DNA of 64,000 nt from Desulfarculus baarsii DSM 2075 (lineage in GTDB: Bacteria > Desulfobacterota > Desulfarculia > Desulfarculales > Desulfarculaceae): contig NC_014365.1 of the NCBI RefSeq assembly GCF_000143965.1, forward strand, positions 1,577,501-1,641,500, read 5' to 3'. This document shows positions 1-64,000 of this stretch, one piece after another. The notes under the pieces are model-generated. The model saw nothing but the letters and a program-made list of their open reading frames with translations, searched no databases and was not told the origin of the DNA. The number at the start of each line of letters is the position of its first letter. The first letter of the stretch is position 1. A program made the position numbers and the translations under genes.

Positions 1-110
1 CATTTGTGAGGATTGTCATCGGGTAGTTGATGATCCAAAATTGTGAGTTTCTGAACTAGTGCTTCAAGATCCTCGGGTAAAAAGGCATGGCAGTGCGCGT
101 CGATAATCAT
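1..110 (-). CDS. Amidohydrolase-family protein, N-terminal fragment (runs off left edge)
   Basis: Reading leftward from an ATG at 110 gives an open frame of 36 codons to the window edge. It begins MIIDAHCHAF, the usual start of the amidohydrolase (metal-dependent TIM-barrel hydrolase) superfamily, in which the His-x-His pair binds the catalytic metal. The rest of the gene lies outside the window, so the substrate cannot be named. Base and codon use differ from all neighbours: many A/T-ending codons (ATT, TTA, CTA, ACA) in a region where other genes almost always end codons in G or C, which suggests acquisition. No strong ribosome site is visible. The family call rests on one motif. Confidence 0.55.
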   Translation of the reverse strand, partial: MIIDAHCHAFLPEDLEALVQKLTILDHQLPDDNPHK

Positions 111-275
111 TTCTATAACGACCCCGTAATATCTGGGTGGCAATCGCTTTCTGCGATGTAGTAAGCTCGTTCAGGGCGCGAGTCAACTATGGCCAAATCG
201 GGACCCGCTGTCAATTGGGGGAGTTCGTTCCGGTTTGACCTAGAGTTTGTCCATCTGGGCAAGGGGGTGCATGCT

Positions 276-2246
276 ATGGCTCTTCGCATCGGCATAAGCG
301 GCAAGATTCTCAGCGGAGTGTTGGCCTCGTTGGCGCCAATGGCCTTGGTGATACTACTCTTGAGCTACCTGGCCGCCAGCGATATCCAGAAAAGCGCGCA
401 GCAGGATCTGGAGCACATCACCACCAACCTGCGGGCCATATGTCAGTCCCAGGAAGAACTATTGCAGAAAAAGGTCGACAGCGACCTGAAGGTGGCCGTC
501 AACGTGCTCAACCAGTTTTCCTGGGAAGCGCCCATGGCCATCAGCCCCGACCAGACCACCAAGTGGACCGTGACCAACCAGGACACCAAGCAGAGCCAGG
601 AGCTGGAGCTGCCCCTGTTGCAGGCCGGCGACCACATCATTTCCAAGAATTTCGAGGCCGTCGATCGCATCAAAAGCCTGGTGGGCTCGGAGGCGGCCTT
701 TTTTCAGCGCATGAACGACCAGGGTGACCTACTCAACGTCTCGACCACCGTGGCCATGGGCGACAAGCGCGCCATCGGCACCTACATGCCCGCCTCCTCG
801 CCCGTGGCCCAGGCCCTGCTGGCCAACAAGGAATATCGCGGCCGGGCCTTCGTGGTCGACGGCTGGTACATCACCGCCTACAAACCCATGATCGACGTCA
901 ACGCCAAGGTGGTCGGCGGGCTCTACGTGGGCGTGCCCGAGCTTTCGACCAAAAGCCTGCTGGACGCCTTTCGCAAGATCAAGGTCTACGACTCGGGCTT
1001 TGCCTTCGTCTTCAACCGCCAGGGCGACATGATCGTCCACCCCAAGCTGGCCGGGACCAACGTGTTGGGTCAGGGCGAGCAAAAGGCCATGTTCGGCCAG
1101 ATGGTCCAGGCCCTGGACGACAAGGGCGCGGCCGGCCAGGTGCGCTCGATCAAGCTTGACGACGCCGACGGCCGGGCCATGGAGCTGTGCTACGCCACCT
1201 TCCAGCCGTGGGACTGGGTCATCGGCGTGGCGGTCTACGAAGATGAAATGATGGCCGGCGTGCGCAAGATGAACCTGACCGCCTGGCTGGTGCTGGGGTT
1301 GACGGTATTGGTGATGGCGCCCTTTGGTCTGGTGCTCAGCCGCAGCCTGGCCAAGCCCCTCAAGCGCTCCATCAGCGCCCTGACCGAGGGGGCCCAGCGC
1401 ATGAGCCAGTCGGCGGCCACGCTCAGTTCCTCGTCCCAGAGCCTGGCCGAGGGCTCCAGCCAGCAGGCCGCGGCCCTGGAGGAAACGTCGGCTTCGCTGG
1501 AGGAAATGTCGTCGATGACCAAAAAGACGGCCGTCGACGCCAACCAGGCCGACGGCAGCATGGGCCAGGCCCGCAAGATGGTCGACCAGGCCGGCCAGGA
1601 TATGGAGCTGATGGCCGGCTCCATGGGCCAGATCGCCGACGCCGGCCGCGAGATCGGCAAGATCATCAAGACCATCGACGAGATCGCCTTCCAGACCAAC
1701 ATCCTGGCCCTCAACGCCGCCGTGGAGGCCGCCCGGGCCGGCGAGGCCGGGGCCGGTTTCGCCGTGGTGGCCGGCGAGGTGCGCAATCTGGCCATGCGTT
1801 CGGCCGACGCGGCCCGCAACACGCAAAAGCTCATCGACGAGGTGGTCGGGCGCATCAACCAGGGGGCCGAGCTGGTCGGCCGCAGCAAGGACAGCTTCCA
1901 GGCCGTGGCCGGCGCTTCGCAAAAGGCCGCCGGCCTGATCAGCGAGATCTCGGTGGCCAGCGGCGAGCAGGCCCAGGGCATCGAGCAGGTCAGCAAGGCT
2001 TTGCACCAGATGGATTCGGTTGTCCAGCGCAACGCCGCCCAGGCCGAGGAGGCCGCCTCGGCCGCCGAGGAGATGGAGGCCCAGGCCCGCACCGTGCAGA
2101 ACGTGGCCCGCGACCTGCAACGGCTTATGCACGGCGCAGGCGAGCCGGTCGACCAAACGCCGGCCGGCGGCGCGGCCCCAGGCAAGTTCGGCAAGCTGAC
2201 CCAGGCCGTGGCCAACGGCCTCAAGCAGCTGCCCGCGCCCAAATAG
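276..2246 (+). CDS. Methyl-accepting chemotaxis protein with Cache-type sensor
   Basis: A 656-residue transmembrane chemoreceptor. Residues about 10-33 form a first membrane segment. A periplasmic region of about 300 residues, typical in size for a single-Cache ligand domain, precedes a second membrane segment near 334-356. The cytoplasmic part is a long coiled coil with the diagnostic hairpin tip near 468-500 (DEIAFQTNILALNAAVEAAR), which contacts CheA/CheW. Only a short linker separates the second segment from the coiled coil, so a full HAMP domain is not evident. An in-frame ATG exists at 189, but 276 is chosen because AAGGGGG lies 8 nt upstream and the membrane segment then starts near the N-terminus. 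No other chemotaxis gene is nearby, and a terminator follows. Confidence 0.93.
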   Translation: MALRIGISGKILSGVLASLAPMALVILLLSYLAASDIQKSAQQDLEHITTNLRAICQSQEELLQKKVDSDLKVAVNVLNQFSWEAPMAISPDQTTKWTVTNQDTKQSQELELPLLQAGDHIISKNFEAVDRIKSLVGSEAAFFQRMNDQGDLLNVSTTVAMGDKRAIGTYMPASSPVAQALLANKEYRGRAFVVDGWYITAYKPMIDVNAKVVGGLYVGVPELSTKSLLDAFRKIKVYDSGFAFVFNRQGDMIVHPKLAGTNVLGQGEQKAMFGQMVQALDDKGAAGQVRSIKLDDADGRAMELCYATFQPWDWVIGVAVYEDEMMAGVRKMNLTAWLVLGLTVLVMAPFGLVLSRSLAKPLKRSISALTEGAQRMSQSAATLSSSSQSLAEGSSQQAAALEETSASLEEMSSMTKKTAVDANQADGSMGQARKMVDQAGQDMELMAGSMGQIADAGREIGKIIKTIDEIAFQTNILALNAAVEAARAGEAGAGFAVVAGEVRNLAMRSADAARNTQKLIDEVVGRINQGAELVGRSKDSFQAVAGASQKAAGLISEISVASGEQAQGIEQVSKALHQMDSVVQRNAAQAEEAASAAEEMEAQARTVQNVARDLQRLMHGAGEPVDQTPAGGAAPGKFGKLTQAVANGLKQLPAPK

Positions 2247-2277
2247 AGCCGGTCACCGCCGCGGCTGGCGGAATTAC

Positions 2278-2312
2278 GGCCCCGGTGAAGGCGCTTCGCC
2301 GGGGCCTTTTCT
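2278..2312 (+). terminator. Rho-independent terminator after the chemoreceptor gene
   Basis: GGCCCCGG (2278-2285) and CCGGGGCC (2299-2306) form an 8-bp GC stem, extended inward by partial pairing of AAGGCG with CGCTTCG, and are followed by TTTTCTT. It lies 32 nt past the stop codon and separates the chemoreceptor from leuS. Confidence 0.8.
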
Positions 2313-2338
2313 TGCCGTCGCGCCGCCGTTGGTGGCGG

Positions 2339-2367
2339 TTTACAACTTGCGCGGGCTGTGATAGAAA
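2339..2367 (+). promoter_or_regulatory. Predicted sigma-70 promoter of leuS-lptE-holA
   Basis: TTTACA at 2339-2344 and TAGAAA at 2362-2367 are separated by 17 nt, which would give a leader of about 90 nt before leuS. It lies directly downstream of the preceding terminator. Pattern match by eye only. Confidence 0.45.
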
Positions 2368-2465
2368 CGGCAGAACCGTCTAGCCAGGCGGGAACACAAC
2401 AACTACGCCCATTTTTTGGGGCGGCGGCCCTCGCCGCGGCCTCCAGGCTGGAATGAATATCAACC

Positions 2466-4958
2466 ATGGCTGAAGACAAGACCATCAAGGAAGAACGCTA
2501 CAACCCGGCCGAGGTCGAGGCCCGTTGGCAGGGGCGCTGGTCCGAAAGCCGCCTGTTCGACGTGGACGAAGACCCGGCCAAACCCAAATATTACCTGCTT
2601 GAGATGTTTCCCTATCCCAGCGGGCGCATCCACATGGGCCACATGCGGGTCTACTCCATCGGCGACGCCCTGGCCCGGCTCAAGCGCATGCGCGGCTTCA
2701 ACGTGCTTCATCCCATGGGTTGGGACGCCTTTGGCATGCCCGCCGAAAACGCGGCCATCGCTCACCACACCCACCCGGCCAAGTGGACCTACGAAAACAT
2801 CGCCTACATGCGCGGCCAGTTGAAAAAGCTGGGCTTTTCCTACGACTGGCGGCGCGAGCTGGCCACCTGCGACCCCAGCTATTATCGCTGGGAGCAGTTG
2901 GTTTTCATCAAGATGTGGGAAAAGGGCCTGGTCTATCGCAAAAAATCGCTGGTCAACTGGTGCGCCAAGTGCCAGACCGTTTTGGCCAACGAACAGGTCG
3001 AGGACGGCAAATGCTGGCGCTGCGACAGCGAGGCGCAGAAAAAGCAGATGCACGGCTATTTCTTCCGCATCACCGACTATGTCCAGGAGCTTTTGGACCA
3101 CACCGAAAAGCTGCCCGGCTGGCCCGAGCGCGTGCTGACCATGCAGCGCAACTGGATCGGCAAATCACACGGCGCCGAGATCGATTTTCCCATCGAGGGC
3201 CGCGACGAGGCGGTCAAGGTCTTCACCACCCGGGCCGACACCATCTTTGGGGCCACCTTCATGAGCCTGGCCCCCGAGCACCCCATGGCCCTGGAACTGG
3301 CCGCCGCCGCCGGCCGCGAGGCCCAGGTCAAGGACTTCATCGACCGGGTGGGTCGCCAATCATTCGCCGACCGGGCCGACGACAAGCAAAAAGAAGGCGT
3401 TTTCACCGGGGCCTATTGCCTCAACCCGGTCAATGGCCGGCGCATGCCGGTGTACGTGGCCAACTTCGTGCTGATGGACTATGGCGCGGGCGCGGTGATG
3501 GCCGTGCCCACCCACGACCAGCGAGACTTCGAGTTCGCCAAGCAATACGGCCTGGAACTGGTGGAGGTCATCGTCGGGCCCGACGGCCCCCAGGGCGTGG
3601 AAAACATGGAGCGGGCCTTTACCGATTACGGCCGGTTGGTGGGCTCGGGCCAGTTCGACGGCATGACCAGCGATGAAGCCAAGCGGGCCATCCCTCAGTG
3701 GTTGGCCGAACAGGGCCTGGGCAAGCTGACGGTCAACTATCGCCTGCGCGACTGGGGCATCAGCCGCCAGCGTTATTGGGGCGCGCCGATTCCGATGATC
3801 CACTGCGACAAGTGCGGCCTGGTGCCGGCGCGCGTGGAGGATCTGCCGGTGGTGCTGCCCCTGGACGCCCAACTGCCGGCCACGGGCGGTTCACCGCTGC
3901 CGCTGCTGGAGGGTTGGGTCAACACCACCTGCCCGTGTTGCCAGGGCCCGGCCCGGCGCGAGACCGACACGATGGACACCTTTGTCGAGTCGTCGTGGTA
4001 CTTTGCCCGCTACGCCTGCCCGGACTACGTCGACGGCCCGCTGGACCCGGCGCGGGTGGACTACTGGATGCCGGTGGATCAATACGTCGGCGGCATCGAG
4101 CACGCGGTGCTGCATCTGCTCTATTCGCGGTTTTTCGTCAAGGTGCTGCGCGACCTGGGCATGCTCAAGGTCGACGAGCCCTTCCTGAACCTGCTGACCC
4201 AGGGCATGGTGATCAAGGACGGCGCCAAGATGTCCAAGTCCAAGGGCAACGTGGTCGACCCCGACGACATGGTGGCCCGTTACGGCGCCGACACGGTGCG
4301 CCTGTTTTCGCTCTTTGCCGCCCCGCCCGAGCGCGACCTGGAGTGGTCGGACCAGGGCGTGGAAGGGGCCCATCGTTTTCTGGGCCGGCTGTGGCGGCTG
4401 GGCCTGGCCGTGGCCGAGACGCCCGCCGGCGAACGGCCCGGGCCCTGCGACGGGCCGCTGGGCGAACTGCGTCGCAAGGCCCACGAGACGATCAAAAAAG
4501 TGACCGAGGACACCGACCGCTTCCAGTTCAACACGGCCATCGCCGCGCTGATGGAGTTGATCAACCAGATCAGCCTGGTCGAGCAGGACGCGGCTTTGGC
4601 CGATGACCCCCGTCGCGCGGCGGTGCTGCGCGAGGCGGTGGAGGCGGCGGTGGTGCTGATCAGCCCCATGGCCCCGCACATTGCCGACGAACTTTGGAGC
4701 CGCCTGGGCCACGCAGAATTCTTGCTAAATGTCGCCTGGCCGGTCTATGATGAGGCGGCCTTGGTCGTGGCCGAAAAGGAAGTGGTCTTCCAGATCAACG
4801 GCAAGGTGCGCGGCAAGCGGATGCTGCCGGCCCAAAGCGACGACGAGGCCCTCAAACAAGCTGCCCTGGCCGACCCCAAGGTGCGCAAGTTCCTGGGCGA
4901 GGCGGTGGTCAAGAAGGTCATCGTCGTGCAGGGCAGGTTGGTCAATATCGTAATCTAA
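2466..4958 (+). CDS. leuS: Leucyl-tRNA synthetase
   Basis: Class I aminoacyl-tRNA synthetase that charges tRNA-Leu with leucine in the cytoplasm; 830 residues, normal for bacterial LeuRS. The HIGH signature appears as [11 protein letters not shown] near residue 49 and the KMSKS loop as KMSKSKGN at 588. Between them are a zinc-binding CAKC...CWRC segment (about residues 168-190), the CP1 editing domain with TTRADTIFG and [16 protein letters not shown], and a second Cys cluster (HCDKC...CPCC). The C-terminal part contains the anticodon-binding and leucine-specific regions. It heads a unit with lptE and holA, a gene order common in Proteobacteria. The ATG at 2466 has no strong ribosome site, but it gives the usual N-terminus. 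Confidence 0.98.
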
Positions 4959-5025
4959 ACCCGTCGCCGCCGACGGCGACGTGGTGCAACGGGCCCTTGG
5001 CCCCAGGCGAGAACGGGAGGCTCCG

Positions 5026-5538
5026 GTGAAGAAGGCCTTGTTTGGGTTGTTTGTTTTGACTTTGGTAATCAGCGGTTGCGGCTACGGCTTCCGCAATGGG
5101 CAAAACAACCTGCCGCCCGATGTGCACAGCATCGCGGTGCCGGTGTTCGCCAACAACACGGCCGAAGTCCGGATAGAGACCATATTCACCGATGCGGTCA
5201 TTGCTCAGTTCACCCGCAGCCAGATCGTGCGCATCGTGCCCGAGGGCGAGGCGGACGCCGTCCTGCGGGCGACGCTGGTGGGCATCTCCCTCACCGACGT
5301 GTCCTTGACCACCGCCGAATCCAGCCGCCAGCGGCGCATCACCATCTACGTCAACGCCAAGCTGGTGCGCGTGCGTGACGGCAAGGTGCTGTGGAAGGAA
5401 AACAAGCTGCGCCAAAACCGCACCTACCTGATCACCGGCAGCAACGTCTCCGACGAGGGCAGCAAGCGCATGGCCATCACCGAGTTGGCCGCCGACCTGG
5501 CCGAGACCTTGCACGACCGGGTGTTCGAGAACTTCTAA
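5026..5538 (+). CDS. lptE: LPS-assembly lipoprotein LptE
   Basis: Outer-membrane lipoprotein that plugs the LptD barrel and helps insert lipopolysaccharide into the outer leaflet; 170 residues. A short signal peptide ends in the lipobox VISGC, followed by GYGF as in LptE/RlpB proteins. The body (IAVPVFANNT, then an RIETIFTDAVIAQF-like helix and a conserved RQRRITIYVNAKL strand) fits the LptE fold. GTG at 5026 is chosen because GGGAGG lies 5 nt upstream and the signal peptide begins there; an upstream GTG at 4981 would add 15 residues ahead of it. The position between leuS and holA is the classical one. Its presence implies an LPS-containing outer membrane. Confidence 0.88.
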   Translation: MKKALFGLFVLTLVISGCGYGFRNGQNNLPPDVHSIAVPVFANNTAEVRIETIFTDAVIAQFTRSQIVRIVPEGEADAVLRATLVGISLTDVSLTTAESSRQRRITIYVNAKLVRVRDGKVLWKENKLRQNRTYLITGSNVSDEGSKRMAITELAADLAETLHDRVFENF

Positions 5539-5558
5539 GCCGCGAAGGCGCGTAAAAC

Positions 5559-6608
5559 ATGTCAGCAGACGGCGCGGGCCAGGGGCCGGCGGGGCTCCCC
5601 TGGCCCGAGCTGGCCGGTGGCGAACCGGGTCCGCTCTATGGCGTATTCGGCGAGGAGGACTTTCTCGTCGGCCATGGCGTGGAGGCCTTTTGCCAATGTC
5701 CGGCCTTCGGCCCCAACGCCGCGCTCAACACCGAGCGCTTCCACGCCGCCGACACCCCGCCGGCCAGGGTGCTGGAAAGCGCCCGCACGTTGCCTTTCCT
5801 GGGTCGTCGACGGCTGGTGCTGGTGCTGGACGCCGATCAATACAAGGCCGCGCAGCTAGGCGAGTTCGTCGGCTACCTGGAAGACCCGCCGCCCAGCGCC
5901 TGCCTGGTTTTCGCCGGGGCCAAGCTGGACGCCCGCACCAAATTCGCCAAGCTCTTGCAGCAACGCGGCCGGGTGCATGTCTTCGCCAAGCTCTATCCCA
6001 ACCAACTGCCGCCCTGGTTGCAGGGCCGGGCCAAAGTCCGCGGCAAGCGCCTGAGCGCATCGGCGGCGGCCTTTCTGGCCGAACTGGCCGGGCTGGGCCT
6101 GGGCGCGCTGGATTCCGAGGTCGAAAAGCTTTCGCTCTATGTGGGCAAGCGGCCCGAGATCGGTCTGGACGACGCCCGCGCCGTGCTGGGCGGCGGTCGC
6201 CTGAGCACCATCTTCGACCTGACCGACGCCATCGCCGCGGCCGACCTGCATCGGGCGCTGACGGCCTTCAACCAGTTGCACGCCCTGGGCGAAGCGCCGG
6301 TGCGGGTGCTGGCCATGGTGCAGCGGATGTTTCGACAGGTGTTGGAGGCGTCGCGCCTGTTGGAGCGCGGCGGCGACGAGCGCCAAGTGGCGCGGCAGAT
6401 GCGTATCCCGCCCCAGGCCGCCCAGACGCTGCTGGGCCGGGCCAGGCGTGAAAGCAAAACCGGGCTCAGCGCTAGGCTGGCCCGGCTGTTGCAAGCCGAT
6501 ATGGCCTTGAAGTCCTCGCCCGCCACCGATCGGGCCATCGTCGAGCGCCTGATCATGGACCTATGCCGCATGCCAAGCGCCGACGCGCGGCGCGGAAAGA
6601 ACGCTTAG
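5559..6608 (+). CDS. holA: DNA polymerase III delta subunit
   Basis: Delta subunit of the replicative clamp loader, which opens the beta sliding clamp; 349 residues. The N-terminal AAA+-like domain keeps the family pattern of inactive ATPases: a region ending TLPFLGRRRLVLVLDADQYK and a conserved FAKLYPNQLPPWLQGRAK segment. Next come the lid motif (AELAGLGLGALDSEVEKLSLYVG) and the C-terminal collar helices (ALGEAPVRVLAMVQRMFRQ). It follows lptE after 20 nt and is probably co-transcribed with leuS. Its 3' end overlaps the stop of convergent rpsT by 4 nt. No obvious truncation. Confidence 0.93.
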   Translation: MSADGAGQGPAGLPWPELAGGEPGPLYGVFGEEDFLVGHGVEAFCQCPAFGPNAALNTERFHAADTPPARVLESARTLPFLGRRRLVLVLDADQYKAAQLGEFVGYLEDPPPSACLVFAGAKLDARTKFAKLLQQRGRVHVFAKLYPNQLPPWLQGRAKVRGKRLSASAAAFLAELAGLGLGALDSEVEKLSLYVGKRPEIGLDDARAVLGGGRLSTIFDLTDAIAAADLHRALTAFNQLHALGEAPVRVLAMVQRMFRQVLEASRLLERGGDERQVARQMRIPPQAAQTLLGRARRESKTGLSARLARLLQADMALKSSPATDRAIVERLIMDLCRMPSADARRGKNA

Positions 6609-6871
6609 GCGTTGAGGGCGTTGACCTTCATGGCCAGGCGCGAGATCTTGCGCGAGGCGTTGTTGCGATGGATCACGCCCTTGCTGGCGGCCTTGTCGAT
6701 CACCGGGATGGCCGCTTGCAGGGCCTGCTGGGCCACGGCCGCATCGCCGGCCTCGACGGCCTGGCGCACGGTGCGGATGGTGCGACGCAGGTTGGTGCGC
6801 ACGGACTTGTTGCGGATACGGCGTTTTTCGCTCTGCCTGGCCCTTTTGAGGGCGGATTGGTGATTGGCCAC
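6605..6871 (-). CDS. rpsT: 30S ribosomal protein S20
   Basis: Small-subunit ribosomal protein that binds 16S rRNA; 88 residues, the usual length. The N-terminus ANHQSALKRARQSEKRRIRNK and the C-terminal GVIHRNNASRKISRL are typical of S20. The start is GTG with GGAGGAG 6 nt upstream; S20 genes are known for non-ATG starts, which in E. coli take part in autoregulation. A promoter-like pair sits just upstream on the minus strand. It is convergent with and overlaps the end of holA by 4 nt. Its location beside murJ, divergently arranged, is common. Confidence 0.97.
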   Translation of the reverse strand: MANHQSALKRARQSEKRRIRNKSVRTNLRRTIRTVRQAVEAGDAAVAQQALQAAIPVIDKAASKGVIHRNNASRKISRLAMKVNALNA

Positions 6872-6891
6872 TTGGGGGCTCCTCCAAAACG

Positions 6892-6920
6892 ATAGTATTA
6901 TGCGCCAGAGGCGTCGTCAA
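6892..6920 (-). promoter_or_regulatory. Predicted sigma-70 promoter of rpsT
   Basis: On the minus strand TTGACG (6915-6920) and TACTAT (6892-6897) are 17 nt apart. The predicted transcript would start only a few bases before the strong GGAGGAG ribosome site of rpsT. Confidence 0.6.
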
Positions 6921-6988
6921 CGCGGTGCGGGCTCGCATCAAGACCCAACATTTAACGGCTCAAGCCGCGCCTGTCAAGGGGTTTATCC

Positions 6989-8557
6989 GTGTCGACATCT
7001 GGTGAAAAACAAAAGGTGGCCCGGGCGGCGGGGGTGGTGGGCATGGCCACCCTGGCCAGCCGCTTGTGCGGCTTCGCGCGTGATCTGGCCACGGCCTATT
7101 TTTTTGGCGCATCGGCGGCGGCCGACGCCTTTTTCGTGGCCTTTCGCATCCCCAACCTGCTGCGGCGGCTGTTCGCCGAGGGCAGTTTGACCATCGCCTT
7201 CATCCCGGTGTTCACCGAGGTGCTGCGCAAAAAAGGCCGCGAGGAGGCCGACCTGCTGGCCCGCTCGGCCTACACGCTGCTGGCCCTGGCGCTGGTGGTG
7301 GTCTGCCTGGTCGGGGTGATCTTTGCCGAGCCCATCGTGCGGCTGATCGCCCCCGGTTTCACGCCAGGCCAGGAAACCCATACCCTGGCCGTGCTGCTGA
7401 CGCGCTGGTGCCTGCCGTTCATCTTTTTCATCAGCCTGGTGGCCTTGGCCAGCGGCGTGCTCAACTCGCTGGGTCATTTTTTCGCGCCGGCCTTCGCGCC
7501 AGCCCTGTTCAATCTGTGCGTGATCGGCTGCGCGTTGTTTTTGTCCGATCGCCTGGACCCGCCGGTGCTGAGCCTGGCCATCGGCGTGCTTTTGGGCGGT
7601 CTGGGCCAATTGCTGCTGCAATTGCCCTATCTGCGGGCCAGGGGCGTGAGCCTGCGGCCGTTGTGGCGGCCGCGTGATCCGGCCCTGCGACGGGTGCTGC
7701 GCCTGATGGGCCCGGCGGCCTTTGGCGCGGCGGTCTATCAGATCACCGTCTTCATCAACACCCAACTGGCCTCGCTGTTGGCCAGCGGCAGCGTCAGCTA
7801 TCTGTACTACGCCGACCGGCTGATCCAATTCCCCCTGGGCATCTTCGCCATCGCCATCTCCACGGCCATTTTGCCCAGCCTGTCGCGCCAGGCCGCCGAC
7901 GCCGATCGCCAGGGCCTGGTGGAGACCATGGGCTACGGCCTGCGGCTGACGCTTTTCATCACCGTGCCGTCGATGGTGGGGCTGGTGGTTTTGGCCCGGC
8001 CGCTGGTCGAGCTTTTGTTCATGCGCGGCGAGTTCGGCGTCGAAAGCGCCGCGGCCACGGCCAACGCCCTGGTGGGCTATGGCCTGGGCTTGTGGGCCTT
8101 TGCCGGGCTGCGGGCGGTGGTCCAGACCTTTTACGCCCTCAAGGACACCAAGACGCCGGTCAAGGTGGCGGCCGGCTGTCTGGTGGTCAACGTGGCGGCC
8201 AGCCTGCTTTTGATGTGGCCGTTGGGCCACGCCGGCCTGGCCCTGGCCACGTCGATCTCGGGGGCGGTGAATTTGCTGGCCCTGCTGTGGCTGCTGCGCC
8301 GGCGCACCGGCCCCCTGGGCGGCCGGCGGCTGCGGCGCTCGTGCCTGAAAATCGCGGCGGCCGCCACGATCATGGGGCTGTTGATCGGGCTTACGGCCTA
8401 CGCGCCGATCTGGGGCGAGGCGGGCGTGGCGCGCCAGACCGTCCGGCCGTTGGCGGCGCTGGTGGTGGGCATGGTCTCCTACCTGCTGGCGGCCCGTTTG
8501 CTGGGCATGGAGGAGCTGGCCGAGTTGTGGGCCGTGCTGGGCCGGCGGCGGCGTTAG
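6989..8557 (+). CDS. murJ: Lipid II flippase MurJ
   Basis: Polytopic inner-membrane protein that flips lipid II to the periplasm for peptidoglycan synthesis; 522 residues with about 14 hydrophobic segments, as expected for the MVF/MOP family. The N-terminal signature (ATLASRLCGFARD, then FFVAFRIPNLLRRLFAEG) is that of MurJ, including the conserved Arg residues of the central cavity. The GTG start at 6989 is preceded by AAGGGG. It is divergent from rpsT, and its stop overlaps the stop of the convergent gene at 8554 by 4 nt. Confidence 0.96.
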   Translation: MSTSGEKQKVARAAGVVGMATLASRLCGFARDLATAYFFGASAAADAFFVAFRIPNLLRRLFAEGSLTIAFIPVFTEVLRKKGREEADLLARSAYTLLALALVVVCLVGVIFAEPIVRLIAPGFTPGQETHTLAVLLTRWCLPFIFFISLVALASGVLNSLGHFFAPAFAPALFNLCVIGCALFLSDRLDPPVLSLAIGVLLGGLGQLLLQLPYLRARGVSLRPLWRPRDPALRRVLRLMGPAAFGAAVYQITVFINTQLASLLASGSVSYLYYADRLIQFPLGIFAIAISTAILPSLSRQAADADRQGLVETMGYGLRLTLFITVPSMVGLVVLARPLVELLFMRGEFGVESAAATANALVGYGLGLWAFAGLRAVVQTFYALKDTKTPVKVAAGCLVVNVAASLLLMWPLGHAGLALATSISGAVNLLALLWLLRRRTGPLGGRRLRRSCLKIAAAATIMGLLIGLTAYAPIWGEAGVARQTVRPLAALVVGMVSYLLAARLLGMEELAELWAVLGRRRR

Positions 8558-8874
8558 GCCTCCAACTGCCCCAAAATGCGGCCCGCGCCGTCGACCAGAT
8601 AGACGTCGAAGCCGCCTTCCTGGGCCTGCTGGCGCACCAAGTCCTTGTTCATGGCCTCGACTTGGCGCTCGACCATCTTGTCCGGCTCGGGCGGCAATTT
8701 GTAGAGCAGGGCTTGGGCCGCCTCGCGCTCGGTGGTGACGGGCACGAACTGATTGCCCTGGTCGTCGGCCAGGCCCAGCAGACTTTCTTCCCAGTCCTTG
8801 GCCACGTCCTCGAAGCGCTTGGTCACGGTGATCACCCAGACGTAGTCATCCTGGTTGACCGGCTGTTTTGGCAT
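8554..8874 (-). CDS. Small conserved-looking protein of unknown function
   Basis: A 106-residue soluble, acidic protein without signal peptide or membrane segment. I do not recognise the family. Visible features are an aromatic start (DDYVWVITVTKRFEDVAKDWEE), a charged helical middle and a C-terminal strand-rich GGFDVYLVDGAGRILGQLE. The ATG is preceded by GGGAGAACGTAA, a good ribosome site, and a promoter-like pair lies further upstream, which supports a real gene. It is transcribed toward murJ, with the two stops overlapping. Confidence 0.7.
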   Translation of the reverse strand: MPKQPVNQDDYVWVITVTKRFEDVAKDWEESLLGLADDQGNQFVPVTTEREAAQALLYKLPPEPDKMVERQVEAMNKDLVRQQAQEGGFDVYLVDGAGRILGQLEA

Positions 8875-8956
8875 TTACGTTCTCCCATCGGGCCGGGCCG
8901 CCCGCTTATGGTCAAAATGTTGACGGCTATCGGCGATGGCCGCCGGCCGCCCCAAG

Positions 8957-8985
8957 AAAATATGACCGCCGGGGCCGTTCGTCAA
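8957..8985 (-). promoter_or_regulatory. Possible promoter of the 106-residue protein gene
   Basis: On the minus strand TTGACG (8980-8985) and TATTTT (8957-8962) are separated by 17 nt. The site lies between the lytic transglycosylase stop and the start at 8874. Confidence 0.4.
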
Positions 8986-9002
8986 GCGGAGGTTGGCGGC
9001 TT

Positions 9003-9788
9003 TCAGGCCCGGGCGCTGAAGCCTTCGGCGTAGAGTTGGCGCAGGCGCATGACTTTTTGCAGATAGGCGCGGGTCTCGGCCGGCGGACGGCCCTGGCGCT
9101 CCACGTTGGATGGCCCCCAGTTGTAGGCCATCAGGGCCTTGTCCACGCTGCCGTCGAAGCGTGAAAGCATCTGGCCCAGATAGCGCACGCCGCCGTCGAC
9201 GTTCTGCTCGGGGTCGTAGGGATCGCTGACGCCCAGATCGCGGGCGGTCTCTGGCATGAGCTGCATCAGGCCCATGGCCCCGGCCGGCGAGGTGCTCGCG
9301 GGGTTGAAATCGCTTTCGGCGGTGACCACGGCGCGGGCCAGGTGGGGATCGACGCCGTGCCGCCTGGCCGCGCGCACCACGATGTCGTCAAGCTTTTGGC
9401 GATAGGCCCGCTGGGCCAGGCCCGGTTGCGGCGCGGCTGGCGTCAAGTTTTCGTCTTCGGCCGCTGGTTCGGCGTTGACCTGGGGCGCGGCTTGGGCCGG
9501 CGAGCTGACCTCCACGGCGGTGTCTGGCGCGAGGCCATAGAGTTTGGCCCGGGCTCCGGCGGTTTGGCCGGCTGGAGGCGCTTGCGCGGCGGCGCTGGGC
9601 GCGCCGCCGCCGCCGATGCGGATGGCGCTTTGATTGATCATTAGTTCCGCCAGCTTGGCCAAGAGCTTCTCGTCGCCGCGCTGGCTGGCCGCCCGGATCA
9701 ACGCGGCCAGGTCGTGACCTTGGCCGCTGGCGGTCGCGCCGCTGATGGGCCGGTTGGTGCTCACGCCGCTGGTGGGTGCGATGGCCAT
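9003..9788 (-). CDS. Lytic transglycosylase (SLT domain), probable cell-wall hydrolase
   Basis: A 261-residue protein whose C-terminal half is a soluble-lytic-transglycosylase domain, which cleaves the MurNAc-GlcNAc bond of peptidoglycan. The catalytic Glu is in VVTAESDFNP, followed by the family motifs GAMGLMQLMPETA and ALMAYNWGPSNV. The N-terminal half is low-complexity, Ala/Pro-rich, with no obvious signal peptide. It resembles SLT proteins in flagellar or unconventional export contexts, but there is no flagellar gene here. The ATG at 9788 is chosen for the GGAGGC 4 nt upstream; a start at 9830 would add 14 residues. It is divergent from tldD. Confidence 0.85.
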   Translation of the reverse strand: MAIAPTSGVSTNRPISGATASGQGHDLAALIRAASQRGDEKLLAKLAELMINQSAIRIGGGGAPSAAAQAPPAGQTAGARAKLYGLAPDTAVEVSSPAQAAPQVNAEPAAEDENLTPAAPQPGLAQRAYRQKLDDIVVRAARRHGVDPHLARAVVTAESDFNPASTSPAGAMGLMQLMPETARDLGVSDPYDPEQNVDGGVRYLGQMLSRFDGSVDKALMAYNWGPSNVERQGRPPAETRAYLQKVMRLRQLYAEGFSARA

Positions 9789-9915
9789 GATTGCCTCCAA
9801 GTAGCCAGGTTGGTGCTTGTCCGCGAACATGGACCTCGCAAAAAACGGGCCAAACCGCCCTTGCGCGGCCGGGTCGGGCCAGTCAAACTTAAGCGACCGG
9901 CAAAGGGAGGAAACG

Positions 9916-11376
9916 ATGAACGGCCACCATGGCCCCGATGATTATTTCAGGCGCAATTTTGGCGTCACCGACGAAGACTGCCGCGCCCTGCTGGGCCGGG
10001 CCTTGGCCAGGGGCGGCCAGTGGGCCGAGCTCTATTTCCAGCACACGCTATCGAACCTGATCGTCAGCGAGGACGGCCGGGTGGACCGCGCCTTCACCGG
10101 CGTGAACCTGGGCCTGGGCGTGCGGGTCGTCAAGGACGAACGGGTGGGCTACGCCTTTTGCCAGGCCCTGGACATGGCGGCCATGCTCCGCGCCGCCGAG
10201 AGCGCTGCCGCCCTGGCCGACGGCGGCCAAGCCATGGCCCACGGCGCGCGTGGCCTGGAGATCCCCGCGTCGCGCCTCACGCCGGGCCTGGGGCTTTATC
10301 CCATGACCCGACCGTGGCATGAGGCGGCCCATCAGGAGCGCATGGACCTGCTGCGCCGCGTGGAAGAGGGCATGCGCGGGGCCGATCCGCGCATCGTCAA
10401 GACCATGGCCCAACTCAAGGACTCCACCTCGTGGGTGATGATCGTCTGTTCCGACGGCAAAAAGCGCGCCGACATGCGGCCCAGGGCCGGCCTGCGGGCC
10501 AGTTGCGTGGCCCAGCAGGGCCGTGAGCGCCAGAGCAATTATCACGACATCAGCGCTCGGGCGGGCTTGGAGCTGTTTTCCGCGCAAAACCTGGCCCAGA
10601 TCGCCGAGCGGGCCGTGACCGACACCCTGCGCCTGTTCGAGGCCAGGCCCCTGGCCGCCGGCCAGATGCCGGTGGTGTTGGCCGCCGGATCGGCCGGAAT
10701 CCTTTTGCACGAGGCCATCGGCCACGGCCTGGAGGCCGACTTCAACCGCCGGGGCGTGTCGCTCTACGCCGGCCGCCTGGGCCAGACCGTGGCCGGCCCC
10801 CAGGTCACCGTCATCGACGACGGGACCATCGACCACGCCCACGGGGCCATCAACTTCGACGACGAGGGTTCGGACAGCCAACGCACGGTGCTGGTCGAAA
10901 ACGGCGTTCTGCGCTCGTATCTGCACGACAACATGAGCGCCGCCTGGTTCAATACCAGAACCACCGGCTCGTGCCGCCGCCAGAGCTACGAGTTCGCGCC
11001 CATGCCGCGCATGCGCGCCACCTTCATGGCCCCCGGCCCCCACAAGCCCGAGGAACTCGTCGCCGCCGTGGACAAAGGCCTCTACGCCGTGCAGTTCACC
11101 AACGGCCAGGTCGACATCGGCGCGGGCAGCTTCAGCTTTTACGTCAAGAGCGGCTGGGCCATCGAAAAGGGCCGCCTGGCCTATCCGGTGCGCGACGTCA
11201 ACATCATCGGCAACGGGCCCGAGGTCTTGGGCCGCATCACCATGGTCGCCGACGACCTGGAGCTGGCCCGCGGCGGCTTTGTCTGCGGCAAGCTGGGCCA
11301 ATCGGTGCCGGTGAGCCAGGGCATGCCCACCACCCTGGTTTCGTCGATCAACGTGGGAGGGACCAGTGAGTGTTGA
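9916..11376 (+). CDS. tldD: Metalloprotease TldD
   Basis: Catalytic subunit of the TldD/TldE heterodimeric zinc protease that trims unfolded or modified peptides; in Enterobacteria it matures microcin B17 and degrades CcdA. The protein has 486 residues. The zinc motif HExxxH appears in LLHEAIGHGLEADF, with a further metal-ligand region near the C-terminal half (SYEFAPMPRMRAT). ATG 9916 is chosen for AGGGAGG just upstream; an in-frame ATG at 9817 lacks a ribosome site. The gene overlaps tldE by 11 nt, which indicates co-translation of the two subunits. Confidence 0.95.
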   Translation: MNGHHGPDDYFRRNFGVTDEDCRALLGRALARGGQWAELYFQHTLSNLIVSEDGRVDRAFTGVNLGLGVRVVKDERVGYAFCQALDMAAMLRAAESAAALADGGQAMAHGARGLEIPASRLTPGLGLYPMTRPWHEAAHQERMDLLRRVEEGMRGADPRIVKTMAQLKDSTSWVMIVCSDGKKRADMRPRAGLRASCVAQQGRERQSNYHDISARAGLELFSAQNLAQIAERAVTDTLRLFEARPLAAGQMPVVLAAGSAGILLHEAIGHGLEADFNRRGVSLYAGRLGQTVAGPQVTVIDDGTIDHAHGAINFDDEGSDSQRTVLVENGVLRSYLHDNMSAAWFNTRTTGSCRRQSYEFAPMPRMRATFMAPGPHKPEELVAAVDKGLYAVQFTNGQVDIGAGSFSFYVKSGWAIEKGRLAYPVRDVNIIGNGPEVLGRITMVADDLELARGGFVCGKLGQSVPVSQGMPTTLVSSINVGGTSEC

Positions 11377-12718
11377 ACCGATGATCGGCCGGGCCAGCCT
11401 GGCCCTGGAGGCCGCCCGCCGCGCCGGCGCCCAACAGGCGGCGGCCAGCGTCTCCGACGTTCGTTTTGTCAAGGCCACCTTTCGTGACGGCCAACTGGAG
11501 CAGGCCAAGGCCGCCGGCAAGATGTCGCTTGGCGTTCGGCTTTATGTCGACGGCCGCTACGGCGCGCACGCCACCAGCGACCTGCGCGACGAGGCCTTGC
11601 GGGCCTTTGTAGAGGGCGCCGTGGCCATGACCCGCCTGCTGGAGCCCGATCCCCTGCGCGCCTTGCCGCCCAAGGAACTGACGCCGACCGCGCCCGGCCC
11701 GGACCTGCGGCTTCATGATCCTGCCGTGGCCCAGGCGCCCACTGATTTTTGGCTGGCCTTGGCCAGGCGCATGGACGAACTGGCCCTGGAGCGGGCCCAG
11801 CGCGGCGGCGTCAAGTTGATCAGCCGCCAGGGCCTGGCCCACGGCGAGAGCGGCCTGGAGCTGTTGGCCACCAGCGACGGATTCATGGGCGTACAGGAAG
11901 AAACATCGTGCTATCACGGCTGCACGGTGGCCCTGCTGGACGACCAACGCGGCGGTGCGCGTCAACTGGCCAGTTGGCACCACCTGGGCCGCGCTTTGGA
12001 CCAGATGACCGACCGTGCCAGGCAAGAGCAAGTGGCCGCCCAGGCCGTGGAGCGGGCGCGGCGGCAACTGGGCGGTCGGCCCGGACCAACCGGGCGCGGT
12101 CGGCTGTTGGTGGAAAACAGCGTGGCCGGCCGCCTGGTAGGCGAGATTCTGGGCTGTCTGGCCGGCGCGGCGCTGGATCAAAAGCAGAGCTATCTGGCCG
12201 ACCGTCTGGGCCAAAGCTTGGCCAGCCCGCTGCTGAACATGCGCGACGAGCCCCTGGAGCCGGGCGGCCTGGCCTCGCGCTGGTTTGACGGCGAGGGTCT
12301 GGCCGCCCAGCCGCGCCAGGTGATCGAGGGCGGGGCGCTGCGCGCTTATTTTCTGGACACCTACTACGCCAAGCGCCTGGGCCTGGCCCCCACGGCAGGT
12401 TCGAGCACAAACTTGAAGTTTGCCCCCAGCCGCGCCGGCGGCTTCGAGCAAATGCTCGAAGACATGCCCAGCGGCCTGGCCGTCACCGGCTTTCTGGGCG
12501 GCAACTTCAATGGGACCACCGGAGATTTTTCCTTTGGCGTCCGTGGGTTATGGATAGAAAACGGCCGGGTGGCCCACCCGGTGGAGGGCATGAACATCGC
12601 CGGCAACTACGACGATCTGTGGCGTTCGTTGGCGGCGGTGGGCGACGACCCTTACGCCTATTCGCGCCTGGCCACGCCCAGTTTGTTGTTCGATGAGGCG
12701 ATGATCGCCGGGGCTTAG
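11366..12718 (+). CDS. tldE: TldE (PmbA) subunit of the TldD/E protease
   Basis: The non-catalytic partner of TldD; 450 residues. It shares the TldD/PmbA fold but lacks the HExxxH zinc motif, as expected, since TldE shapes the tunnel while TldD carries the metal. The family region GRLLVENSVAGRLVGEILGC and the C-terminal TGDFSFGVRGLWIENGR are visible. The start is the GTG at 11366 inside the end of tldD, with GGGAGG upstream. A terminator-like hairpin follows the stop. Confidence 0.93.
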   Translation: MSVEPMIGRASLALEAARRAGAQQAAASVSDVRFVKATFRDGQLEQAKAAGKMSLGVRLYVDGRYGAHATSDLRDEALRAFVEGAVAMTRLLEPDPLRALPPKELTPTAPGPDLRLHDPAVAQAPTDFWLALARRMDELALERAQRGGVKLISRQGLAHGESGLELLATSDGFMGVQEETSCYHGCTVALLDDQRGGARQLASWHHLGRALDQMTDRARQEQVAAQAVERARRQLGGRPGPTGRGRLLVENSVAGRLVGEILGCLAGAALDQKQSYLADRLGQSLASPLLNMRDEPLEPGGLASRWFDGEGLAAQPRQVIEGGALRAYFLDTYYAKRLGLAPTAGSSTNLKFAPSRAGGFEQMLEDMPSGLAVTGFLGGNFNGTTGDFSFGVRGLWIENGRVAHPVEGMNIAGNYDDLWRSLAAVGDDPYAYSRLATPSLLFDEAMIAGA

Positions 12719-12719
12719 C

Positions 12720-12748
12720 TTGCCCCTGGCCGGTCGCTGGGTTATGCT
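12720..12748 (+). promoter_or_regulatory. Possible promoter of rdgC, overlapping the tldE terminator
   Basis: TTGCCC (12720-12725) and TATGCT (12743-12748) are separated by exactly 17 nt. The -10 element falls in the loop of the terminator hairpin. It would start transcription about 30 nt before the rdgC ATG. Confidence 0.4.
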
Positions 12749-12762
12749 GCCAGGGGTTTTAT
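12723..12762 (+). terminator. Rho-independent terminator after tldE
   Basis: CCCCTGGC (12723-12730) pairs with GCCAGGGG (12749-12756) across an 18-nt loop and is followed by TTTTATTTATT. The hairpin sits only 5 nt beyond the tldE stop. Confidence 0.6.
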
Positions 12763-12784
12763 TTATTATTCCGCCGGAGAGGCC

Positions 12785-13408
12785 ATGGGCATATTCAAGG
12801 GCAGCGCGACATTGACGCGCTACGACGTGGGCGGCCGCCGGGCCGAGGGCTGGGCCGATTTCATCGACGAGCGCGTCAGGACGTTCGCCTTTCGCGAGAT
12901 CGAAAACAGCGCCGACGAGCAATCGATCGGCTGGGTTTCGGCGGCCGATTTCATGGACACGGGCTTTGCCTACGCCGCCTACGCCCTCGACCCCTACATC
13001 GTCCTGGGCCTGCGCGTCGACAAGCGCAAGCTGCCAGCGGGCGTGCTGAAGAAGTATCATCGCCTGGAGCTGCGCAAGGTCAAGCAGATGCGCGACGGCC
13101 AGGCCATCTCCCGCGAGGAGCGCGAGACGCTGAAGGAAAAAGTGCGCCTGGAGCTGCTGCGGCGCATTCCGCCATCGACCCAGACCTACGATGTGGTCTG
13201 GGACACGGGCCGCAATCGGGTCTGGTTCGGCGGCTCGTCGCGGAGCGCGCTGGATCTGTTCGAGGACTTTTTCCGGCGCTGCTTCAACGTGGAGCTGACC
13301 CCCCGCGTGCCCTATCTGGCCGCGCGGGCCCTGCTGGTCGAGCCGGCGCTCATCGAGCGCCTGGAACAGGCCGCGCCGTGGGATTTGAGCGGCGGGGAGG
13401 CGGCGTGA
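12785..13408 (+). CDS. rdgC: RdgC-family recombination-associated protein (short form)
   Basis: A 207-residue protein matching the N-terminal and central parts of RdgC, a ring-shaped double-strand-DNA-binding protein that in E. coli restrains RecA. Recognisable pieces are the N-terminal FKGSATLTRY strand, SIGWVSAADFMD, a LGLRVDKRKLPAGVLKKY segment and REERETLKEKVRLELLRR, which correspond in order to RdgC. It is shorter than the roughly 300-residue enterobacterial protein; short versions occur in delta-proteobacteria. GGAGAGG precedes the ATG. Its stop overlaps the next start by one base (TGATG), so the two are probably translated together. Confidence 0.75.
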   Translation: MGIFKGSATLTRYDVGGRRAEGWADFIDERVRTFAFREIENSADEQSIGWVSAADFMDTGFAYAAYALDPYIVLGLRVDKRKLPAGVLKKYHRLELRKVKQMRDGQAISREERETLKEKVRLELLRRIPPSTQTYDVVWDTGRNRVWFGGSSRSALDLFEDFFRRCFNVELTPRVPYLAARALLVEPALIERLEQAAPWDLSGGEAA

Positions 13409-13926
13409 TGGACGTGCGCGAGGCGCTGGATCAATATTTGTTCGTGGGCCAGGAGTTTCTGACCTGGCTGTGGTTTTTGGGCGAGACCAGGCAGCAGGTG
13501 GTTTTGGAAAGCGGCGAGGAAGTGCTCTTGATGCTGGGCGATCGCCTGGCGCTGGGGCCGGCCCAAGGCCAGGAGGGCGTGCGCGTGGCCGTGCGCGGCC
13601 AGGAGGCGTCGCTGGCCGAGGCCAGGGAGGCCTTGCGTCGGGGCAAACTGGTGGAGGCGATGCGCCTGCATCTGGAGATCAACGGCGAGGAGTTCGCCGC
13701 CAGCCTGCGGGCGGCCGACCTGGGCCTGTCGGCCCTGCGCCTGCCGCCGACGGCGCCGGGCGAGGACGGCGTGGAGGGCCTGTTTCTGGAGCGCATCGCG
13801 TTGATCGACACGTTGCTTGGCGTGATCGAGGGCCTGTTGCGGATGTTTTTGCGCCAACGCCTGGACGCGGGCCAGGGCCCGGCGCTGCTGGCGGCCATGA
13901 AGGCGTGGGCGGCCGGCCCGGAGTAG
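13408..13926 (+). CDS. Protein of unknown function coupled to rdgC
   Basis: A 172-residue soluble protein. I do not recognise a named family. Visible are an N-terminal aromatic stretch (LFVGQEFLTWLWFL), a strand-rich middle resembling a small beta domain and a helical C-terminus. The start ATG overlaps the rdgC stop codon by one nucleotide, which indicates translational coupling and probably a shared function or complex with RdgC. The alternative start at 13378 would overlap rdgC by 31 nt. No signal peptide or membrane segment. Confidence 0.75.
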   Translation: MDVREALDQYLFVGQEFLTWLWFLGETRQQVVLESGEEVLLMLGDRLALGPAQGQEGVRVAVRGQEASLAEAREALRRGKLVEAMRLHLEINGEEFAASLRAADLGLSALRLPPTAPGEDGVEGLFLERIALIDTLLGVIEGLLRMFLRQRLDAGQGPALLAAMKAWAAGPE

Positions 13927-13948
13927 GGGCCGGCCGGGGTTGACGAGG

Positions 13949-14263
13949 ATGGCCAGGTTGCTTTTTCAGGCGATGATCGTGCTGGCGCTGAGCCTGGGGC
14001 TGCTGTTGTTCATCACCGCCCGCGGCCTGGGGCCCATGAGCCAGGGCGAGACGATCGTGCGTTACGCCGCGCTGCTGGCGCAAGATGCGCCAGCGGCCCG
14101 GCTGGTTCAGACGATCATGGGCGACGGCCCGCCCCAGTGGGCCATGGGCCTGTGCGTGGTCTGGGAACGGGCCAACGTGGCCGGCTTTTGGTGGGTGCCG
14201 CTGGTGCTGGCGCTGATCGTCTGGCTGGTGGGCCGGGCGGCGCGTCGGCGGCGCGGCCCCTAG
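13949..14263 (+). CDS. Small two-segment membrane protein, unknown function
   Basis: A 104-residue protein with two clear hydrophobic helices, LLFQAMIVLALSLGLLLF near the N-terminus and WWVPLVLALIVWLVG near the C-terminus, joined by about 50 polar residues. The end is very basic (RAARRRRG), placing the C-terminus in the cytoplasm. A TTG at 13940 is an alternative start. It follows the rdgC partner closely and may be the third gene of that unit. Its stop overlaps the end of the convergent gene at 14260 by 4 nt. I do not recognise the family. Confidence 0.55.
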   Translation: MARLLFQAMIVLALSLGLLLFITARGLGPMSQGETIVRYAALLAQDAPAARLVQTIMGDGPPQWAMGLCVVWERANVAGFWWVPLVLALIVWLVGRAARRRRGP

Positions 14264-14688
14264 GCGACGGCCTTGGCGTGGGCCGCCTTGATGCGCCGCT
14301 TCAAATAGTCGGTCATGTCGGGCTCTTGGCCGTCGTGGTCAAAGCAATAGCCGTCGGAGCCCATCAGGCCGCCGGGGATCAGGTCGCCGCGTTCCTCGGG
14401 GTCGTCGACTTCGTCGGCGAAAAAACAGACCGACAGCATCATCATGCCCTCCATGGGCACCGCGTCGATCATGGCCAGCAGCGGCCGCTGGCGGCCGGCC
14501 GGCCGCGGCTCCAGATCCAGCCGCAGGGAATTGCTCACGCCGGGGCGGGCGATGAACTCCATGACCACGCCGGGCAGCTTGGCCGCGTAATCCTTCAGGG
14601 ACACGAAGGCCTCGCGCAGTTCGTCTTGAAATTCCGGCCAATCGGCCAACAGGTTGGCCAATTGCTTTTCGCCTTTGATCTGACCCAT
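14260..14688 (-). CDS. Conserved-looking protein of unknown function
   Basis: A 142-residue soluble, acidic protein. It begins with a helical segment (LANLLADWPEFQDELREAF), followed by an alternating strand pattern containing Met-rich IDAVPMEGMMMLSVCFFADEV, and ends with a helix (MTDYLKRRIKAAHAKAVA). The frame stays open far upstream, but AGGAGC lies 7 nt before the ATG at 14688, which fixes this start. No signal peptide. Function not recognised. Confidence 0.65.
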   Translation of the reverse strand: MGQIKGEKQLANLLADWPEFQDELREAFVSLKDYAAKLPGVVMEFIARPGVSNSLRLDLEPRPAGRQRPLLAMIDAVPMEGMMMLSVCFFADEVDDPEERGDLIPGGLMGSDGYCFDHDGQEPDMTDYLKRRIKAAHAKAVA

Positions 14689-14738
14689 AACGATGCTCCT
14701 GCTGATTGCAACGATGAAGGCGTGGCCGTGGCGGCCTG

Positions 14739-15272
14739 CTATTTCAACTGACCCAGTTTCTTTTTCAGGTTGCGGCGGCGTTCCAGGTCGGTCTTGTCGG
14801 GATTGACCTGGCTGACCTTGAAATAGGCCTCCAGGTCGTCGAGGGCCTGCTGGGTTTTGCCGATTTGTTCGTTGATGATCGAGCGCATGAGGTAGGCCGC
14901 GGTGAGCATTTGGCGCAGCACTTTGTATATCTGCTCGTCGGCGTTGAGGCTGTAGTAGGCGATGACCCGCTCGCGCTTGTCGATGATGCGGCTGAAATCG
15001 GCCGCCGAGAGGTCGAACTTGTGCTGGACATAGTAGGCCATGGCCCGATTCTGCTGGACGTAAAGTTCGTGGGCCCAATCAAGCTGGCCTGATTTGAGGG
15101 CCGCGTTGCAGGCGGCCAGCAGCTTTTGATAATCACCCGACTGCTCGGCCTCGACGACCTTTTTGACCTGCTGGGCCTGATCGGCCCCGGACGCGGTGGT
15201 CATGGTCAGGGTGATGGTAACGGCCAAGGCCAGGGCCGTCAGGGCGATGGTCATGGGGCGAAAATATTTCAT
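14739..15272 (-). CDS. Periplasmic protein with helical (TPR-like) repeats, unknown function
   Basis: A 177-residue protein with an N-terminal export signal (MTIALTALALAVTITLTM, cleavage likely after ASG-A). The mature part is all helical and suggests two or three TPR-like hairpins: YQKLLAACNAALKSG, LYVQQNRAMAYYVQ, and a C-terminal helix pair before RRRNLKKKLGQLK. TPR-type proteins act as scaffolds; no partner can be named. GGGAGCAGGCAG precedes the ATG at 15272. It lies downstream of the tRNA-Ala terminators on the same strand. Confidence 0.65.
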   Translation of the reverse strand: MKYFRPMTIALTALALAVTITLTMTTASGADQAQQVKKVVEAEQSGDYQKLLAACNAALKSGQLDWAHELYVQQNRAMAYYVQHKFDLSAADFSRIIDKRERVIAYYSLNADEQIYKVLRQMLTAAYLMRSIINEQIGKTQQALDDLEAYFKVSQVNPDKTDLERRRNLKKKLGQLK

Positions 15273-15361
15273 CTGCCTGCTCCCATCCAAAAAATGAGGA
15301 TTTTTGCCGGCCCAATTCTGGCACAGCCAGCCGCCCCTGGCAACAACCCCCGACTGCTCGG

Positions 15362-15427
15362 AAAAACAAAAGCCGGACCCATCGCGGCCCGGATGAAAAA
15401 CAAAAGCCGGGCCACTGGCGGCCCGGC
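15362..15427 (-). terminator. Two tandem rho-independent terminators after tRNA-Ala
   Basis: On the minus strand the first hairpin is GCCGGGCC/GGCCCGGC (15406-15427, 6-nt loop) followed by TTTTGTTTTT. The second is CCGGGCC/GGTCCGG (15373-15392) followed by TTTTGTTTTT. The two share an identical 16-nt block at 15361-15376 and 15395-15410, so the second arose by, or resembles, a 34-bp duplication. Confidence 0.8.
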
Positions 15428-15442
15428 GCGGATGATCGATTG

Positions 15443-15518
15443 TGGTGGAGCCGAGCGGGATCGAACCGCCGGCCTGCGCGTTGCGAACGCGCCGCTCTCC
15501 CAGCTGAGCTACGGCCCC
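15443..15518 (-). tRNA. tRNA-Ala (anticodon CGC)
   Basis: A 76-nt cloverleaf read on the minus strand. The acceptor stem GGGGCCG pairs with CGGCTCC, the D arm is GCTC...GAGC, the anticodon arm GCGCG-TTCGCAA-CGCGC gives anticodon CGC, and the T arm carries TTCGATC. Discriminator A and the CCA end are encoded. It reads GCG codons, which are abundant in this GC-rich genome. A good promoter lies upstream and tandem terminators lie downstream, so it is a single-gene unit. Confidence 0.96.
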
Positions 15519-15528
15519 AAGATCGTCG

Positions 15529-15552
15529 TTGGCTGCGATTTAACGCAGCCAA
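15529..15552. repeat. Perfect 9-bp inverted repeat at the tRNA-Ala promoter
   Basis: TTGGCTGCG (15529-15537) and CGCAGCCAA (15544-15552) are perfect reverse complements around a 6-nt ATTTAA spacer. The repeat abuts the -10 box of the tRNA-Ala promoter and covers the expected start of transcription. It could be an operator or, in RNA, a hairpin of the tRNA precursor leader. Confidence 0.7.
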
Positions 15553-15553
15553 G

Positions 15554-15582
15554 TTTATACCGGCCAGCGGCGGCAAAGTCAA
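15554..15582 (-). promoter_or_regulatory. Sigma-70 promoter of tRNA-Ala
   Basis: On the minus strand TTGACT (15577-15582) and TATAAA (15554-15559) are 17 nt apart, each matching consensus at 5 of 6 positions. The tRNA starts about 30 nt after the predicted start of transcription. Confidence 0.7.
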
Positions 15583-15648
15583 CCGTGGCGGGCGCGCTTT
15601 TGTGGGGCGTGAAAAAATTGTCGGCCCGGCCGATGGCGCGCGAGCCAC

Positions 15649-15677
15649 TCGACACGGCGGCCTTGGCGTGCTAGCAT
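15649..15677 (+). promoter_or_regulatory. Predicted promoter of the hisB unit
   Basis: TCGACA (15649-15654) and TAGCAT (15672-15677) are separated by 17 nt, with an extended -10 TGC directly upstream. It would give a leader of about 65 nt before hisB. Confidence 0.55.
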
Positions 15678-15749
15678 CCTCCAGGCGAAACGGGCCGCCG
15701 TCCCGGCTGGCCGACGCCGCGCGCAACCACACGTCGACAGGGGTTTTTC

Positions 15750-16337
15750 ATGGGCCGCACGGCGACGATAAAACGCGAAACCCGCGAGACCGCCATCAGC
15801 CTCCGCCTGGACCTGGACGGTCGGGGAGAGGCGCGCATAGACACGGGCGTGGGCTTTTTCGACCACATGCTCACCCACATCGCTTTTCACGGCCGTTTCG
15901 ATCTCGAAGTGACGGCCAAGGGCGACCTGCACGTCGACGCCCATCACACCGTCGAGGACGTGGGCATCTGCCTGGGCCAGGCCCTGCGCCAGGCCCTGGG
16001 CGACAAGCTGGGCGTGGCCCGCTATGGCGGCGCCTTCGTGCCCATGGACGAGGCCCTGGCCCAGGTGGTGGTCGACCTGAGCAACCGGCCGTTCATGCGC
16101 CTGGAGGCGGCGCGCCTGCCGGGGGCGGTGGGCGCTTTCGACGGCCAACTGGCCGAGGAGTTCCTGCGGGCCCTGGCCAATGCCGCCGGTCTGACCCTGC
16201 ACGTCATTTTGCACTACGGCTCTAACGATCATCACATGTTGGAGGCCGCGTTCAAGGCGCTTGGCCGCGCCCTGGACCAGGCCACGGCCATGGACCCCCG
16301 CCAAGGCGGCGTGGCGTCCACCAAGGGGATGCTGTGA
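15750..16337 (+). CDS. hisB: Imidazoleglycerol-phosphate dehydratase
   Basis: Sixth step of histidine synthesis: dehydrates imidazole-glycerol phosphate to imidazole-acetol phosphate. The protein has 195 residues, the monofunctional form without the phosphatase domain. Family motifs are [15 protein letters not shown] near the N-terminus, [17 protein letters not shown] with the manganese-binding His cluster, and the C-terminal [19 protein letters not shown] with the second His cluster. It is followed with a 4-nt overlap by a lipoprotein gene and then by hisA. Confidence 0.97.
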
Positions 16338-17023
16338 GAACTCTTCGCTTCGCCTGGATCGCGTTGATGGCGGCCTTGCTGGCCGTGGCCGGCTGCCAGA
16401 CCACCCAACCGCCCCAGGGCAAGGACCAAAAAAAGTGGGAGCCGCGCAGCGTGGCCCTGTTGCCCGTGGAGCGCGTCGCCCCCGACGCCGACGAGCCATC
16501 GCGGGCCACTTGCCCGCTCAACGGCTCGCTCTACACCGCCGGGCCCATGGCCCAGGGCGCGGAACTGAGCCTGGCCGAGAGCCTGCAAAAGGCGCTCAAG
16601 GCCCATCCGCCCTTGCGCGTCGTGCCGGTTAGCCAGGCCGGCCTGGCCTACGATCAGCTCTATGGCCGCCAAGCCGCCCGCCCCAGCCTGGAACAGATCG
16701 CCAAACTTGGCGCCAAGCTCCAGGTCGACGCCGTGCTGGTGGGCTTTGTCTATCGTTTCACCGAGCGCGAGGGCTCGGAGGCCTCGGCCGAAAAGCCGGC
16801 GGCGGTTACTTTCAACCTGCTTCTGGTGCGCTCGACCGACGGCATGATCGCCTGGTCGGGCGTCTTTGACCAACAGCAGCAGGCCCTCAGCCAGAATTTG
16901 CTGGACCTGGGCCAATACATGAAATACGGCCTGCGCTGGTACAGCGCCGACGAACTGGGCCAGATCGGCGCCGAGCAGGCGCTGGAGTCGTTCCCCTGGC
17001 CCCAGCAGGCCGCGGTCAAATAG
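16334..17023 (+). CDS. Putative lipoprotein, unknown function
   Basis: A 229-residue protein with signal peptide and lipobox LAVAGC (Cys near residue 21), so probably lipid-anchored in the envelope. The mature part has the pattern of small lipoproteins with a nucleotide-binding-like alpha/beta fold (GNA1162 or LpoB-type): [10 protein letters not shown], a long helix [24 protein letters not shown] and [20 protein letters not shown]. That likeness is by pattern only. The GTG start overlaps the hisB stop (GTGA) and AAGGGG lies upstream. Its place between hisB and hisA says nothing clear about function. Confidence 0.75.
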
Positions 17024-17125
17024 TCGCGACTCAGATAGCATTCGCGTGGAGCGTTGACGTCGCTGGCCCGTGCCGGCGCGCTGCCAACAAGTCGCGCCCC
17101 CGGCGGGCGCGTGGAGACAAGCATC

Positions 17126-17854
17126 ATGGAAGCCATTCCGGCCGTCGACTTGAAGGGCGGCCGTTGCGTGCGCCTGCGCCAGGGCCGCATGGACGATGAG
17201 ACTGTTTTTTCCGACGACCCGGTGGCCATGGCCAAACGCTGGGCCGACCTGGGGGCCCAGCGCCTGCACGTGGTCGATCTGGATGGCGCGGTGCAAGGCC
17301 GGCCGGCCAACGCGGCGGTGATCGCCGCCATCTGCCGGGCGCTGGAGATTCCGGTGCAACTGGGCGGCGGCGTGCGCGATCTGGCCGGTCTGACCGCCAC
17401 GTTGGAGCTGGGCGTGGACAGGGTGATCCTGGGCACGCTGGCCGCCCGCCAGCCCGAGGTGGCGCTGGAGGCGGTGGAGCGCTTTCCGGGGCGGGTGGTC
17501 ATCGGCATCGACGCCCGCGACGGCAAGGTGGCCGTCTCCGGCTGGCTGGAGACCAGCGAACTGGATTATCTGGAGGCGGCCAAGCGCTTTGACGCGCCCG
17601 GCGTGGCGGCCATCGTCTTCACCGACATCTCCCGCGATGGCATGCACTCCGGGCCCAACCTGGAATCGACAGCCCGTTTGTGCGCTCACGTCTCGCGGCC
17701 GGTGATCGCCGCCGGCGGCGTGCACGACATGGCCGACGTGCGGCGCATGCTGGCCATGGCCCCGCTGGGCCTGGCTGGCTTCATCACCGGCCGGGCCATC
17801 TACGAGGGCTCGCTGGATCTGGCCGAGGCCCTGGCCGCCTGCGCTGCCGCCTGA
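17126..17854 (+). CDS. hisA: Phosphoribosylformimino-AICAR-P isomerase
   Basis: Isomerase of the histidine pathway, converting ProFAR to PRFAR; 242 residues, a (beta-alpha)8 barrel. The N-terminal catalytic Asp region is MEAIPAVDLKGGRCVRLRQG; the phosphate-binding loops are visible as QLGGGVRD and IAAGGVHD, and the second catalytic Asp is in FTDISRDGM. ATG 17126 is chosen because the family begins with this strand, and GTGGAGA lies upstream; an in-frame start at 17054 would add an unrelated extension. It supplies the substrate of HisF/HisH, encoded on the other strand near 30 kb. Confidence 0.96.
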   Translation: MEAIPAVDLKGGRCVRLRQGRMDDETVFSDDPVAMAKRWADLGAQRLHVVDLDGAVQGRPANAAVIAAICRALEIPVQLGGGVRDLAGLTATLELGVDRVILGTLAARQPEVALEAVERFPGRVVIGIDARDGKVAVSGWLETSELDYLEAAKRFDAPGVAAIVFTDISRDGMHSGPNLESTARLCAHVSRPVIAAGGVHDMADVRRMLAMAPLGLAGFITGRAIYEGSLDLAEALAACAAA

Positions 17855-17868
17855 GGCCCGTCGGGCCT
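17854..17868. terminator. Short hairpin between convergent hisA and DUF3786 genes
   Basis: AGGCCC-GTC-GGGCCT is a perfect 6-bp inverted repeat exactly at the hisA stop, followed by ATTTG. It may act as a weak terminator; there is no real T tract. Confidence 0.3.
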
Positions 17869-18673
17869 ATTTGCCGTGAGTTCGGGCGATTTTTTCGAAC
17901 ATGATCACCAGGCCCGTGCAAAGGGTGTAGATCGAGTCGATGATCAGGTTCTGTTCGGCGCTGCGGTCAAAAAACAGGTTCAGCGACGACTCCATGCCTT
18001 CCTCGCTTTGCCAATAGCAGATGAGTAGCGGCAGTTTGGGCAGGGGATGGATGATCACGGCCAAGTCGGAGTTGAACTGATCCGGGGCCGGTCGGCCGTC
18101 GAAGATATCGATGATCAGCTCCATCAGGCCGGTGTATTCGTCCACCAGCTTTTTCAGCGGCTTTTCACAGCGCTGGCCAAACAACCGCCACCAATCCTCG
18201 CCGCCGTGCTTCAGATCGCGTAGCGGCAGCCACTCGCCCACCGGCTCGCGGCCGGCGCTGGAGAGCACGTAGTTGAGGATCGGCACGGCCAGCCAATAGT
18301 TGGTGTGGCATTGGCTGGCCACGAAGCCGGAATCTTCCACGTAGAAGTTTTTGCCCAAAACGCGCATGGTCAGCCGGCCGTCGGCGTATTGCCCGCCCAC
18401 GATCTCCGCCCGCTGGCCAAGATCAAGGCCGGCCGCTTTTTGTTGCAGAACCTTCATGGCGGCCAGATAGTCGTCGTCGGACGATTCGGCCTTGGCCCCG
18501 CGCACGCGGTGGCTTTCCAGGACGTCCTTGGCCAGATAGGGGCAGTCGGAGAGCTTTTTGTCGTGCTTCATGGCGGCCACGGCAAAGGCCAGACAGGTGG
18601 GCAGGCGGCATTCGCGGCAGTTGGTCTTGGGCAGAATCTTGTATATTTCCAGGTGATTGACAAGTTCGATCAT
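17867..18673 (-). CDS. DUF3786 protein with N-terminal 4Fe-4S motif
   Basis: A 268-residue cytoplasmic protein. Near residues 18-44 it carries C-x2-C-x4-C-x16-C (TNCRECRLPTC...DCPYL), the four-cysteine signature of the small Fe-S domain also found at the N-terminus of the corrinoid iron-sulphur protein large subunit of acetyl-CoA synthase. The rest matches the DUF3786 pattern common in anaerobes (WLPLRDLKHGGEDWW, LPLLICYWQSEEGMESSLNLFFD). Function unknown; a role in corrinoid or one-carbon metabolism is plausible from the cluster type only. AAAAGGAG precedes the ATG at 18673. Confidence 0.8.
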   Translation of the reverse strand: MIELVNHLEIYKILPKTNCRECRLPTCLAFAVAAMKHDKKLSDCPYLAKDVLESHRVRGAKAESSDDDYLAAMKVLQQKAAGLDLGQRAEIVGGQYADGRLTMRVLGKNFYVEDSGFVASQCHTNYWLAVPILNYVLSSAGREPVGEWLPLRDLKHGGEDWWRLFGQRCEKPLKKLVDEYTGLMELIIDIFDGRPAPDQFNSDLAVIIHPLPKLPLLICYWQSEEGMESSLNLFFDRSAEQNLIIDSIYTLCTGLVIMFEKIARTHGK

Positions 18674-18776
18674 TGGCGCTCCTTTTGGCTGATGGGCTAT
18701 TGTCTGGCCAGAGCGTAGCAAACCGGCCGGTCGCCCGCATCGCCCAAACGGGCCAAAATCGCGGTCTGACGCCTCG

Positions 18777-19568
18777 TTAGAGCATGGCCCGGCACAGGCC
18801 GCCGTCGATGGCCAACGACGCGCCGGTGATGTAGGCGGCCTGATTGGAGGCCAAGAAGGCGGCCAGGGCGCCGATTTCCTCGGGCCGGCCCACGCGCCGG
18901 GCCGGGATGCCTTCCAGCACGCCGGCCAGGATGTCCTCGGCGCTCTGACCGCTGGCCTGGCTGCGAGCCTGGAGGATATCCTGCACCCGTTGGGTGAGGA
19001 TCCAGCCCGGGCAGACGTTGTTGACGGTCACGCCAAAGGGCGCGACCTCGTCGGCCAGGCTCTTGGCCCAGCCCACCACCGCCGCCCGCACGGCGTTGCT
19101 GAGCATCAGCCCCGGCAGGGGCTGCTTGACGCTGATGCTGGTCAGGTTGATGACGCGGCCCCAGTTTTGCTCCAGCATCTTGGGCAGGACGGCCCTGGTC
19201 ATGGCCTGGGCCGAAAAGAGCGTCTTTTCCACAGCGGCCCGCCAGTGTTCCTGGTCGAAGTCGGCCCACTGGCCCGGCGGCGGTCCGCCGTTGTTGTTGA
19301 CCAGAATATCCACCGCGCCAAAGTGCTCCAGCGCCCAAAGGCCCGTTTCGTGGGCCGATTGCCCGTCGCCCAGGTCGGTGGCCCGCCACAGGGCTCGCAC
19401 GCCGTGTTGTTGGGCGATGCGCTCGGCGGCTTCTTCCAGTTGGCCCGCCGAGCGGGCGCAGATGGCCACGTGGCAGCCTTCGGCGGCCAGGGCCTGGGCC
19501 ACGGCTAGGCCAAGCCCCCGGCTGGCCCCGCCGATCAACGCGGTTCTGTCTTTTATGCCAAGGTCCAT
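18777..19568 (-). CDS. SDR-family oxidoreductase with non-canonical active site
   Basis: A 263-residue short-chain dehydrogenase/reductase fold. The cofactor loop is GGASRGLGLAVA and the NNNGG motif is present (LVNNNGGPPPG), followed by the active-site Ser region (NLTSISVKQ). Where classical SDRs have YxxxK, this protein has SNAVR, so both the catalytic Tyr and Lys are replaced. The C-terminal VCPGWILT and TGASLAIDGG are normal. It may still bind NAD(P) but is unlikely to use the usual mechanism. It starts 1 nt after the ABC gene at 19570 ends and closes a four-gene unit. Confidence 0.88.
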   Translation of the reverse strand: MDLGIKDRTALIGGASRGLGLAVAQALAAEGCHVAICARSAGQLEEAAERIAQQHGVRALWRATDLGDGQSAHETGLWALEHFGAVDILVNNNGGPPPGQWADFDQEHWRAAVEKTLFSAQAMTRAVLPKMLEQNWGRVINLTSISVKQPLPGLMLSNAVRAAVVGWAKSLADEVAPFGVTVNNVCPGWILTQRVQDILQARSQASGQSAEDILAGVLEGIPARRVGRPEEIGALAAFLASNQAAYITGASLAIDGGLCRAML

Positions 19569-19569
19569 C

Positions 19570-21693
19570 TCACGCGCCCCCTTTCGCTTTGATTTCCTCC
19601 AGGCGCGCCAAGCGGGCGTAGAGCCCGCCGGCGGCGGCCAATTGCTCGTGGGTTCCCTGTTCGACGACGCGGCCCCGCTGCATGACCAGGATGTTGTCGG
19701 CGTGGCGCACGGTCGAGAGCCGGTGGGCCACCACCAGGCTGGTGCGCCCGGCCATGATCCGTGGCAGGGCCTGCTGGATCAGCCGCTCGGAGGCCGGGTC
19801 CACCGAGCTGGTGGCCTCGTCCAGCACCAGCACCCGGGGCTGGCCGGCCAGGGCCCGGGCCAGCGAGAGCAACTGACGCTGGCCGGCGCTGAGCTGGCGG
19901 CCGCCCTCGCCCAGGATGGTTCGCGCGCCGTCGGGCAGTTCGTCGACGAAGGTGGCCGCGCCGCTGATCTCCAGGGCTTGGCGCAGTTCGGCCGGGCCGA
20001 CGTCCTCGCGGCCCATGATAACATTGTCGGCGATGCTGCCCGAGAGGATGATCACCTCCTGGGGGGCCATGGCCACGCGCCTGGCGATGTCGCGGCGGCT
20101 CATGCGCCGCAGATCCACGCCGTCGATCTCCACCGCGCCGCTTTGCGGGTCGTAAAAGCGCATCAGCAGCGCCGTCAGGCTGGTTTTGCCCGCGCCGGTG
20201 GGGCCGACCACGGCCCAGCTTTGGCCGGCGGGGATGACGAAATCGACGTTTTTGACCACCGGCCGGGCCGGATCGTAGCCAAAGCTCACGTCGCGGAAAC
20301 GCGCCTCCCCCGGCCCCGGCGCTTCGGATAGCTGCTGGGCGGGCTCGGGCAGGGCGTCGTCGTCGTCCAAAAGCATGAAGATGCGCTCGCCGCTGGCCAT
20401 GGCCGCTTGCAGGATGTTGTATTTCTCGGCCAGGTCGCGCACCGGCCGGAAAAACATCTGCATGTAGCTGAGAAAGGCCACCAGCGCGCCCAGGCTGAGG
20501 CGATCCTGGATCACCTGGCCGCCGCCGTGCCAGAGGATCAAGGCCACGGCCAGGCTGGAGAAAAGCTCGGCCAGGGGCATGAAAACGGCAAAGACCTTGA
20601 TCTGGCGCATGCCGGCCTGAAAATATTGCTCGTTGAGCCGCTGGAAGCGCCGCGCGCCGGCCGCCTCGGCGCCCAGCAGCTTGACCACGGCCAGGCCGCC
20701 CATGGTCTCGCTCAGCCACGAGTTGATGCGGCCCAGATGCCCCTGCAACTGGCGAAAGGCCTCGCGGGCCTGGCGGGCGAAAATCCAGGCCATGATGGCG
20801 ATCAGCGGCGTCAACGCCAGACAGACCAGGGCCAGGCTCACATCCAGGAAAAACAACGTGGCCATGATGCCCACCAGCAAAAACATGTCCTGGATCAGCG
20901 AGACCAGGGTCGAGCGGAACATCTCGTTGATGTTTTGCACGTCGTTGGTCAGGCGGGTGACCAGCTTGCCCAGGGGGTTGCGCGAAAAAAAGGCGCTGGA
21001 GCGGCCCAGGACGTGGGCGTAGAGCTCCTGGCGCAGGTCGAAGGTCATGATCTGGCCGGCCCGCTCCAAGAGCATCGACTGGACATACTCCACCACCAGC
21101 CCGCCCAGGGCCAGGCCGGCGAACAGCGCGCCCAGCAGGATCAGGCCGTGGGCGTCGGGACCGCGCAGCTGCTTCAGTTCGGCCTCGGGCAGTTTGGTCA
21201 GATCGGCGGCGCGGATCAGCCAGACGTCTTGGCCGCGCGCGAAAAGCTCCGGCCGGGCGCGGGCGGCTTGCTCGGCGTGGGGCCCGGCGGCGGCGATGTA
21301 ATAGGGTTCGGCGCCGATGACGCCGGCGGCGCGCAGGCGGGCGCTCTGCCTGGGGTCCAACTCGCGCAGGGCGGCCTCGGCGACGAAACTCTCTCCGCCC
21401 GCGTCAAGCAAGCCCAGCGCGTTCAGGGCGGCCATGTCCGGGGCCAGGTCCGGCGCGGCTTTTTCGGGCCGCACGGCCAAGGCCTGGCGCACGATATGGC
21501 CGTCGATGGCCGTTTTGGTGACGTAGGGCAGGGCCAGGTTCAGGGCGGTGCCGATCAGCACCAACACCGCCGCCCCGACGATCAAGCCCTTGGCCGGCCG
21601 CAGATAGGCGATCAAGCGGCCCAGTAGGCGCATATTGTAGGGACGGCCAAGCTGGCCTTCTTCCATGTAGCCGAAATCGGCCGGCGGCGCCAT
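19570..21693 (-). CDS. ABC exporter half, canonical ATP site, with large extracytoplasmic insertion
   Basis: A 707-residue fused membrane and ATP-binding half-exporter (type IV). Residues about 25-370 contain six membrane helices, with an inserted soluble segment of about 100 residues (roughly 75-180) between the first two. The ATPase domain has Walker A GPTGAGKTS, Walker B VLVLDEATSSVD with the catalytic Glu, and H-loop VVAHRLSTV. The signature is LSAGQ instead of LSGGQ. With the neighbouring gene, which has a degenerate Walker B, it forms a heterodimeric exporter with one active and one degenerate site. GGAGGG precedes the start, 1 nt after the previous stop. Cargo unknown. Confidence 0.92.
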   Translation of the reverse strand: MAPPADFGYMEEGQLGRPYNMRLLGRLIAYLRPAKGLIVGAAVLVLIGTALNLALPYVTKTAIDGHIVRQALAVRPEKAAPDLAPDMAALNALGLLDAGGESFVAEAALRELDPRQSARLRAAGVIGAEPYYIAAAGPHAEQAARARPELFARGQDVWLIRAADLTKLPEAELKQLRGPDAHGLILLGALFAGLALGGLVVEYVQSMLLERAGQIMTFDLRQELYAHVLGRSSAFFSRNPLGKLVTRLTNDVQNINEMFRSTLVSLIQDMFLLVGIMATLFFLDVSLALVCLALTPLIAIMAWIFARQAREAFRQLQGHLGRINSWLSETMGGLAVVKLLGAEAAGARRFQRLNEQYFQAGMRQIKVFAVFMPLAELFSSLAVALILWHGGGQVIQDRLSLGALVAFLSYMQMFFRPVRDLAEKYNILQAAMASGERIFMLLDDDDALPEPAQQLSEAPGPGEARFRDVSFGYDPARPVVKNVDFVIPAGQSWAVVGPTGAGKTSLTALLMRFYDPQSGAVEIDGVDLRRMSRRDIARRVAMAPQEVIILSGSIADNVIMGREDVGPAELRQALEISGAATFVDELPDGARTILGEGGRQLSAGQRQLLSLARALAGQPRVLVLDEATSSVDPASERLIQQALPRIMAGRTSLVVAHRLSTVRHADNILVMQRGRVVEQGTHEQLAAAGGLYARLARLEEIKAKGGA

Positions 21694-21694
21694 G

Positions 21695-23443
21695 CTAACC
21701 CTCCAACTCGGCCAGCAGGGCCTGTTCGGCGAAAAGGCTCTGGTAGAGCCCGCCGGCCGCCACCAGCGTGGCGTGGTCGCCGCTTTCGACCACCCGGCCG
21801 TGGTCCATCACGAAGATGCGCGCGGCAAAGGCCACCGAGGCCAGGCGGTGGCTGACCAGGAGCGTGGTTTTGCCGCGGCGCAGTTCGGCCAGGTTGGCCA
21901 GGATGCGCCGCTCGGTGGCGGTGTCCACCGCCGAGAGGGGGTCGTCGAGCAACAGCGCCGGCGGGTCGATGAGCAATATCCTGGCCAGGGCCAAGCGCTG
22001 GCGCTGGCCGCCGCTGAGGGTGTGGCCGCGCTCGCCCAGCTCGCTCTCCAGGCCCTGGGGCAGGGCGCGGATATCCTCGGCCAGATCGGCGGCGCGCAGG
22101 GCGGCCCACAGTTCGTCGTCGCTGGCCTGGGGCCGGCCCAGGGCCAGGTTTTCGCGCACCGAGGTGGAGAAAACAAAGGCCTCCTGGGGCGAGAGCGACA
22201 CGCGGGAGCGCAGTTCGTCCTGGGCCAGGGCGCGCACGTCGCGGCCCTGGATCAGCGCCGCGCCCGGCGGCGGATCGTAAAGCCGGGTCAACAGGCGCAA
22301 CACCGTGGATTTGCCGCAGCCCACCGGCCCGACCAGGGCCGTGGCCCGGCCGGCCTCGACAAAAAGGCTGGCCCGATCCAGGGCCGGGTTGGCCGCGCCG
22401 GGGTAGCGGAAGCTCAGGTCGCGGATTTCCAGATCCAGCGGCGTGGCCGGATCCAGGGCCTCGGGCTGGGCCGGATCGCTCACCGCCGGCCGGGCGGTGA
22501 TGATTTCGCTGACCCGCTGCATGGAGGCCCGGCCTCGTTGCATCAGGCTGATCACCCAGCCCAGGGCCATCATCGGCCAGGTCAGCAGGCCCAGATAGGC
22601 CGTGAAGGCCACGAAATCGCCGGCGGTGATCTGGCCAAAGACCGCCAGCGGGCCGCCCGCGCCGATGACCACGGCCAGGCTCAGGCTGGTGAAAAACGAC
22701 GACAGCGGAAACAATACGGCCATCAGCCGGGCCAGGCGCATGTTTTGGGCAAAGTACTCCCGGCCGGCCTGGGCCATGCGTTGCTCCTCGCGCCGGGCCA
22801 GGGCAAAGGCCTTGACCAGGCCGATGGCCGACAGAGCCTCGCGGGTCTGTTCGGTCATGCGGGCGAAGGACTCCTGCACGGCCATGAAGCCGCCGTGCAT
22901 CTGGCGGCCGACCATGCGGCCGGCGATGGCGATCAGGGGCATGGGGATCAGGGCCAGGATGGTCAGGGTGGGGCTGAGGTAGAGCATGAAGCCGATGGCC
23001 GCCGCGCCCATGATCGCCCCGTCCACCGCCGCCACCAGGCCCATGCCCAGCGACATGCGGATATTGTTGAGGTCGTTGGTGGCCCGGGCCATGATTTCGC
23101 CGGGCGGCTGGTCGTCCAGGTAGCCCAGGTGCATTTGCTGGACGTGTTCGAAGATGCGCTGGCGAATGGCGGTCTCGACGCGGCGGGCAAAGCCGAACAG
23201 CAGCGGCCGCCACAACAGGCGCAGCAGCGAGATGGCCGCCGCCAGGCCCAGCACCGCCGCCGCCAGCCAGGCCAGCGAGCTTTGCGTGGCCTGGCCCAGG
23301 GTCAGTTGATCGACCGCGCTTTTGATCAGGCGCGGCGTCCAGAGTTGCAGGACATCCACCGCCAACAGGGCCGCGAAGCCCACGATCAGGCCCCAGGCGT
23401 GGCGCTTGGCCAGGCTGGCCACGATTTGGTTGGCCGATTGCAA
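21695..23443 (-). CDS. ABC exporter half with degenerate ATP site
   Basis: A 582-residue half-exporter: six membrane helices in residues about 15-310, then the ATPase domain. Walker A is GPVGCGKST and the signature is a proper LSGGQRQRLALAR, but Walker B reads ALLLDDPLSAVD, with Asp replacing the catalytic Glu. This is typical of the degenerate partner in heterodimers such as TM287/288, BmrCD or TmrAB. Its Walker motifs pair with the altered LSAGQ signature of the other half, so both changes fall in the same composite site. It begins 6 nt after the thioredoxin-like gene stops. Confidence 0.92.
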   Translation of the reverse strand: MQSANQIVASLAKRHAWGLIVGFAALLAVDVLQLWTPRLIKSAVDQLTLGQATQSSLAWLAAAVLGLAAAISLLRLLWRPLLFGFARRVETAIRQRIFEHVQQMHLGYLDDQPPGEIMARATNDLNNIRMSLGMGLVAAVDGAIMGAAAIGFMLYLSPTLTILALIPMPLIAIAGRMVGRQMHGGFMAVQESFARMTEQTREALSAIGLVKAFALARREEQRMAQAGREYFAQNMRLARLMAVLFPLSSFFTSLSLAVVIGAGGPLAVFGQITAGDFVAFTAYLGLLTWPMMALGWVISLMQRGRASMQRVSEIITARPAVSDPAQPEALDPATPLDLEIRDLSFRYPGAANPALDRASLFVEAGRATALVGPVGCGKSTVLRLLTRLYDPPPGAALIQGRDVRALAQDELRSRVSLSPQEAFVFSTSVRENLALGRPQASDDELWAALRAADLAEDIRALPQGLESELGERGHTLSGGQRQRLALARILLIDPPALLLDDPLSAVDTATERRILANLAELRRGKTTLLVSHRLASVAFAARIFVMDHGRVVESGDHATLVAAGGLYQSLFAEQALLAELEG

Positions 23444-23449
23444 AACGGC

Positions 23450-24892
23450 TCAGAAACCTCCCCACGGGCTGTCGTCGCCGGGGGCCATGCCCGAGCGGCG
23501 CTGACGGCCGCCCGATGTTTGGCTGGCGGCCCGGCCGTCGCAGATGGCTTCATCGATGATGAAGACACCCGAGCGCTCCAGTTCCTGGCGCTCCGGCCCG
23601 GCCAGCAGGCTGACCCACATGGCCCCGTCGCCGCCGGCCACCTGGGCCGGCAGTTGGTCGCAGCCGATAAACATTATATAATAGCCGGGATTGTCGGCCT
23701 CGACCAACTGCACCAGGCGGCTTTCGGCCCGTGGCGTGGCGGAGCGGCCCTGGGCCGCGCCGGCGAAATCCAGTCCCAGAGCCAGGCCGCGTTTCAGGTC
23801 GTCCTGGCTGAAATCGGCCTCGACGTGGACGAACAGACCGCTGCGCCCCTGGTGCACGGTGGGGCCGGTCAGCCAGGCCCCGCGCAGGCGATCCTGGCCG
23901 GCCCAGCGCCATTTGCCCACCATGCCCGTCTTGCGCGGGCCGCCGCCGCCAAAGTCCATCTTGGCTTCCTCGAACTGGCTGGGCGAGCCGGCCGCGCCGG
24001 TCTGGCATTCGTCGGAGATCCAGAAATCCTCGCTGCGTTCGATGACCTTCTGCCCCGGCCCCAGCAAGAAAATTTGGCTGCGATAGGCCCCGCGACCGGT
24101 CATGGGCGGCATTTGGCCACAGGTCAGGAACAGGATGAAATGCTTGCGCCAGGCCTCGTCGACGCGCTGGTACTTGGTGACCGGCGGGCCCTGTGGCCTG
24201 GTCGAACCGTCGGGAGCAATGGTTTCTGGCGTCATGGTGATGCCAAGCCACAGGCCCTGTTTGGTGTAGAGGTCGGAGACATCGACCACGGTGTGGACAA
24301 ACAGGCCCAGTTGACCCTGAAAAAGCATGTTGGGCGTGACCCAGACGCGGTTGAAACGATTGGCCCCGTTGGCCCGCAGTTCGACCTTGGCCGCCGGTGG
24401 AGCCGGGGCGGCCCCCTCGCGCAGGTAGGGTTTGATCACGCCGATCAGGCGTTCCTTGCTCACGGGGCCTTCGAAGCGGGCGGCCACGCGGCCTTCGGGA
24501 TCGATGATGACGGTGGTGGGCAGGGCGGTGACGCCGGCGATGCGCTTGGCCTCGGCGGCGTTGCCCAGCACCACGGGGAAGTTGAGCCGATTGCGCGCGG
24601 CGTAGGGCCCCACGGCCTCCAGGCCTCCGCTGTCGACGCTGTAGCCGACGATGGAAAGCCCGGCGTGGCCATAGGCGCTTTGCAACTGACGCAGCTTGGG
24701 CATGGCCTGGGTGCAGGGGCCGCACCAGGTGGCGAAAAAGTCCAGCAGCACGACCCGCCCCCGGAACTGGGACAGGCTGAGGGCCTGGCCCTCCAGGGTG
24801 GGCCGGTTGAAGTCCATGGACCAGGACGGTTGGGCGCCCAGGGCGCACAAGGCAATCAAGGCGGCGGCCAACCAGATGCGCGGTGTTTTCAT
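23450..24892 (-). CDS. Exported TlpA-like thioredoxin with duplicated C-terminal domain
   Basis: A 480-residue periplasmic protein. A signal peptide (residues 1-25) is followed by a TlpA/ResA-type thioredoxin domain (about 27-158) with the redox motif WCGPC at 56-60 and cis-Pro in TALPTTV. The remaining 300 residues contain two copies of a domain I do not recognise (about 183-296 and 339-451). Both share (L/S)GLFVH...D, a central Cys (258 and 411), an LxGP...ERS stretch and an end DE-C or DEAIC (Cys 296 and 451). The paired cysteines may form disulphides that the thioredoxin domain handles. It is first in the unit with the exporter and SDR genes. Confidence 0.85.
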   Translation of the reverse strand: MKTPRIWLAAALIALCALGAQPSWSMDFNRPTLEGQALSLSQFRGRVVLLDFFATWCGPCTQAMPKLRQLQSAYGHAGLSIVGYSVDSGGLEAVGPYAARNRLNFPVVLGNAAEAKRIAGVTALPTTVIIDPEGRVAARFEGPVSKERLIGVIKPYLREGAAPAPPAAKVELRANGANRFNRVWVTPNMLFQGQLGLFVHTVVDVSDLYTKQGLWLGITMTPETIAPDGSTRPQGPPVTKYQRVDEAWRKHFILFLTCGQMPPMTGRGAYRSQIFLLGPGQKVIERSEDFWISDECQTGAAGSPSQFEEAKMDFGGGGPRKTGMVGKWRWAGQDRLRGAWLTGPTVHQGRSGLFVHVEADFSQDDLKRGLALGLDFAGAAQGRSATPRAESRLVQLVEADNPGYYIMFIGCDQLPAQVAGGDGAMWVSLLAGPERQELERSGVFIIDEAICDGRAASQTSGGRQRRSGMAPGDDSPWGGF

Positions 24893-25014
24893 GCGGGGGC
24901 TCCCGATGCTCGCGGCCCGCGGGCGCGCCGCGGGGCTGGTGTCGATGTCTACATCGGCGATAGTTTAACCGCAGCGCCCCGGTTCATCCAGGCCAGATTG
25001 CGCCCCGTGGCAAG

Positions 25015-25043
25015 TTGACACTGCCCTGGCCAGTCGGTACACT
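25015..25043 (+). promoter_or_regulatory. Predicted sigma-70 promoter of the RNase gene
   Basis: A perfect TTGACA (25015-25020) and TACACT (25038-25043) are 17 nt apart, giving a leader of about 33 nt before the ATG at 25083. Confidence 0.65.
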
Positions 25044-25082
25044 GAATGACCTCTTAACCCGCCGCGGAAGTGATAGCCCAAT

Positions 25083-27071
25083 ATGTCCGACCCCGTAGGT
25101 CAGCTAGTCGAATTCATTGATAAAAACAGGCTATGCCTGGCCTTTGTGCAGTCGGCCAAAAAAACCAAGCTCAACGTCCTGACCAGCGCCGACAAGGAGC
25201 TTTCCTTGCCCCAGGGCCGCGTTTTGCTCATGACCGCCGGCGGCGGCCTGGCCGGGCGCAACCGCCAGGCCCTGGTCGAGCGCCTGCGCGAGGTGGAGGT
25301 CCGCCGCGAGGGCCTGGCCCAAGACGTGGACGTGGCCGGGCTGTGGGAGCTGGTGGCCGAGGAGGCCGAGCCGCTCTCGCTGGCCGACCTGGCCGGCCTG
25401 GCCCACAGCGGCCCGCTGGAGGGCGATCACCTTTCGGCCACGTTGCGGGCGTTGTTCAACGAACGCTGGCACTTCAAGATGGCCGGCGAACAGTTTGTTC
25501 CCCTTTCGGCCGAACAACTGGAGCAAAAGCAACTCCAGTCCCAGCGCGAGGACGCCCGCCGCGAACAGGTCGACGCGGCCGTGGATTATCTGCGCGGCCT
25601 GGCCGACAATGGCCCCTATCCGCCGGCGCCGGACGGCCTGCTCGACCTTTTGGCCGATCTGGTGGTTTTCGAAGATGACGCGCCCAACCTCAAGCGGGCC
25701 AAGGAGATCGTGGCCCTGGCCGAGCTGGGCGGCCGCAAGAACGTCTTTGACCTGCTGGTGCGCCTGGGCCGCTTTTCGCCCCACGAAAACCTGCCCCTGC
25801 TCAAAGACGGCGTGGCCAGGGCCTTTGATCACGCCGCGCTGGCCGCCGCCGCCCAGGTGGACCTGGAGCCGGCCCTGGAGGACAAGACCCGCCGCGACCT
25901 GACGGACATGCACGTTTTCACCATCGACGGGGCCTTCACCACCGATTTCGACGACGCCCTTTCCTTCGAGCCCGAGCCAGGCGGCGGCGGCGTGTTGGGC
26001 GTGCACATCACCGACGCCGGGGCCGTGCTCGCGCCCGATTCACCCCTGGACCTGGAGGCCAGGGGCCGCGGCACCAGCATCTACATGCCAGACGACCGCA
26101 TCCCCATGCTGCCGCCCAGCCTCAGCGAGGACGCCCTGTCCCTGCGCCAGGACCAACTGCGCCCGGCCATCAGCACGCTGGCGCGCCTCGACGCCGACGG
26201 CCAGGTGCTCGACTACGAAATCGTGCGCAGCGTCATTCGCGTTGCCCGGCGCATCACCTACGACGAGGCCGATTATCTGCTCGACTCCGACCCGCGCCTG
26301 AAGGGCATGCACGCCATCTGCCAGGCCCTCAAGGCCGCGCGCGGCCGGGCCGGGGCCTATTTTCTGCCCCTGCCCGAGGTCATCGTCGGCGTCGACGAAC
26401 TGGGCCAGGTCTACGTGCGGCGCATCGACCGCGAGGGGGCCAGCCGCGAGATGGTCGCCGAGACGGCCATCCTGGCCAACTGGCTGGCGGCCAGGCATCT
26501 GCGCGATCACGAAGCCCCGTGCCTCTATCGCCGCCAATCGCCGCCGGCCGAGCCCTTTCGGGAAGGCCAGCCCGAGGACATCTATCTGCATTTCAGCCAG
26601 CGCCGCCTGCTCAACCCCGCCGATCTGACCACCAAGCCCGGCCTGCATTCCAGCTTGGGCGTCGATCCCTACACCCAGGTCACCAGCCCCATCCGTCGCT
26701 ATTTCGACTTGATCGTCCAGCGGCAGTTGGGCGCGGTGCTGGCCGGGCGCGGGCCGGTCTACGCCAAAAGTCGGCTCAAGGAACTGGCCCAGGAAGTCGA
26801 CGCGACGGTGCGGCGGGCCGGCCGGGCGCGCAACATGCGTCAGCGCTATTGGCTGCTAAGGTGGCTGGAGGCCCGCAAGGGCCAGGAACTCGACGCCCTG
26901 GTCATGGAGCCGCAGATGCGCCGCTGGTCGATCCTGCTCACCGACATCATGATGCTCACCAGCCTGCCGCGCGGCGGCGGCCAACCCGAATTCAAACCCG
27001 GCCAGGCGCTGAGGGTCGTGGTCGAAAAGGCCGACGCCTTCCACGAGATCCTGCGCGTGCGCCTGGCCTGA
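25083..27071 (+). CDS. RNase II-family (RNB-domain) exoribonuclease
   Basis: A 662-residue protein with a central RNB domain, the 3'-to-5' exoribonuclease core of RNase II and RNase R. The catalytic metal-binding aspartates lie in FTIDGAFTTDFDDALSFE near residues 281-297; downstream family motifs include GRGTSIYMPDDRIPMLP and the C-terminal TSPIRRYFDLIVQRQL. The N-terminus begins with a domain unlike the cold-shock domains of E. coli RNase II, and the recognisable S1 domain at the C-terminus is short, so this is a divergent subgroup also found in delta-proteobacteria and cyanobacteria. Likely role: RNA turnover. It is convergent with the PPOX gene. Confidence 0.9.
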   Translation: MSDPVGQLVEFIDKNRLCLAFVQSAKKTKLNVLTSADKELSLPQGRVLLMTAGGGLAGRNRQALVERLREVEVRREGLAQDVDVAGLWELVAEEAEPLSLADLAGLAHSGPLEGDHLSATLRALFNERWHFKMAGEQFVPLSAEQLEQKQLQSQREDARREQVDAAVDYLRGLADNGPYPPAPDGLLDLLADLVVFEDDAPNLKRAKEIVALAELGGRKNVFDLLVRLGRFSPHENLPLLKDGVARAFDHAALAAAAQVDLEPALEDKTRRDLTDMHVFTIDGAFTTDFDDALSFEPEPGGGGVLGVHITDAGAVLAPDSPLDLEARGRGTSIYMPDDRIPMLPPSLSEDALSLRQDQLRPAISTLARLDADGQVLDYEIVRSVIRVARRITYDEADYLLDSDPRLKGMHAICQALKAARGRAGAYFLPLPEVIVGVDELGQVYVRRIDREGASREMVAETAILANWLAARHLRDHEAPCLYRRQSPPAEPFREGQPEDIYLHFSQRRLLNPADLTTKPGLHSSLGVDPYTQVTSPIRRYFDLIVQRQLGAVLAGRGPVYAKSRLKELAQEVDATVRRAGRARNMRQRYWLLRWLEARKGQELDALVMEPQMRRWSILLTDIMMLTSLPRGGGQPEFKPGQALRVVVEKADAFHEILRVRLA

Positions 27072-27078
27072 AGCCGCC

Positions 27079-27549
27079 TCAGGCCAGGTTGGCCTTGGCC
27101 GTCAGCGACTCCACCTCTATGCGCAGCACCAGGGCCAACGCCATCTTTTCGGGCGGGAAATCCGGCCGCGCCTCGGGGTCGTAGTGGGCGACGATGGCCG
27201 CCAGGCCGGCCTGCTTCTCGGCCGGATCATCCACCACCACCGCCCGGCCAAAGCCGATCACGCTGCGATAGCGCCAATCCCACTGGCATGGCGTGGGGCC
27301 AGGCGCGGGCTCGGCCAGGCTGGTGACCTCGAAACAGACCCGGGGGTTGGCGGCGATGAAATCGATCTTCAGGCCCTGACGGCCGGTGTGAACGTAGAGC
27401 CGCTGACCCAGGCGGCCGAAATTCAGCGGCGTGACATAGGGCTGGCCGTCGCGGCACATGGCCAGGCGCAAGACCGGGGCCTGGTCGAGGATGGCCTCGA
27501 TCCGGGCCTGGTCGGTGATCTGTTTGTGGGGCTTTCGCATGGCGATCAT
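27079..27549 (-). CDS. Pyridoxamine-phosphate-oxidase-fold (NimA-like) flavoprotein
   Basis: A 156-residue split-barrel flavin-binding protein. The pattern APVLRLAMCRDGQPYVTPLNF, then YVHTGRQGLKIDFI and PRVCFEV, is that of the NimA branch of the PPOX fold, members of which bind FMN or heme and reduce nitroimidazoles or unknown substrates. The actual substrate cannot be read from sequence. ATG 27549 overlaps the stop of the upstream glycosyltransferase gene by 4 nt, and GGAGG lies 10 nt upstream. It is the last gene of the long minus-strand run. Confidence 0.85.
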   Translation of the reverse strand: MIAMRKPHKQITDQARIEAILDQAPVLRLAMCRDGQPYVTPLNFGRLGQRLYVHTGRQGLKIDFIAANPRVCFEVTSLAEPAPGPTPCQWDWRYRSVIGFGRAVVVDDPAEKQAGLAAIVAHYDPEARPDFPPEKMALALVLRIEVESLTAKANLA

Positions 27550-28676
27550 CGGCCGACAACCTCCGTGATCAGTTGGCGCCAGGCCCCGGCCTGGGCGCGC
27601 CAGGTGAACGACTGGGCCAGCGGCCGCCAGTCTTCGGCCCTGACCGAGGCGGGCCGGGCCATCAACACGGCCAGGGCCGGGGCCAGTTGGCCCGGTTGAT
27701 AACGGCAGCGGGCCGGATAAAGCTCGGGATAGACCAGCGCGTCGGGAACCAGGGGCATGCAGCCGGCCCAGACCGCCTCGGCCACCGACAACCCGAAATA
27801 TTCCTGGCGGGCCGTGCTGACGACGACGTCGGCCCAGCCCAGCCAGCGCCAATAATCCTCGCGCCTATCTTGCGGGCCGATGTGGGCCAGGCGCTCGCCC
27901 AGCCGGTCGGCGGCCTGATCGAAGACCTTGGGCCAAGCCGCCGGGCGGGGGCCCATGATCGCCGCGTGAAAGTCCAGGCCCTGATCGGCCAGGGCGAACA
28001 GGGCGGCGAACAGCTCCTCGGGGCCCTTGTCGTGCTCCCAGCGATGATTCCACAGCAGGCGCAGCCGCCCGGCGCGCGGCCCTTGGCGAGCGGCCAGGGC
28101 CGGGGCCGCCTCGGCGTCCTCGACGGGCACGGGCAGGGCCAGGCTCTTTTGGGCCAGCTCATCCACCAGGCCCTGGGGAATCATGTCGGGCAGGCGGGCC
28201 AGGGTATTCCGGGCCGCCTCCAGGAACTGCCGCCGGTGAAACTGGGAGTTGAAGGCCACCCGCCGCGCGGCCTTGGCCGTGGCCAGGTTGCTGAAGGCCA
28301 GGTAGAGGTCGCGGCGACGCAGATTTTCATCGGCCGCGCCGGGGGCGGGGTAGGCCAGTTGATTTTCGTGAAACACGGCCAGGGCCGGCGTGTTGGCCAG
28401 GGCCGGGGCCAGGCCGCGCAGTTCGGCCAGGCCCAGCATCGATGAGCAAACCAGGCCGTCCCAGGGCTGGGACAGGGCCGCGGCGGCTTCCTGGGCCAGG
28501 AACAGCGCCGCCCCGCGCATGCGCCAGCGGAAATGCCGTCCCGGCAGGCCCAGGAGCGTCCAGCGGGCGGGGACGTGGGCCATGAGCCCCTGGGCAAAGG
28601 CCCGGTGGCTGGCCGTCAGATAGGGCTCGACAAACAGCAGGCGCGGGCCGCTTTGGCCAGACCGCGTTGCCTGCAA
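27546..28676 (-). CDS. Homologue of tRNA-queuosine alpha-mannosyltransferase (DUF3524 / GTDC1 family)
   Basis: A glycosyltransferase of about 376 residues. The N-terminal region (LLFVEPYLTASHRAF, RHFRWRMRGAALFLAQE, FHENQLAYP) is the DUF3524 signature, and the C-terminal GT-B half has WNHRWEHDKGPEELF, VVSTARQEYFGLSVAEAV and DALVYPELYPA. Both match the animal enzyme QTMAN/GTDC1, which adds mannose to queuosine in tRNA-Asp. In bacteria the acceptor is not established. The start is uncertain: TTG 28676, 17 nt after the preceding stop, is the most upstream codon that excludes sequence overlapping the beta-helix gene. The frame stays open further upstream, but there it reads a shadow of that gene. 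Confidence 0.8.
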   Translation of the reverse strand: MQATRSGQSGPRLLFVEPYLTASHRAFAQGLMAHVPARWTLLGLPGRHFRWRMRGAALFLAQEAAAALSQPWDGLVCSSMLGLAELRGLAPALANTPALAVFHENQLAYPAPGAADENLRRRDLYLAFSNLATAKAARRVAFNSQFHRRQFLEAARNTLARLPDMIPQGLVDELAQKSLALPVPVEDAEAAPALAARQGPRAGRLRLLWNHRWEHDKGPEELFAALFALADQGLDFHAAIMGPRPAAWPKVFDQAADRLGERLAHIGPQDRREDYWRWLGWADVVVSTARQEYFGLSVAEAVWAGCMPLVPDALVYPELYPARCRYQPGQLAPALAVLMARPASVRAEDWRPLAQSFTWRAQAGAWRQLITEVVGR

Positions 28677-28693
28677 CGGCGATGCGGCCAAAC

Positions 28694-29500
28694 TCAGCGG
28701 ATGATCGCGCGCGGCTTGTAATAGCCGCCGGCCACCGAGACGCAGGGGGCCACCATGCAGCGCCGGCCCAGGATCACGCCGGGGTTGGTCACGCTGTTGC
28801 AGCCGGTTTCGCAGCCGTCGCCCATGATCGCCCCGAACTTGCGGCGCTGCACGACGTGGGTCTGTTCGCCCACCACCAGGCGGTGGGGCCGGTCGACTAT
28901 CTTGAGGTTGGCCAACTTGGTGCCCGCGCCCAGGTTGCAGTCGCGGCCCAGGATCGAATCGCCCAGATAGGCGAAATGGCCGGCCTTGGCCCCGTCCAGC
29001 ATGGCCGCGTTTTTCAACTCGGTAGCGTGGCCGACCACGCAGCCGGCCCCCACCAGGGCCGCGCCGCGGATGTAGGCGCCCTGACGCACCTCGGCGCCGG
29101 GGCCGAGGTGACAAGGCCCCTTGAGCAGCGCGCCGGGCTCGACCTTGACGCCGGGGGCCAGGTGGATGTCGTCGCTCATGATCGCCGCGCCGGCGTGGAC
29201 CACCACCGCGTCGTAGACCTTGCAGCCGGCCAACTCCACGCACATGCCGCCCTTGGTCGGGTCGCCGCCCAGCAGGCAGAAGTTGTCCTCGTAGACCGTG
29301 CCCCGGTGCAGCACCACCGTGATGGGCATGACCTCGCCGAAGCTGACGCGCAGCACGCGACCGGTGTGGCCGTCGCGCTCGGCCAGTTGGGCGGAGAGGT
29401 TTTGGATGCGGTCCAACGCCAGCCAGACTTGGTCGAGGCCGTCGAAGAGCTGGGCGTGGGTCAATCCTTCAAGGTTGAAAAGGTCGGCCGGAGCGATCAT
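28694..29500 (-). CDS. Left-handed beta-helix (hexapeptide-repeat) protein, GlmU-like
   Basis: A 268-residue protein. Its C-terminal 200 residues contain successive hexapeptide turns ([LIV]-G-x4), for example APGVKVEPGALLKGPCHLGPGAEV and VVGHATELKNAAML, forming a trimeric left-handed beta-helix as in the acetyltransferase half of GlmU. The nucleotidyltransferase half of GlmU is missing; instead there is a short N-terminal segment (about 1-80). It could be an acyltransferase or structural variant; the substrate is not known. The C-terminal block (GDGCETGCNSVTNPG) is conserved in such UDP-GlcNAc-related proteins. GAGGGG precedes ATG 29500. It lies between hisF and the Q-mannosyltransferase-like gene. 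Confidence 0.82.
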   Translation of the reverse strand: MIAPADLFNLEGLTHAQLFDGLDQVWLALDRIQNLSAQLAERDGHTGRVLRVSFGEVMPITVVLHRGTVYEDNFCLLGGDPTKGGMCVELAGCKVYDAVVVHAGAAIMSDDIHLAPGVKVEPGALLKGPCHLGPGAEVRQGAYIRGAALVGAGCVVGHATELKNAAMLDGAKAGHFAYLGDSILGRDCNLGAGTKLANLKIVDRPHRLVVGEQTHVVQRRKFGAIMGDGCETGCNSVTNPGVILGRRCMVAPCVSVAGGYYKPRAIIR

Positions 29501-29525
29501 GGCTTTTCCCCTCGCTGACGGCGGC

Positions 29526-30294
<769 letters not shown>

Positions 30295-30305
<11 letters not shown>

Positions 30306-30942
30306 CGGCGGCCTCCTTGCCGTCCCAGGCGATGAAATTGCGCAGGATTTGCAGGCCCGGCCGGCCCGATTTTTCCGGGTGGAACTGCATGGCCACCAGG
30401 TTGTCGCGGGCCACCACCGAGGCGAAATCGCGGCCGTGGAAGGTCTGGCCGACAATGTCCTCGGCCCTGGCCGGGGCCGGGTGATAGGAGTGCACGAAAT
30501 AAAACTCGGCGTCGGCGGGCACGCCGGCGAAAACCGGGTGCGGCCGCAGCAAACGCACGCTGTTCCAGCCCATGTGGGGGATCTTGATGGCCCGGCCGTC
30601 CTCGTCGGTCAGCCCGTCGGCGAAACGGATGGTCTGGCCGGGCAGCAGGCCCAGGCAGACGGCGTCGCCTTCCTCGCTGGACTCGAAGATGATCTGGGTG
30701 CCCAGGCAGATGCCCATGATCGGTTTGCCGGCGGCCAGGGCCTGGCGCAGGGCCCGGTCCAGGCCCAGACGGCGCATGCTTTCGGCGGCCGAGCCGGCCG
30801 CGCCCACGCCGGGGAAAATCACCCGCTCGGCGTCGGCGATGCGCGCCAGATCCTGGGTGATCAGGCAGTCGGCCCCCAACCCGCGCAAGGCCCGCTCGAC
30901 GCTGGTCAGGTTGCCGGCTTCATAGTTTATGATGGCGATCAT
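30295..30942 (-). CDS. hisH: Imidazole glycerol phosphate synthase, glutamine amidotransferase subunit
   Basis: Class I glutaminase that channels ammonia to HisF; 215 residues. The catalytic triad is visible: Cys in GICLGTQI, His and Glu in MQFHPEKSG. The oxyanion strand (PGVGAAGSA) and the HSYHP motif typical of HisH are present. Start ATG at 30942. It comes 21 nt after the TPR protein gene on the same strand and overlaps hisF by 11 nt. Confidence 0.97.
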
Positions 30943-30963
30943 CGATGTGCTCCAGAAGCGGCC

Positions 30964-31707
30964 TCAGCGGCCTTTTTTTTCCAGGGCGGCCAGCAGAACC
31001 TTGGCCTCGGGCATGTTGGGGTTGAGCTTGAGCGCCCGGTCCAGGGCTGCTTTGCCCTTTTCCACCAGGCCGCCGTCGATCAGCGCCCGCCCCAGGTTGA
31101 ACCACAGGTTTTCGTCGTAGCGTTCGATCTGCAGGGCCTTGTGGTAATGCTTGACCGCCTCGGCGAACATGCCCAGCTTGCGCAGTTGCATGCCAAACTC
31201 ATTGAAAATATGCTTGTGCCGCGGGTCCAGCAGGGCGTCGATCTCCACCAGCTTCTTGAACTGCTCCTTGGCCTTCTCGGGCTCGCCCATGGCCACGTAG
31301 GTCTGGCCCAGGCCGAAGTTGGCCCGCACGTTCTGCTCGTCGACCTTCAGCGAGCGATTGAACTCGTATTCGGCCGAAAGGAACTCCTGCTCGGCCAGAT
31401 GGCGCTCGGCCCGGGCCGAGTGGCGGTCGGCCTGGCGTTCCTTGGGGCTAAGTTGCTCCGGGTGGAAATCCGGCACATGCCGAAAGCGCTTGGCGAATTC
31501 GGCCAGGTCCACGGTCTCTTTGTAGCCGCTGGGCTGGTGGTTCATGTCCAGCAACTCCAGCATGACCATGCCGCCGTCCTTGGGGTGGGCCACCCAATAG
31601 GTTTCGATGACGGAGTTGCGCTCGGTGTCGCCGGTGCCCACCTTGCCCTGGTGTTTTTCTAGATAGATGTCGCCGTCCTTGGGGATGGGCGCGCCTTCAC
31701 TAGCCAT
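30964..31707 (-). CDS. TPR-repeat protein, unknown function
   Basis: A 247-residue soluble protein. Residues about 1-90 form a non-repeat domain (GDTERNSVIETYWVAHP, FAKRFRHVPDFHPEQLSP). Residues about 100-240 contain four TPR units, for example EFLSAEYEFNRSLKVDEQNVRANFGLG-like, AEAVKHYHKALQIERYDENLW and KAALDRALKLNPNMPEAKV. TPRs mediate protein contacts; no partner is indicated. No signal peptide, so cytoplasmic. It lies between a CDP-alcohol phosphatidyltransferase gene (15 nt upstream) and hisH. Confidence 0.8.
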   Translation of the reverse strand: MASEGAPIPKDGDIYLEKHQGKVGTGDTERNSVIETYWVAHPKDGGMVMLELLDMNHQPSGYKETVDLAEFAKRFRHVPDFHPEQLSPKERQADRHSARAERHLAEQEFLSAEYEFNRSLKVDEQNVRANFGLGQTYVAMGEPEKAKEQFKKLVEIDALLDPRHKHIFNEFGMQLRKLGMFAEAVKHYHKALQIERYDENLWFNLGRALIDGGLVEKGKAALDRALKLNPNMPEAKVLLAALEKKGR

Positions 31708-31722
31708 TTCGGCCCCTCGTGG

Positions 31723-32355
31723 TCAGTTCCACTGTTCCTTGAACCAGTCGTAAGTGTAGCGCGCGAAGGCGATCCAGCCCAGGACCACCGCCAGCCACAC
31801 GCCAAAGGCGCCAAAGCCCAAGCCAAAGGGCCAGTCCAACAACGCGCCCAACATCATGAAGGCCATGCCCCAGGCCAGCGCGCCAAATTTCCACTTGCCC
31901 CAGACATTGGCCCGCACCTTGGGCAGGGGCGTGATCGGCCGGCCCTGGAAACGTCGACGTAGCACGTGCAGGATCGGCAGCAGCAGCGCGTGGCCCTCGG
32001 CGGCCAAGACCAGCGCCAGCGGCAGCGTCGGCAACACCCCCCGCCGCCAAAGGATGAAGCCCACCACCGCGCCCAGGATCTTGTCGGCCAAGGGGTCGAG
32101 ATAAGAGCCCAACTGGGTGATTTGCCCTCGTTGCCGGGCCACCGCGCCGTCGACGAAATCGCTCATGCCCGCGCAAAAGCCCATCACCAGCACCCACCAC
32201 AGACTGGCCGCGAAAACATCGACCAGCAGGATGCACAGCGTCATGCAGATGCGCATGATTGTGAGCATGTTGGGGCTGATCCACATCGGGACCATGGCCG
32301 CCACGCCGGCTTGCAGGCCGGTGTTGCCCACGTGGTTTTTCTTGCGCTGGATCAC
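31723..32355 (-). CDS. CDP-alcohol phosphatidyltransferase (phospholipid synthase)
   Basis: A 210-residue inner-membrane enzyme that transfers a phosphatidyl group from CDP-diacylglycerol to an alcohol such as glycerol-3-phosphate. The signature D-G-x2-A-R-x8-G-x3-D-x3-D is complete in DGAVARQRGQITQLGSYLDP plus LADK. About six hydrophobic helices follow the usual layout. PgsA is the nearest well-known relative, but the acceptor cannot be decided. The start is the GTG at 32355; an ATG further in (32292, before WISPNMLT) is a possible alternative. Confidence 0.88.
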   Translation of the reverse strand: MIQRKKNHVGNTGLQAGVAAMVPMWISPNMLTIMRICMTLCILLVDVFAASLWWVLVMGFCAGMSDFVDGAVARQRGQITQLGSYLDPLADKILGAVVGFILWRRGVLPTLPLALVLAAEGHALLLPILHVLRRRFQGRPITPLPKVRANVWGKWKFGALAWGMAFMMLGALLDWPFGLGFGAFGVWLAVVLGWIAFARYTYDWFKEQWN

Positions 32356-32466
32356 CGGGCCGCCCCATCAAAAAACCGCGCCGCCCCGCAAGGCGGATCA
32401 CGACGATAATCAAATAGTTGCCAGATGGAGGAATATAGCGCAAACCCGGACCGCGCACAAGCCCAT

Positions 32467-34359
32467 TCAATCGCCGCGCCCTTGCAGACGCGTGGCGTGC
32501 AAGCTGACGATGGCCAGCGCCGCCGGGGTCACGCCGCTGATGCGTCCGGCCTGGCCGATGTTGGCCGGCCGCACGCGGGCCAGCTTTTCCACCACCTCGC
32601 GGCTGAGGCCGGGAATCTGGGCGTAGTCCAACTCCGGCGGGATGACCTGGGCCTCCCTGGCCCGGAACAACTCCACCTGCTGACGTTCCTGCTCCACGTA
32701 GCCGGCGTAGCTGGCCTCGATCCGCAACTGTTCGGCCACCTCTGGCGGCAGCGTGGTCAAGGGCTCCAACGCCGGGTCCAGGCGGGCCAGCATGGCCAGG
32801 TCCATGCCCGGTCGGCGCAGCACCTGGGCCGCCGAAAGCGGCCGGCTCAGCGCGCCGGTGTCCAATTCGGACAAGGCCTCCAGCACCTGGCGGCTGGGAT
32901 TGACGCGCACGGCATCCAACAACTGGCGGGCCTGGCCCAGGGCCGCCTGCTTGGCCGAAAACGCCGCCCAACGCTCGTCGTCGACCAGGCCCACCGCCCG
33001 GCCCAGCTCGGTCAGGCGCAGGTCGGCGTTGTCCTCGCGCAGGCTCAGGCGATACTCGGCCCGCGAGGTGAACATGCGGTAGGGCTCGCGGGTGCCCTTG
33101 GTGATCAGGTCATCAACCAAGACGGCCATGTAGGCCTGGGAGCGGTCGGGCGCGAAGGCCCCCTCGCCGCGCACGGCCAGGGCCGCGTTGATCCCGGCCC
33201 ACAGGCCCTGGGCGGCGGCCTCCTCGTAGCCGCTGGTGCCGTTGATCTGGCCAGCCAGGTAGAGCCCCGGCGCGATCTTGGACTCCAGGGTCGGCTTGAG
33301 GTCCTGGGGGTCGGCGTAATCGTATTCGATGGCGTAGCCGGGGCGCACGATGAAGGCGTTTTCGCAGCCGGGCAGGCTGTGGACCATGGCCTCCTGCACG
33401 GCCAGGGGCAGGGAGGTGGGGATGCCGTTGGGGTAGATCAGGCCGCTGTCCAGGCCCTGGGGCTCCAGGAAAATTTGGTGGCTCTCGCGCTGGGGAAAGC
33501 GCACCACCTTGTCCTCGATCGACGGACAATAGCGCGCGCCCACGCCCGTGATCACCCCGGCGTACATCGGCGATTCATGCAGACCGCCGCGGATGATCCG
33601 GTGGGTGCGTTCGGTGGTGTGGGTGATCCAGCAGGGCCGCTGCTCCAGCGTGGGGCCTTGGCTCAGAAAGCTGAACATGCGCGGCGTTTCGTCGCCGGGC
33701 TGGGCGGGCAGGCTGGCCAGATCGACGCTGCGGGCGTCGAGGCGGGGGCAGGTGCCGGTCTTGAGCCGGCCCAGGTTCAGGCCCAGGGCGCGCAGTTGGT
33801 CGGAGAGGGCGTTGGCGGCCGGGTCGCCCATGCGGCCGGCGGGCCAGTTTTTCAGGCCCACGTGGATCAGCCCGCGCAAAAACGTGCCGGTGGTCAGCAC
33901 CACGGCCCGGGCGCTCACGCTCTGGCCGCGATCGGTGATCACGCCGCCGACGCGGCCGCTTTGCACGATCAGGCCGCGGGCCTTGGCGTCGAGCACCCAC
34001 AGGCGCGGCTGATTGAGAATGACCTTGCGCATGCGCCGGGGGTAGCGATCCATGTCCACCTGGGCGCGGCTGGACCAGACGGCCGGGCCCTTGCCCTGGT
34101 TGAGCAGACGGAACTGAATGCCCGTGGCGTCGGTGTTTTTGGCCATTTCGCCGCCGAGGGCGTCGATTTCGCGCACCAGGTGGCCCTTGGCCAGGCCGCC
34201 CACGGCGGGGTTGCAACTCAGGGCGGCCAGGTGCTCCAAATTGATGGTGATCAAAAGCGTCTGGCGGCCCATGCGCGCGGCGGCCAAGGCGGCCTCACAG
34301 CCGGCGTGCCCACCGCCGACGACGATCACCTCGAAGCGCTCGGGGGGGAGCGCGATCAC
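32467..34359 (-). CDS. mnmG: tRNA uridine-5-carboxymethylaminomethyl modification enzyme MnmG
   Basis: FAD-dependent subunit that, with MnmE, makes the (carboxymethyl)aminomethyl group on wobble uridine 34; 630 residues. The dinucleotide fold is [14 protein letters not shown] at the N-terminus; family blocks include [21 protein letters not shown]-type sequence, [13 protein letters not shown] and [17 protein letters not shown]. The C-terminal helical domain that contacts MnmE ends the protein. The GTG start at 34359 overlaps the stop of ydcF by 4 nt (GTGA), supporting this start over upstream codons. mnmE is not in the window. Confidence 0.96.
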
Positions 34360-35168
34360 GACGCGTCCGCCGCGCGCGGCCGCTCGGCGGCCCAGAAATC
34401 GTGCAGCCAGGCCCACATCAGGCCCAGATATTCATAGATGGCGTCTTGGGACATCAGCAGGCCCTGGGCCTGGGGCATGAAGCGGCGATAGGCCGGGTCA
34501 TCGCCCGTGGCGCAGCGAAAATCGGCCGGGGCGGGCAGGGGCCGCAGACCCTGGGCGCGAAACATGGTCAGGGCCCTTGGCATGTGCGCGGCCGAAGTGA
34601 CCAGGGCGAAGGGCCGCGCGCCCAGGTCGCGGGCCAGGATGGCGGCCTGGTCGGCGGTGTCGCGGGAGGCCTCGTCGACGACGATGGAGGCCGAGGGCGC
34701 TCCCAGGCGCGTGGCCATCTCGGCCATGTCGGCGGCCACGCTGCTGCGGCCGTCGCTGGCCTCGCCCGAGAAAATCAGCCTGGCCCCGGGCACGCCCCGC
34801 CACAGGCGCACGCCCTCGGCCACGCGGCGCAGCGACGCCGCCGAAAGGCGATCGGCGGCCGAGAGTTCACCGGCCTGCTGGGCGCCGCCCAGCACCACGA
34901 TATCCATGGCCCCGGCGGCCATCAGCGCCATGGGCTGGGCGTATGGCCCGGCCTGGCGCTCCAGCGGGGCCAATAGCGCCCGGCCCGTGGCCGGCAGGGA
35001 GAGGGCGGCCAACAGCGCCCCGGCCAGCAGGATGAGCGTCAGGCCTCGCCGCCGCTTGCCGGGCCACGGCAGATGGAGCGCCCCCGTCAGCCACAGCAGG
35101 CAGACCAGCCCGACCGGCAGCAAAAGCAGCCCCGCGATTTTTTTCAGCGAGAAAAGCACATCGGCCAT
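34356..35168 (-). CDS. YdcF/ElyC-family (DUF218) membrane protein
   Basis: A 270-residue protein with two N-terminal membrane helices ([20 protein letters not shown] and [17 protein letters not shown]), followed by a DUF218 domain. The domain has the usual VVLGG start, [23 protein letters not shown] and [21 protein letters not shown]. ElyC, an E. coli relative with the same layout, affects peptidoglycan and envelope assembly, so an envelope role is plausible. It is first in the run that includes mnmG and overlaps it by 4 nt. A promoter-like pair lies about 280 nt upstream. Confidence 0.87.
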
Positions 35169-35446
35169 GCAAAGCCCCGCATGTGGTTGCGCGCCTCGAG
35201 GGCCTAACCATACCACGAATGGGGCCGGGCGGCCCTAGCGCCGGCGTTGGCGGCTACGCGGGTTCTTGGATTTAATTTTGGATGTGGTGGCCCGGCGGAA
35301 AATGCCGCCGAAAGGGAGTTGGCTGATAAAAAAGCCGCCACGGGGTGGTTGGCGTGTGGTTTAATGGGTCGGCGTGACACGGCGGGCCCTGGCCATTTTT
35401 TGGGGCGGCGGGCGCTCGTGAAAAAATTCTCTCTTGCGGGTGTATA

Positions 35447-35474
35447 AGCATATCGCATATTCTTTTCTTGTCAA
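35447..35474 (-). promoter_or_regulatory. Predicted leftward promoter for ydcF-mnmG
   Basis: On the minus strand a perfect TTGACA (35469-35474) and TATGCT (35447-35452) are 16 nt apart in an AT-rich stretch. It implies an untranslated leader of roughly 270 nt before ydcF. Confidence 0.5.
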
Positions 35475-35670
35475 TGGCTGCTCGGATGGGCTCGGCGCGA
35501 CGATGGCGGCCGTTTTGGCCGGACATTCATGGATCGTTCGAGGCATCTATTTGTAAAGAAAAGCTAAAACGATACCGACGGTGATTGGGCGTGGCGGCCT
35601 GGGTATAAGTGCTCATCCAAAAATGGGTAAAACTATTTATGGGGTGGCGGGGGAAAAGGGCATTTTGTGC

Positions 35671-35699
35671 TTGACGTCGCAAGCTGATGCGCAGACTAT
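35671..35699 (+). promoter_or_regulatory. Predicted promoter of the V/A-type ATPase operon
   Basis: TTGACG (35671-35676) and GACTAT (35694-35699) are 17 nt apart. Transcription would start about 110 nt before the first gene of the operon. Confidence 0.45.
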
Positions 35700-35816
35700 A
35701 TGCCACGTTGATCCAAAGGCAAACACCCCCCATGCCGCGCGGCGGCAGGGAGATGAGCCTTGCCCGCGAGGTGCGGGCGTCGGGGGAGTATGGAATAGCC
35801 AGGAGGTTTAGAGGCA

Positions 35817-36449
35817 ATGGCGGATGCCAAATTGCAAGAACTGATCGATGTTCTGCGTAAGCAGGGCGTGGAGAGCGGGGAAGATAGCGCCCGCCAGATC
35901 GTGGCCTCGGCCGAGAAGGAGGCCGAGCGGATCCTGGCCCAGGCCCGGACCGAGGCCGAGGCGGTCGTGACCAAGGCGCAGAGCGAGGCCGACAACCTGA
36001 AAAAGCGGTTGGAGTCGTCGCTGGAAATCGCCGCGTCGCAGTTTGTAACCAATCTGAAGAGCCAGGTCGAGGAGAGCCTTCTCGTCTTGCCTCTGCGCCA
36101 GAAGCTCGACGAGAATCTGGCGGACGAGTCCCTGCTCAAGGGGCTGATCGCCAAGCTGGTGGAGAACTACTCCGCTGGTTCGCCCGAGGACGATATGAAG
36201 ATCATCCTGGGCAAGGACGCTGGCGAGTCTCTGAAGAGCTACGTGTTGGGCTTGGGCGCCAAGGTCAAGCTCAGCCAGGATCTGGAGTCTTACGGCGCGC
36301 GTTACGGGCTCGTCGTCGAGCTTGGCTCCGGCAAGGTGCGCGTGGACTTCACGGACGAGGCGTTTTTGGCCTTGTTCCTGCGGTTTTTGTCGCCGGCCTT
36401 CCGCGAGATGTTCCGTAACGTGAAAGTGGGGAAAGCGGCCCAGCAATGA
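35817..36449 (+). CDS. atpE: V/A-type ATPase subunit E
   Basis: Peripheral-stalk subunit of a rotary V/A-type ATPase; 210 residues. A long N-terminal coiled coil (residues about 5-70, rich in Ala, Glu and Lys: AEKEAERILAQARTEAEAVV) is followed by a globular C-terminal domain that binds the A3B3 head. AGGAGG lies 10 nt before the ATG. It opens a seven-gene operon and overlaps the next gene by 4 nt. The usual coiled-coil partner (subunit G/H) is not encoded in the operon. Confidence 0.88.
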   Translation: MADAKLQELIDVLRKQGVESGEDSARQIVASAEKEAERILAQARTEAEAVVTKAQSEADNLKKRLESSLEIAASQFVTNLKSQVEESLLVLPLRQKLDENLADESLLKGLIAKLVENYSAGSPEDDMKIILGKDAGESLKSYVLGLGAKVKLSQDLESYGARYGLVVELGSGKVRVDFTDEAFLALFLRFLSPAFREMFRNVKVGKAAQQ

Positions 36450-37207
36450 AGTACTACTTCCTGGCCACCTATCTGCCCGAACTCCAGCGCGACGACAAGA
36501 AAGTCAGGGTGAGCCTGGCCGAATTGTTGGGCGAGCCCCAGGCTTACGCCCGCGAGGATTGGGCCGATATCGAGCTCGTCCTCTTGGCTGGGGATATCTT
36601 CGTCCTGGAACGTTTGTTGACGGGCAAACCCGCCGAGGTGGAACACACGCTTTACGGCGTTGAATTTTGGCGGGAACAGATCAAATCCCCCAAGGAAGGC
36701 CCGGCCTTCCTTGTAACGTTTATGGAGCAGCTGGAGCCGGGCCGGCTGGCCAGTCCGAAGGTGGTGGAAGACCTCTACGCCGCCTACTTCAACCACGCCA
36801 TGGCCACGGCGCGCAACGGTTTGCTGCGCAACTATCTGGCCTTTGAGCGCGATCTGCGCAACATCCTGGCCGCCCTGCGCGCCCGCGAGAAGAATCTGGT
36901 CGTGACCGACCATCTGGTGGGCGAGGGCGAGCTGATCGAAAACATCGCCCGCTCGCGAGCCGAGGATTTTGGTCTGGGGGGTGATTACCCCTTCATGGAA
37001 AAGTTGCTGGCCGCCAAGGATCCCCAACAGATGCAAGACGCCCACGAGCAGATTTTGTGGAATTTCCTGGACGAGGAGGCGGGGCAGGATCCCTTCGCCT
37101 TCGACGCCCTTTTGGCCTATCTGCTCAAGTTGACCATGTTGGAAAAACGGCTGGCCCTCAATGAAGACGAAGCCATGGCTCGGGTCAGGCGATGGGAGGC
37201 GCTATAA
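36446..37207 (+). CDS. DUF2764 protein, probable subunit C equivalent of the V/A-ATPase
   Basis: A 253-residue soluble, mostly helical protein starting KYYFLATYLPEL. It belongs by pattern and position to DUF2764, which in spirochaetes, chlamydiae and Bacteroidetes sits between subunits E and A of the V-type ATPase operon and is thought to replace subunit C, the link between head and membrane ring. Recognisable features are YAAYFNHAMATARNGLLRNYLAFERDLRN and the C-terminal LLKLTMLEKRLALN. Its ATG overlaps the stop of the E subunit gene. The functional assignment follows from synteny. Confidence 0.8.
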   Translation: MKYYFLATYLPELQRDDKKVRVSLAELLGEPQAYAREDWADIELVLLAGDIFVLERLLTGKPAEVEHTLYGVEFWREQIKSPKEGPAFLVTFMEQLEPGRLASPKVVEDLYAAYFNHAMATARNGLLRNYLAFERDLRNILAALRAREKNLVVTDHLVGEGELIENIARSRAEDFGLGGDYPFMEKLLAAKDPQQMQDAHEQILWNFLDEEAGQDPFAFDALLAYLLKLTMLEKRLALNEDEAMARVRRWEAL

Positions 37208-37208
37208 G

Positions 37209-38954
37209 ATGAACGCCACGGGAAAAGTGTTAGCGGCCTACGGCAACTTGGTCACGGTGCAGTTTGACAGCAACGTGCGCCAGAACGAGGTGGCCTACAT
37301 AGTCACCGCCGACGGCCGTATGAAAAGCGAAGTAATCCGGGTGCGCGGCGACCAATGTTACGCCCAGGTGTTCGAGGACACTCGCGGCATCAAGGTTGGC
37401 GACGCGGTGGAGTTCACCGGCGACCTGCTGGTCGTCGAGTTGGGCCCCGGCATCCTTCAGCAGATCTACGACGGTCTGCAAAACCCCCTGCCCAAGCTTT
37501 CGGAGGCCACGGGCCTGTTCCTTAAGCGAGGCGTCTACATCGATCCGCTGGACCGCCAGGTCAAGTGGGACTTCACGCCCAAGGCCAAGGTCGGCGACGT
37601 TGTCGGGGCCGGCGACATGTTGGGCAGCGTGCCCGAGGGCAAGTTCGAGCACAAGATCTTCGTGCCCTTCAACTTCATCGGCAAGGCCAAGATCGTCGAG
37701 ATGGCGGCCAAGGGCGACTACACCGTGGTCGACACCATCGCGGTGGTCGAGGATCAAAGCGGCGCGCGGCAGAATCTGTGCATGATGCAGCGTTGGCCCA
37801 TCAAGATCGCCCTCAAGGACTACGAGGAGCGTCTGTTGCCGGTGGAGCCCTTGGTCACCGGCTGCCGCATCATCGACTCGTTCTACCCCGTCGCCAAGGG
37901 CGGCACGGCCTGCATCCCCGGCCCCTTCGGCTCGGGCAAGACGGTGCTCCAGCAGATCATCAGCCGCTACGCCGACGTGGACGTGATCATCGTCGCGGCC
38001 TGCGGCGAGCGTGCCGGCGAGGTCGTCGAGACCCTGCGCGAGTTCCCCCATTTGGAAGACCCCTACACCGGGCGCACACTGATGGAGCGCACGGTCATCA
38101 TCTGCAACACCTCCTCGATGCCGGTGGCCGCCCGCGAGGCCTCGATCTACACCGCCATCACCATCGGCGAGTACTATCGCCAGATGGGCCTGGACGTGTT
38201 GCTGCTGGCCGACTCCACCTCCCGCTGGGCCCAGGCCCTGCGCGAGATGAGCGGCCGTCTGGAAGAGATTCCCGGCGAGGAGGCCTTCCCGGCCTACCTG
38301 CAGTCGCGCATCGCCGAGTTTTACGAGCGGGCCGGCTTTGTCCGGCTGAAAAGCGGCGAGACCGGCTCGGTTTCGGTTATCGGCACCGTCTCGCCCGCCG
38401 GCGGCAACTTCGAGGAGCCGGTGACCCAGGGCACCCTGGCCGTGGTCGGCGCCTTCCTGGGCCTGACCTGGGCCCGGTCCAACGCCCGCCGCTTCCCGGC
38501 CATCGACCCGCTGATCTCGTGGTCCAAGTACCTCGACCAGATGCGCGACAGTCTCGACAAGCTCGATCCGGCTTGGATCGCTTCGGTGGCCAAGGCCCAG
38601 CGCATGATCTTCGATGGCAACGAGATCAAAAAACGCATGGACGTCGTCGGCGAGGAAGGCACTTCCATCTCCGACTTCATCATCTATCTGAAGGCGGAGT
38701 TCCTGGACTCGGTCTACCTGCAGCAGAACGCCTTTGACAAGGTCGACGCCTACAACACCATGGAGCGTCAGGTCTATACCTTCAAGAAGGTGCTCGAGCT
38801 GATGGACAAGGAAATCAAGGTGACCGACAAGGACGAGGCCCGTGACCTCTTCTTCCGCCTGGCCGCCCTGTTCAAGAACATGAACGCCTCGGCCATGCAG
38901 AGCGAGGAGTTCGCGAAGTTCGAAAGTCAAATAAACGATTTCATCGGGAGTTAG
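37209..38954 (+). CDS. atpA: V/A-type ATPase catalytic subunit A
   Basis: Nucleotide-hydrolysing subunit of the head; 581 residues. Walker A is GPFGSGKT at about 238-245, preceded by the non-homologous insert (about 110-200) that distinguishes A subunits from F-type beta. The catalytic region GERAGEVVETL and the Walker B region LLLADSTSRWAQALRE are present. The start is ATG 37209, one nt after the preceding stop, with GGGAGG 10 nt upstream. It forms the hexamer with subunit B, encoded 3 nt downstream. Confidence 0.97.
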   Translation: MNATGKVLAAYGNLVTVQFDSNVRQNEVAYIVTADGRMKSEVIRVRGDQCYAQVFEDTRGIKVGDAVEFTGDLLVVELGPGILQQIYDGLQNPLPKLSEATGLFLKRGVYIDPLDRQVKWDFTPKAKVGDVVGAGDMLGSVPEGKFEHKIFVPFNFIGKAKIVEMAAKGDYTVVDTIAVVEDQSGARQNLCMMQRWPIKIALKDYEERLLPVEPLVTGCRIIDSFYPVAKGGTACIPGPFGSGKTVLQQIISRYADVDVIIVAACGERAGEVVETLREFPHLEDPYTGRTLMERTVIICNTSSMPVAAREASIYTAITIGEYYRQMGLDVLLLADSTSRWAQALREMSGRLEEIPGEEAFPAYLQSRIAEFYERAGFVRLKSGETGSVSVIGTVSPAGGNFEEPVTQGTLAVVGAFLGLTWARSNARRFPAIDPLISWSKYLDQMRDSLDKLDPAWIASVAKAQRMIFDGNEIKKRMDVVGEEGTSISDFIIYLKAEFLDSVYLQQNAFDKVDAYNTMERQVYTFKKVLELMDKEIKVTDKDEARDLFFRLAALFKNMNASAMQSEEFAKFESQINDFIGS

Positions 38955-38957
38955 GCC

Positions 38958-40277
38958 GTGCGCTCCATAATCACAAAGATCAAGGAGATCACCGGCAACA
39001 TCGCCACCCTGGAAGCCTCCGGCGTGGGTCTGGGCGAGTTGGCGGTGGTTCAGTCGCCCGGACAAAGCACCCTGGGCCAGGTTATCCGCGTCAACCAGGA
39101 AAACGTGACCATCCAGGTCTTCGGCGGCACCAAGGGCATCTCCACCAGCGACCAGGTGCGTTTTCTTGGCCACCCCATGCAGGTGAAGTACGGTCCCTCG
39201 CTGATGGGCCGCATCTTCAATGGTTCCGGCGTGCCCATCGACGGCGGCCCCGAGCCGGTCGAGGAGGAGATCGCCATCGGCGGGCCGTCCTTCAACCCGG
39301 CCAACCGCATCATCCCCCAGCAGATGATCCGCACCAACATCCCCATGATCGACCTGTTCAACTCGCTGGTGGTCAGCCAGAAGCTGCCCATTTTCTCCAT
39401 CCCCGGCGAGCCCTACAACCAGCTGCTGGCCCGGGTCGGCATGCAGGCCGAGGCCGACATCATCATCCTGGGCGGCATGGGTCTGAAGTTCGACGACTTC
39501 ACCTTCTTCAAGCGCACGTTTGAGGAAAGTGGCGTCATGAACCGCGTGATCATGTTCATCCACCAGGCCTCCGACCCGGTGGTCGAGTGCTTGTTGGTGC
39601 CGGACATGGCCCTGGCCGTGGCCGAGCGCTTCGCCGAGGCCGGCCAGCGCGTGTTGGTGCTTCTGACCGACATGACCAACTTCGCCGACTCGTTGAAGGA
39701 AATCTCCATCTCCATGGAGCAGATCCCCAGCAACCGCGGTTACCCCGGCGACCTTTACTCCCAGTTGGCCAGCCGTTACGAGAAGGCCGTCGACATCGAG
39801 GGCGCCGGCGGCATCACCCTGCTGGCCGTGACGACCATGCCCGGCGACGACGTCACCCACCCGGTGCCAGACAACACCGGTTACATCACCGAGGGCCAGT
39901 TCTATCTGCGCCACGGCGTCATCGACCCCTTCGGCTCGCTGTCGCGCCTGAAGCAGAACGTGGTCGGCAAGGTCACCCGCAAGGACCACAACGACATCAT
40001 GAACACCATGATTCGTTTGTATTCCGACTGCCGCGAATCGCGCAACAAGATCGCCATGGGTTTCAAGGTCTCCAAGTGGGACGAAACCCTGCTGGCCTAC
40101 GGCAAGGACTTCGAAACCGAACTCATGGACCTGAACGTCAACCTGCCCATCGAGCAAGCGCTGGACCGTTGCTGGACCATCCTTGCCCGTCACTTCGACC
40201 CGGTGCAGACCGGCTTGAAGCAGGAGTTGGTGGACCAATTCTGGCCCAAGGAGAACAAGGAGGCCCAGGCGGCGTAA
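38958..40277 (+). CDS. atpB: V/A-type ATPase regulatory subunit B
   Basis: Non-catalytic head subunit; 439 residues. At the position of Walker A it has [14 protein letters not shown], without the GKT of a working P-loop, as expected for subunit B. Other conserved pieces are the N-terminal beta-barrel ([18 protein letters not shown]), [20 protein letters not shown] and the [18 protein letters not shown] loop. GTG start with GGGAG 8 nt upstream. Confidence 0.97.
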
Positions 40278-40281
40278 AGTT

Positions 40282-40896
40282 ATGGCGGACAAGCCTAAAC
40301 TCAACAAGACCGCGCTGAAGGGGCAGAGGGACGCACTGTCCAAGTACCAGAAGTTCCTGCCTATTCTGCAACTAAAGAAAATGCAGTTGCAGTTGGTCAT
40401 CCGGCAATTGGAGCCGGTGGTCGAAAAGCAGCGGCAGGACATGGAACGGGCGGTAGGCGGCATTAAACCCTGGGCCGCGTTGCTGACCGATCAGGCGGCG
40501 GACCTCGACGGCCTGCTGGTGGTCAAGGACGTGCTGACCGATCGGGACAACATCGCCGGCGTGGAAGTGCCAGAGTTCCGTGAAGTCACTTTCGAGGAGA
40601 AGCCCTACTCCTTGTTCGCCACGCCACCGTGGCTGGACATGGCCGTGGCGGCCTTGCGTCGGCTGATTGCCCTGCGCGAGGAACTGCGCGTGCTGATGGA
40701 AAAGGAGCGCATCCTGCGCGAGGAACTGCGGACCACCACCCAGCGGGTCAACCTGTTCGAGAAAAAACTCATCCCGGAACTTAAGGAAAATATCCGCAAG
40801 ATCAAGATCTTCCTGGGTGACGAGGAGACGTCCGCCGTGGGTCGGGCCAAGTTGGCCAAGGCCAAGCTGGTTCAGCAGCAGGAGGTGGCAAGTTGA
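40282..40896 (+). CDS. atpD: V/A-type ATPase subunit D (central rotor shaft)
   Basis: Antiparallel coiled-coil shaft that rotates inside the A3B3 head; 204 residues. N- and C-terminal long helices (KTALKGQRDALSKYQKFLPILQLKKMQLQ and RVNLFEKKLIPELKENIRKIKIFLGDEE-like, the latter the D-subunit signature) flank a middle hairpin. The FF..KL sequence RVNLFEKKLIP is the family mark. No subunit F gene, the usual partner of D, is seen in the operon. The stop overlaps the TTG start of subunit I. Confidence 0.92.
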   Translation: MADKPKLNKTALKGQRDALSKYQKFLPILQLKKMQLQLVIRQLEPVVEKQRQDMERAVGGIKPWAALLTDQAADLDGLLVVKDVLTDRDNIAGVEVPEFREVTFEEKPYSLFATPPWLDMAVAALRRLIALREELRVLMEKERILREELRTTTQRVNLFEKKLIPELKENIRKIKIFLGDEETSAVGRAKLAKAKLVQQQEVAS

Positions 40897-42665
40897 TCCT
40901 TCCCATGACCAAAATAACCTTCCTCGGGTTGGGCTCGCAAAAGGAAGCTTTCCTGAAGCGTTTGCAGGAGGTTGGGGTGACCCACCTGATCCTGCCGGCC
41001 GAGACCGAGGAGCCCCAAGAGGTGGCGCGCGAGCTGCAAAAGGTCGGCGACGCCAAGAAGTTCCTGGCCAGGCGCCTGACCGACAAGAAGGCCACGCCCA
41101 GCCAGAACGACTACGAGGCCGTCTGCGCCCGGCGCGACGCCCTCGCCCACGAGGAGGCCAGCCTGCAGACGGAGTTGGCCATCCTCAAAAAAGACAAGGC
41201 TCTGATGCTGCCCTGGGGCGATTTCGACCCGGCCTCGCTGGGGGCGCTGGAAGCCAAGGGCTTCAAGGCCTACTTCTACCGCCTGGGTCAGTCCGCCTTC
41301 GCCGGGCTCGACCTGAGCGGGTTGCATAGCTTCGTCGTTTCCGACACGCCCGGCGAGGTGGCCTTGGTGGTTTTCGGCCAGGCGCAGCCGGAACTGGGCG
41401 TTTTGCCCGAAAAACTGCCGGCCAAGGGCCTTTCGCGGATCGAGCGCGAGATCGAGGCGGCCAATCAGCGTCTGACGGCGATTCAGGCCGAATACGCCGA
41501 ACTGGCTCGTAATCTCAAGACCCTGGAAAAGGCCGAAGCCAGCCTGACCGACGAACTGACTTATCAGCGCGCCGTGCTCAACACCGACGGCGAACTGGGC
41601 GATAAGCTGTTCTTGGTGCGCTGCTGGTCGCCCATGGCGGCCGACGAGCTCGTCAAGAAGATAGGGCCGGAGTTCGCGTTCCATCACTACGCCGAGGAAC
41701 CACAGGAGGGCGACCGCGTGCCGGTGCTGCTCTCCAACAAGCCGGCGTTCGCGCCCGGCGAGGATCTGGTCGGCATCTACAGCCACCCCAATTATTCCGA
41801 CTTCGACCCCAGTGGTCTGGTGCTGTGGTGCTTCACGATCTTCTACGGCATGATCATCGGCGACGCCGGCTATGGCTCGGTGCTGTTATTGATTAGCGTG
41901 CTTCTGCAACTCAAGGTCAAGAGCGAATCGCCCATGTTCAAGCGCATGTTGCGCCTGAGCTACATGCTTTCCTGCTCGACGATCTTCTTCGGGCTGATCT
42001 CGGCGTCGTACTTCGGCGTGGCGCTTAGCGACGACAGCCCTCTGAAAAGCATCATGCTGATGGATCTGGGCACCAAAGAGGGCCAGAACCACGTGATGCT
42101 GGTCTCGTGCGTGATGGGCATGGTCCACTTGACGGTGGCCCTGCTGATCAAGCTCTACCGGACCAAGGATCTGGCCGCCTTGGGCTGGATTCTCGTGACC
42201 TGGGGCGGATATCTGTTATTCGACGGCAAGGTGGCCGGCGGCCCGTACGGCGAGATCGGTCAGTGGACATTGATCGCCGGTTTCGCGCTGGTGCTGTTGT
42301 TCACGTCCAACAGCCGCAACGTGATCATCCGCTTGGCGGTGGGCCTCAACGGCGTGTTGGGGGTGGTGCAGTTGTTCGCCGACGTGCTGTCCTACATGCG
42401 CCTTTTCGCCCTAGGCCTGGCCACGATGTACATGTGTCAAACCTTCAACTTGCTGGGCGGCATGGTCTTCGACGCCATCCCCTGGGCCTGGTTGGGGGCG
42501 TTGCCGGCGGTGTTGGTGCTGGTCATCGGCCACTCGATCAACATCGTGCTGGGCATCATGGGCGGCGTGGTTCACGGACTGCGTCTGAACTTCCTTGAGT
42601 GGTATCGCTGGTGCTTCGAGGGTGACGGTCTGCCGTTCAAGCCTTTCCGGCAAGTCGCCAACTGA
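40893..42665 (+). CDS. atpI: V/A-type ATPase membrane subunit I (stator, ion half-channels)
   Basis: Stator subunit equivalent to eukaryotic subunit a; 590 residues. The N-terminal half (about 1-300) is cytoplasmic and coiled-coil; about seven to eight membrane helices begin near residue 307 (WCFTIFYGMIIGDAGYG). The essential Arg facing the rotor ring is in SYMRLFALGLA near residue 503. The start is TTG 40893, overlapping the previous stop (TTGA); GGAGGT at 40881-40886 is well spaced for it and too far for the in-frame ATG at 40905, so the ribosome site decides in favour of TTG. Confidence 0.93.
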   Translation: MILPMTKITFLGLGSQKEAFLKRLQEVGVTHLILPAETEEPQEVARELQKVGDAKKFLARRLTDKKATPSQNDYEAVCARRDALAHEEASLQTELAILKKDKALMLPWGDFDPASLGALEAKGFKAYFYRLGQSAFAGLDLSGLHSFVVSDTPGEVALVVFGQAQPELGVLPEKLPAKGLSRIEREIEAANQRLTAIQAEYAELARNLKTLEKAEASLTDELTYQRAVLNTDGELGDKLFLVRCWSPMAADELVKKIGPEFAFHHYAEEPQEGDRVPVLLSNKPAFAPGEDLVGIYSHPNYSDFDPSGLVLWCFTIFYGMIIGDAGYGSVLLLISVLLQLKVKSESPMFKRMLRLSYMLSCSTIFFGLISASYFGVALSDDSPLKSIMLMDLGTKEGQNHVMLVSCVMGMVHLTVALLIKLYRTKDLAALGWILVTWGGYLLFDGKVAGGPYGEIGQWTLIAGFALVLLFTSNSRNVIIRLAVGLNGVLGVVQLFADVLSYMRLFALGLATMYMCQTFNLLGGMVFDAIPWAWLGALPAVLVLVIGHSINIVLGIMGGVVHGLRLNFLEWYRWCFEGDGLPFKPFRQVAN

Positions 42666-42685
42666 ATGCAATTATAGAGATTAGT

Positions 42686-42702
42686 TAGGAGGATAAAAGG
42701 GT
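42686..42702 (+). promoter_or_regulatory. Strong ribosome site of the rotor-ring gene
   Basis: TTAGGAGGATAAAAGGGT precedes the ATG at 42703 within an A/T-rich 37-nt spacer that is unlike the GC-rich junctions elsewhere in the operon. High translation is expected for subunit K, the protein needed in most copies per complex. Confidence 0.6.
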
Positions 42703-43140
42703 ATGGACTTCGCTACGGCAATGGGCTATCTGGGCTGCGCCTTCGCTATTGGCATTCCCGCCATCGGAAGCGCCATCGGCGTCGCCACCGCTGGCGCCGC
42801 CTCTCACGGGGCCATGGCCAAGGTCGAGGAGGGTCACGGTAAATTCATCGGTATTTCCGCCGCTCCCTCGAGCCAGACCATTTACGGCCTCATCTTGATG
42901 TTTGTGCTGATGGGCAAGGTCGCCAATTCGGGCCTGGCCGTCCTGGGCATCGGCATCTTCTGCGGCTTGGCCTGCGCCGCCTCGGCCATCTATCAGGGCA
43001 AGGTCGCCGCCACCGCCATCCTGGCTTCTTCCAAGAAGCAGGAGATCTTCGGCAAGTGCTTCGCCGCGGCCGGTATCGTCGAGAGCTTCGCCATCTTCGC
43101 TTTGGTGGCCGGCTTGGTCATGGCGGGCAACCTGCAGTGA
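42703..43140 (+). CDS. atpK: V/A-type ATPase subunit K (rotor ring)
   Basis: Proteolipid of the membrane ring; 145 residues, a duplicated hairpin with four membrane helices. Helix 4 carries the ion-binding Glu (GIVESFAIFALV). The residues that bind sodium in the Enterococcus NtpK ring have counterparts here: SQ in PSSQTIYG after helix 2's start (Thr/Gln there), Gln in AIYQGKVAAT of helix 3 and the Glu of helix 4. Sodium coupling is therefore plausible, though not shown. The first hairpin lacks its own ion-binding Glu, as usual in V-type rings. Confidence 0.93.
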   Translation: MDFATAMGYLGCAFAIGIPAIGSAIGVATAGAASHGAMAKVEEGHGKFIGISAAPSSQTIYGLILMFVLMGKVANSGLAVLGIGIFCGLACAASAIYQGKVAATAILASSKKQEIFGKCFAAAGIVESFAIFALVAGLVMAGNLQ

Positions 43141-43148
43141 GTGAGTTG

Positions 43149-43190
43149 AAGGACGCTGGCCCCTGGGGTAGCCCCTCGGGCCTCGTCCTT
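43149..43190 (+). terminator. Long nested hairpin after the V/A-ATPase operon
   Basis: AAGGACG (43149-43155) pairs with CGTCCTT (43184-43190); inside it GGCCC pairs with GGGCC and GGGG with GCCCC. It is followed only by TCACTG, so termination may be partial. It separates the ATPase genes from the cytidylate-kinase-like gene. Confidence 0.5.
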
Positions 43191-43219
43191 TCACTGCCCG
43201 ATTACGAGGAAGTTGTGCC

Positions 43220-43837
43220 ATGGCTGTGGTGAGCATCTCGCGGCAATATGGTGCTGGCGGCGTGAAGCTGGGCATGAAATTGGCCGAGCGTCTGGGCTAC
43301 CAGTTCGTTGACCGCAACCTGCTGGGGCAGGTGGCCGAACAGGCCAACGTCTCGCTGAAGTGGGTGGAGGAAGTGGAAAAGGAGGCCGGCGGCCTCATGG
43401 CCCGTTTCGTGGCGGAATGGGCGCGCCAACATCCTCACGTGCGAAACATTCCCGACGCCTCCACTCGATTTGACGAGACTGCTTATCGGGCGTTTTTGAC
43501 CAGGGTCATCAGCAATCTGGCGGCTGGCGATCGGGTGGTGTTCATGGGGCGCGGTTCGCAGTATATCCTGAAGAACAACCCCAAGGCCGTGCGCATTTCG
43601 CTGGTCGCCTCCGAACAGACGCGCATAGCCAACCTGATGGAGCACTACAGCGTCGATCGCGCCAAGGCCGAACACGTCGTGAACAAAGAAGAAAAGCGGC
43701 GTTTGGCCTTCCTGTGCGGTTTCGGCGAGGGCAAATCGGAAGAGACGGCCTGTTATCACGCGGTGCTCAACACCGGCTTGGTTCATCAAGACGACGCCGT
43801 CGATTTCATTTGCAAACTGGTCGAGCGCATCGGCTGA
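43220..43837 (+). CDS. Cytidylate kinase-like family protein
   Basis: A 205-residue soluble protein with the P-loop kinase pattern of the cytidylate-kinase-like family (AAA/Cmk2 type): VSISRQYGAGGVKLGMKLAERLGY at the N-terminus, where GAGG-x3-G replaces the usual Walker A; RVVFMGRGSQYIL as the second strand; and a lid region with several Arg/Lys (NKEEKRRLAFL). The substrate may be a nucleoside monophosphate but is not certain; members are often orphan enzymes distinct from the main Cmk. GAGGA precedes the ATG. A strong terminator follows, so it may be co-transcribed with the ATPase operon by read-through. Confidence 0.8.
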   Translation: MAVVSISRQYGAGGVKLGMKLAERLGYQFVDRNLLGQVAEQANVSLKWVEEVEKEAGGLMARFVAEWARQHPHVRNIPDASTRFDETAYRAFLTRVISNLAAGDRVVFMGRGSQYILKNNPKAVRISLVASEQTRIANLMEHYSVDRAKAEHVVNKEEKRRLAFLCGFGEGKSEETACYHAVLNTGLVHQDDAVDFICKLVERIG

Positions 43838-43878
43838 GCGGGGCGCCTGACCCGCCGCTGCTTTGACGTTGGATCACG

Positions 43879-43911
43879 GGGATCTCTTCCACGGGAAGGG
43901 ATCCCTTTTTT
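43879..43911 (+). terminator. Strong rho-independent terminator
   Basis: GGGATCTCTTCC (43879-43890) pairs with GGAAGGGATCCC (43894-43905) across a 3-nt loop, with one G-U pair, followed by six T. It ends the transcript of the kinase-like gene. Confidence 0.93.
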
Positions 43912-43918
43912 CGTGGCC

Positions 43919-44242
43919 TCAGATGTGACCGACCAAGTAGGAAGGCCCGTGCAGACGGGCCATGTCCAGCGAAAGCCTGGTGATGGCCATGCAGGCCTCC
44001 ATGGCTTGGTCGTAGACCGCCAGGCCGGCTTGATCCACGGCTTGGTCGGAGAGATCGGGCTGGTCGATGCCCAAAAAAGCGGCCAATTGGCCGACCGTGG
44101 CGCGGGCTTGGTGCAAGACGGCTTGCAGGTCGGCCGGCTGAAAGATGCGGCCCTGGGCGTTTTGCCGCTTCAATTGTTCCAGTTGGCTCGTGGTGAGCGC
44201 GATCTGGTCCAGAAAAGGCCGATAAGGGTTGTCCAGGGTCAT
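43919..44242 (-). CDS. Small helical protein of unknown function
   Basis: A 107-residue soluble protein, largely helical (FLDQIALTTSQLEQLKRQN, DLQAVLHQARATVGQLAAFLG, YDQAMEACMAITRLSLDMARL). I do not recognise the family; the layout resembles small four-helix bundle proteins. The ATG at 44242 is preceded by AGAGGCG. It lies after the strong terminator at 43879-43911, which could also stop transcripts from this side only weakly. Confidence 0.6.
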   Translation of the reverse strand: MTLDNPYRPFLDQIALTTSQLEQLKRQNAQGRIFQPADLQAVLHQARATVGQLAAFLGIDQPDLSDQAVDQAGLAVYDQAMEACMAITRLSLDMARLHGPSYLVGHI

Positions 44243-44318
44243 GGCGACGCCTCTATCTCAGGGTGATAATTACATTATCGGGTCTGGCTTGGTTCTGGTC
44301 AAGATGTGGTCGCCGTGG

Positions 44319-44612
44319 TCAGCAGCCTGCGTGAGGCCGCCCGCTGAGGTTGGCCTGGGCGGCCATGGCCCGGGCCGGTTCGCCAACGATCTGCGAACGA
44401 GCGAAAAGCAGCCTGGCCTCGGCCTCGCCGCGGTCGGCCACGCGGGGGCCAGCGGTGGCCCGGGCGCGCGATTGGCCGGCCGATGAGATGTCGGCCGCAT
44501 TGCTTGGAATGACGCGCGTTTTGTCTGGCGCGCCCCAAAAGGCGCTTTGGCTTTTGGCCGTTGGCGGGTTTGTCGGCTGCAAAAGGCGCGACAATGGGAC
44601 GACGGGCTTCAT
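44319..44612 (-). CDS. Possible small protein of unknown function
   Basis: A 97-residue frame starting at ATG 44612 with AGGGGAGC 6 nt upstream. It begins KPVVPLSRLLQPT and ends with SQIVGEPARAMAAQANLSG before a Cys stop. The last 30 residues have a helical pattern reminiscent of small proteins that end in an AQAN motif, but no family is certain. An extended -10 (TGC-TACGAT at 44696-44701) with a weak TTGCGT (44719-44724), 17 nt apart, lies upstream on the same strand. Composition is normal for the genome. Confidence 0.4.
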   Translation of the reverse strand: MKPVVPLSRLLQPTNPPTAKSQSAFWGAPDKTRVIPSNAADISSAGQSRARATAGPRVADRGEAEARLLFARSQIVGEPARAMAAQANLSGRPHAGC

Positions 44613-44918
44613 CGGATTGCTCCCCTGGCCGCCATCCATTGGCGATCGATCCATCCGTGGGAGCCAATCTGAACGTTGATCGGGTAATCTGTTTAATCGT
44701 AGCATGGCCAGGCTGATAACGCAAAACATCTTGTTAACGCAACAATTTTTGGTCATCCAGGGGCGTGCGTGGCCGCGCATGCCCACGCCCGATGGTGGGG
44801 CTTATGTAAAATCTGCCGATTTATGGTATATAGACATGTTTACGTCCATTGGCATATGGCTGGGAGCCCCGCGCTCGCTTGGAAAGGCAACCGATATCCG
44901 AAGAGGGTGTTGATAGCA
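44613..44918. other. 306-nt intergenic region upstream of trigger factor
   Basis: No gene is seen. The region carries the possible leftward promoter for the small gene at 44612 and, toward tig, two A/T-rich -10-like boxes (TAAAAT at 44807-44812 and TATATA at 44827-44832) without clear -35 partners. The tig promoter is probably here, but its exact position cannot be fixed by eye. Confidence 0.5.
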
Positions 44919-46265
44919 ATGAAGGTCAACGTTGAACAGATCAATACGGTAAAGCGCGCGCTTACCGTTGAAGTGCCGGCCGCCGAGGTTGACAAGGCCA
45001 TCGAGAAATTGTTCGCCAAGCATGGCCGCAAGGCGAAGATCAAGGGCTTCCGGGCGGGCAAGGTTCCTCGCGCCGTTCTCGAGCGCTACTACGGCCCCCA
45101 GGTGGCCTTCGAGGCCGCCGAGGTCCTGGTCACCGAGCACACCAATCCGGCCATCGACGAGGCCGGCCTCAGCCCGTTGGCCCAGCCCGAGTTCGACTTT
45201 GACGGCCCGCCGCAAAAGGGCCAGGACTTCGCTTTCAAGGTGCTTTTCGACGTGCGGCCCCAGTTTGACTTGGCCCCCGAATCGTACAAGGGCTTTGAGA
45301 TCAAGGAGCCCAACCTGGTCGCCGGCGACGAGGAGATCAACAAACGCCTCGACGACCTGCGCGCCCGCCAGGCCATGCTGGTGCCCCTGGAGGAAGACCG
45401 CCCGGCCCAGACCGGTGACGTGGTGGTGGTCGATTACCAGAGCTTCGAGGGCGACGAGCCCGTCGAGGGCGGCGCGGCCGAAAACGTCGACGTGGAGCTT
45501 GGCGCCGGCCAGGTGCGCGAGGAGATCGAGGTGGCCCTGGTCAAGGTGCGGCCCGGCGACGAGGTCGAGACCACCGTGCGCATCGAGGACAAAAAAGATG
45601 GCGCGGACGTGACCAAGGACGTGCGCTTCAAGCTGGTGGTCAAGGCCATCAAGAAAAAGCTGTTGCCCGATCTGGACGACGATTTCGCCCGTTCGGTCTC
45701 GCCCCAGTTCGAGACCCTGGACGCCCTGCGCCAGCGCATTCGCCAGGACATGGAGGACGCCTTCGCCCGCGAGAAGGACATGCAGGTCCGCCGTCAGATC
45801 CTGGACCACATCCGCGAACTGGGCCAGTTCGATCTGCCCGACAGCCTGGTGGCCCAGGAAGTCGAGAACATGGTCGAGTCGTTCAAAGCGCGGCTGCGCC
45901 AGAACGGCATGGACCCTGACGCCGTGGGCCTGGACGCCGAAAAACTGGCCACCGACTTCCGGCCCGAGGCCGAAAAGAAGGTGCGCGCTGGCATCGTCCT
46001 GGGCCGCATTTCCGAGGTGGAAAGCGTCGATGTGACCGAAGAAGACTTCACGGCCCACTATGAAAAAGTCTCGGCTCAGACCGGCCAACCCGCCGACGTG
46101 ATCAAGGAAATATACAATAAAAACAACATGATGGGCAGCGTCATCGCCCAGCTTCTGGAAGAAAAGACGTTGCAGGCCATAAAATCGGGTGCTATCATTA
46201 AATCAGTCGATCCATCTGAATTGGCACAGGAAATGGCCAACGACCAGGCGCGGGAACAAGAATAG
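44919..46265 (+). CDS. tig: Trigger factor
   Basis: Ribosome-associated chaperone that binds nascent chains; 448 residues. The N-terminal ribosome-binding domain has the signature GFRAGKVPRAVLERYYG near residues 44-60. A central FKBP-type domain (about 150-245) contains GDVVVVDYQSF and LVKVRPGDEVET. The C-terminal helical arms form the chaperone cavity. The open frame extends 50 codons upstream, but MKVNVEQINTVKR is the normal start of the family and GAAGAGGG lies upstream of ATG 44919. It precedes clpP, clpX and lon, a common arrangement that joins folding and proteolysis. Confidence 0.97.
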   Translation: MKVNVEQINTVKRALTVEVPAAEVDKAIEKLFAKHGRKAKIKGFRAGKVPRAVLERYYGPQVAFEAAEVLVTEHTNPAIDEAGLSPLAQPEFDFDGPPQKGQDFAFKVLFDVRPQFDLAPESYKGFEIKEPNLVAGDEEINKRLDDLRARQAMLVPLEEDRPAQTGDVVVVDYQSFEGDEPVEGGAAENVDVELGAGQVREEIEVALVKVRPGDEVETTVRIEDKKDGADVTKDVRFKLVVKAIKKKLLPDLDDDFARSVSPQFETLDALRQRIRQDMEDAFAREKDMQVRRQILDHIRELGQFDLPDSLVAQEVENMVESFKARLRQNGMDPDAVGLDAEKLATDFRPEAEKKVRAGIVLGRISEVESVDVTEEDFTAHYEKVSAQTGQPADVIKEIYNKNNMMGSVIAQLLEEKTLQAIKSGAIIKSVDPSELAQEMANDQAREQE

Positions 46266-46294
46266 CTGGCAGCCAAGGCTAGAAAGATTCCTAA

Positions 46295-46891
46295 ATGAGC
46301 AGCCTTATCCCCTTTGTCATAGAGCAGACCAGCCGCGGCGAACGGTCCTACGACATCTATTCCCGGCTGTTGAAAGACCGCATCATCATCCTCGGCCAGG
46401 CCATCGACGACAACGTGGCCAATGTGGTCACGGCCCAGTTGCTGTTTTTGGAGGCGGAAGACCCCAACAAGGACATCCATCTCTATATCAACTCGCCGGG
46501 CGGCGTGGTCACCGCCGGCATGGCCATCTATGACACCATGCAGTTCATCAAGGCGCCGGTGAGCACCCTCTGCATGGGCCAGGCCGCTTCCATGGCCGCG
46601 CTGTTGCTGGCCGCCGGCGAGCCGGGCAAGCGTTACAGCCTGCCCAAGGCGCGCATCCTGATCCACCAGCCTTCGGGCGGGGCCCAGGGCCAGGCCAGCG
46701 ACATCGAGATACACGCTCGCGAGATTCTGCGCATGCGCGAGGATCTGAACAACATCCTGGCCCAGCACACCGGACAGAGCCTGGAAAAGATCGCCGCCGA
46801 CACCGAGCGCGACTATTTCATGAGCGGCGACGAAGCCGTGGCCTACGGGGTGATCGACAAGGTAATCAGCCGCCGCGCGGTGGAAAAGTAG
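46295..46891 (+). CDS. clpP: ATP-dependent Clp protease proteolytic subunit
   Basis: Serine protease that forms a double heptameric chamber fed by ClpX; 198 residues. The catalytic Ser is in [12 protein letters not shown] (near residue 99), the His in [12 protein letters not shown] (near 124) and the Asp in the C-terminal [11 protein letters not shown] region. The N-terminal [23 protein letters not shown] is typical, with almost no propeptide. It lies 29 nt after tig and 43 nt before clpX. Confidence 0.98.
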
Positions 46892-46934
46892 CGCAATCGT
46901 TAACGTTTACCGAGGTGCTTGGAGGCCACGGTTC

Positions 46935-48188
<1,254 letters not shown>

Positions 48189-48211
48189 CGCCGTATCGGA
48201 CAAACCCCGGT

Positions 48212-48235
48212 GGGCCCGCCAAGCGCGGGCCCGCT
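48212..48235 (+). terminator. Hairpin between clpX and lon
   Basis: GGGCCCGC (48212-48219) pairs with GCGGGCCC (48225-48232) across a 5-nt loop, followed by GCTGTTT. The weak T tract suggests attenuation or processing rather than full termination between clpX and lon. Confidence 0.4.
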
Positions 48236-48285
48236 GTTTCCCGCCTGGCAAACCAGGCCCGGAGGGGCCGGAACGAGGTGCGTCA

Positions 48286-50682
<2,397 letters not shown>

Positions 50683-50693
50683 CGGAAATCGCC

Positions 50694-50722
50694 TTGACAG
50701 AATCTGGGCCTGCTGATAAAAC
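50694..50722 (+). promoter_or_regulatory. Predicted promoter of tRNA-Val and tRNA-Asp
   Basis: A perfect TTGACA (50694-50699) and TAAAAC (50717-50722) are 17 nt apart, starting just after the lon stop. The tRNA-Val gene begins about 42 nt downstream of the predicted start. Confidence 0.6.
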
Positions 50723-50771
50723 CATATCCGCTTTGGGGGACGGACCGCGACACAAAAGGCCCCCTGGTAGT

Positions 50772-50847
50772 GGGCGGGTAGCTCAGTTGGGAGAGCATCG
50801 GCCTTACACGCCGGAGGTCACAGGTTCGAGCCCTGTTCCGCCTACCA
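50772..50847 (+). tRNA. tRNA-Val (anticodon TAC)
   Basis: A 76-nt cloverleaf. The acceptor stem GGGCGGG pairs with TCCGCCT (G-U at both ends), the D arm is GCTC...GAGC, the anticodon arm TCGGC-CTTACAC-GCCGG gives TAC, and the T arm ACAGG-TTCGAGC-CCTGT is perfect. Encoded ACCA end. It reads GTA and related Val codons. Confidence 0.94.
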
Positions 50848-50911
50848 CACCTTGCCGGGGGCGGGCGGAGTGAACAAGGCCGCGAAATCGGCCATGACAA
50901 CGGAATAAAGC

Positions 50912-50988
50912 GGGGGCGTAGCTCAGTTGGTTAGAGCGCTGGCCTGTCACGCCAGAGGCCGCCGGTTCGAGACCGGTCGTCCCCGCCA
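50912..50988 (+). tRNA. tRNA-Asp (anticodon GTC)
   Basis: A 77-nt cloverleaf. Acceptor stem GGGGGCG/CGTCCCC, D arm GCTC...GAGC, anticodon arm CTGGC-CTGTCAC-GCCAG with GTC, T loop TTCGAGA, discriminator G and encoded CCA. It lies 64 nt after tRNA-Val, probably in one transcript. GTC-anticodon tRNAs carry queuosine at position 34 in many bacteria, which is relevant to the mannosyltransferase-like gene at 27546-28676. Confidence 0.96.
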
Positions 50989-50995
50989 ACCATAA

Positions 50996-51023
50996 AAGGG
51001 GCTGACCATATGGTCAGCCCCTT
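50996..51023. terminator. Perfect palindromic terminator after the tRNA pair
   Basis: AAGGGGCTGACC-ATAT-GGTCAGCCCCTT is a perfect 12-bp inverted repeat with a 4-nt loop; flanking AAAA on the left and TTAGT on the right suit termination from both sides, for the tRNA unit and for the leftward gene at 51115. Confidence 0.8.
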
Positions 51024-51114
51024 AGTCATGTTCGTGGCCTTTGATTCTGGCCAAAAAAGCCGTCGCGCTTGGCCGGCGGATAGCGTCACAAACCCCGATC
51101 ACCGCGCGCGAAGC

Positions 51115-51492
51115 TCACTCCAGCTTGGCCCAATTAGGCGCGTGGACGGTGTCGCCCTTGAGCTCCACGGGCGCGACATAGACCGCCGTCTTCTGCCAGA
51201 CCTTGTTGCCGTCCATGCCATATTCCACGCGCTTGCAACTGCTGGCCTGGTAGTTGGCGGCCTTCTTGAACTGCATCACCTTGCCGGTGTTCGCGCCGAA
51301 ATCGCTGAACATGGCTTCGTATTCCATGTTGCCCAAATAGGCCTGCTTTTGTTCGTCGCTCAGCTTCAGGCTCTGTTCCGAACCGGAGCAGACGCTGCGC
51401 GCGATGGCGTCGGCCACGGGCTCGGCCATGGCGAGTTGGGTCGGGCCGGCGGCCAAAAGCCCGGCCATCAGCGCGAAGGTCCATTTTTTCAT
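51115..51492 (-). CDS. Small secreted protein of unknown function
   Basis: A 125-residue protein with a clear signal peptide (KKWTFALMAGLLAAGPTQLAMA, cleavage before EP). The mature part of about 103 residues has two cysteines (SVCSGSE and ASSCKRV) that could form a disulphide and ends in strand-rich VWQKTAVYVAPVELKG. No family recognised. AAAGGAG precedes the ATG. It ends facing the palindromic terminator at 50996-51023. Confidence 0.65.
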   Translation of the reverse strand: MKKWTFALMAGLLAAGPTQLAMAEPVADAIARSVCSGSEQSLKLSDEQKQAYLGNMEYEAMFSDFGANTGKVMQFKKAANYQASSCKRVEYGMDGNKVWQKTAVYVAPVELKGDTVHAPNWAKLE

Positions 51493-51746
51493 GTTTGTTC
51501 TCCTTTGGCGTCGCGCCAGGGCGGCGCTGGCTGCTTAGTGACCGCCCTTGCCCAGGCGCGGCGCGAGGACGGCGGGTCTGTTGGTCTGGTGACCGGGCCT
51601 GACGCCCTTGTCGCGGCGCGCCCATCGGCTGCGCTTCCAAAGATAGAATGCGCTGTTTGCCGTTTGGTCGTCAAGGTTGGACTGGCCTCCCTGGCGGGTG
51701 AAGCGGCCCGCCATGACGCGCGCCACAAGATGCGGCGCTCCTGTCC

Positions 51747-52958
51747 TCAGTCAAGTTCGGGGTATAGCTTTTTGATGCACTCCGGGCAGATGCCATGGGT
51801 GAATTCGGCCTCGGAGTGGGTGCTGATATAGTTTTCGATTTGCTGCCAATAACCTTTATCGTCACGGATTTTTTTGCAGCTTGCGCAGATGGGCAGCAGC
51901 CCGCTAAGCTGGTTTATTTCCGATAAAGCCTGACGCAGTTCGGCGATCAATTCCTCGCGTTGCGCCTCGGCGCGCTTGCGTTCGGTCATCTCGGCGACGA
52001 GCTGCTGGTTGCTGCGCTCCAACTCGGCGGTGCGTTGGCGGACCCTTTCTTCCAGTTGCGCGTGGGATTCTTTCAGGCTCAACGACATCTGATTGAAGTC
52101 TTGGGCCAAGTCGTTCCATTCGACAAAAGGCATCGGCGGAATCTGGTCGCCAAGGTTTTGCGGCGTTTTGCCGATGAAGGCGGTGTGCTCCCTGATCCGA
52201 CCCAGGGGGCGCAGGAATATCTGCCGCGTGACAAACAGCACCACCGCCACCATCAGCCCCAGAATGCCCAGCGTCAGCACGGAAAGGCGACCGGCGAACT
52301 CGGCTCCGCGGCTCAGGATCTCGCTCAAAGGCACCCTGATGGATATGGCCGAAACAAGCTCGCCGTCGTGGCGGTTGAAGCTGCGTTCCGGGCCATATAT
52401 CCGCACCATTTCTGGCGGGGCGTATTCCGGTTGGCTGTGACAGCGCAGGCATGATTTTTCCATTGATTCGCCGCGCCGCAAATAAACGAAAAACGGTTTG
52501 TCGTCAATGATCCTGATGGCCGTGCGCGTGGTGAGCTTGGGGTTTTTATTCAGCTCGTTGATGAATTCCCGTTCATAATCGTCGGCTTCGTTTTTGGGGC
52601 TGCGCGCGTTGATGGCGCATTCCTTGTAATAGTATTCGTCTTTGGCCAAGGCTTGATAGTGTTCGTCGATGCGACGGACGGCGAAGGTGGAGGACATCCA
52701 CGTCGGTTCGAAATATGACGATGGCAAATGCTTGTCGGTTATCGAGAATATTTTCGGCTTCAACTGATGGGCAAAATATGAATGTATGGCCAAGTTGCGT
52801 TCCAGGATGATGCGGGCCTTTTCCTCCGCTTCGCGCAAGGCCGTCTCCTGGCTTTGGTCGTAAACCAGCCAGACAAACGCGGCCGCCACGCTGATGAACA
52901 ACACCGCGAACGCTGTCAGCAATGCGGACTTTGCCTTCATGAACGGCTTGTCGATCAT
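51747..52958 (-). CDS. Membrane heme-sensor protein: DUF3365, HAMP, coiled coil and C-terminal Cys4 domain
   Basis: A 403-residue protein. An N-terminal membrane helix (about 10-31) precedes a periplasmic DUF3365 (Tll0287-like) domain containing the heme-c motif CLRCH (near residue 169). A second helix (about 225-247) leads to a HAMP domain, then a long coiled coil (about 300-355). The C-terminus carries ICASCKKIRDDKGYW...ICPECIKKLYPE, a four-Cys, probably zinc-binding, segment seen at the end of many delta-proteobacterial signalling proteins. No kinase, GGDEF or MCP output domain is present. ATG 52958 has GGAGCGGG upstream. It probably senses redox or a small ligand through heme; the partner is unknown. 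Confidence 0.85.
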   Translation of the reverse strand: MIDKPFMKAKSALLTAFAVLFISVAAAFVWLVYDQSQETALREAEEKARIILERNLAIHSYFAHQLKPKIFSITDKHLPSSYFEPTWMSSTFAVRRIDEHYQALAKDEYYYKECAINARSPKNEADDYEREFINELNKNPKLTTRTAIRIIDDKPFFVYLRRGESMEKSCLRCHSQPEYAPPEMVRIYGPERSFNRHDGELVSAISIRVPLSEILSRGAEFAGRLSVLTLGILGLMVAVVLFVTRQIFLRPLGRIREHTAFIGKTPQNLGDQIPPMPFVEWNDLAQDFNQMSLSLKESHAQLEERVRQRTAELERSNQQLVAEMTERKRAEAQREELIAELRQALSEINQLSGLLPICASCKKIRDDKGYWQQIENYISTHSEAEFTHGICPECIKKLYPELD

Positions 52959-53417
52959 GCTTGACCCGCTCCGAAGTCACGCGCCGGCAAGGGTTTTGGC
53001 CGGAGGTGGCCGCCAAGGCCTGGCGGACGCCAAACAATCTCGCGTTCGATCCCCGTGGTGGCGTCTCGCCACTTTTCACGCAGGGCCGGCTACACGCATA
53101 TCGGCGTCTTGGCAAAACGTAACGAGTTTTTGTTGTGCTTGGGCGGCCGTCATCGTGGCGGCTCATTAATTTATTTTAACTTATGGCCATCGCGCACGGC
53201 GGATTTTGCGCCAACGCCGCGCGCTGGCGCGCAAAAAAGCTCTATTTGCCGCATCCATGGCAAACAACTGGATAATTTGTGCTTCTCCCGCGTGTTTGCC
53301 TGGCGTAATATCAAATTTGATTGAATATCTGAACTGCCGGCCCGGCCCAACTCGCGGAGCAAAACCGAGGCCAAGCGCGGCCAACCGCATGGAGCCATCC
53401 ACACCTGGAGGTGAAAC
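52959..53417. other. 459-nt intergenic region between the heme-sensor gene and mscL
   Basis: No gene is supported. The only notable element is the 12-bp palindrome ATCAAATTTGAT (53310-53321) in an A/T-rich patch about 100 nt before mscL, operator-like in form. The mscL promoter is probably within this patch, but no convincing -35/-10 pair could be fixed. Confidence 0.5.
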
Positions 53418-53861
53418 GTGTTCAAGGAATTCAAAGAGTTCGCCATGAAGGGCAACGTGGTGGACATGGCCGTGGGCATCATCATCGGCGCGGCCTTTGG
53501 CGCCATCGTCAAGTCTTTGGTTTCCGACATCATCATGCCGCCGATCGGGCTGATTCTGGGCGATGTGGATTTTTCCGGCCTGTTCGTGGTGCTCAGGGAC
53601 GGGGCGCAAGCCGGCCCGTACCTCAGCCTGGAAATGGCCCAGAAAGCCGGCGCCGTCACCTGGAACTACGGCGCGTTCATCAATACGGTGGTCAGCTTTC
53701 TGATCGTGGCGTTTTCGGTGTTCATGTTGGTCAAGGGCATGAATCAACTGCGGCGCAAGCAAGAAGCAGCCCCGCCCACCACCAAGGAATGCCCCTATTG
53801 CCTCTCCACTATTCCCGTTAAGGCGAGCAAGTGCGCCTTTTGCACGGCCACACTGGACTGA
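53418..53861 (+). CDS. mscL: Large-conductance mechanosensitive channel with C-terminal zinc ribbon
   Basis: Pentameric inner-membrane channel that opens under osmotic shock; 147 residues. The N-terminal [28 protein letters not shown]-type sequence is the pore helix; TM2 is [18 protein letters not shown]. The C-terminus adds [18 protein letters not shown], a two-CxxC ribbon found in some MscL proteins from this group. GTG start with an ideal GGAGGTGA 4 nt upstream. A strong terminator follows. Confidence 0.97.
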
Positions 53862-53867
53862 TCGTGG

Positions 53868-53906
53868 GGCCGTGGCCGGCCCGACTCCGGCCGGCCACGG
53901 CCTTTT
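53868..53906 (+). terminator. Strong terminator after mscL
   Basis: GGCCGTGGCCGGCC (53868-53881) is perfectly repeated in inverse at 53889-53902 with a 7-nt loop, followed by TTTT. Confidence 0.92.
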
Positions 53907-53956
53907 GACGCGGAGGGCCGCCCCGCCGCTGTCTATTCTTGGGCCTTGGCGCGGCG

Positions 53957-54652
53957 TCAGCGCGCCTCGACCTCACGGAAGCTGAACGTCGCGAGGCTGG
54001 TGCTGCGGCCGTGGATGACCACCGTTTGCCGCGCCTGGGCGTCATTGGCCTCGGCCGTCAAGACGTGCTCGCCCACGGGCAGATCATCCAGCGTCAGCGG
54101 CGTGACGCCCACGGCCCGCCCGTCCAGGGAGATCTTGGCGGGCAGGTTGGACTCCACCGTCAGCGAGCCGTAGCCGATGGCCTGGGCCTGGGCCTGGGCG
54201 TCGGCCAGATATTGCCGGGCAAAGGGATGCCCCGGCAGAACTTCCGCCACGTTCTGGAAGATCTTCGCCGCCCCGGCGTAGTCGCCTTGATTGAACAGCG
54301 TCACCCCCTCGACGAAATCCAGGCTGGCCTTTTGATCCCGCGCGATCCGCGCGACCTGGGCCGCGTAGCCTTGACGCCTGGCCGGAAGCTGGGCCAGGCG
54401 TTGTTGAGCCACCGGCCAAGCGGGCCGCGCGCGCAGGGCCTCTTGCCACAGCTGCTCGGCCTTGTCGAAATGCCCACCCGCCGCGGCCAACTCGCCCTGG
54501 TCCAGCAGGGCCAGGGCTTGGGCCTGGGCCGCCTGGCCTGGTTCGGGCTCGGCCAAGGCCGGGCCAGCCAAGGCCAGCGCAACGGCCATGGCCAGAGCCA
54601 GGGCCGCCAACCACCTCATCACGGCGTTTGCGCCGCCATGCTTGCGATTCAT
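53957..54652 (-). CDS. Periplasmic TPR and PEGA-domain protein
   Basis: A 231-residue protein with a signal peptide (residues about 12-33, cleavage ALA-EP). The middle holds two or three TPR-like hairpins (LLDQGELAAAGGHFDKAEQLW, FVEGVTLFNQGDYAGAAKIFQ). The C-terminal 70 residues are a PEGA domain (GSLTVESNLPAKISLDGRAV then GVTPLTLDDLPVGEHVLTA), a small beta domain common in envelope proteins that often accompanies surface or phosphorylation-linked systems. ATG 54652 is chosen over the GTG one codon upstream because of its spacing from GGAGG. It may belong to the locus of Pro-rich proteins just upstream (112 nt gap). Confidence 0.8.
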   Translation of the reverse strand: MNRKHGGANAVMRWLAALALAMAVALALAGPALAEPEPGQAAQAQALALLDQGELAAAGGHFDKAEQLWQEALRARPAWPVAQQRLAQLPARRQGYAAQVARIARDQKASLDFVEGVTLFNQGDYAGAAKIFQNVAEVLPGHPFARQYLADAQAQAQAIGYGSLTVESNLPAKISLDGRAVGVTPLTLDDLPVGEHVLTAEANDAQARQTVVIHGRSTSLATFSFREVEAR

Positions 54653-54763
54653 CACGCGCCTCCATGTTTCACGGGTTGTCGTGGTCCGCTGATTTCAGGC
54701 TAGCGCGATAATGTTCGGCAATCAATAGGTGATTTCTGAAAGGAAGCGAAACAACGCCGTGGT

Positions 54764-55942
54764 TCAACGCCCGTGGGTCGCCTCGACGACGCTCATCTGG
54801 CCGTCGCTCCAGAACAGCAGCGCCGTCAGCGGTCGGCCGCCGGCCAAGGCGCCGTTGTCCTGCACGAAAAGCTCCACGCGGCAGCCGCCGGAACCCGGCT
54901 CCAGGCGCAGCATGCGGCCGGGCGTTTGATCCGGCTGGTCGGCCCGGCGCACGGCCATGGGCCAGACGCCTTCGGCCGCGACCGTCGACCACCAGCCGTC
55001 ACGGCCGCCGGCCACTTGCAGGTCGATGCGCAACAACACCCGGTCTCCGGGCGGCAGATCGAGCGACAGCCGGCTGTCGGCCGCGCCATCCGGGGTGGCG
55101 GCCGGCGTGTAAGCTCGGCCGACCAGGTCGACGTCGCCGGCGATCCGCTCCAGCCGACACGTCGCGCCCGCCGCGCCCGGCGTCGGTGGAAGCGGGGTCG
55201 TTGGTTGGGCGTGGGGCGCGGGCACTGGGGCCGGCGCGTTGGGCAAGGGCGTCGGCGCGGGTTGGGTCGTGGGCGCGGCGACTGGCGGAGCGGCTGGGTT
55301 CGTGGACGGCCGAGGCTCGTCGCCCAGGGCGGCCAGGCGTTGACGGGCCTTTGCCGCGGCCGGCGAATTCGCGCCGCCGTCCCGCGCGACGATTTTTTGA
55401 TACCAGGCCTTGGCCTGGGCCGTGCGGCCGGTGTGTTCCAGGGCCTGGGCGTAGCTCAGGCCGTCCTGAAAGAGCCGGCTGTCGGGTAGTTGATCCATGG
55501 GGCCAAGGTCTTTGGCGAAGTAGGCGGCCACCGGCTCCCACTGGCCCGTCTTTTCATAGGCCTCGATCAATTGTCGTCGAGCCATGGGCGCGTCGGCTGC
55601 CCGGGGATAGCGGGCCAGGTATTTTTCGAAGAGCAGGGCGATGGCCGTGTAGTCGGGCAGGCCCAGGTAGCGCTTGTAGACCTCGGCCAAGCGCCAATAG
55701 GCCTCGGGCGCGTGGGTTGAGTCTGGGCACTGCTCGATGATCGCCTCCAAGAGACGCCGTTGGTTGGCGTAGTCCTGGGGCGGGGTCTGGCCCAATTCCA
55801 GCAGCAACTGGGCGGCGCGCCGATCCTGGGCGTCGTTGCCGGCGGCCATGGCCGGCAACGCAACGGCCAGAGCGCAGAGCAAGGCCACGACCAGCCATCC
55901 CGCCCAGCGTCGCGCCGGGGCGGGCGTCGCGAGGGCCCCCAC
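54764..55942 (-). CDS. Exported TPR protein with Pro-rich linker and shared C-terminal domain
   Basis: A 392-residue secreted or periplasmic protein. A membrane or signal helix (GWLVVALLCALAVALPAMA, residues about 14-32) precedes TPR-like repeats in the style of YbgF and BamD (about 45-190: YWRLAEVYKRYLGLPDYTAIAL, SYAQALEHTGRTAQAKAWYQK). After a Pro/Ala/Thr-rich linker (about 200-265) comes a C-terminal domain (about 275-392) whose motifs DLVGR, WWSTVAAEGVWP, FVQDNG and WSDGQ recur in the upstream neighbour. The start is GTG 55942, with TGGAG 6 nt upstream and only 2 nt after the neighbour's stop. I do not recognise the C-terminal domain. Coupled expression with 55945-56820 is likely. Confidence 0.72.
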   Translation of the reverse strand: MGALATPAPARRWAGWLVVALLCALAVALPAMAAGNDAQDRRAAQLLLELGQTPPQDYANQRRLLEAIIEQCPDSTHAPEAYWRLAEVYKRYLGLPDYTAIALLFEKYLARYPRAADAPMARRQLIEAYEKTGQWEPVAAYFAKDLGPMDQLPDSRLFQDGLSYAQALEHTGRTAQAKAWYQKIVARDGGANSPAAAKARQRLAALGDEPRPSTNPAAPPVAAPTTQPAPTPLPNAPAPVPAPHAQPTTPLPPTPGAAGATCRLERIAGDVDLVGRAYTPAATPDGAADSRLSLDLPPGDRVLLRIDLQVAGGRDGWWSTVAAEGVWPMAVRRADQPDQTPGRMLRLEPGSGGCRVELFVQDNGALAGGRPLTALLFWSDGQMSVVEATHGR

Positions 55943-55944
55943 TT

Positions 55945-56820
55945 CTACTCCACCGGCAGGATCAAAACCTGGCCATCGGCAAAGCCGATCACCAACTCCA
56001 GTTTGGCGTTGCCGCTGGCGATGGAGTTGTCGTCCTGCACCAGCACGTCGGCGACAAGCTCGCCCTGGCCCAAAGGCAGGTTGAGCGCGCCGTCGGGTTG
56101 GTTGAGTGGCTTGCCTTTTTGCGCCAGCACGAGCAGCCACGCGCCGTTGCCTGCGGTGGTGTCCCAGGTTGGGGCGGGCGCGCCCTGGGCGCGTAAGGCC
56201 ATGGCGTTGATGGTGCGGCCGGGCGCGCGCAGGCGCAGGGCAAAGTGCGCCTCCGGCGAGCCGTCGCCTTTGAGGGCTTCGCCGCGGCCGACCAGGTCGT
56301 AGAAGCTCCTGAGGCGCTTGAGCTTGACGCCGCCGCCGATGGCCGCCGGTTCCGGCTGGCTGGGGGGGCTGGGCTGAACCGTGGGCGCGGCCGGCTGCGC
56401 CGGTTGTGGATCGATGGCCGGCGGCTGTGAGCCGACGTCGGATGTGGCCGGCACGGAGCTGGGCGCGCTGGGCGCTGTGGCCGGCTGCGCCGGTTGTGGA
56501 TCGATGGCTGGCGGCTGTGAGCCGACGTCGGATGTGGCCGGCGCGGAGCTGGGCGCGCTGGGTGTCGTGGCCGGCTGCGCCGGTTGTGGATCGATGGCTG
56601 GCGGTTGTGAGCCGACGTCGGATGTGGCCGGGGCGGAGCTGGGCGCGCTGGGCGTCGTGGCCGGTTGCGTCGGTTGTGGATCGGCGGTGGTCGGTTGCGA
56701 ATCGCCCGTGGTGGCGGTGTCCCAAACCTTGCCCATGAAACCGGCTTGGGCCGGTCCGGCGGCCAGGGCCAGCAACAGCGCGATGATCAGCGTTTTGGCG
56801 GCAAACTTGCGGCAGTGCAT
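55945..56820 (-). CDS. Secreted Pro-rich repeat protein with the same C-terminal domain
   Basis: A 291-residue protein. Signal peptide (residues 1-26, cleavage AQA-GF). Residues about 40-165 contain three and a third copies of a 30-residue Pro/Ala/Ser/Thr-rich repeat with core SQPPAIDPQPAQPAT, encoded by an exact 90-bp tandem array. The C-terminal 115 residues (DLVGRGEALKGDG, TWDTTAGNGAWLLVL, VLVQDDN, FADGQVLILP) align by eye with the end of the 54764-55942 product. The ATG at 56820 has GGAGAT upstream; a start at 56892 is possible but gives no better signal peptide. A predicted promoter at 56891-56920 serves it. Confidence 0.72.
   Translation of the reverse strand: MHCRKFAAKTLIIALLLALAAGPAQAGFMGKVWDTATTGDSQPTTADPQPTQPATTPSAPSSAPATSDVGSQPPAIDPQPAQPATTPSAPSSAPATSDVGSQPPAIDPQPAQPATAPSAPSSVPATSDVGSQPPAIDPQPAQPAAPTVQPSPPSQPEPAAIGGGVKLKRLRSFYDLVGRGEALKGDGSPEAHFALRLRAPGRTINAMALRAQGAPAPTWDTTAGNGAWLLVLAQKGKPLNQPDGALNLPLGQGELVADVLVQDDNSIASGNAKLELVIGFADGQVLILPVE
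56389..56690. repeat. 90-bp tandem repeat, about 3.3 copies, in frame
   Basis: The block GGTTGTGGATCGATGG recurs at 56402, 56492, 56582 and, diverged, 56672: a period of exactly 90 bp. Copies differ by only a few substitutions. The array lies inside the secreted-protein gene and adds 30 residues per unit, so copy number can change without breaking the frame. Confidence 0.92.
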
Positions 56821-56890
56821 TTCGATCTCCGAAACGTAGATGATCGGCCAGCGCGCCTTCCGGGCAGGTCGGGCGGTCAGTGTATGACCC

Positions 56891-56920
56891 ATTGTACACG
56901 CAATCGACCGCTCTTGTGAA
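56891..56920 (-). promoter_or_regulatory. Predicted leftward promoter of the Pro-rich protein unit
   Basis: On the minus strand TTCACA (56915-56920) and TACAAT (56891-56896) are 18 nt apart. The leader before ATG 56820 would be about 64 nt. It lies back-to-back with the rightward promoter at 56946-56973. Confidence 0.5.
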
Positions 56921-56945
56921 GCCGCGCCCGACGGTTCAAAAGCTG

Positions 56946-56973
56946 TTTACAAGCCTTGCCCGTTTGCTATGAT
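56946..56973 (+). promoter_or_regulatory. Predicted rightward promoter of the VWA-TagTSR-like unit
   Basis: TTTACA (56946-56951) and TATGAT (56968-56973) are 16 nt apart; each matches consensus at 5 of 6 positions. It gives a leader of about 65 nt before the GTG at 57045. Confidence 0.6.
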
Positions 56974-57044
56974 GAAACAACTTGCAAAAGCCTGGCCCCA
57001 TGTGGACTGATCGACTTGGCCTTGAAGCCGGGGAGGATGTCAGA

Positions 57045-59204
57045 GTGAAGCGCGCGTTGCTAGTAGTTGTCATGGCGCTCATCGCCGTGGCCATGGCCGT
57101 GCCGGCCACGGCCGCCGAGGGCCGTCAACCGGTCAAGATCGATGGCAAAAAGCATTTGCCCCTGCGGGTGCTGGCCCGGCCTTTTTCGCACATCTACAAA
57201 ACCCAGGACGTGGCCGGCGGCACGGCGCAAGAAAACGTGCCGTCTTTTCAGCCGTTTTATGTCTACACTCGGCCCTCCGAACAGGACCGGGCCGCCCAGC
57301 GCGGTTGGTACGAGGTCGGCTCCGACGCCCGGGGCGGGGTGATCGGCTGGATGCAGGCCAAGGATGTCTTCGAGTGGAAGCAGGCCATGTGCTTGGCCTA
57401 CACCCACCCCGAGGGCCGCAAACCCGTTTTGATGTTCGCCGAGGAGCCGCCCTTGGCCAAGCTGGTGGCCGCGCCGCCGGCCCAGCGCGACCCGGCGGTG
57501 GAGGCCCTCTACAAGGCCATCGCCGACAAGAACATCCCGGTGGATTTTCCGGTGAAGTCGGTGGAGCCGCAAAAAGCGGTGGATATCTCCAAGCAGTTTT
57601 ATTTGCTGCCCATCCTCGATTTCAAGGTCGTTGATTTCGCCGGCCGTGAAGGCCGCGTGGTCAAGCTGGCCGCCGTGACCGCCGGCGGCCCCGAGGCCCG
57701 TCAGGCCAGCGACATCCGCAGCAACACCGCCTACGTCGAGGAAGCCACCCAGGAGTCGACCCAGGTCGCGGCCGACACGCTGAAAAATCTGGTCTTCGAC
57801 GTTGTCTTCGTCATGGACACCACCGTGAGCATGCGACCCAACATCGAGGCCACCCTGCGGGTGATCCGGCAGGTGGCGGCCAATCTGGGCAGCGATCCCG
57901 AGGCGGCCCAGGGCGTGCGTTTCGGCTTCTGGGGCTATCGCGACTCGGCCGAGGACATCCCCGGCATCGAATACACCACCAAAAACTACACCCCGACCCT
58001 GCAAACGGCCGCCGAGTTCGAAAACACCCTGGCCGGCGTCCAGGTCACCGAAATCGACTCGGTGGACTACCCGGAGGATGTCTTCAGCGGCGTCGACGAC
58101 GCCATGCGCAAGACGGCCTGGGACGATAACGCGATCAAATTCATGGTGTTGGTCGGCGATGCGCCCGGCCATGAACTGGGCCACAAATGGAACCTCTCGG
58201 GCCAGGACGAAAATACCCTGCGCTCCATCGCCGATGACGGTTCGTTCTACCTCCTGGCCCTGCACGTGAAAAACCCCAAGGCCACCAAACACAACCCCCG
58301 GGCCGAACAACAATATGGCGTGCTGGGCCTCAACAAGGGTTCGGGCGGCCAGACCACCTACACCGCGGTGGATTCCCAAGACGCCGCGGCCTATGGCGTG
58401 GCCGCCGAGTCGCTGACCCAGGCCATCGTCTCGGTGGTGCGCGCGGCCAAGCAGGGCCAGGTGGCCCCGCAACTGACCGGCGGCGGCCAAGGCGGTGAGC
58501 TGGCCGACTTGGGCCAGGCTCCGGCGGCGCCTGCGGCTCAAACCCCCGCCCAGGCGCCTGCTCAAACTCCGCCGCCCGCCTCGCCGCCAGCCGGCGGCGA
58601 ACTGGCCGACCTGGGGCCGGAGCACCAAAAGCTGGCCGACGACGTGCAAGAGACGACCAACCGCGCCCTGCGCGCGGCCCTGGTGGAGTGGATCGGCCAA
58701 CAAACCGGCGCGCAGGCCCCCCGCGATATCGAGGCCTGGGCCGTGGATAAAGACTTGCTCAATCCGGCCGTTTCGTCGATGGAAGTGCGCCTTTTGATCA
58801 ACAAGCAGCAACTCAGCTCGCTCAAGCAGGTGCTGACCGAGGTCATGGGGGCGGGCCGCCTGGGCCAGATCGGTGGCGACGATTTCTTCACCGCCCTGCA
58901 ATCGACCGCCGCGGCCGCCGCCCGCGACCCCAACCAGATCAAAAACGCCCGCACCATGGCCGAGACCGGCCTGGTGCCCGAGTTTCTGTTGGGTCTGCCC
59001 TACCAGAGCCGCCTGATGGCCATGACCAACGAGCTGTGGCAGAGCTGGGGCCCCGACGAGCAGGACGAGTTCCTCAATGAACTGGAGGCCCGCATCAGCG
59101 CCTATCAGGCCATCCACGACGGGCCCGACGGCTGGATCAAGCTCAACCCCGGCGATGACGCCGGTGAGATGGTCTATCCCATCAGCCTGGACCTGCTGCC
59201 CTAG
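57045..59204 (+). CDS. Exported VWA-domain protein resembling the PpkA periplasmic sensor region
   Basis: A 719-residue protein with a signal peptide (ALLVVVMALIAVAMAVPATAA). Residues about 35-150 form an SH3-like beta domain (LPLRVLARPFSHIYKT, GWYEVGSDARGGVIGWMQAKDVFEWKQAM) and residues about 245-450 a von Willebrand A domain with the metal site DTTVS (FVMDTTVSM) and FGFWGYRDSAEDIPGIEY. A Pro/Ala linker flanked by two GGELADLG copies (about 482-525) precedes a helical C-terminal domain. The SH3-plus-VWA order is that of the periplasmic half of T6SS kinase PpkA, but no kinase domain is present. GTG 57045 has GGGAGG 8 nt upstream. It heads the rightward unit. Confidence 0.82.
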   Translation: MKRALLVVVMALIAVAMAVPATAAEGRQPVKIDGKKHLPLRVLARPFSHIYKTQDVAGGTAQENVPSFQPFYVYTRPSEQDRAAQRGWYEVGSDARGGVIGWMQAKDVFEWKQAMCLAYTHPEGRKPVLMFAEEPPLAKLVAAPPAQRDPAVEALYKAIADKNIPVDFPVKSVEPQKAVDISKQFYLLPILDFKVVDFAGREGRVVKLAAVTAGGPEARQASDIRSNTAYVEEATQESTQVAADTLKNLVFDVVFVMDTTVSMRPNIEATLRVIRQVAANLGSDPEAAQGVRFGFWGYRDSAEDIPGIEYTTKNYTPTLQTAAEFENTLAGVQVTEIDSVDYPEDVFSGVDDAMRKTAWDDNAIKFMVLVGDAPGHELGHKWNLSGQDENTLRSIADDGSFYLLALHVKNPKATKHNPRAEQQYGVLGLNKGSGGQTTYTAVDSQDAAAYGVAAESLTQAIVSVVRAAKQGQVAPQLTGGGQGGELADLGQAPAAPAAQTPAQAPAQTPPPASPPAGGELADLGPEHQKLADDVQETTNRALRAALVEWIGQQTGAQAPRDIEAWAVDKDLLNPAVSSMEVRLLINKQQLSSLKQVLTEVMGAGRLGQIGGDDFFTALQSTAAAAARDPNQIKNARTMAETGLVPEFLLGLPYQSRLMAMTNELWQSWGPDEQDEFLNELEARISAYQAIHDGPDGWIKLNPGDDAGEMVYPISLDLLP

Positions 59205-59223
59205 GGCGGCAGGAGCGACGCCG

Positions 59224-59985
59224 ATGGGCGCGCGCGAAGCAACGGCCGGCCGAGGGCTGGCCTTCCAACTGCGCGGGGTGAGCAAGCGCCGCGAAAAGGG
59301 CGGCGTGGCTTTCGACTTGGTCGTTCCCGAACTGGAGGTGGCCGCCGGCGAGTTTATCGCCATTGTCGGGCCCAGCGGCTGCGGCAAGTCCACGCTGCTG
59401 GACTTGCTGGGCCTGGTGCTGCGGCCGACGGCGGCCCACCAGTTCGGCGTGTGGGATCAAAACGCCGCGCGACCCGGCTGGCGCGACGTGACGACCCTTT
59501 CGCCGCGGGGCCTGGCCGCCGTCCGCCGCGCCAGCATCGGCTATGTCTTGCAGACGGGCGGTCTTTTGCCTTTCTTGTCGGTGGGCGAAAACATCGCCCT
59601 GACCAGGCGGCTGGGCGGCCTGCCGGTGGCGGCCGAGGATATCCTGGCCCTGGCCGGCCGCTTGGGCATCGTCGAACAATTGGGCAAAAAGCCGGCCCAT
59701 CTCTCCGGCGGCCAACGCCAGCGGGCGGCCATCGCCCGGGCCCTGGCCCACGGCCCTTCGATCATCCTGGCCGACGAGCCCACCGCCGCCGTGGACCGCC
59801 GCGCCGCCGTGGAGATCCGCGATCAGTTCAAATCATTGGCCGGCAAGCTGGGCGCGGCCGTGCTGATGGTCACCCACGACCGCGAACTGGTCGCGCCGGT
59901 GGCCGACCGCGCCTTCACCTTTGAACTGGAGCGGCCGGCCGCCGAACTGACCGTGGCCACGGTGGTGGAGGGCGGCCTTGGCTAG
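59224..59985 (+). CDS. ABC transporter ATP-binding protein (LolD/TagT-like)
   Basis: A 253-residue ATPase of the MacB/LolD class. Walker A GPSGCGKST (about 49-57), signature LSGGQRQRAAIARAL and Walker B IILADEPTAAVD with catalytic Glu are intact, and the H-loop is VTHDRELV. It would energise the FtsX-type permease encoded by the overlapping next gene. In the Pseudomonas T6SS locus, TagT holds this role with TagS, TagR and TagQ as partners; here the same order of protein types follows. AGGAGC lies 7 nt before the ATG; upstream frame is a shadow of the VWA gene. Confidence 0.9.
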   Translation: MGAREATAGRGLAFQLRGVSKRREKGGVAFDLVVPELEVAAGEFIAIVGPSGCGKSTLLDLLGLVLRPTAAHQFGVWDQNAARPGWRDVTTLSPRGLAAVRRASIGYVLQTGGLLPFLSVGENIALTRRLGGLPVAAEDILALAGRLGIVEQLGKKPAHLSGGQRQRAAIARALAHGPSIILADEPTAAVDRRAAVEIRDQFKSLAGKLGAAVLMVTHDRELVAPVADRAFTFELERPAAELTVATVVEGGLG

Positions 59986-61084
59986 GGGGCGGCGCGGCGA
60001 TGGCTTGCCCTTTGGCCTGGTGTTGCGCCTGGCCCGGGCCGATTTGGCCCACGAGTGGGTGCTGAGCCTGTGTTTGGTCTTGGCCGTGGCCGCGGTGCTT
60101 TCGCCGCTGATGCTGTTGTTCGGCCTGAAGTTCGGGGCCATCGAGACCATGCGCTCGCGTCTGGTGCAAGACCCGCGCAACCGCGAAGTGCGTCCCATGA
60201 CCAGCCAGACCTTCTCCCGCCAGTGGCTGCGCGAGTTGGCCGGTCGGGCCGACGTGGCCTTTGTCGTGCCGGGCATCCGTCAGATCGCGGCCACCCTGGA
60301 GGCCTCGCTGGGCGCCGGGCCCAAACTGACGCTGGACGTGCTGCCCACCGCGCCGGGCGACCCGCTCCTTGTGGAAAACGGCGCGCCCGCGCCGGGCCCG
60401 GGCCAGTGCGTGCTGAGTTTTTTGGCCGCCGAATCATTGGGTGCCAGGGTCGGCGACGCGCTTGAGGTCAAGGTCAAGCGCCTGCGCGGCTCGCGCTTCG
60501 AAAGCGGCGAGTTGCGCTTGCGGGTGGCGGGCGTGCTGGATCAGCGGGCCTCGGCCCTCAAGGCGGTCTACGCGCCGTTGGAGTTGCTGGAGGCCATCGA
60601 AAATTACAAAGACGGCCTGGCCGTGCCCGAACTGGGCTGGCCGGGCGACGCGCCCGAGGCTTATCCGGTCTTTGACGGCGTGGTGGTGGCGCTGGGCCGT
60701 GAGCTGGGCAAGCTCGACGAACTGCGCCTGATCAACGGTACGGGCTTTGGCAAGCTGACGCGCCCGAGCCCGGCCGAACTGGCCCGGCTGACCGGCTATC
60801 GGGTCGATCCGGCCTGGCGGGTCTATCTGGTGGAGGCGGCCAAAAGACCGGTGGGCCTGGAGAGCGTGTTGGCCGTCAAGGAGCGCCTGCGTGGCACGGG
60901 CGCTTTTCTGCTGCCCTGGACGCGGGCCGTGGCGGCCAGGCTGCTGGCGGCCGACGGTTCCGAGGCCGGATCGCTGAACGTGTTGGCCCTGGGCCCGTTG
61001 GCCGAGGGGGCCGGCCGCCCACGGGCCTCGAACCAGCGCCGCCCTGGCCGCCGGGCCAGGGAATGGAGCCCAAACCCACGCTGA
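59978..61084 (+). CDS. FtsX-type permease (TagS-like), N-terminal part of a frameshifted gene
   Basis: The first 345 or so residues form the N-terminal membrane helix (WVLSLCLVLAVAAVLSPLMLL) and the large periplasmic domain of an FtsX/MacB-type permease. The last 25 residues (from RPRASNQRR on) are out of frame and have the basic Arg/Pro-rich composition of a shadow frame. The TTG start at 59978 overlaps the ATPase stop, with GGAGGG 5 nt upstream. The missing C-terminal helices are encoded in the next frame at 61063-61839. Without them the product could not form a working permease. Confidence 0.8.
   Translation: MARGRRGDGLPFGLVLRLARADLAHEWVLSLCLVLAVAAVLSPLMLLFGLKFGAIETMRSRLVQDPRNREVRPMTSQTFSRQWLRELAGRADVAFVVPGIRQIAATLEASLGAGPKLTLDVLPTAPGDPLLVENGAPAPGPGQCVLSFLAAESLGARVGDALEVKVKRLRGSRFESGELRLRVAGVLDQRASALKAVYAPLELLEAIENYKDGLAVPELGWPGDAPEAYPVFDGVVVALGRELGKLDELRLINGTGFGKLTRPSPAELARLTGYRVDPAWRVYLVEAAKRPVGLESVLAVKERLRGTGAFLLPWTRAVAARLLAADGSEAGSLNVLALGPLAEGAGRPRASNQRRPGRRAREWSPNPR
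61004..61012 (+). other. Probable -1 frameshift junction within the TagS-like permease
   Basis: At GAG GGG GCC (61004-61012) lies a run of five G. Sliding back one base, or one extra G, changes the reading to the frame that continues without stop into the second part (P-T-G-L-E-P-A-P-P-W-P-P-G-Q-G-M). Both halves are needed for the permease fold. Possible causes: a sequencing or assembly error in the homopolymer, a true mutation, or programmed slippage. Confidence 0.7.
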
Positions 61085-61839
61085 TGTTGCCGGCCGGCGC
61101 GAGCCCGCCGCCGGGCCAGGCCTATCTGGAACTGCGCCACGAACGCCGGGTTTTGCGTTTTCCCGTGAGCGTGGCCAAGGAGCGCGCCCCCGGTGAGGCG
61201 GCCTTCGCGCCGCCGCGGTTGGCCGGGGTGTTGCGCCTTTTCGCCCAGCGCGAGCTGACCCACGATCGATCGTCGGGCCGCTTTTTGCTGGCGCGACGCG
61301 GCTACGCCTCGTTTCGGCTCTACGCCGCCACCATCGACGACGTGGAGGGCCTGCGCCGTCATTTCGAGGCCCAAGGCCTCAGCGTGCACACCGAGGCCCA
61401 GCGCATCCGCGACGTGACCCAACTCGACGGCTACCTCACGCTGATTTTCTGGCTGGTGGCCTTGGTGGGCCTGATGGGCGGGGCGGCGGCGCTGACGGCC
61501 AGCCTGTGGGCCTCGGTGGAGCGCAAGCAAAAGGAGCTTGGCGTGCTGCGACTGCTGGGCATGCCCACCGGGGCGATGGTGCGTTTTCCGCTCTATCAGG
61601 GGCTGATCATCGCCGTTTGCGGCTTTGTGACGGCCGTGGGCGTATTCCAGGCCCTGGCTTGGGTCATCAACAGCCTTTTCCAGGCCCACTTACAATCGGC
61701 CGAGCGGCTCTGCCGGCTGCCCGCCGATCATCTGTTGGCCACGCTGGGCGGGGTGATCGCGCTGGCGACGCTGGCCAGCGCGGCGGCGGCCTGGCGAGTG
61801 ACGCGCATCGACCCGGCCGAGGCCCTGCGCGACGAATGA
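61063..61839 (+). CDS. FtsX-type permease (TagS-like), C-terminal part of a frameshifted gene
   Basis: This 258-residue frame holds the end of the periplasmic domain and the last three membrane helices of an FtsX/MacB permease: YLTLIFWLVALVGLMGGAAAL, LYQGLIIAVCGFVTAVGVFQAL and LLATLGGVIALATLASAAAAW. The coupling sequence ERKQKELGVLRLLGMPTG between helices 2 and 3 is the family mark for contact with the ATPase. The ATG at 61063 has no ribosome site of its own, and the frame is open upstream to the G5 run at 61006-61010, so it is best read as the continuation of 59978-61084. A TagR-like gene follows after 12 nt. Confidence 0.8.
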   Translation: MEPKPTLMLPAGASPPPGQAYLELRHERRVLRFPVSVAKERAPGEAAFAPPRLAGVLRLFAQRELTHDRSSGRFLLARRGYASFRLYAATIDDVEGLRRHFEAQGLSVHTEAQRIRDVTQLDGYLTLIFWLVALVGLMGGAAALTASLWASVERKQKELGVLRLLGMPTGAMVRFPLYQGLIIAVCGFVTAVGVFQALAWVINSLFQAHLQSAERLCRLPADHLLATLGGVIALATLASAAAAWRVTRIDPAEALRDE

Positions 61840-61851
61840 CAGGAGCTTTCC

Positions 61852-63453
61852 ATGGCTAAGTTTCGGATTGCCTTGCTGCTATTGCTTTCGTTGGCCACGG
61901 CCGCGCCCGCGCTGTCCCAGCAAGCCGACCCCTACAACCCCCAACCGGCCGCTGGCGACCTGACGCTACCCATGCCCGGCGGGGTTAGCGTGGCCTTCCG
62001 GCCGATATTCATCGGCGAGGGCGATTCGCCCTTTGCCCAGCGCAAGTTCAACATGGGCGACCCCCAGGGCGGCTTCAAGGAAAACCCCACCAGCGTCTCG
62101 GTGGGCGGCGCCTTTTTGGCCAAGAACAAATCCGGCGGCGAGGACTGGCTGTTTTATCTGGCCAAATACGAACTGACCGAGGGCCAATATTACGCCGTGA
62201 TGGGCCTGCCCCAGGGCGCGGACAAGGCCCTTTTGCACAGCCGCAAACCCATGGCCGGGCTTAGTTGGTTCCAGGCCAACGAGTTTGTCGATCGTTACAA
62301 TCAGTGGTTGTTCGCCAACGCCAAGGACAAGCTGCCGGCCCAGGGCGGCCAGCCGGGCTATGTCCGCCTGCCCAGCGAGGCCGAGTGGGAGTTTGCCGCC
62401 CGGGGAGGCGCGGCGGTGTCATCCGATGTTTTCGACCGCCGTCACCCTTACGACAAGCCCCTGGAGCAGTGCGAGTGGTTCGCCGGGGCCAAGTCCTCGC
62501 ACAACGTGGTCAAGGACGTGGGGTTGCTGGCCCCCAACCCCCTGGGCCTGCACGACATGCTGGGCAACGTCTGCGAGATGACCCACGGGCTCTATCAGGT
62601 GGAGTACTATCAGGGCCGCAACGGCGGGTTCACGGCCAGGGGCGGCCACTTTCTGACCGACGAGAAAAGCCTGCGTTCGGCCATGCGCGCCGAGCAGCCG
62701 TTTTACCTGGCTGGCGGCGGCCAGATCAAGGCCAACGCCAAGCCGACCATGGGCCTGCGCCTGGCCTTGGGCGGGGTGGTCTTTGCCGATCGCAACGCCG
62801 TCCGCCAGATGGCCGAGGCCTGGGAAGGCTATCGAGCCGGCAAGGGCGCGGCGCTGCCGGCGGCGGTTTCGGTCAGTCCCACCAGCGCCCAGGCCGGCGT
62901 CAAGGGCCGTGACGCCATGGAGCACCTGGCCCGGCTGAAAAAAGAGTTGGCCGGCCAGGCCCTTTCGCCGGGGGCGGCCCAGCAGTTGGGCTTGTTGGAG
63001 GCGTCGCTGGGCAATATCGAATTCGTGCTCAAGCAGGCCGATGAAGACTCGGCCTACGCCTGGGCCAAGATCGCCGCTGAGCGCGGATTTTTTCTGCAGC
63101 GCGAACTGGCCAAGTTGCCGACGATCCAGCGGCTGATGACCATTGCCCAGGACGGCGGGCGCACGGCCATGGTCGAGAAATACAAAGAGCGCCTGAACGA
63201 GTTCCAGGCCAACATCGACGAGGCCATGTCGACTTATTCCGAGTCGTTTCGCCAGCTAGACAAGATCAGCCCCCCGGCCGTGGACGCCGGCTTCACCAAG
63301 TACGCCAAGTTTTTGCTGGAGCGCCAGGCCGCTGCTCAACTCAGTTCGCTGAAGGTCGTGCGTGAGCAATACGCCGCCTTCAACAAGGAGAAACGGGCCA
63401 ACCCCGAGTTGTGGCGCAAGCAGTTCGAGGCCCTTGGTCAGGGGGCGCAATAG
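61852..63453 (+). CDS. Exported formylglycine-generating-enzyme-fold protein (TagR-like) with coiled C-terminus
   Basis: A 533-residue protein with a signal peptide (IALLLLLSLATAAPALS, cleavage before QQ). Residues about 45-305 form an FGE-sulfatase (SUMF1) domain: YELTEGQYYAVMGLP, GYVRLPSEAEWEFAARGG, NPLGLHDMLGNVCEMT and TARGGHFLTDEKSLRSAMR are its conserved blocks. The Cys pair of active formylglycine-generating enzymes is not seen at its usual place, so it is probably a binding rather than catalytic domain, as in TagR. Residues about 330-533 are helical. AGGAGC precedes the ATG. In Pseudomonas, TagR is periplasmic and promotes PpkA activation. Confidence 0.85.
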   Translation: MAKFRIALLLLLSLATAAPALSQQADPYNPQPAAGDLTLPMPGGVSVAFRPIFIGEGDSPFAQRKFNMGDPQGGFKENPTSVSVGGAFLAKNKSGGEDWLFYLAKYELTEGQYYAVMGLPQGADKALLHSRKPMAGLSWFQANEFVDRYNQWLFANAKDKLPAQGGQPGYVRLPSEAEWEFAARGGAAVSSDVFDRRHPYDKPLEQCEWFAGAKSSHNVVKDVGLLAPNPLGLHDMLGNVCEMTHGLYQVEYYQGRNGGFTARGGHFLTDEKSLRSAMRAEQPFYLAGGGQIKANAKPTMGLRLALGGVVFADRNAVRQMAEAWEGYRAGKGAALPAAVSVSPTSAQAGVKGRDAMEHLARLKKELAGQALSPGAAQQLGLLEASLGNIEFVLKQADEDSAYAWAKIAAERGFFLQRELAKLPTIQRLMTIAQDGGRTAMVEKYKERLNEFQANIDEAMSTYSESFRQLDKISPPAVDAGFTKYAKFLLERQAAAQLSSLKVVREQYAAFNKEKRANPELWRKQFEALGQGAQ

Positions 63454-63455
63454 GC

Positions 63456-63484
63456 TTGGCAAAGGGCCTGGCGTGGCTGATAAT
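63456..63484 (+). promoter_or_regulatory. Sigma-70 promoter of the glycine-zipper lipoprotein gene
   Basis: TTGGCA (63456-63461) and GATAAT (63479-63484) are exactly 17 nt apart, each 5 of 6 to consensus. The lipoprotein gene can thus be expressed apart from the upstream unit. Confidence 0.62.
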
Positions 63485-63550
63485 TTTATATTACGATACA
63501 TGGCCGATGCTGATGAACACACCGGCGTTTGCCGTAATGGGAGGGCGATC

Positions 63551-64000
63551 ATGAAAAAAATCGGCGTGTTGATGTTGGTGGGCGCTTTCTTGCTTTCCTC
63601 GGTGGCTGGCTGCGCCAACATCCAGAACGACCAGACCCGCACCAAAACCGAAGGCACGCTGGTGGGCGCGGGCGCGGGCGCGGTGGTCGGCGGCGTGCTG
63701 GGTCAGCTCATTGGCGGCAACACCACGGCCACGCTGGTGGGCGCGGGCGTGGGCGCGCTGGTTGGTTCGGCGGCCGGATTCGCCTACGGCTCCCACGTGG
63801 CCAACGAAAAGGCCAAATACGCCAAGCAGGAAGACTGGCTCAACGCCTGCATCGCCAGCGCCCAGAAGGTCAACGCCGACACCAGGGCCTACAACGACCG
63901 CCTGGCCTCCGAAGTGCGCTCCCTGGACGCCGAAACACAACGTCTGGCCCGGGCCTACGATCAAAAGAAAGCCCAGAAATCCCAGTTGCTGGCCGAAAAG
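63551..64000 (+). CDS. Glycine-zipper lipoprotein (TagQ-position), cut by right edge
   Basis: A lipoprotein open to the window end (150 codons visible). The signal peptide KKIGVLMLVGAFLLSSVAGC ends in a lipobox; Cys near residue 21 would be lipidated. Next come two glycine-zipper hairpins (LVGAGAGAVVGGVLGQLIGG, LVGAGVGALVGSAAGFAYG) that can insert in or span a membrane, then a charged coiled coil (AYNDRLASEVRSLDAETQRL). GGGAGGG lies 5 nt before the ATG. It comes right after the TagR-like gene; the outer-membrane lipoprotein TagQ holds the corresponding role in Pseudomonas, but sequence similarity to TagQ cannot be judged here. Confidence 0.85.
   Translation, partial: MKKIGVLMLVGAFLLSSVAGCANIQNDQTRTKTEGTLVGAGAGAVVGGVLGQLIGGNTTATLVGAGVGALVGSAAGFAYGSHVANEKAKYAKQEDWLNACIASAQKVNADTRAYNDRLASEVRSLDAETQRLARAYDQKKAQKSQLLAEK

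Follow-up and report, generated by a model that had tools for sequence, protein, structure and literature searches.

In Pseudomonas aeruginosa, assembly of the type VI secretion system (T6SS) is controlled by TagQRST and PpkA (PMC6657622), and these components of the H1-T6SS resemble an operon of Desulfarculus baarsii DSM 2075 that also encodes ABC ATPase, FtsX permease, SUMF1 and VWA proteins. Two genes adjacent to this operon and divergent from it, here called A and B, are not among the TagQRST-PpkA parts. Their products end in a shared domain for which the nearest described modules are Ig-like (the bacterial Ig-like and FN3 classes; compared by fold only): as in those classes, it is a predicted all-beta sandwich of ~125 residues that stands in tandem or at a terminus of apparently exported proteins, mixed with cohesin/dockerin-like modules. 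All positions below are those of the window, by which we mean the whole 64-kb stretch of D. baarsii DNA that was analysed.

55945..56820, minus strand: gene B (P0002, 291 aa), with a putative signal peptide, Pro/Ala-rich repeats and the C-terminal shared domain (translation)
54764..55942, minus strand: gene A (P0001, 392 aa, GTG start), with a putative signal peptide, TPR-like region, Pro-rich linker and the C-terminal shared domain (translation)
55948..56331, minus strand: shared domain copy B, ~128 aa (profile and BLAST matches)
54767..55165, minus strand: shared domain copy A, ~133 aa, the more diverged copy (profile and BLAST matches; long branch)
56389..56683, minus strand: 90-bp tandem repeat in B, 3.3 copies, 95% matches (Tandem Repeats Finder)
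53957..54655, minus strand: gene for an exported TPR + PEGA protein downstream of A (Pfam PEGA 28.0 bits, TPR_2 34.2 bits)
56891..56920, minus strand: sigma-70-like promoter match ahead of B-A (consensus scan 10/12; no evidence of function)
56946..56973, plus strand: sigma-70-like promoter match ahead of the divergent VWA operon (consensus scan 10/12; no evidence of function)

B is the first gene and A the second, with 2 bases from the stop codon of B to the GTG start of A and a GGAG upstream of that start. Judged by eye, both products begin with signal-peptide-like hydrophobic segments. Their N-terminal parts differ, as the earlier note on this DNA had stated: that of A shows weak TPR similarity (TPR_14 22.8 bits, just under the cut-off of 23.5) and a YbgF/CpoB-like match (E 3e-7), with the CpoB/YbgF equivalog level not reached (tol_pal_ybgF 31.1 bits, cut-off 90.1); that of B consists of Pro-rich repeats, its 90-bp tandem repeat encoding the Pro/Ala-rich stretch. 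Given that the TPR + PEGA gene lies on the same strand only 108 bp past A, B-A-PEGA may be a three-gene unit with the PEGA gene as a possible third member. The promoter-like sites found by consensus scan in the intergenic region between B and the VWA gene face opposite ways.

Because a first BLASTP alignment of A with B extended through Pro-rich sequence, the domains were compared alone. The isolated tails aligned with an E of 3e-13 and 28% identity across 126 residues, and their Smith-Waterman score of 136 lay far outside that of 5000 shuffles (mean 30.5, sd 5.6, max 78; z ~19). The motifs DLVGR, W-T, VQD and DGQ follow in the same order in both, as had been noticed by eye. A profile built only from copies in other genomes detected B (2.4e-19) and A (1.3e-7), so that the profile check suggested at the outset gave a significant result for each tail; it detected no frame in the 64-kb window besides these two. 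The rows of this leave-window-out profile were collected partly via the window copies, which makes it not fully independent, and many of them also find one another. No Pfam, NCBIfam or PHROGs model scored over its cut-off on the shared domain, whether in A, in B or in the multi-copy relatives. The A and B tails are thus homologous and constitute one domain that lies outside the libraries used, and both the sharing and the unrecognised status proposed in the earlier note are borne out.

Outside the window, a profile search in which ~11 candidates were scored per genome found the domain in at least 8 of 395 sampled Desulfobacterota genomes, or 9 at a looser cut-off. A fuller search across the host's class covered 63 genomes and placed it in 3, one by a weak partial match, and added the genome G300 and a weak match in G708; with so few candidates scored per genome and these extra matches, more divergent copies may have been missed. 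Scanning contigs with a narrower alignment recovered four loci only. Early low-score matches (L006, L007, L009 and L010) proved to be unrelated genes or wrong frames and were dropped.

The arrangements in which the domain is found vary widely. Four genomes of one family encode a ~630-aa exported protein with four tandem copies, one of these genomes having two such genes; they lie beside genes for a purine phosphorylase and an adenine deaminase and beside further conserved genes, with no VWA or SUMF1 gene in the neighbourhood. Three genomes have a single copy, joined in at least two to a second small domain. In the only other carrier within the host's family, G300, an exported 569-aa protein has an N-terminal copy that is 39% identical to that of B (E 1e-28); this copy is the nearest to B, and its gene neighbourhood is unrelated. 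Two further carriers belong to the Chloroflexota: in a protein from a Dehalococcoidia MAG (L058:3-3566), six copies precede a cohesin domain (E 9e-14) and an end that resembles a dockerin but scores below the cut-off (E 0.014), and in another genome a multi-pass membrane protein has a copy (E 4e-9) in what is apparently one of its extracytoplasmic loops. On the evidence of these sequences, the domain is a reusable module of proteins that look exported or membrane-bound, present in a few Desulfobacterota and in Chloroflexota.

Several features of these proteins were recorded in passing. The architecture of L058:3-3566 is scaffoldin-like. The second small domain (W-x-x-NDGGxYYxRQ...W-x-GES) has no Pfam match and is present in two genomes (L036:1105-1404 and L005:1330-2184), in either order relative to the shared domain. 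The G708 protein (L083:1-1800) has an Ala/Pro-rich linker and, C-terminal to it, a degenerate copy (E 5e-6), a layout like that of B. A phage, plasmid or viral origin was also considered and rejected: the six-copy relative had no match in phage or plasmid records, and neither B's domain nor one canonical copy had a match in viral contigs.

The earlier note had described the tails as looking like a duplicated domain. In two trees the A and B domains were sisters, with support of 94/92 and 92/88, just below the usual threshold; the alternative grouping of B with the G300 copy was not rejected (p-AU 0.105), and the end branch of copy A is very long (2.2-2.4 against a median of 0.35). Local duplication is the simplest reading and that of the favoured tree, plausible although unproven.

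The structure prediction for which the earlier note had called gave an all-beta sandwich. The AlphaFold model of a canonical copy has 9 strands and no helix (pLDDT 93.2, pTM 0.88), and that of B's own domain is likewise an all-beta sandwich (pLDDT 80.4). The predicted model belongs to the Ig-like beta-sandwich fold class, and the Foldseek and VIA lists hold mostly sandwiches. Foldseek returned no match with E below 0.001, and fold comparison against the PDB and BFVD gave no close match; the best VIA-align score of the canonical model, Z 8.1, is level with several unrelated sandwiches. Since the matches to solved structures are weak and tied, the fold yields no function. In a PDB sequence search, a partial match to a SUMO2 chain (4bkg, E 0.002) was taken as chance because SUMO is not a beta-sandwich.

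Conservation across the family centres on near-invariant D, V, D, W and N residues, in D-x-V-[GN], [DN]-G-x-x-D, W-x-T, L-N and D-[G]. In the canonical model the second strand is preceded by a long loop that holds an acidic cluster, and the conserved D-x-V-G ... D/N-G-x-x-D residues suggest a structural metal site of the calcium type. In copy A, which is highly divergent, the near-invariant Asn is missing, and this copy may thus have another role or a purely structural one.

In our view the tail common to A and B is a mobile module of Ig-like beta-sandwich type, extracytoplasmic, ~125 residues long and probably duplicated locally, which two exported envelope proteins would use to bind a protein or glycan; we put the probability of this reading at roughly 0.65. 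Export of A and B would most likely be by Sec. A would carry the sandwich on its TPR (CpoB/YbgF-like) region and B on its long Pro/Ala-rich spacer, these spacers keeping it away from an anchor or partner; the exposed stalks envisaged in the earlier note are plausible. By analogy with other Ig-like modules borne on stalks, the sandwich may then bind an envelope protein or glycan.

The domain could instead be a structural spacer or folding cap that ends extended exported proteins and has no ligand of its own. Tandem arrays, which are frequent for spacer domains, would fit such a role, as would the strong divergence among copies seen in the end branches. However, in A and B alike the domain stands once, at the end of the protein and behind a disordered spacer, where one would usually expect a binding head and not a stalk unit, and the near-invariant polar D, D and N residues together with the Trp point to a conserved site, which a structural metal site would explain equally well. 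We regard a role as spacer or cap as unlikely, though worth keeping in mind. Still less likely is a more elaborate form of the binding-module reading, in which the domain would be a calcium-dependent ligand-binding family outside Pfam/NCBIfam that was spread by domain shuffling between Desulfobacterota and Chloroflexota, and in which A and B would be the two arms of a single envelope complex, recognising the same ligand at the surface.

Given the position of A and B beside the VWA operon, they had also been proposed as dedicated partners of a PpkA/Tag-like locus. The operon (57045-63453) encodes a VWA protein, an ABC ATPase, FtsX (in two frames) and SUMF1, with Pfam matches to FGE-sulfatase (3.6e-25), ABC_tran (1.2e-24) and FtsX (2.4e-16), and it is kept in several relatives. 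In having a TagR-like SUMF1 protein together with TagS/TagT-like FtsX and ABC subunits it agrees with the name that it was given. However, its VWA protein (57045-59204) has a weak VWA match only and no kinase domain match in Pfam, and TssC/VipB (PF05943), the single T6SS marker searched, is absent from the host genome (99.98% complete), the E. coli control having matched. As both this sheath marker and the kinase domain are missing, the likeness of the locus to Tag extends to some parts only, and 'PpkA/Tag' is a resemblance and no more than that. The FtsX-type permease (59978-61839) is encoded here by two overlapping frames (59978-61084 and 61063-61839) where the relatives L022, L023 and L026 have one ORF of ~620-630 aa, which may reflect a frameshift, a sequencing error or a genuine split. 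The 11-base sequence gccgggccagg is repeated in this region, at ~61050 and ~61110.

Co-occurrence of the domain with TagR/VWA genes, a check that had been suggested with the proposal, was examined by reciprocal genome searches. Homologues of the VWA protein were found in six relatives besides the host, and the shared domain was found in none of these six when whole genomes were searched with the host as positive control; conversely, no VWA homologue was found in nine domain-bearing genomes (one of which, G042, is counted on a weak partial domain match) or in a tenth, G300 (82% complete). The domain occurs unlinked to VWA/Tag-like loci, an outcome that the earlier note had itself named as telling against its proposal, and the claimed linkage therefore fails; on these searches we reject a linkage of the domain to the VWA/TagR-like locus, and we see no sign of a dedicated role for them with the neighbouring operon. 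A narrower form of the proposal would have A and B as envelope partners of this one operon, for instance as sensor subunits passing on a surface signal, in a pairing particular to one species. Their divergent adjacency with an intergenic region in common, and the TagT/TagS/TagR-type ABC, FtsX and SUMF1 parts of the operon, would be in keeping with this; but the operon's VWA protein and the domain each occur without the other in the genomes just described, the nearest copy (that of G300) lies in an unrelated neighbourhood and the host lacks the T6SS sheath gene, and we consider such a partnership highly doubtful.

The idea that the likeness of A and B is one of low-complexity composition (Pro/Ala/Gly-rich, high-GC) and not of descent could appeal to the first BLASTP alignment having crossed Pro-rich stretches, but it is refuted by the domain-only BLASTP, the shuffles and the other-genome profile, and we give it practically no credence.

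Through its alignment and profile, a domain missed by current family libraries is now defined, and a set of 'hypothetical' exported proteins of anaerobic bacteria, the cohesin-bearing multi-domain protein included, can be recognised by one common module; a tempting but unsupported tie to the regulation of type VI secretion is removed from the host genome. Among solved structures, the best VIA match was to the small beta subunits DgpB/DfgB of C-glycoside deglycosidases (7drd, 7bvr and 7dre; Z 8.1, rmsd 3.0, 106 residues), at only 10% identity and with unrelated chains close behind (Z 7.9, 7.7 and 7.6); archaellum FlaF/FlaG, PCuA-like metallochaperones and GH2 sandwich domains tie with these subunits, and we take the resemblance to reflect a common arrangement more probably than kinship. 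The shared domain differs from the Ig-like modules with which we began in having no Pfam/NCBIfam match and a signature of its own, D-x-V-G ... [DN]-G-x-x-D ... W-x-T ... L-N ... D-G. The family is thus most likely new and its kind familiar: a binding or spacer module of generic Ig-like type, carried by exported proteins.
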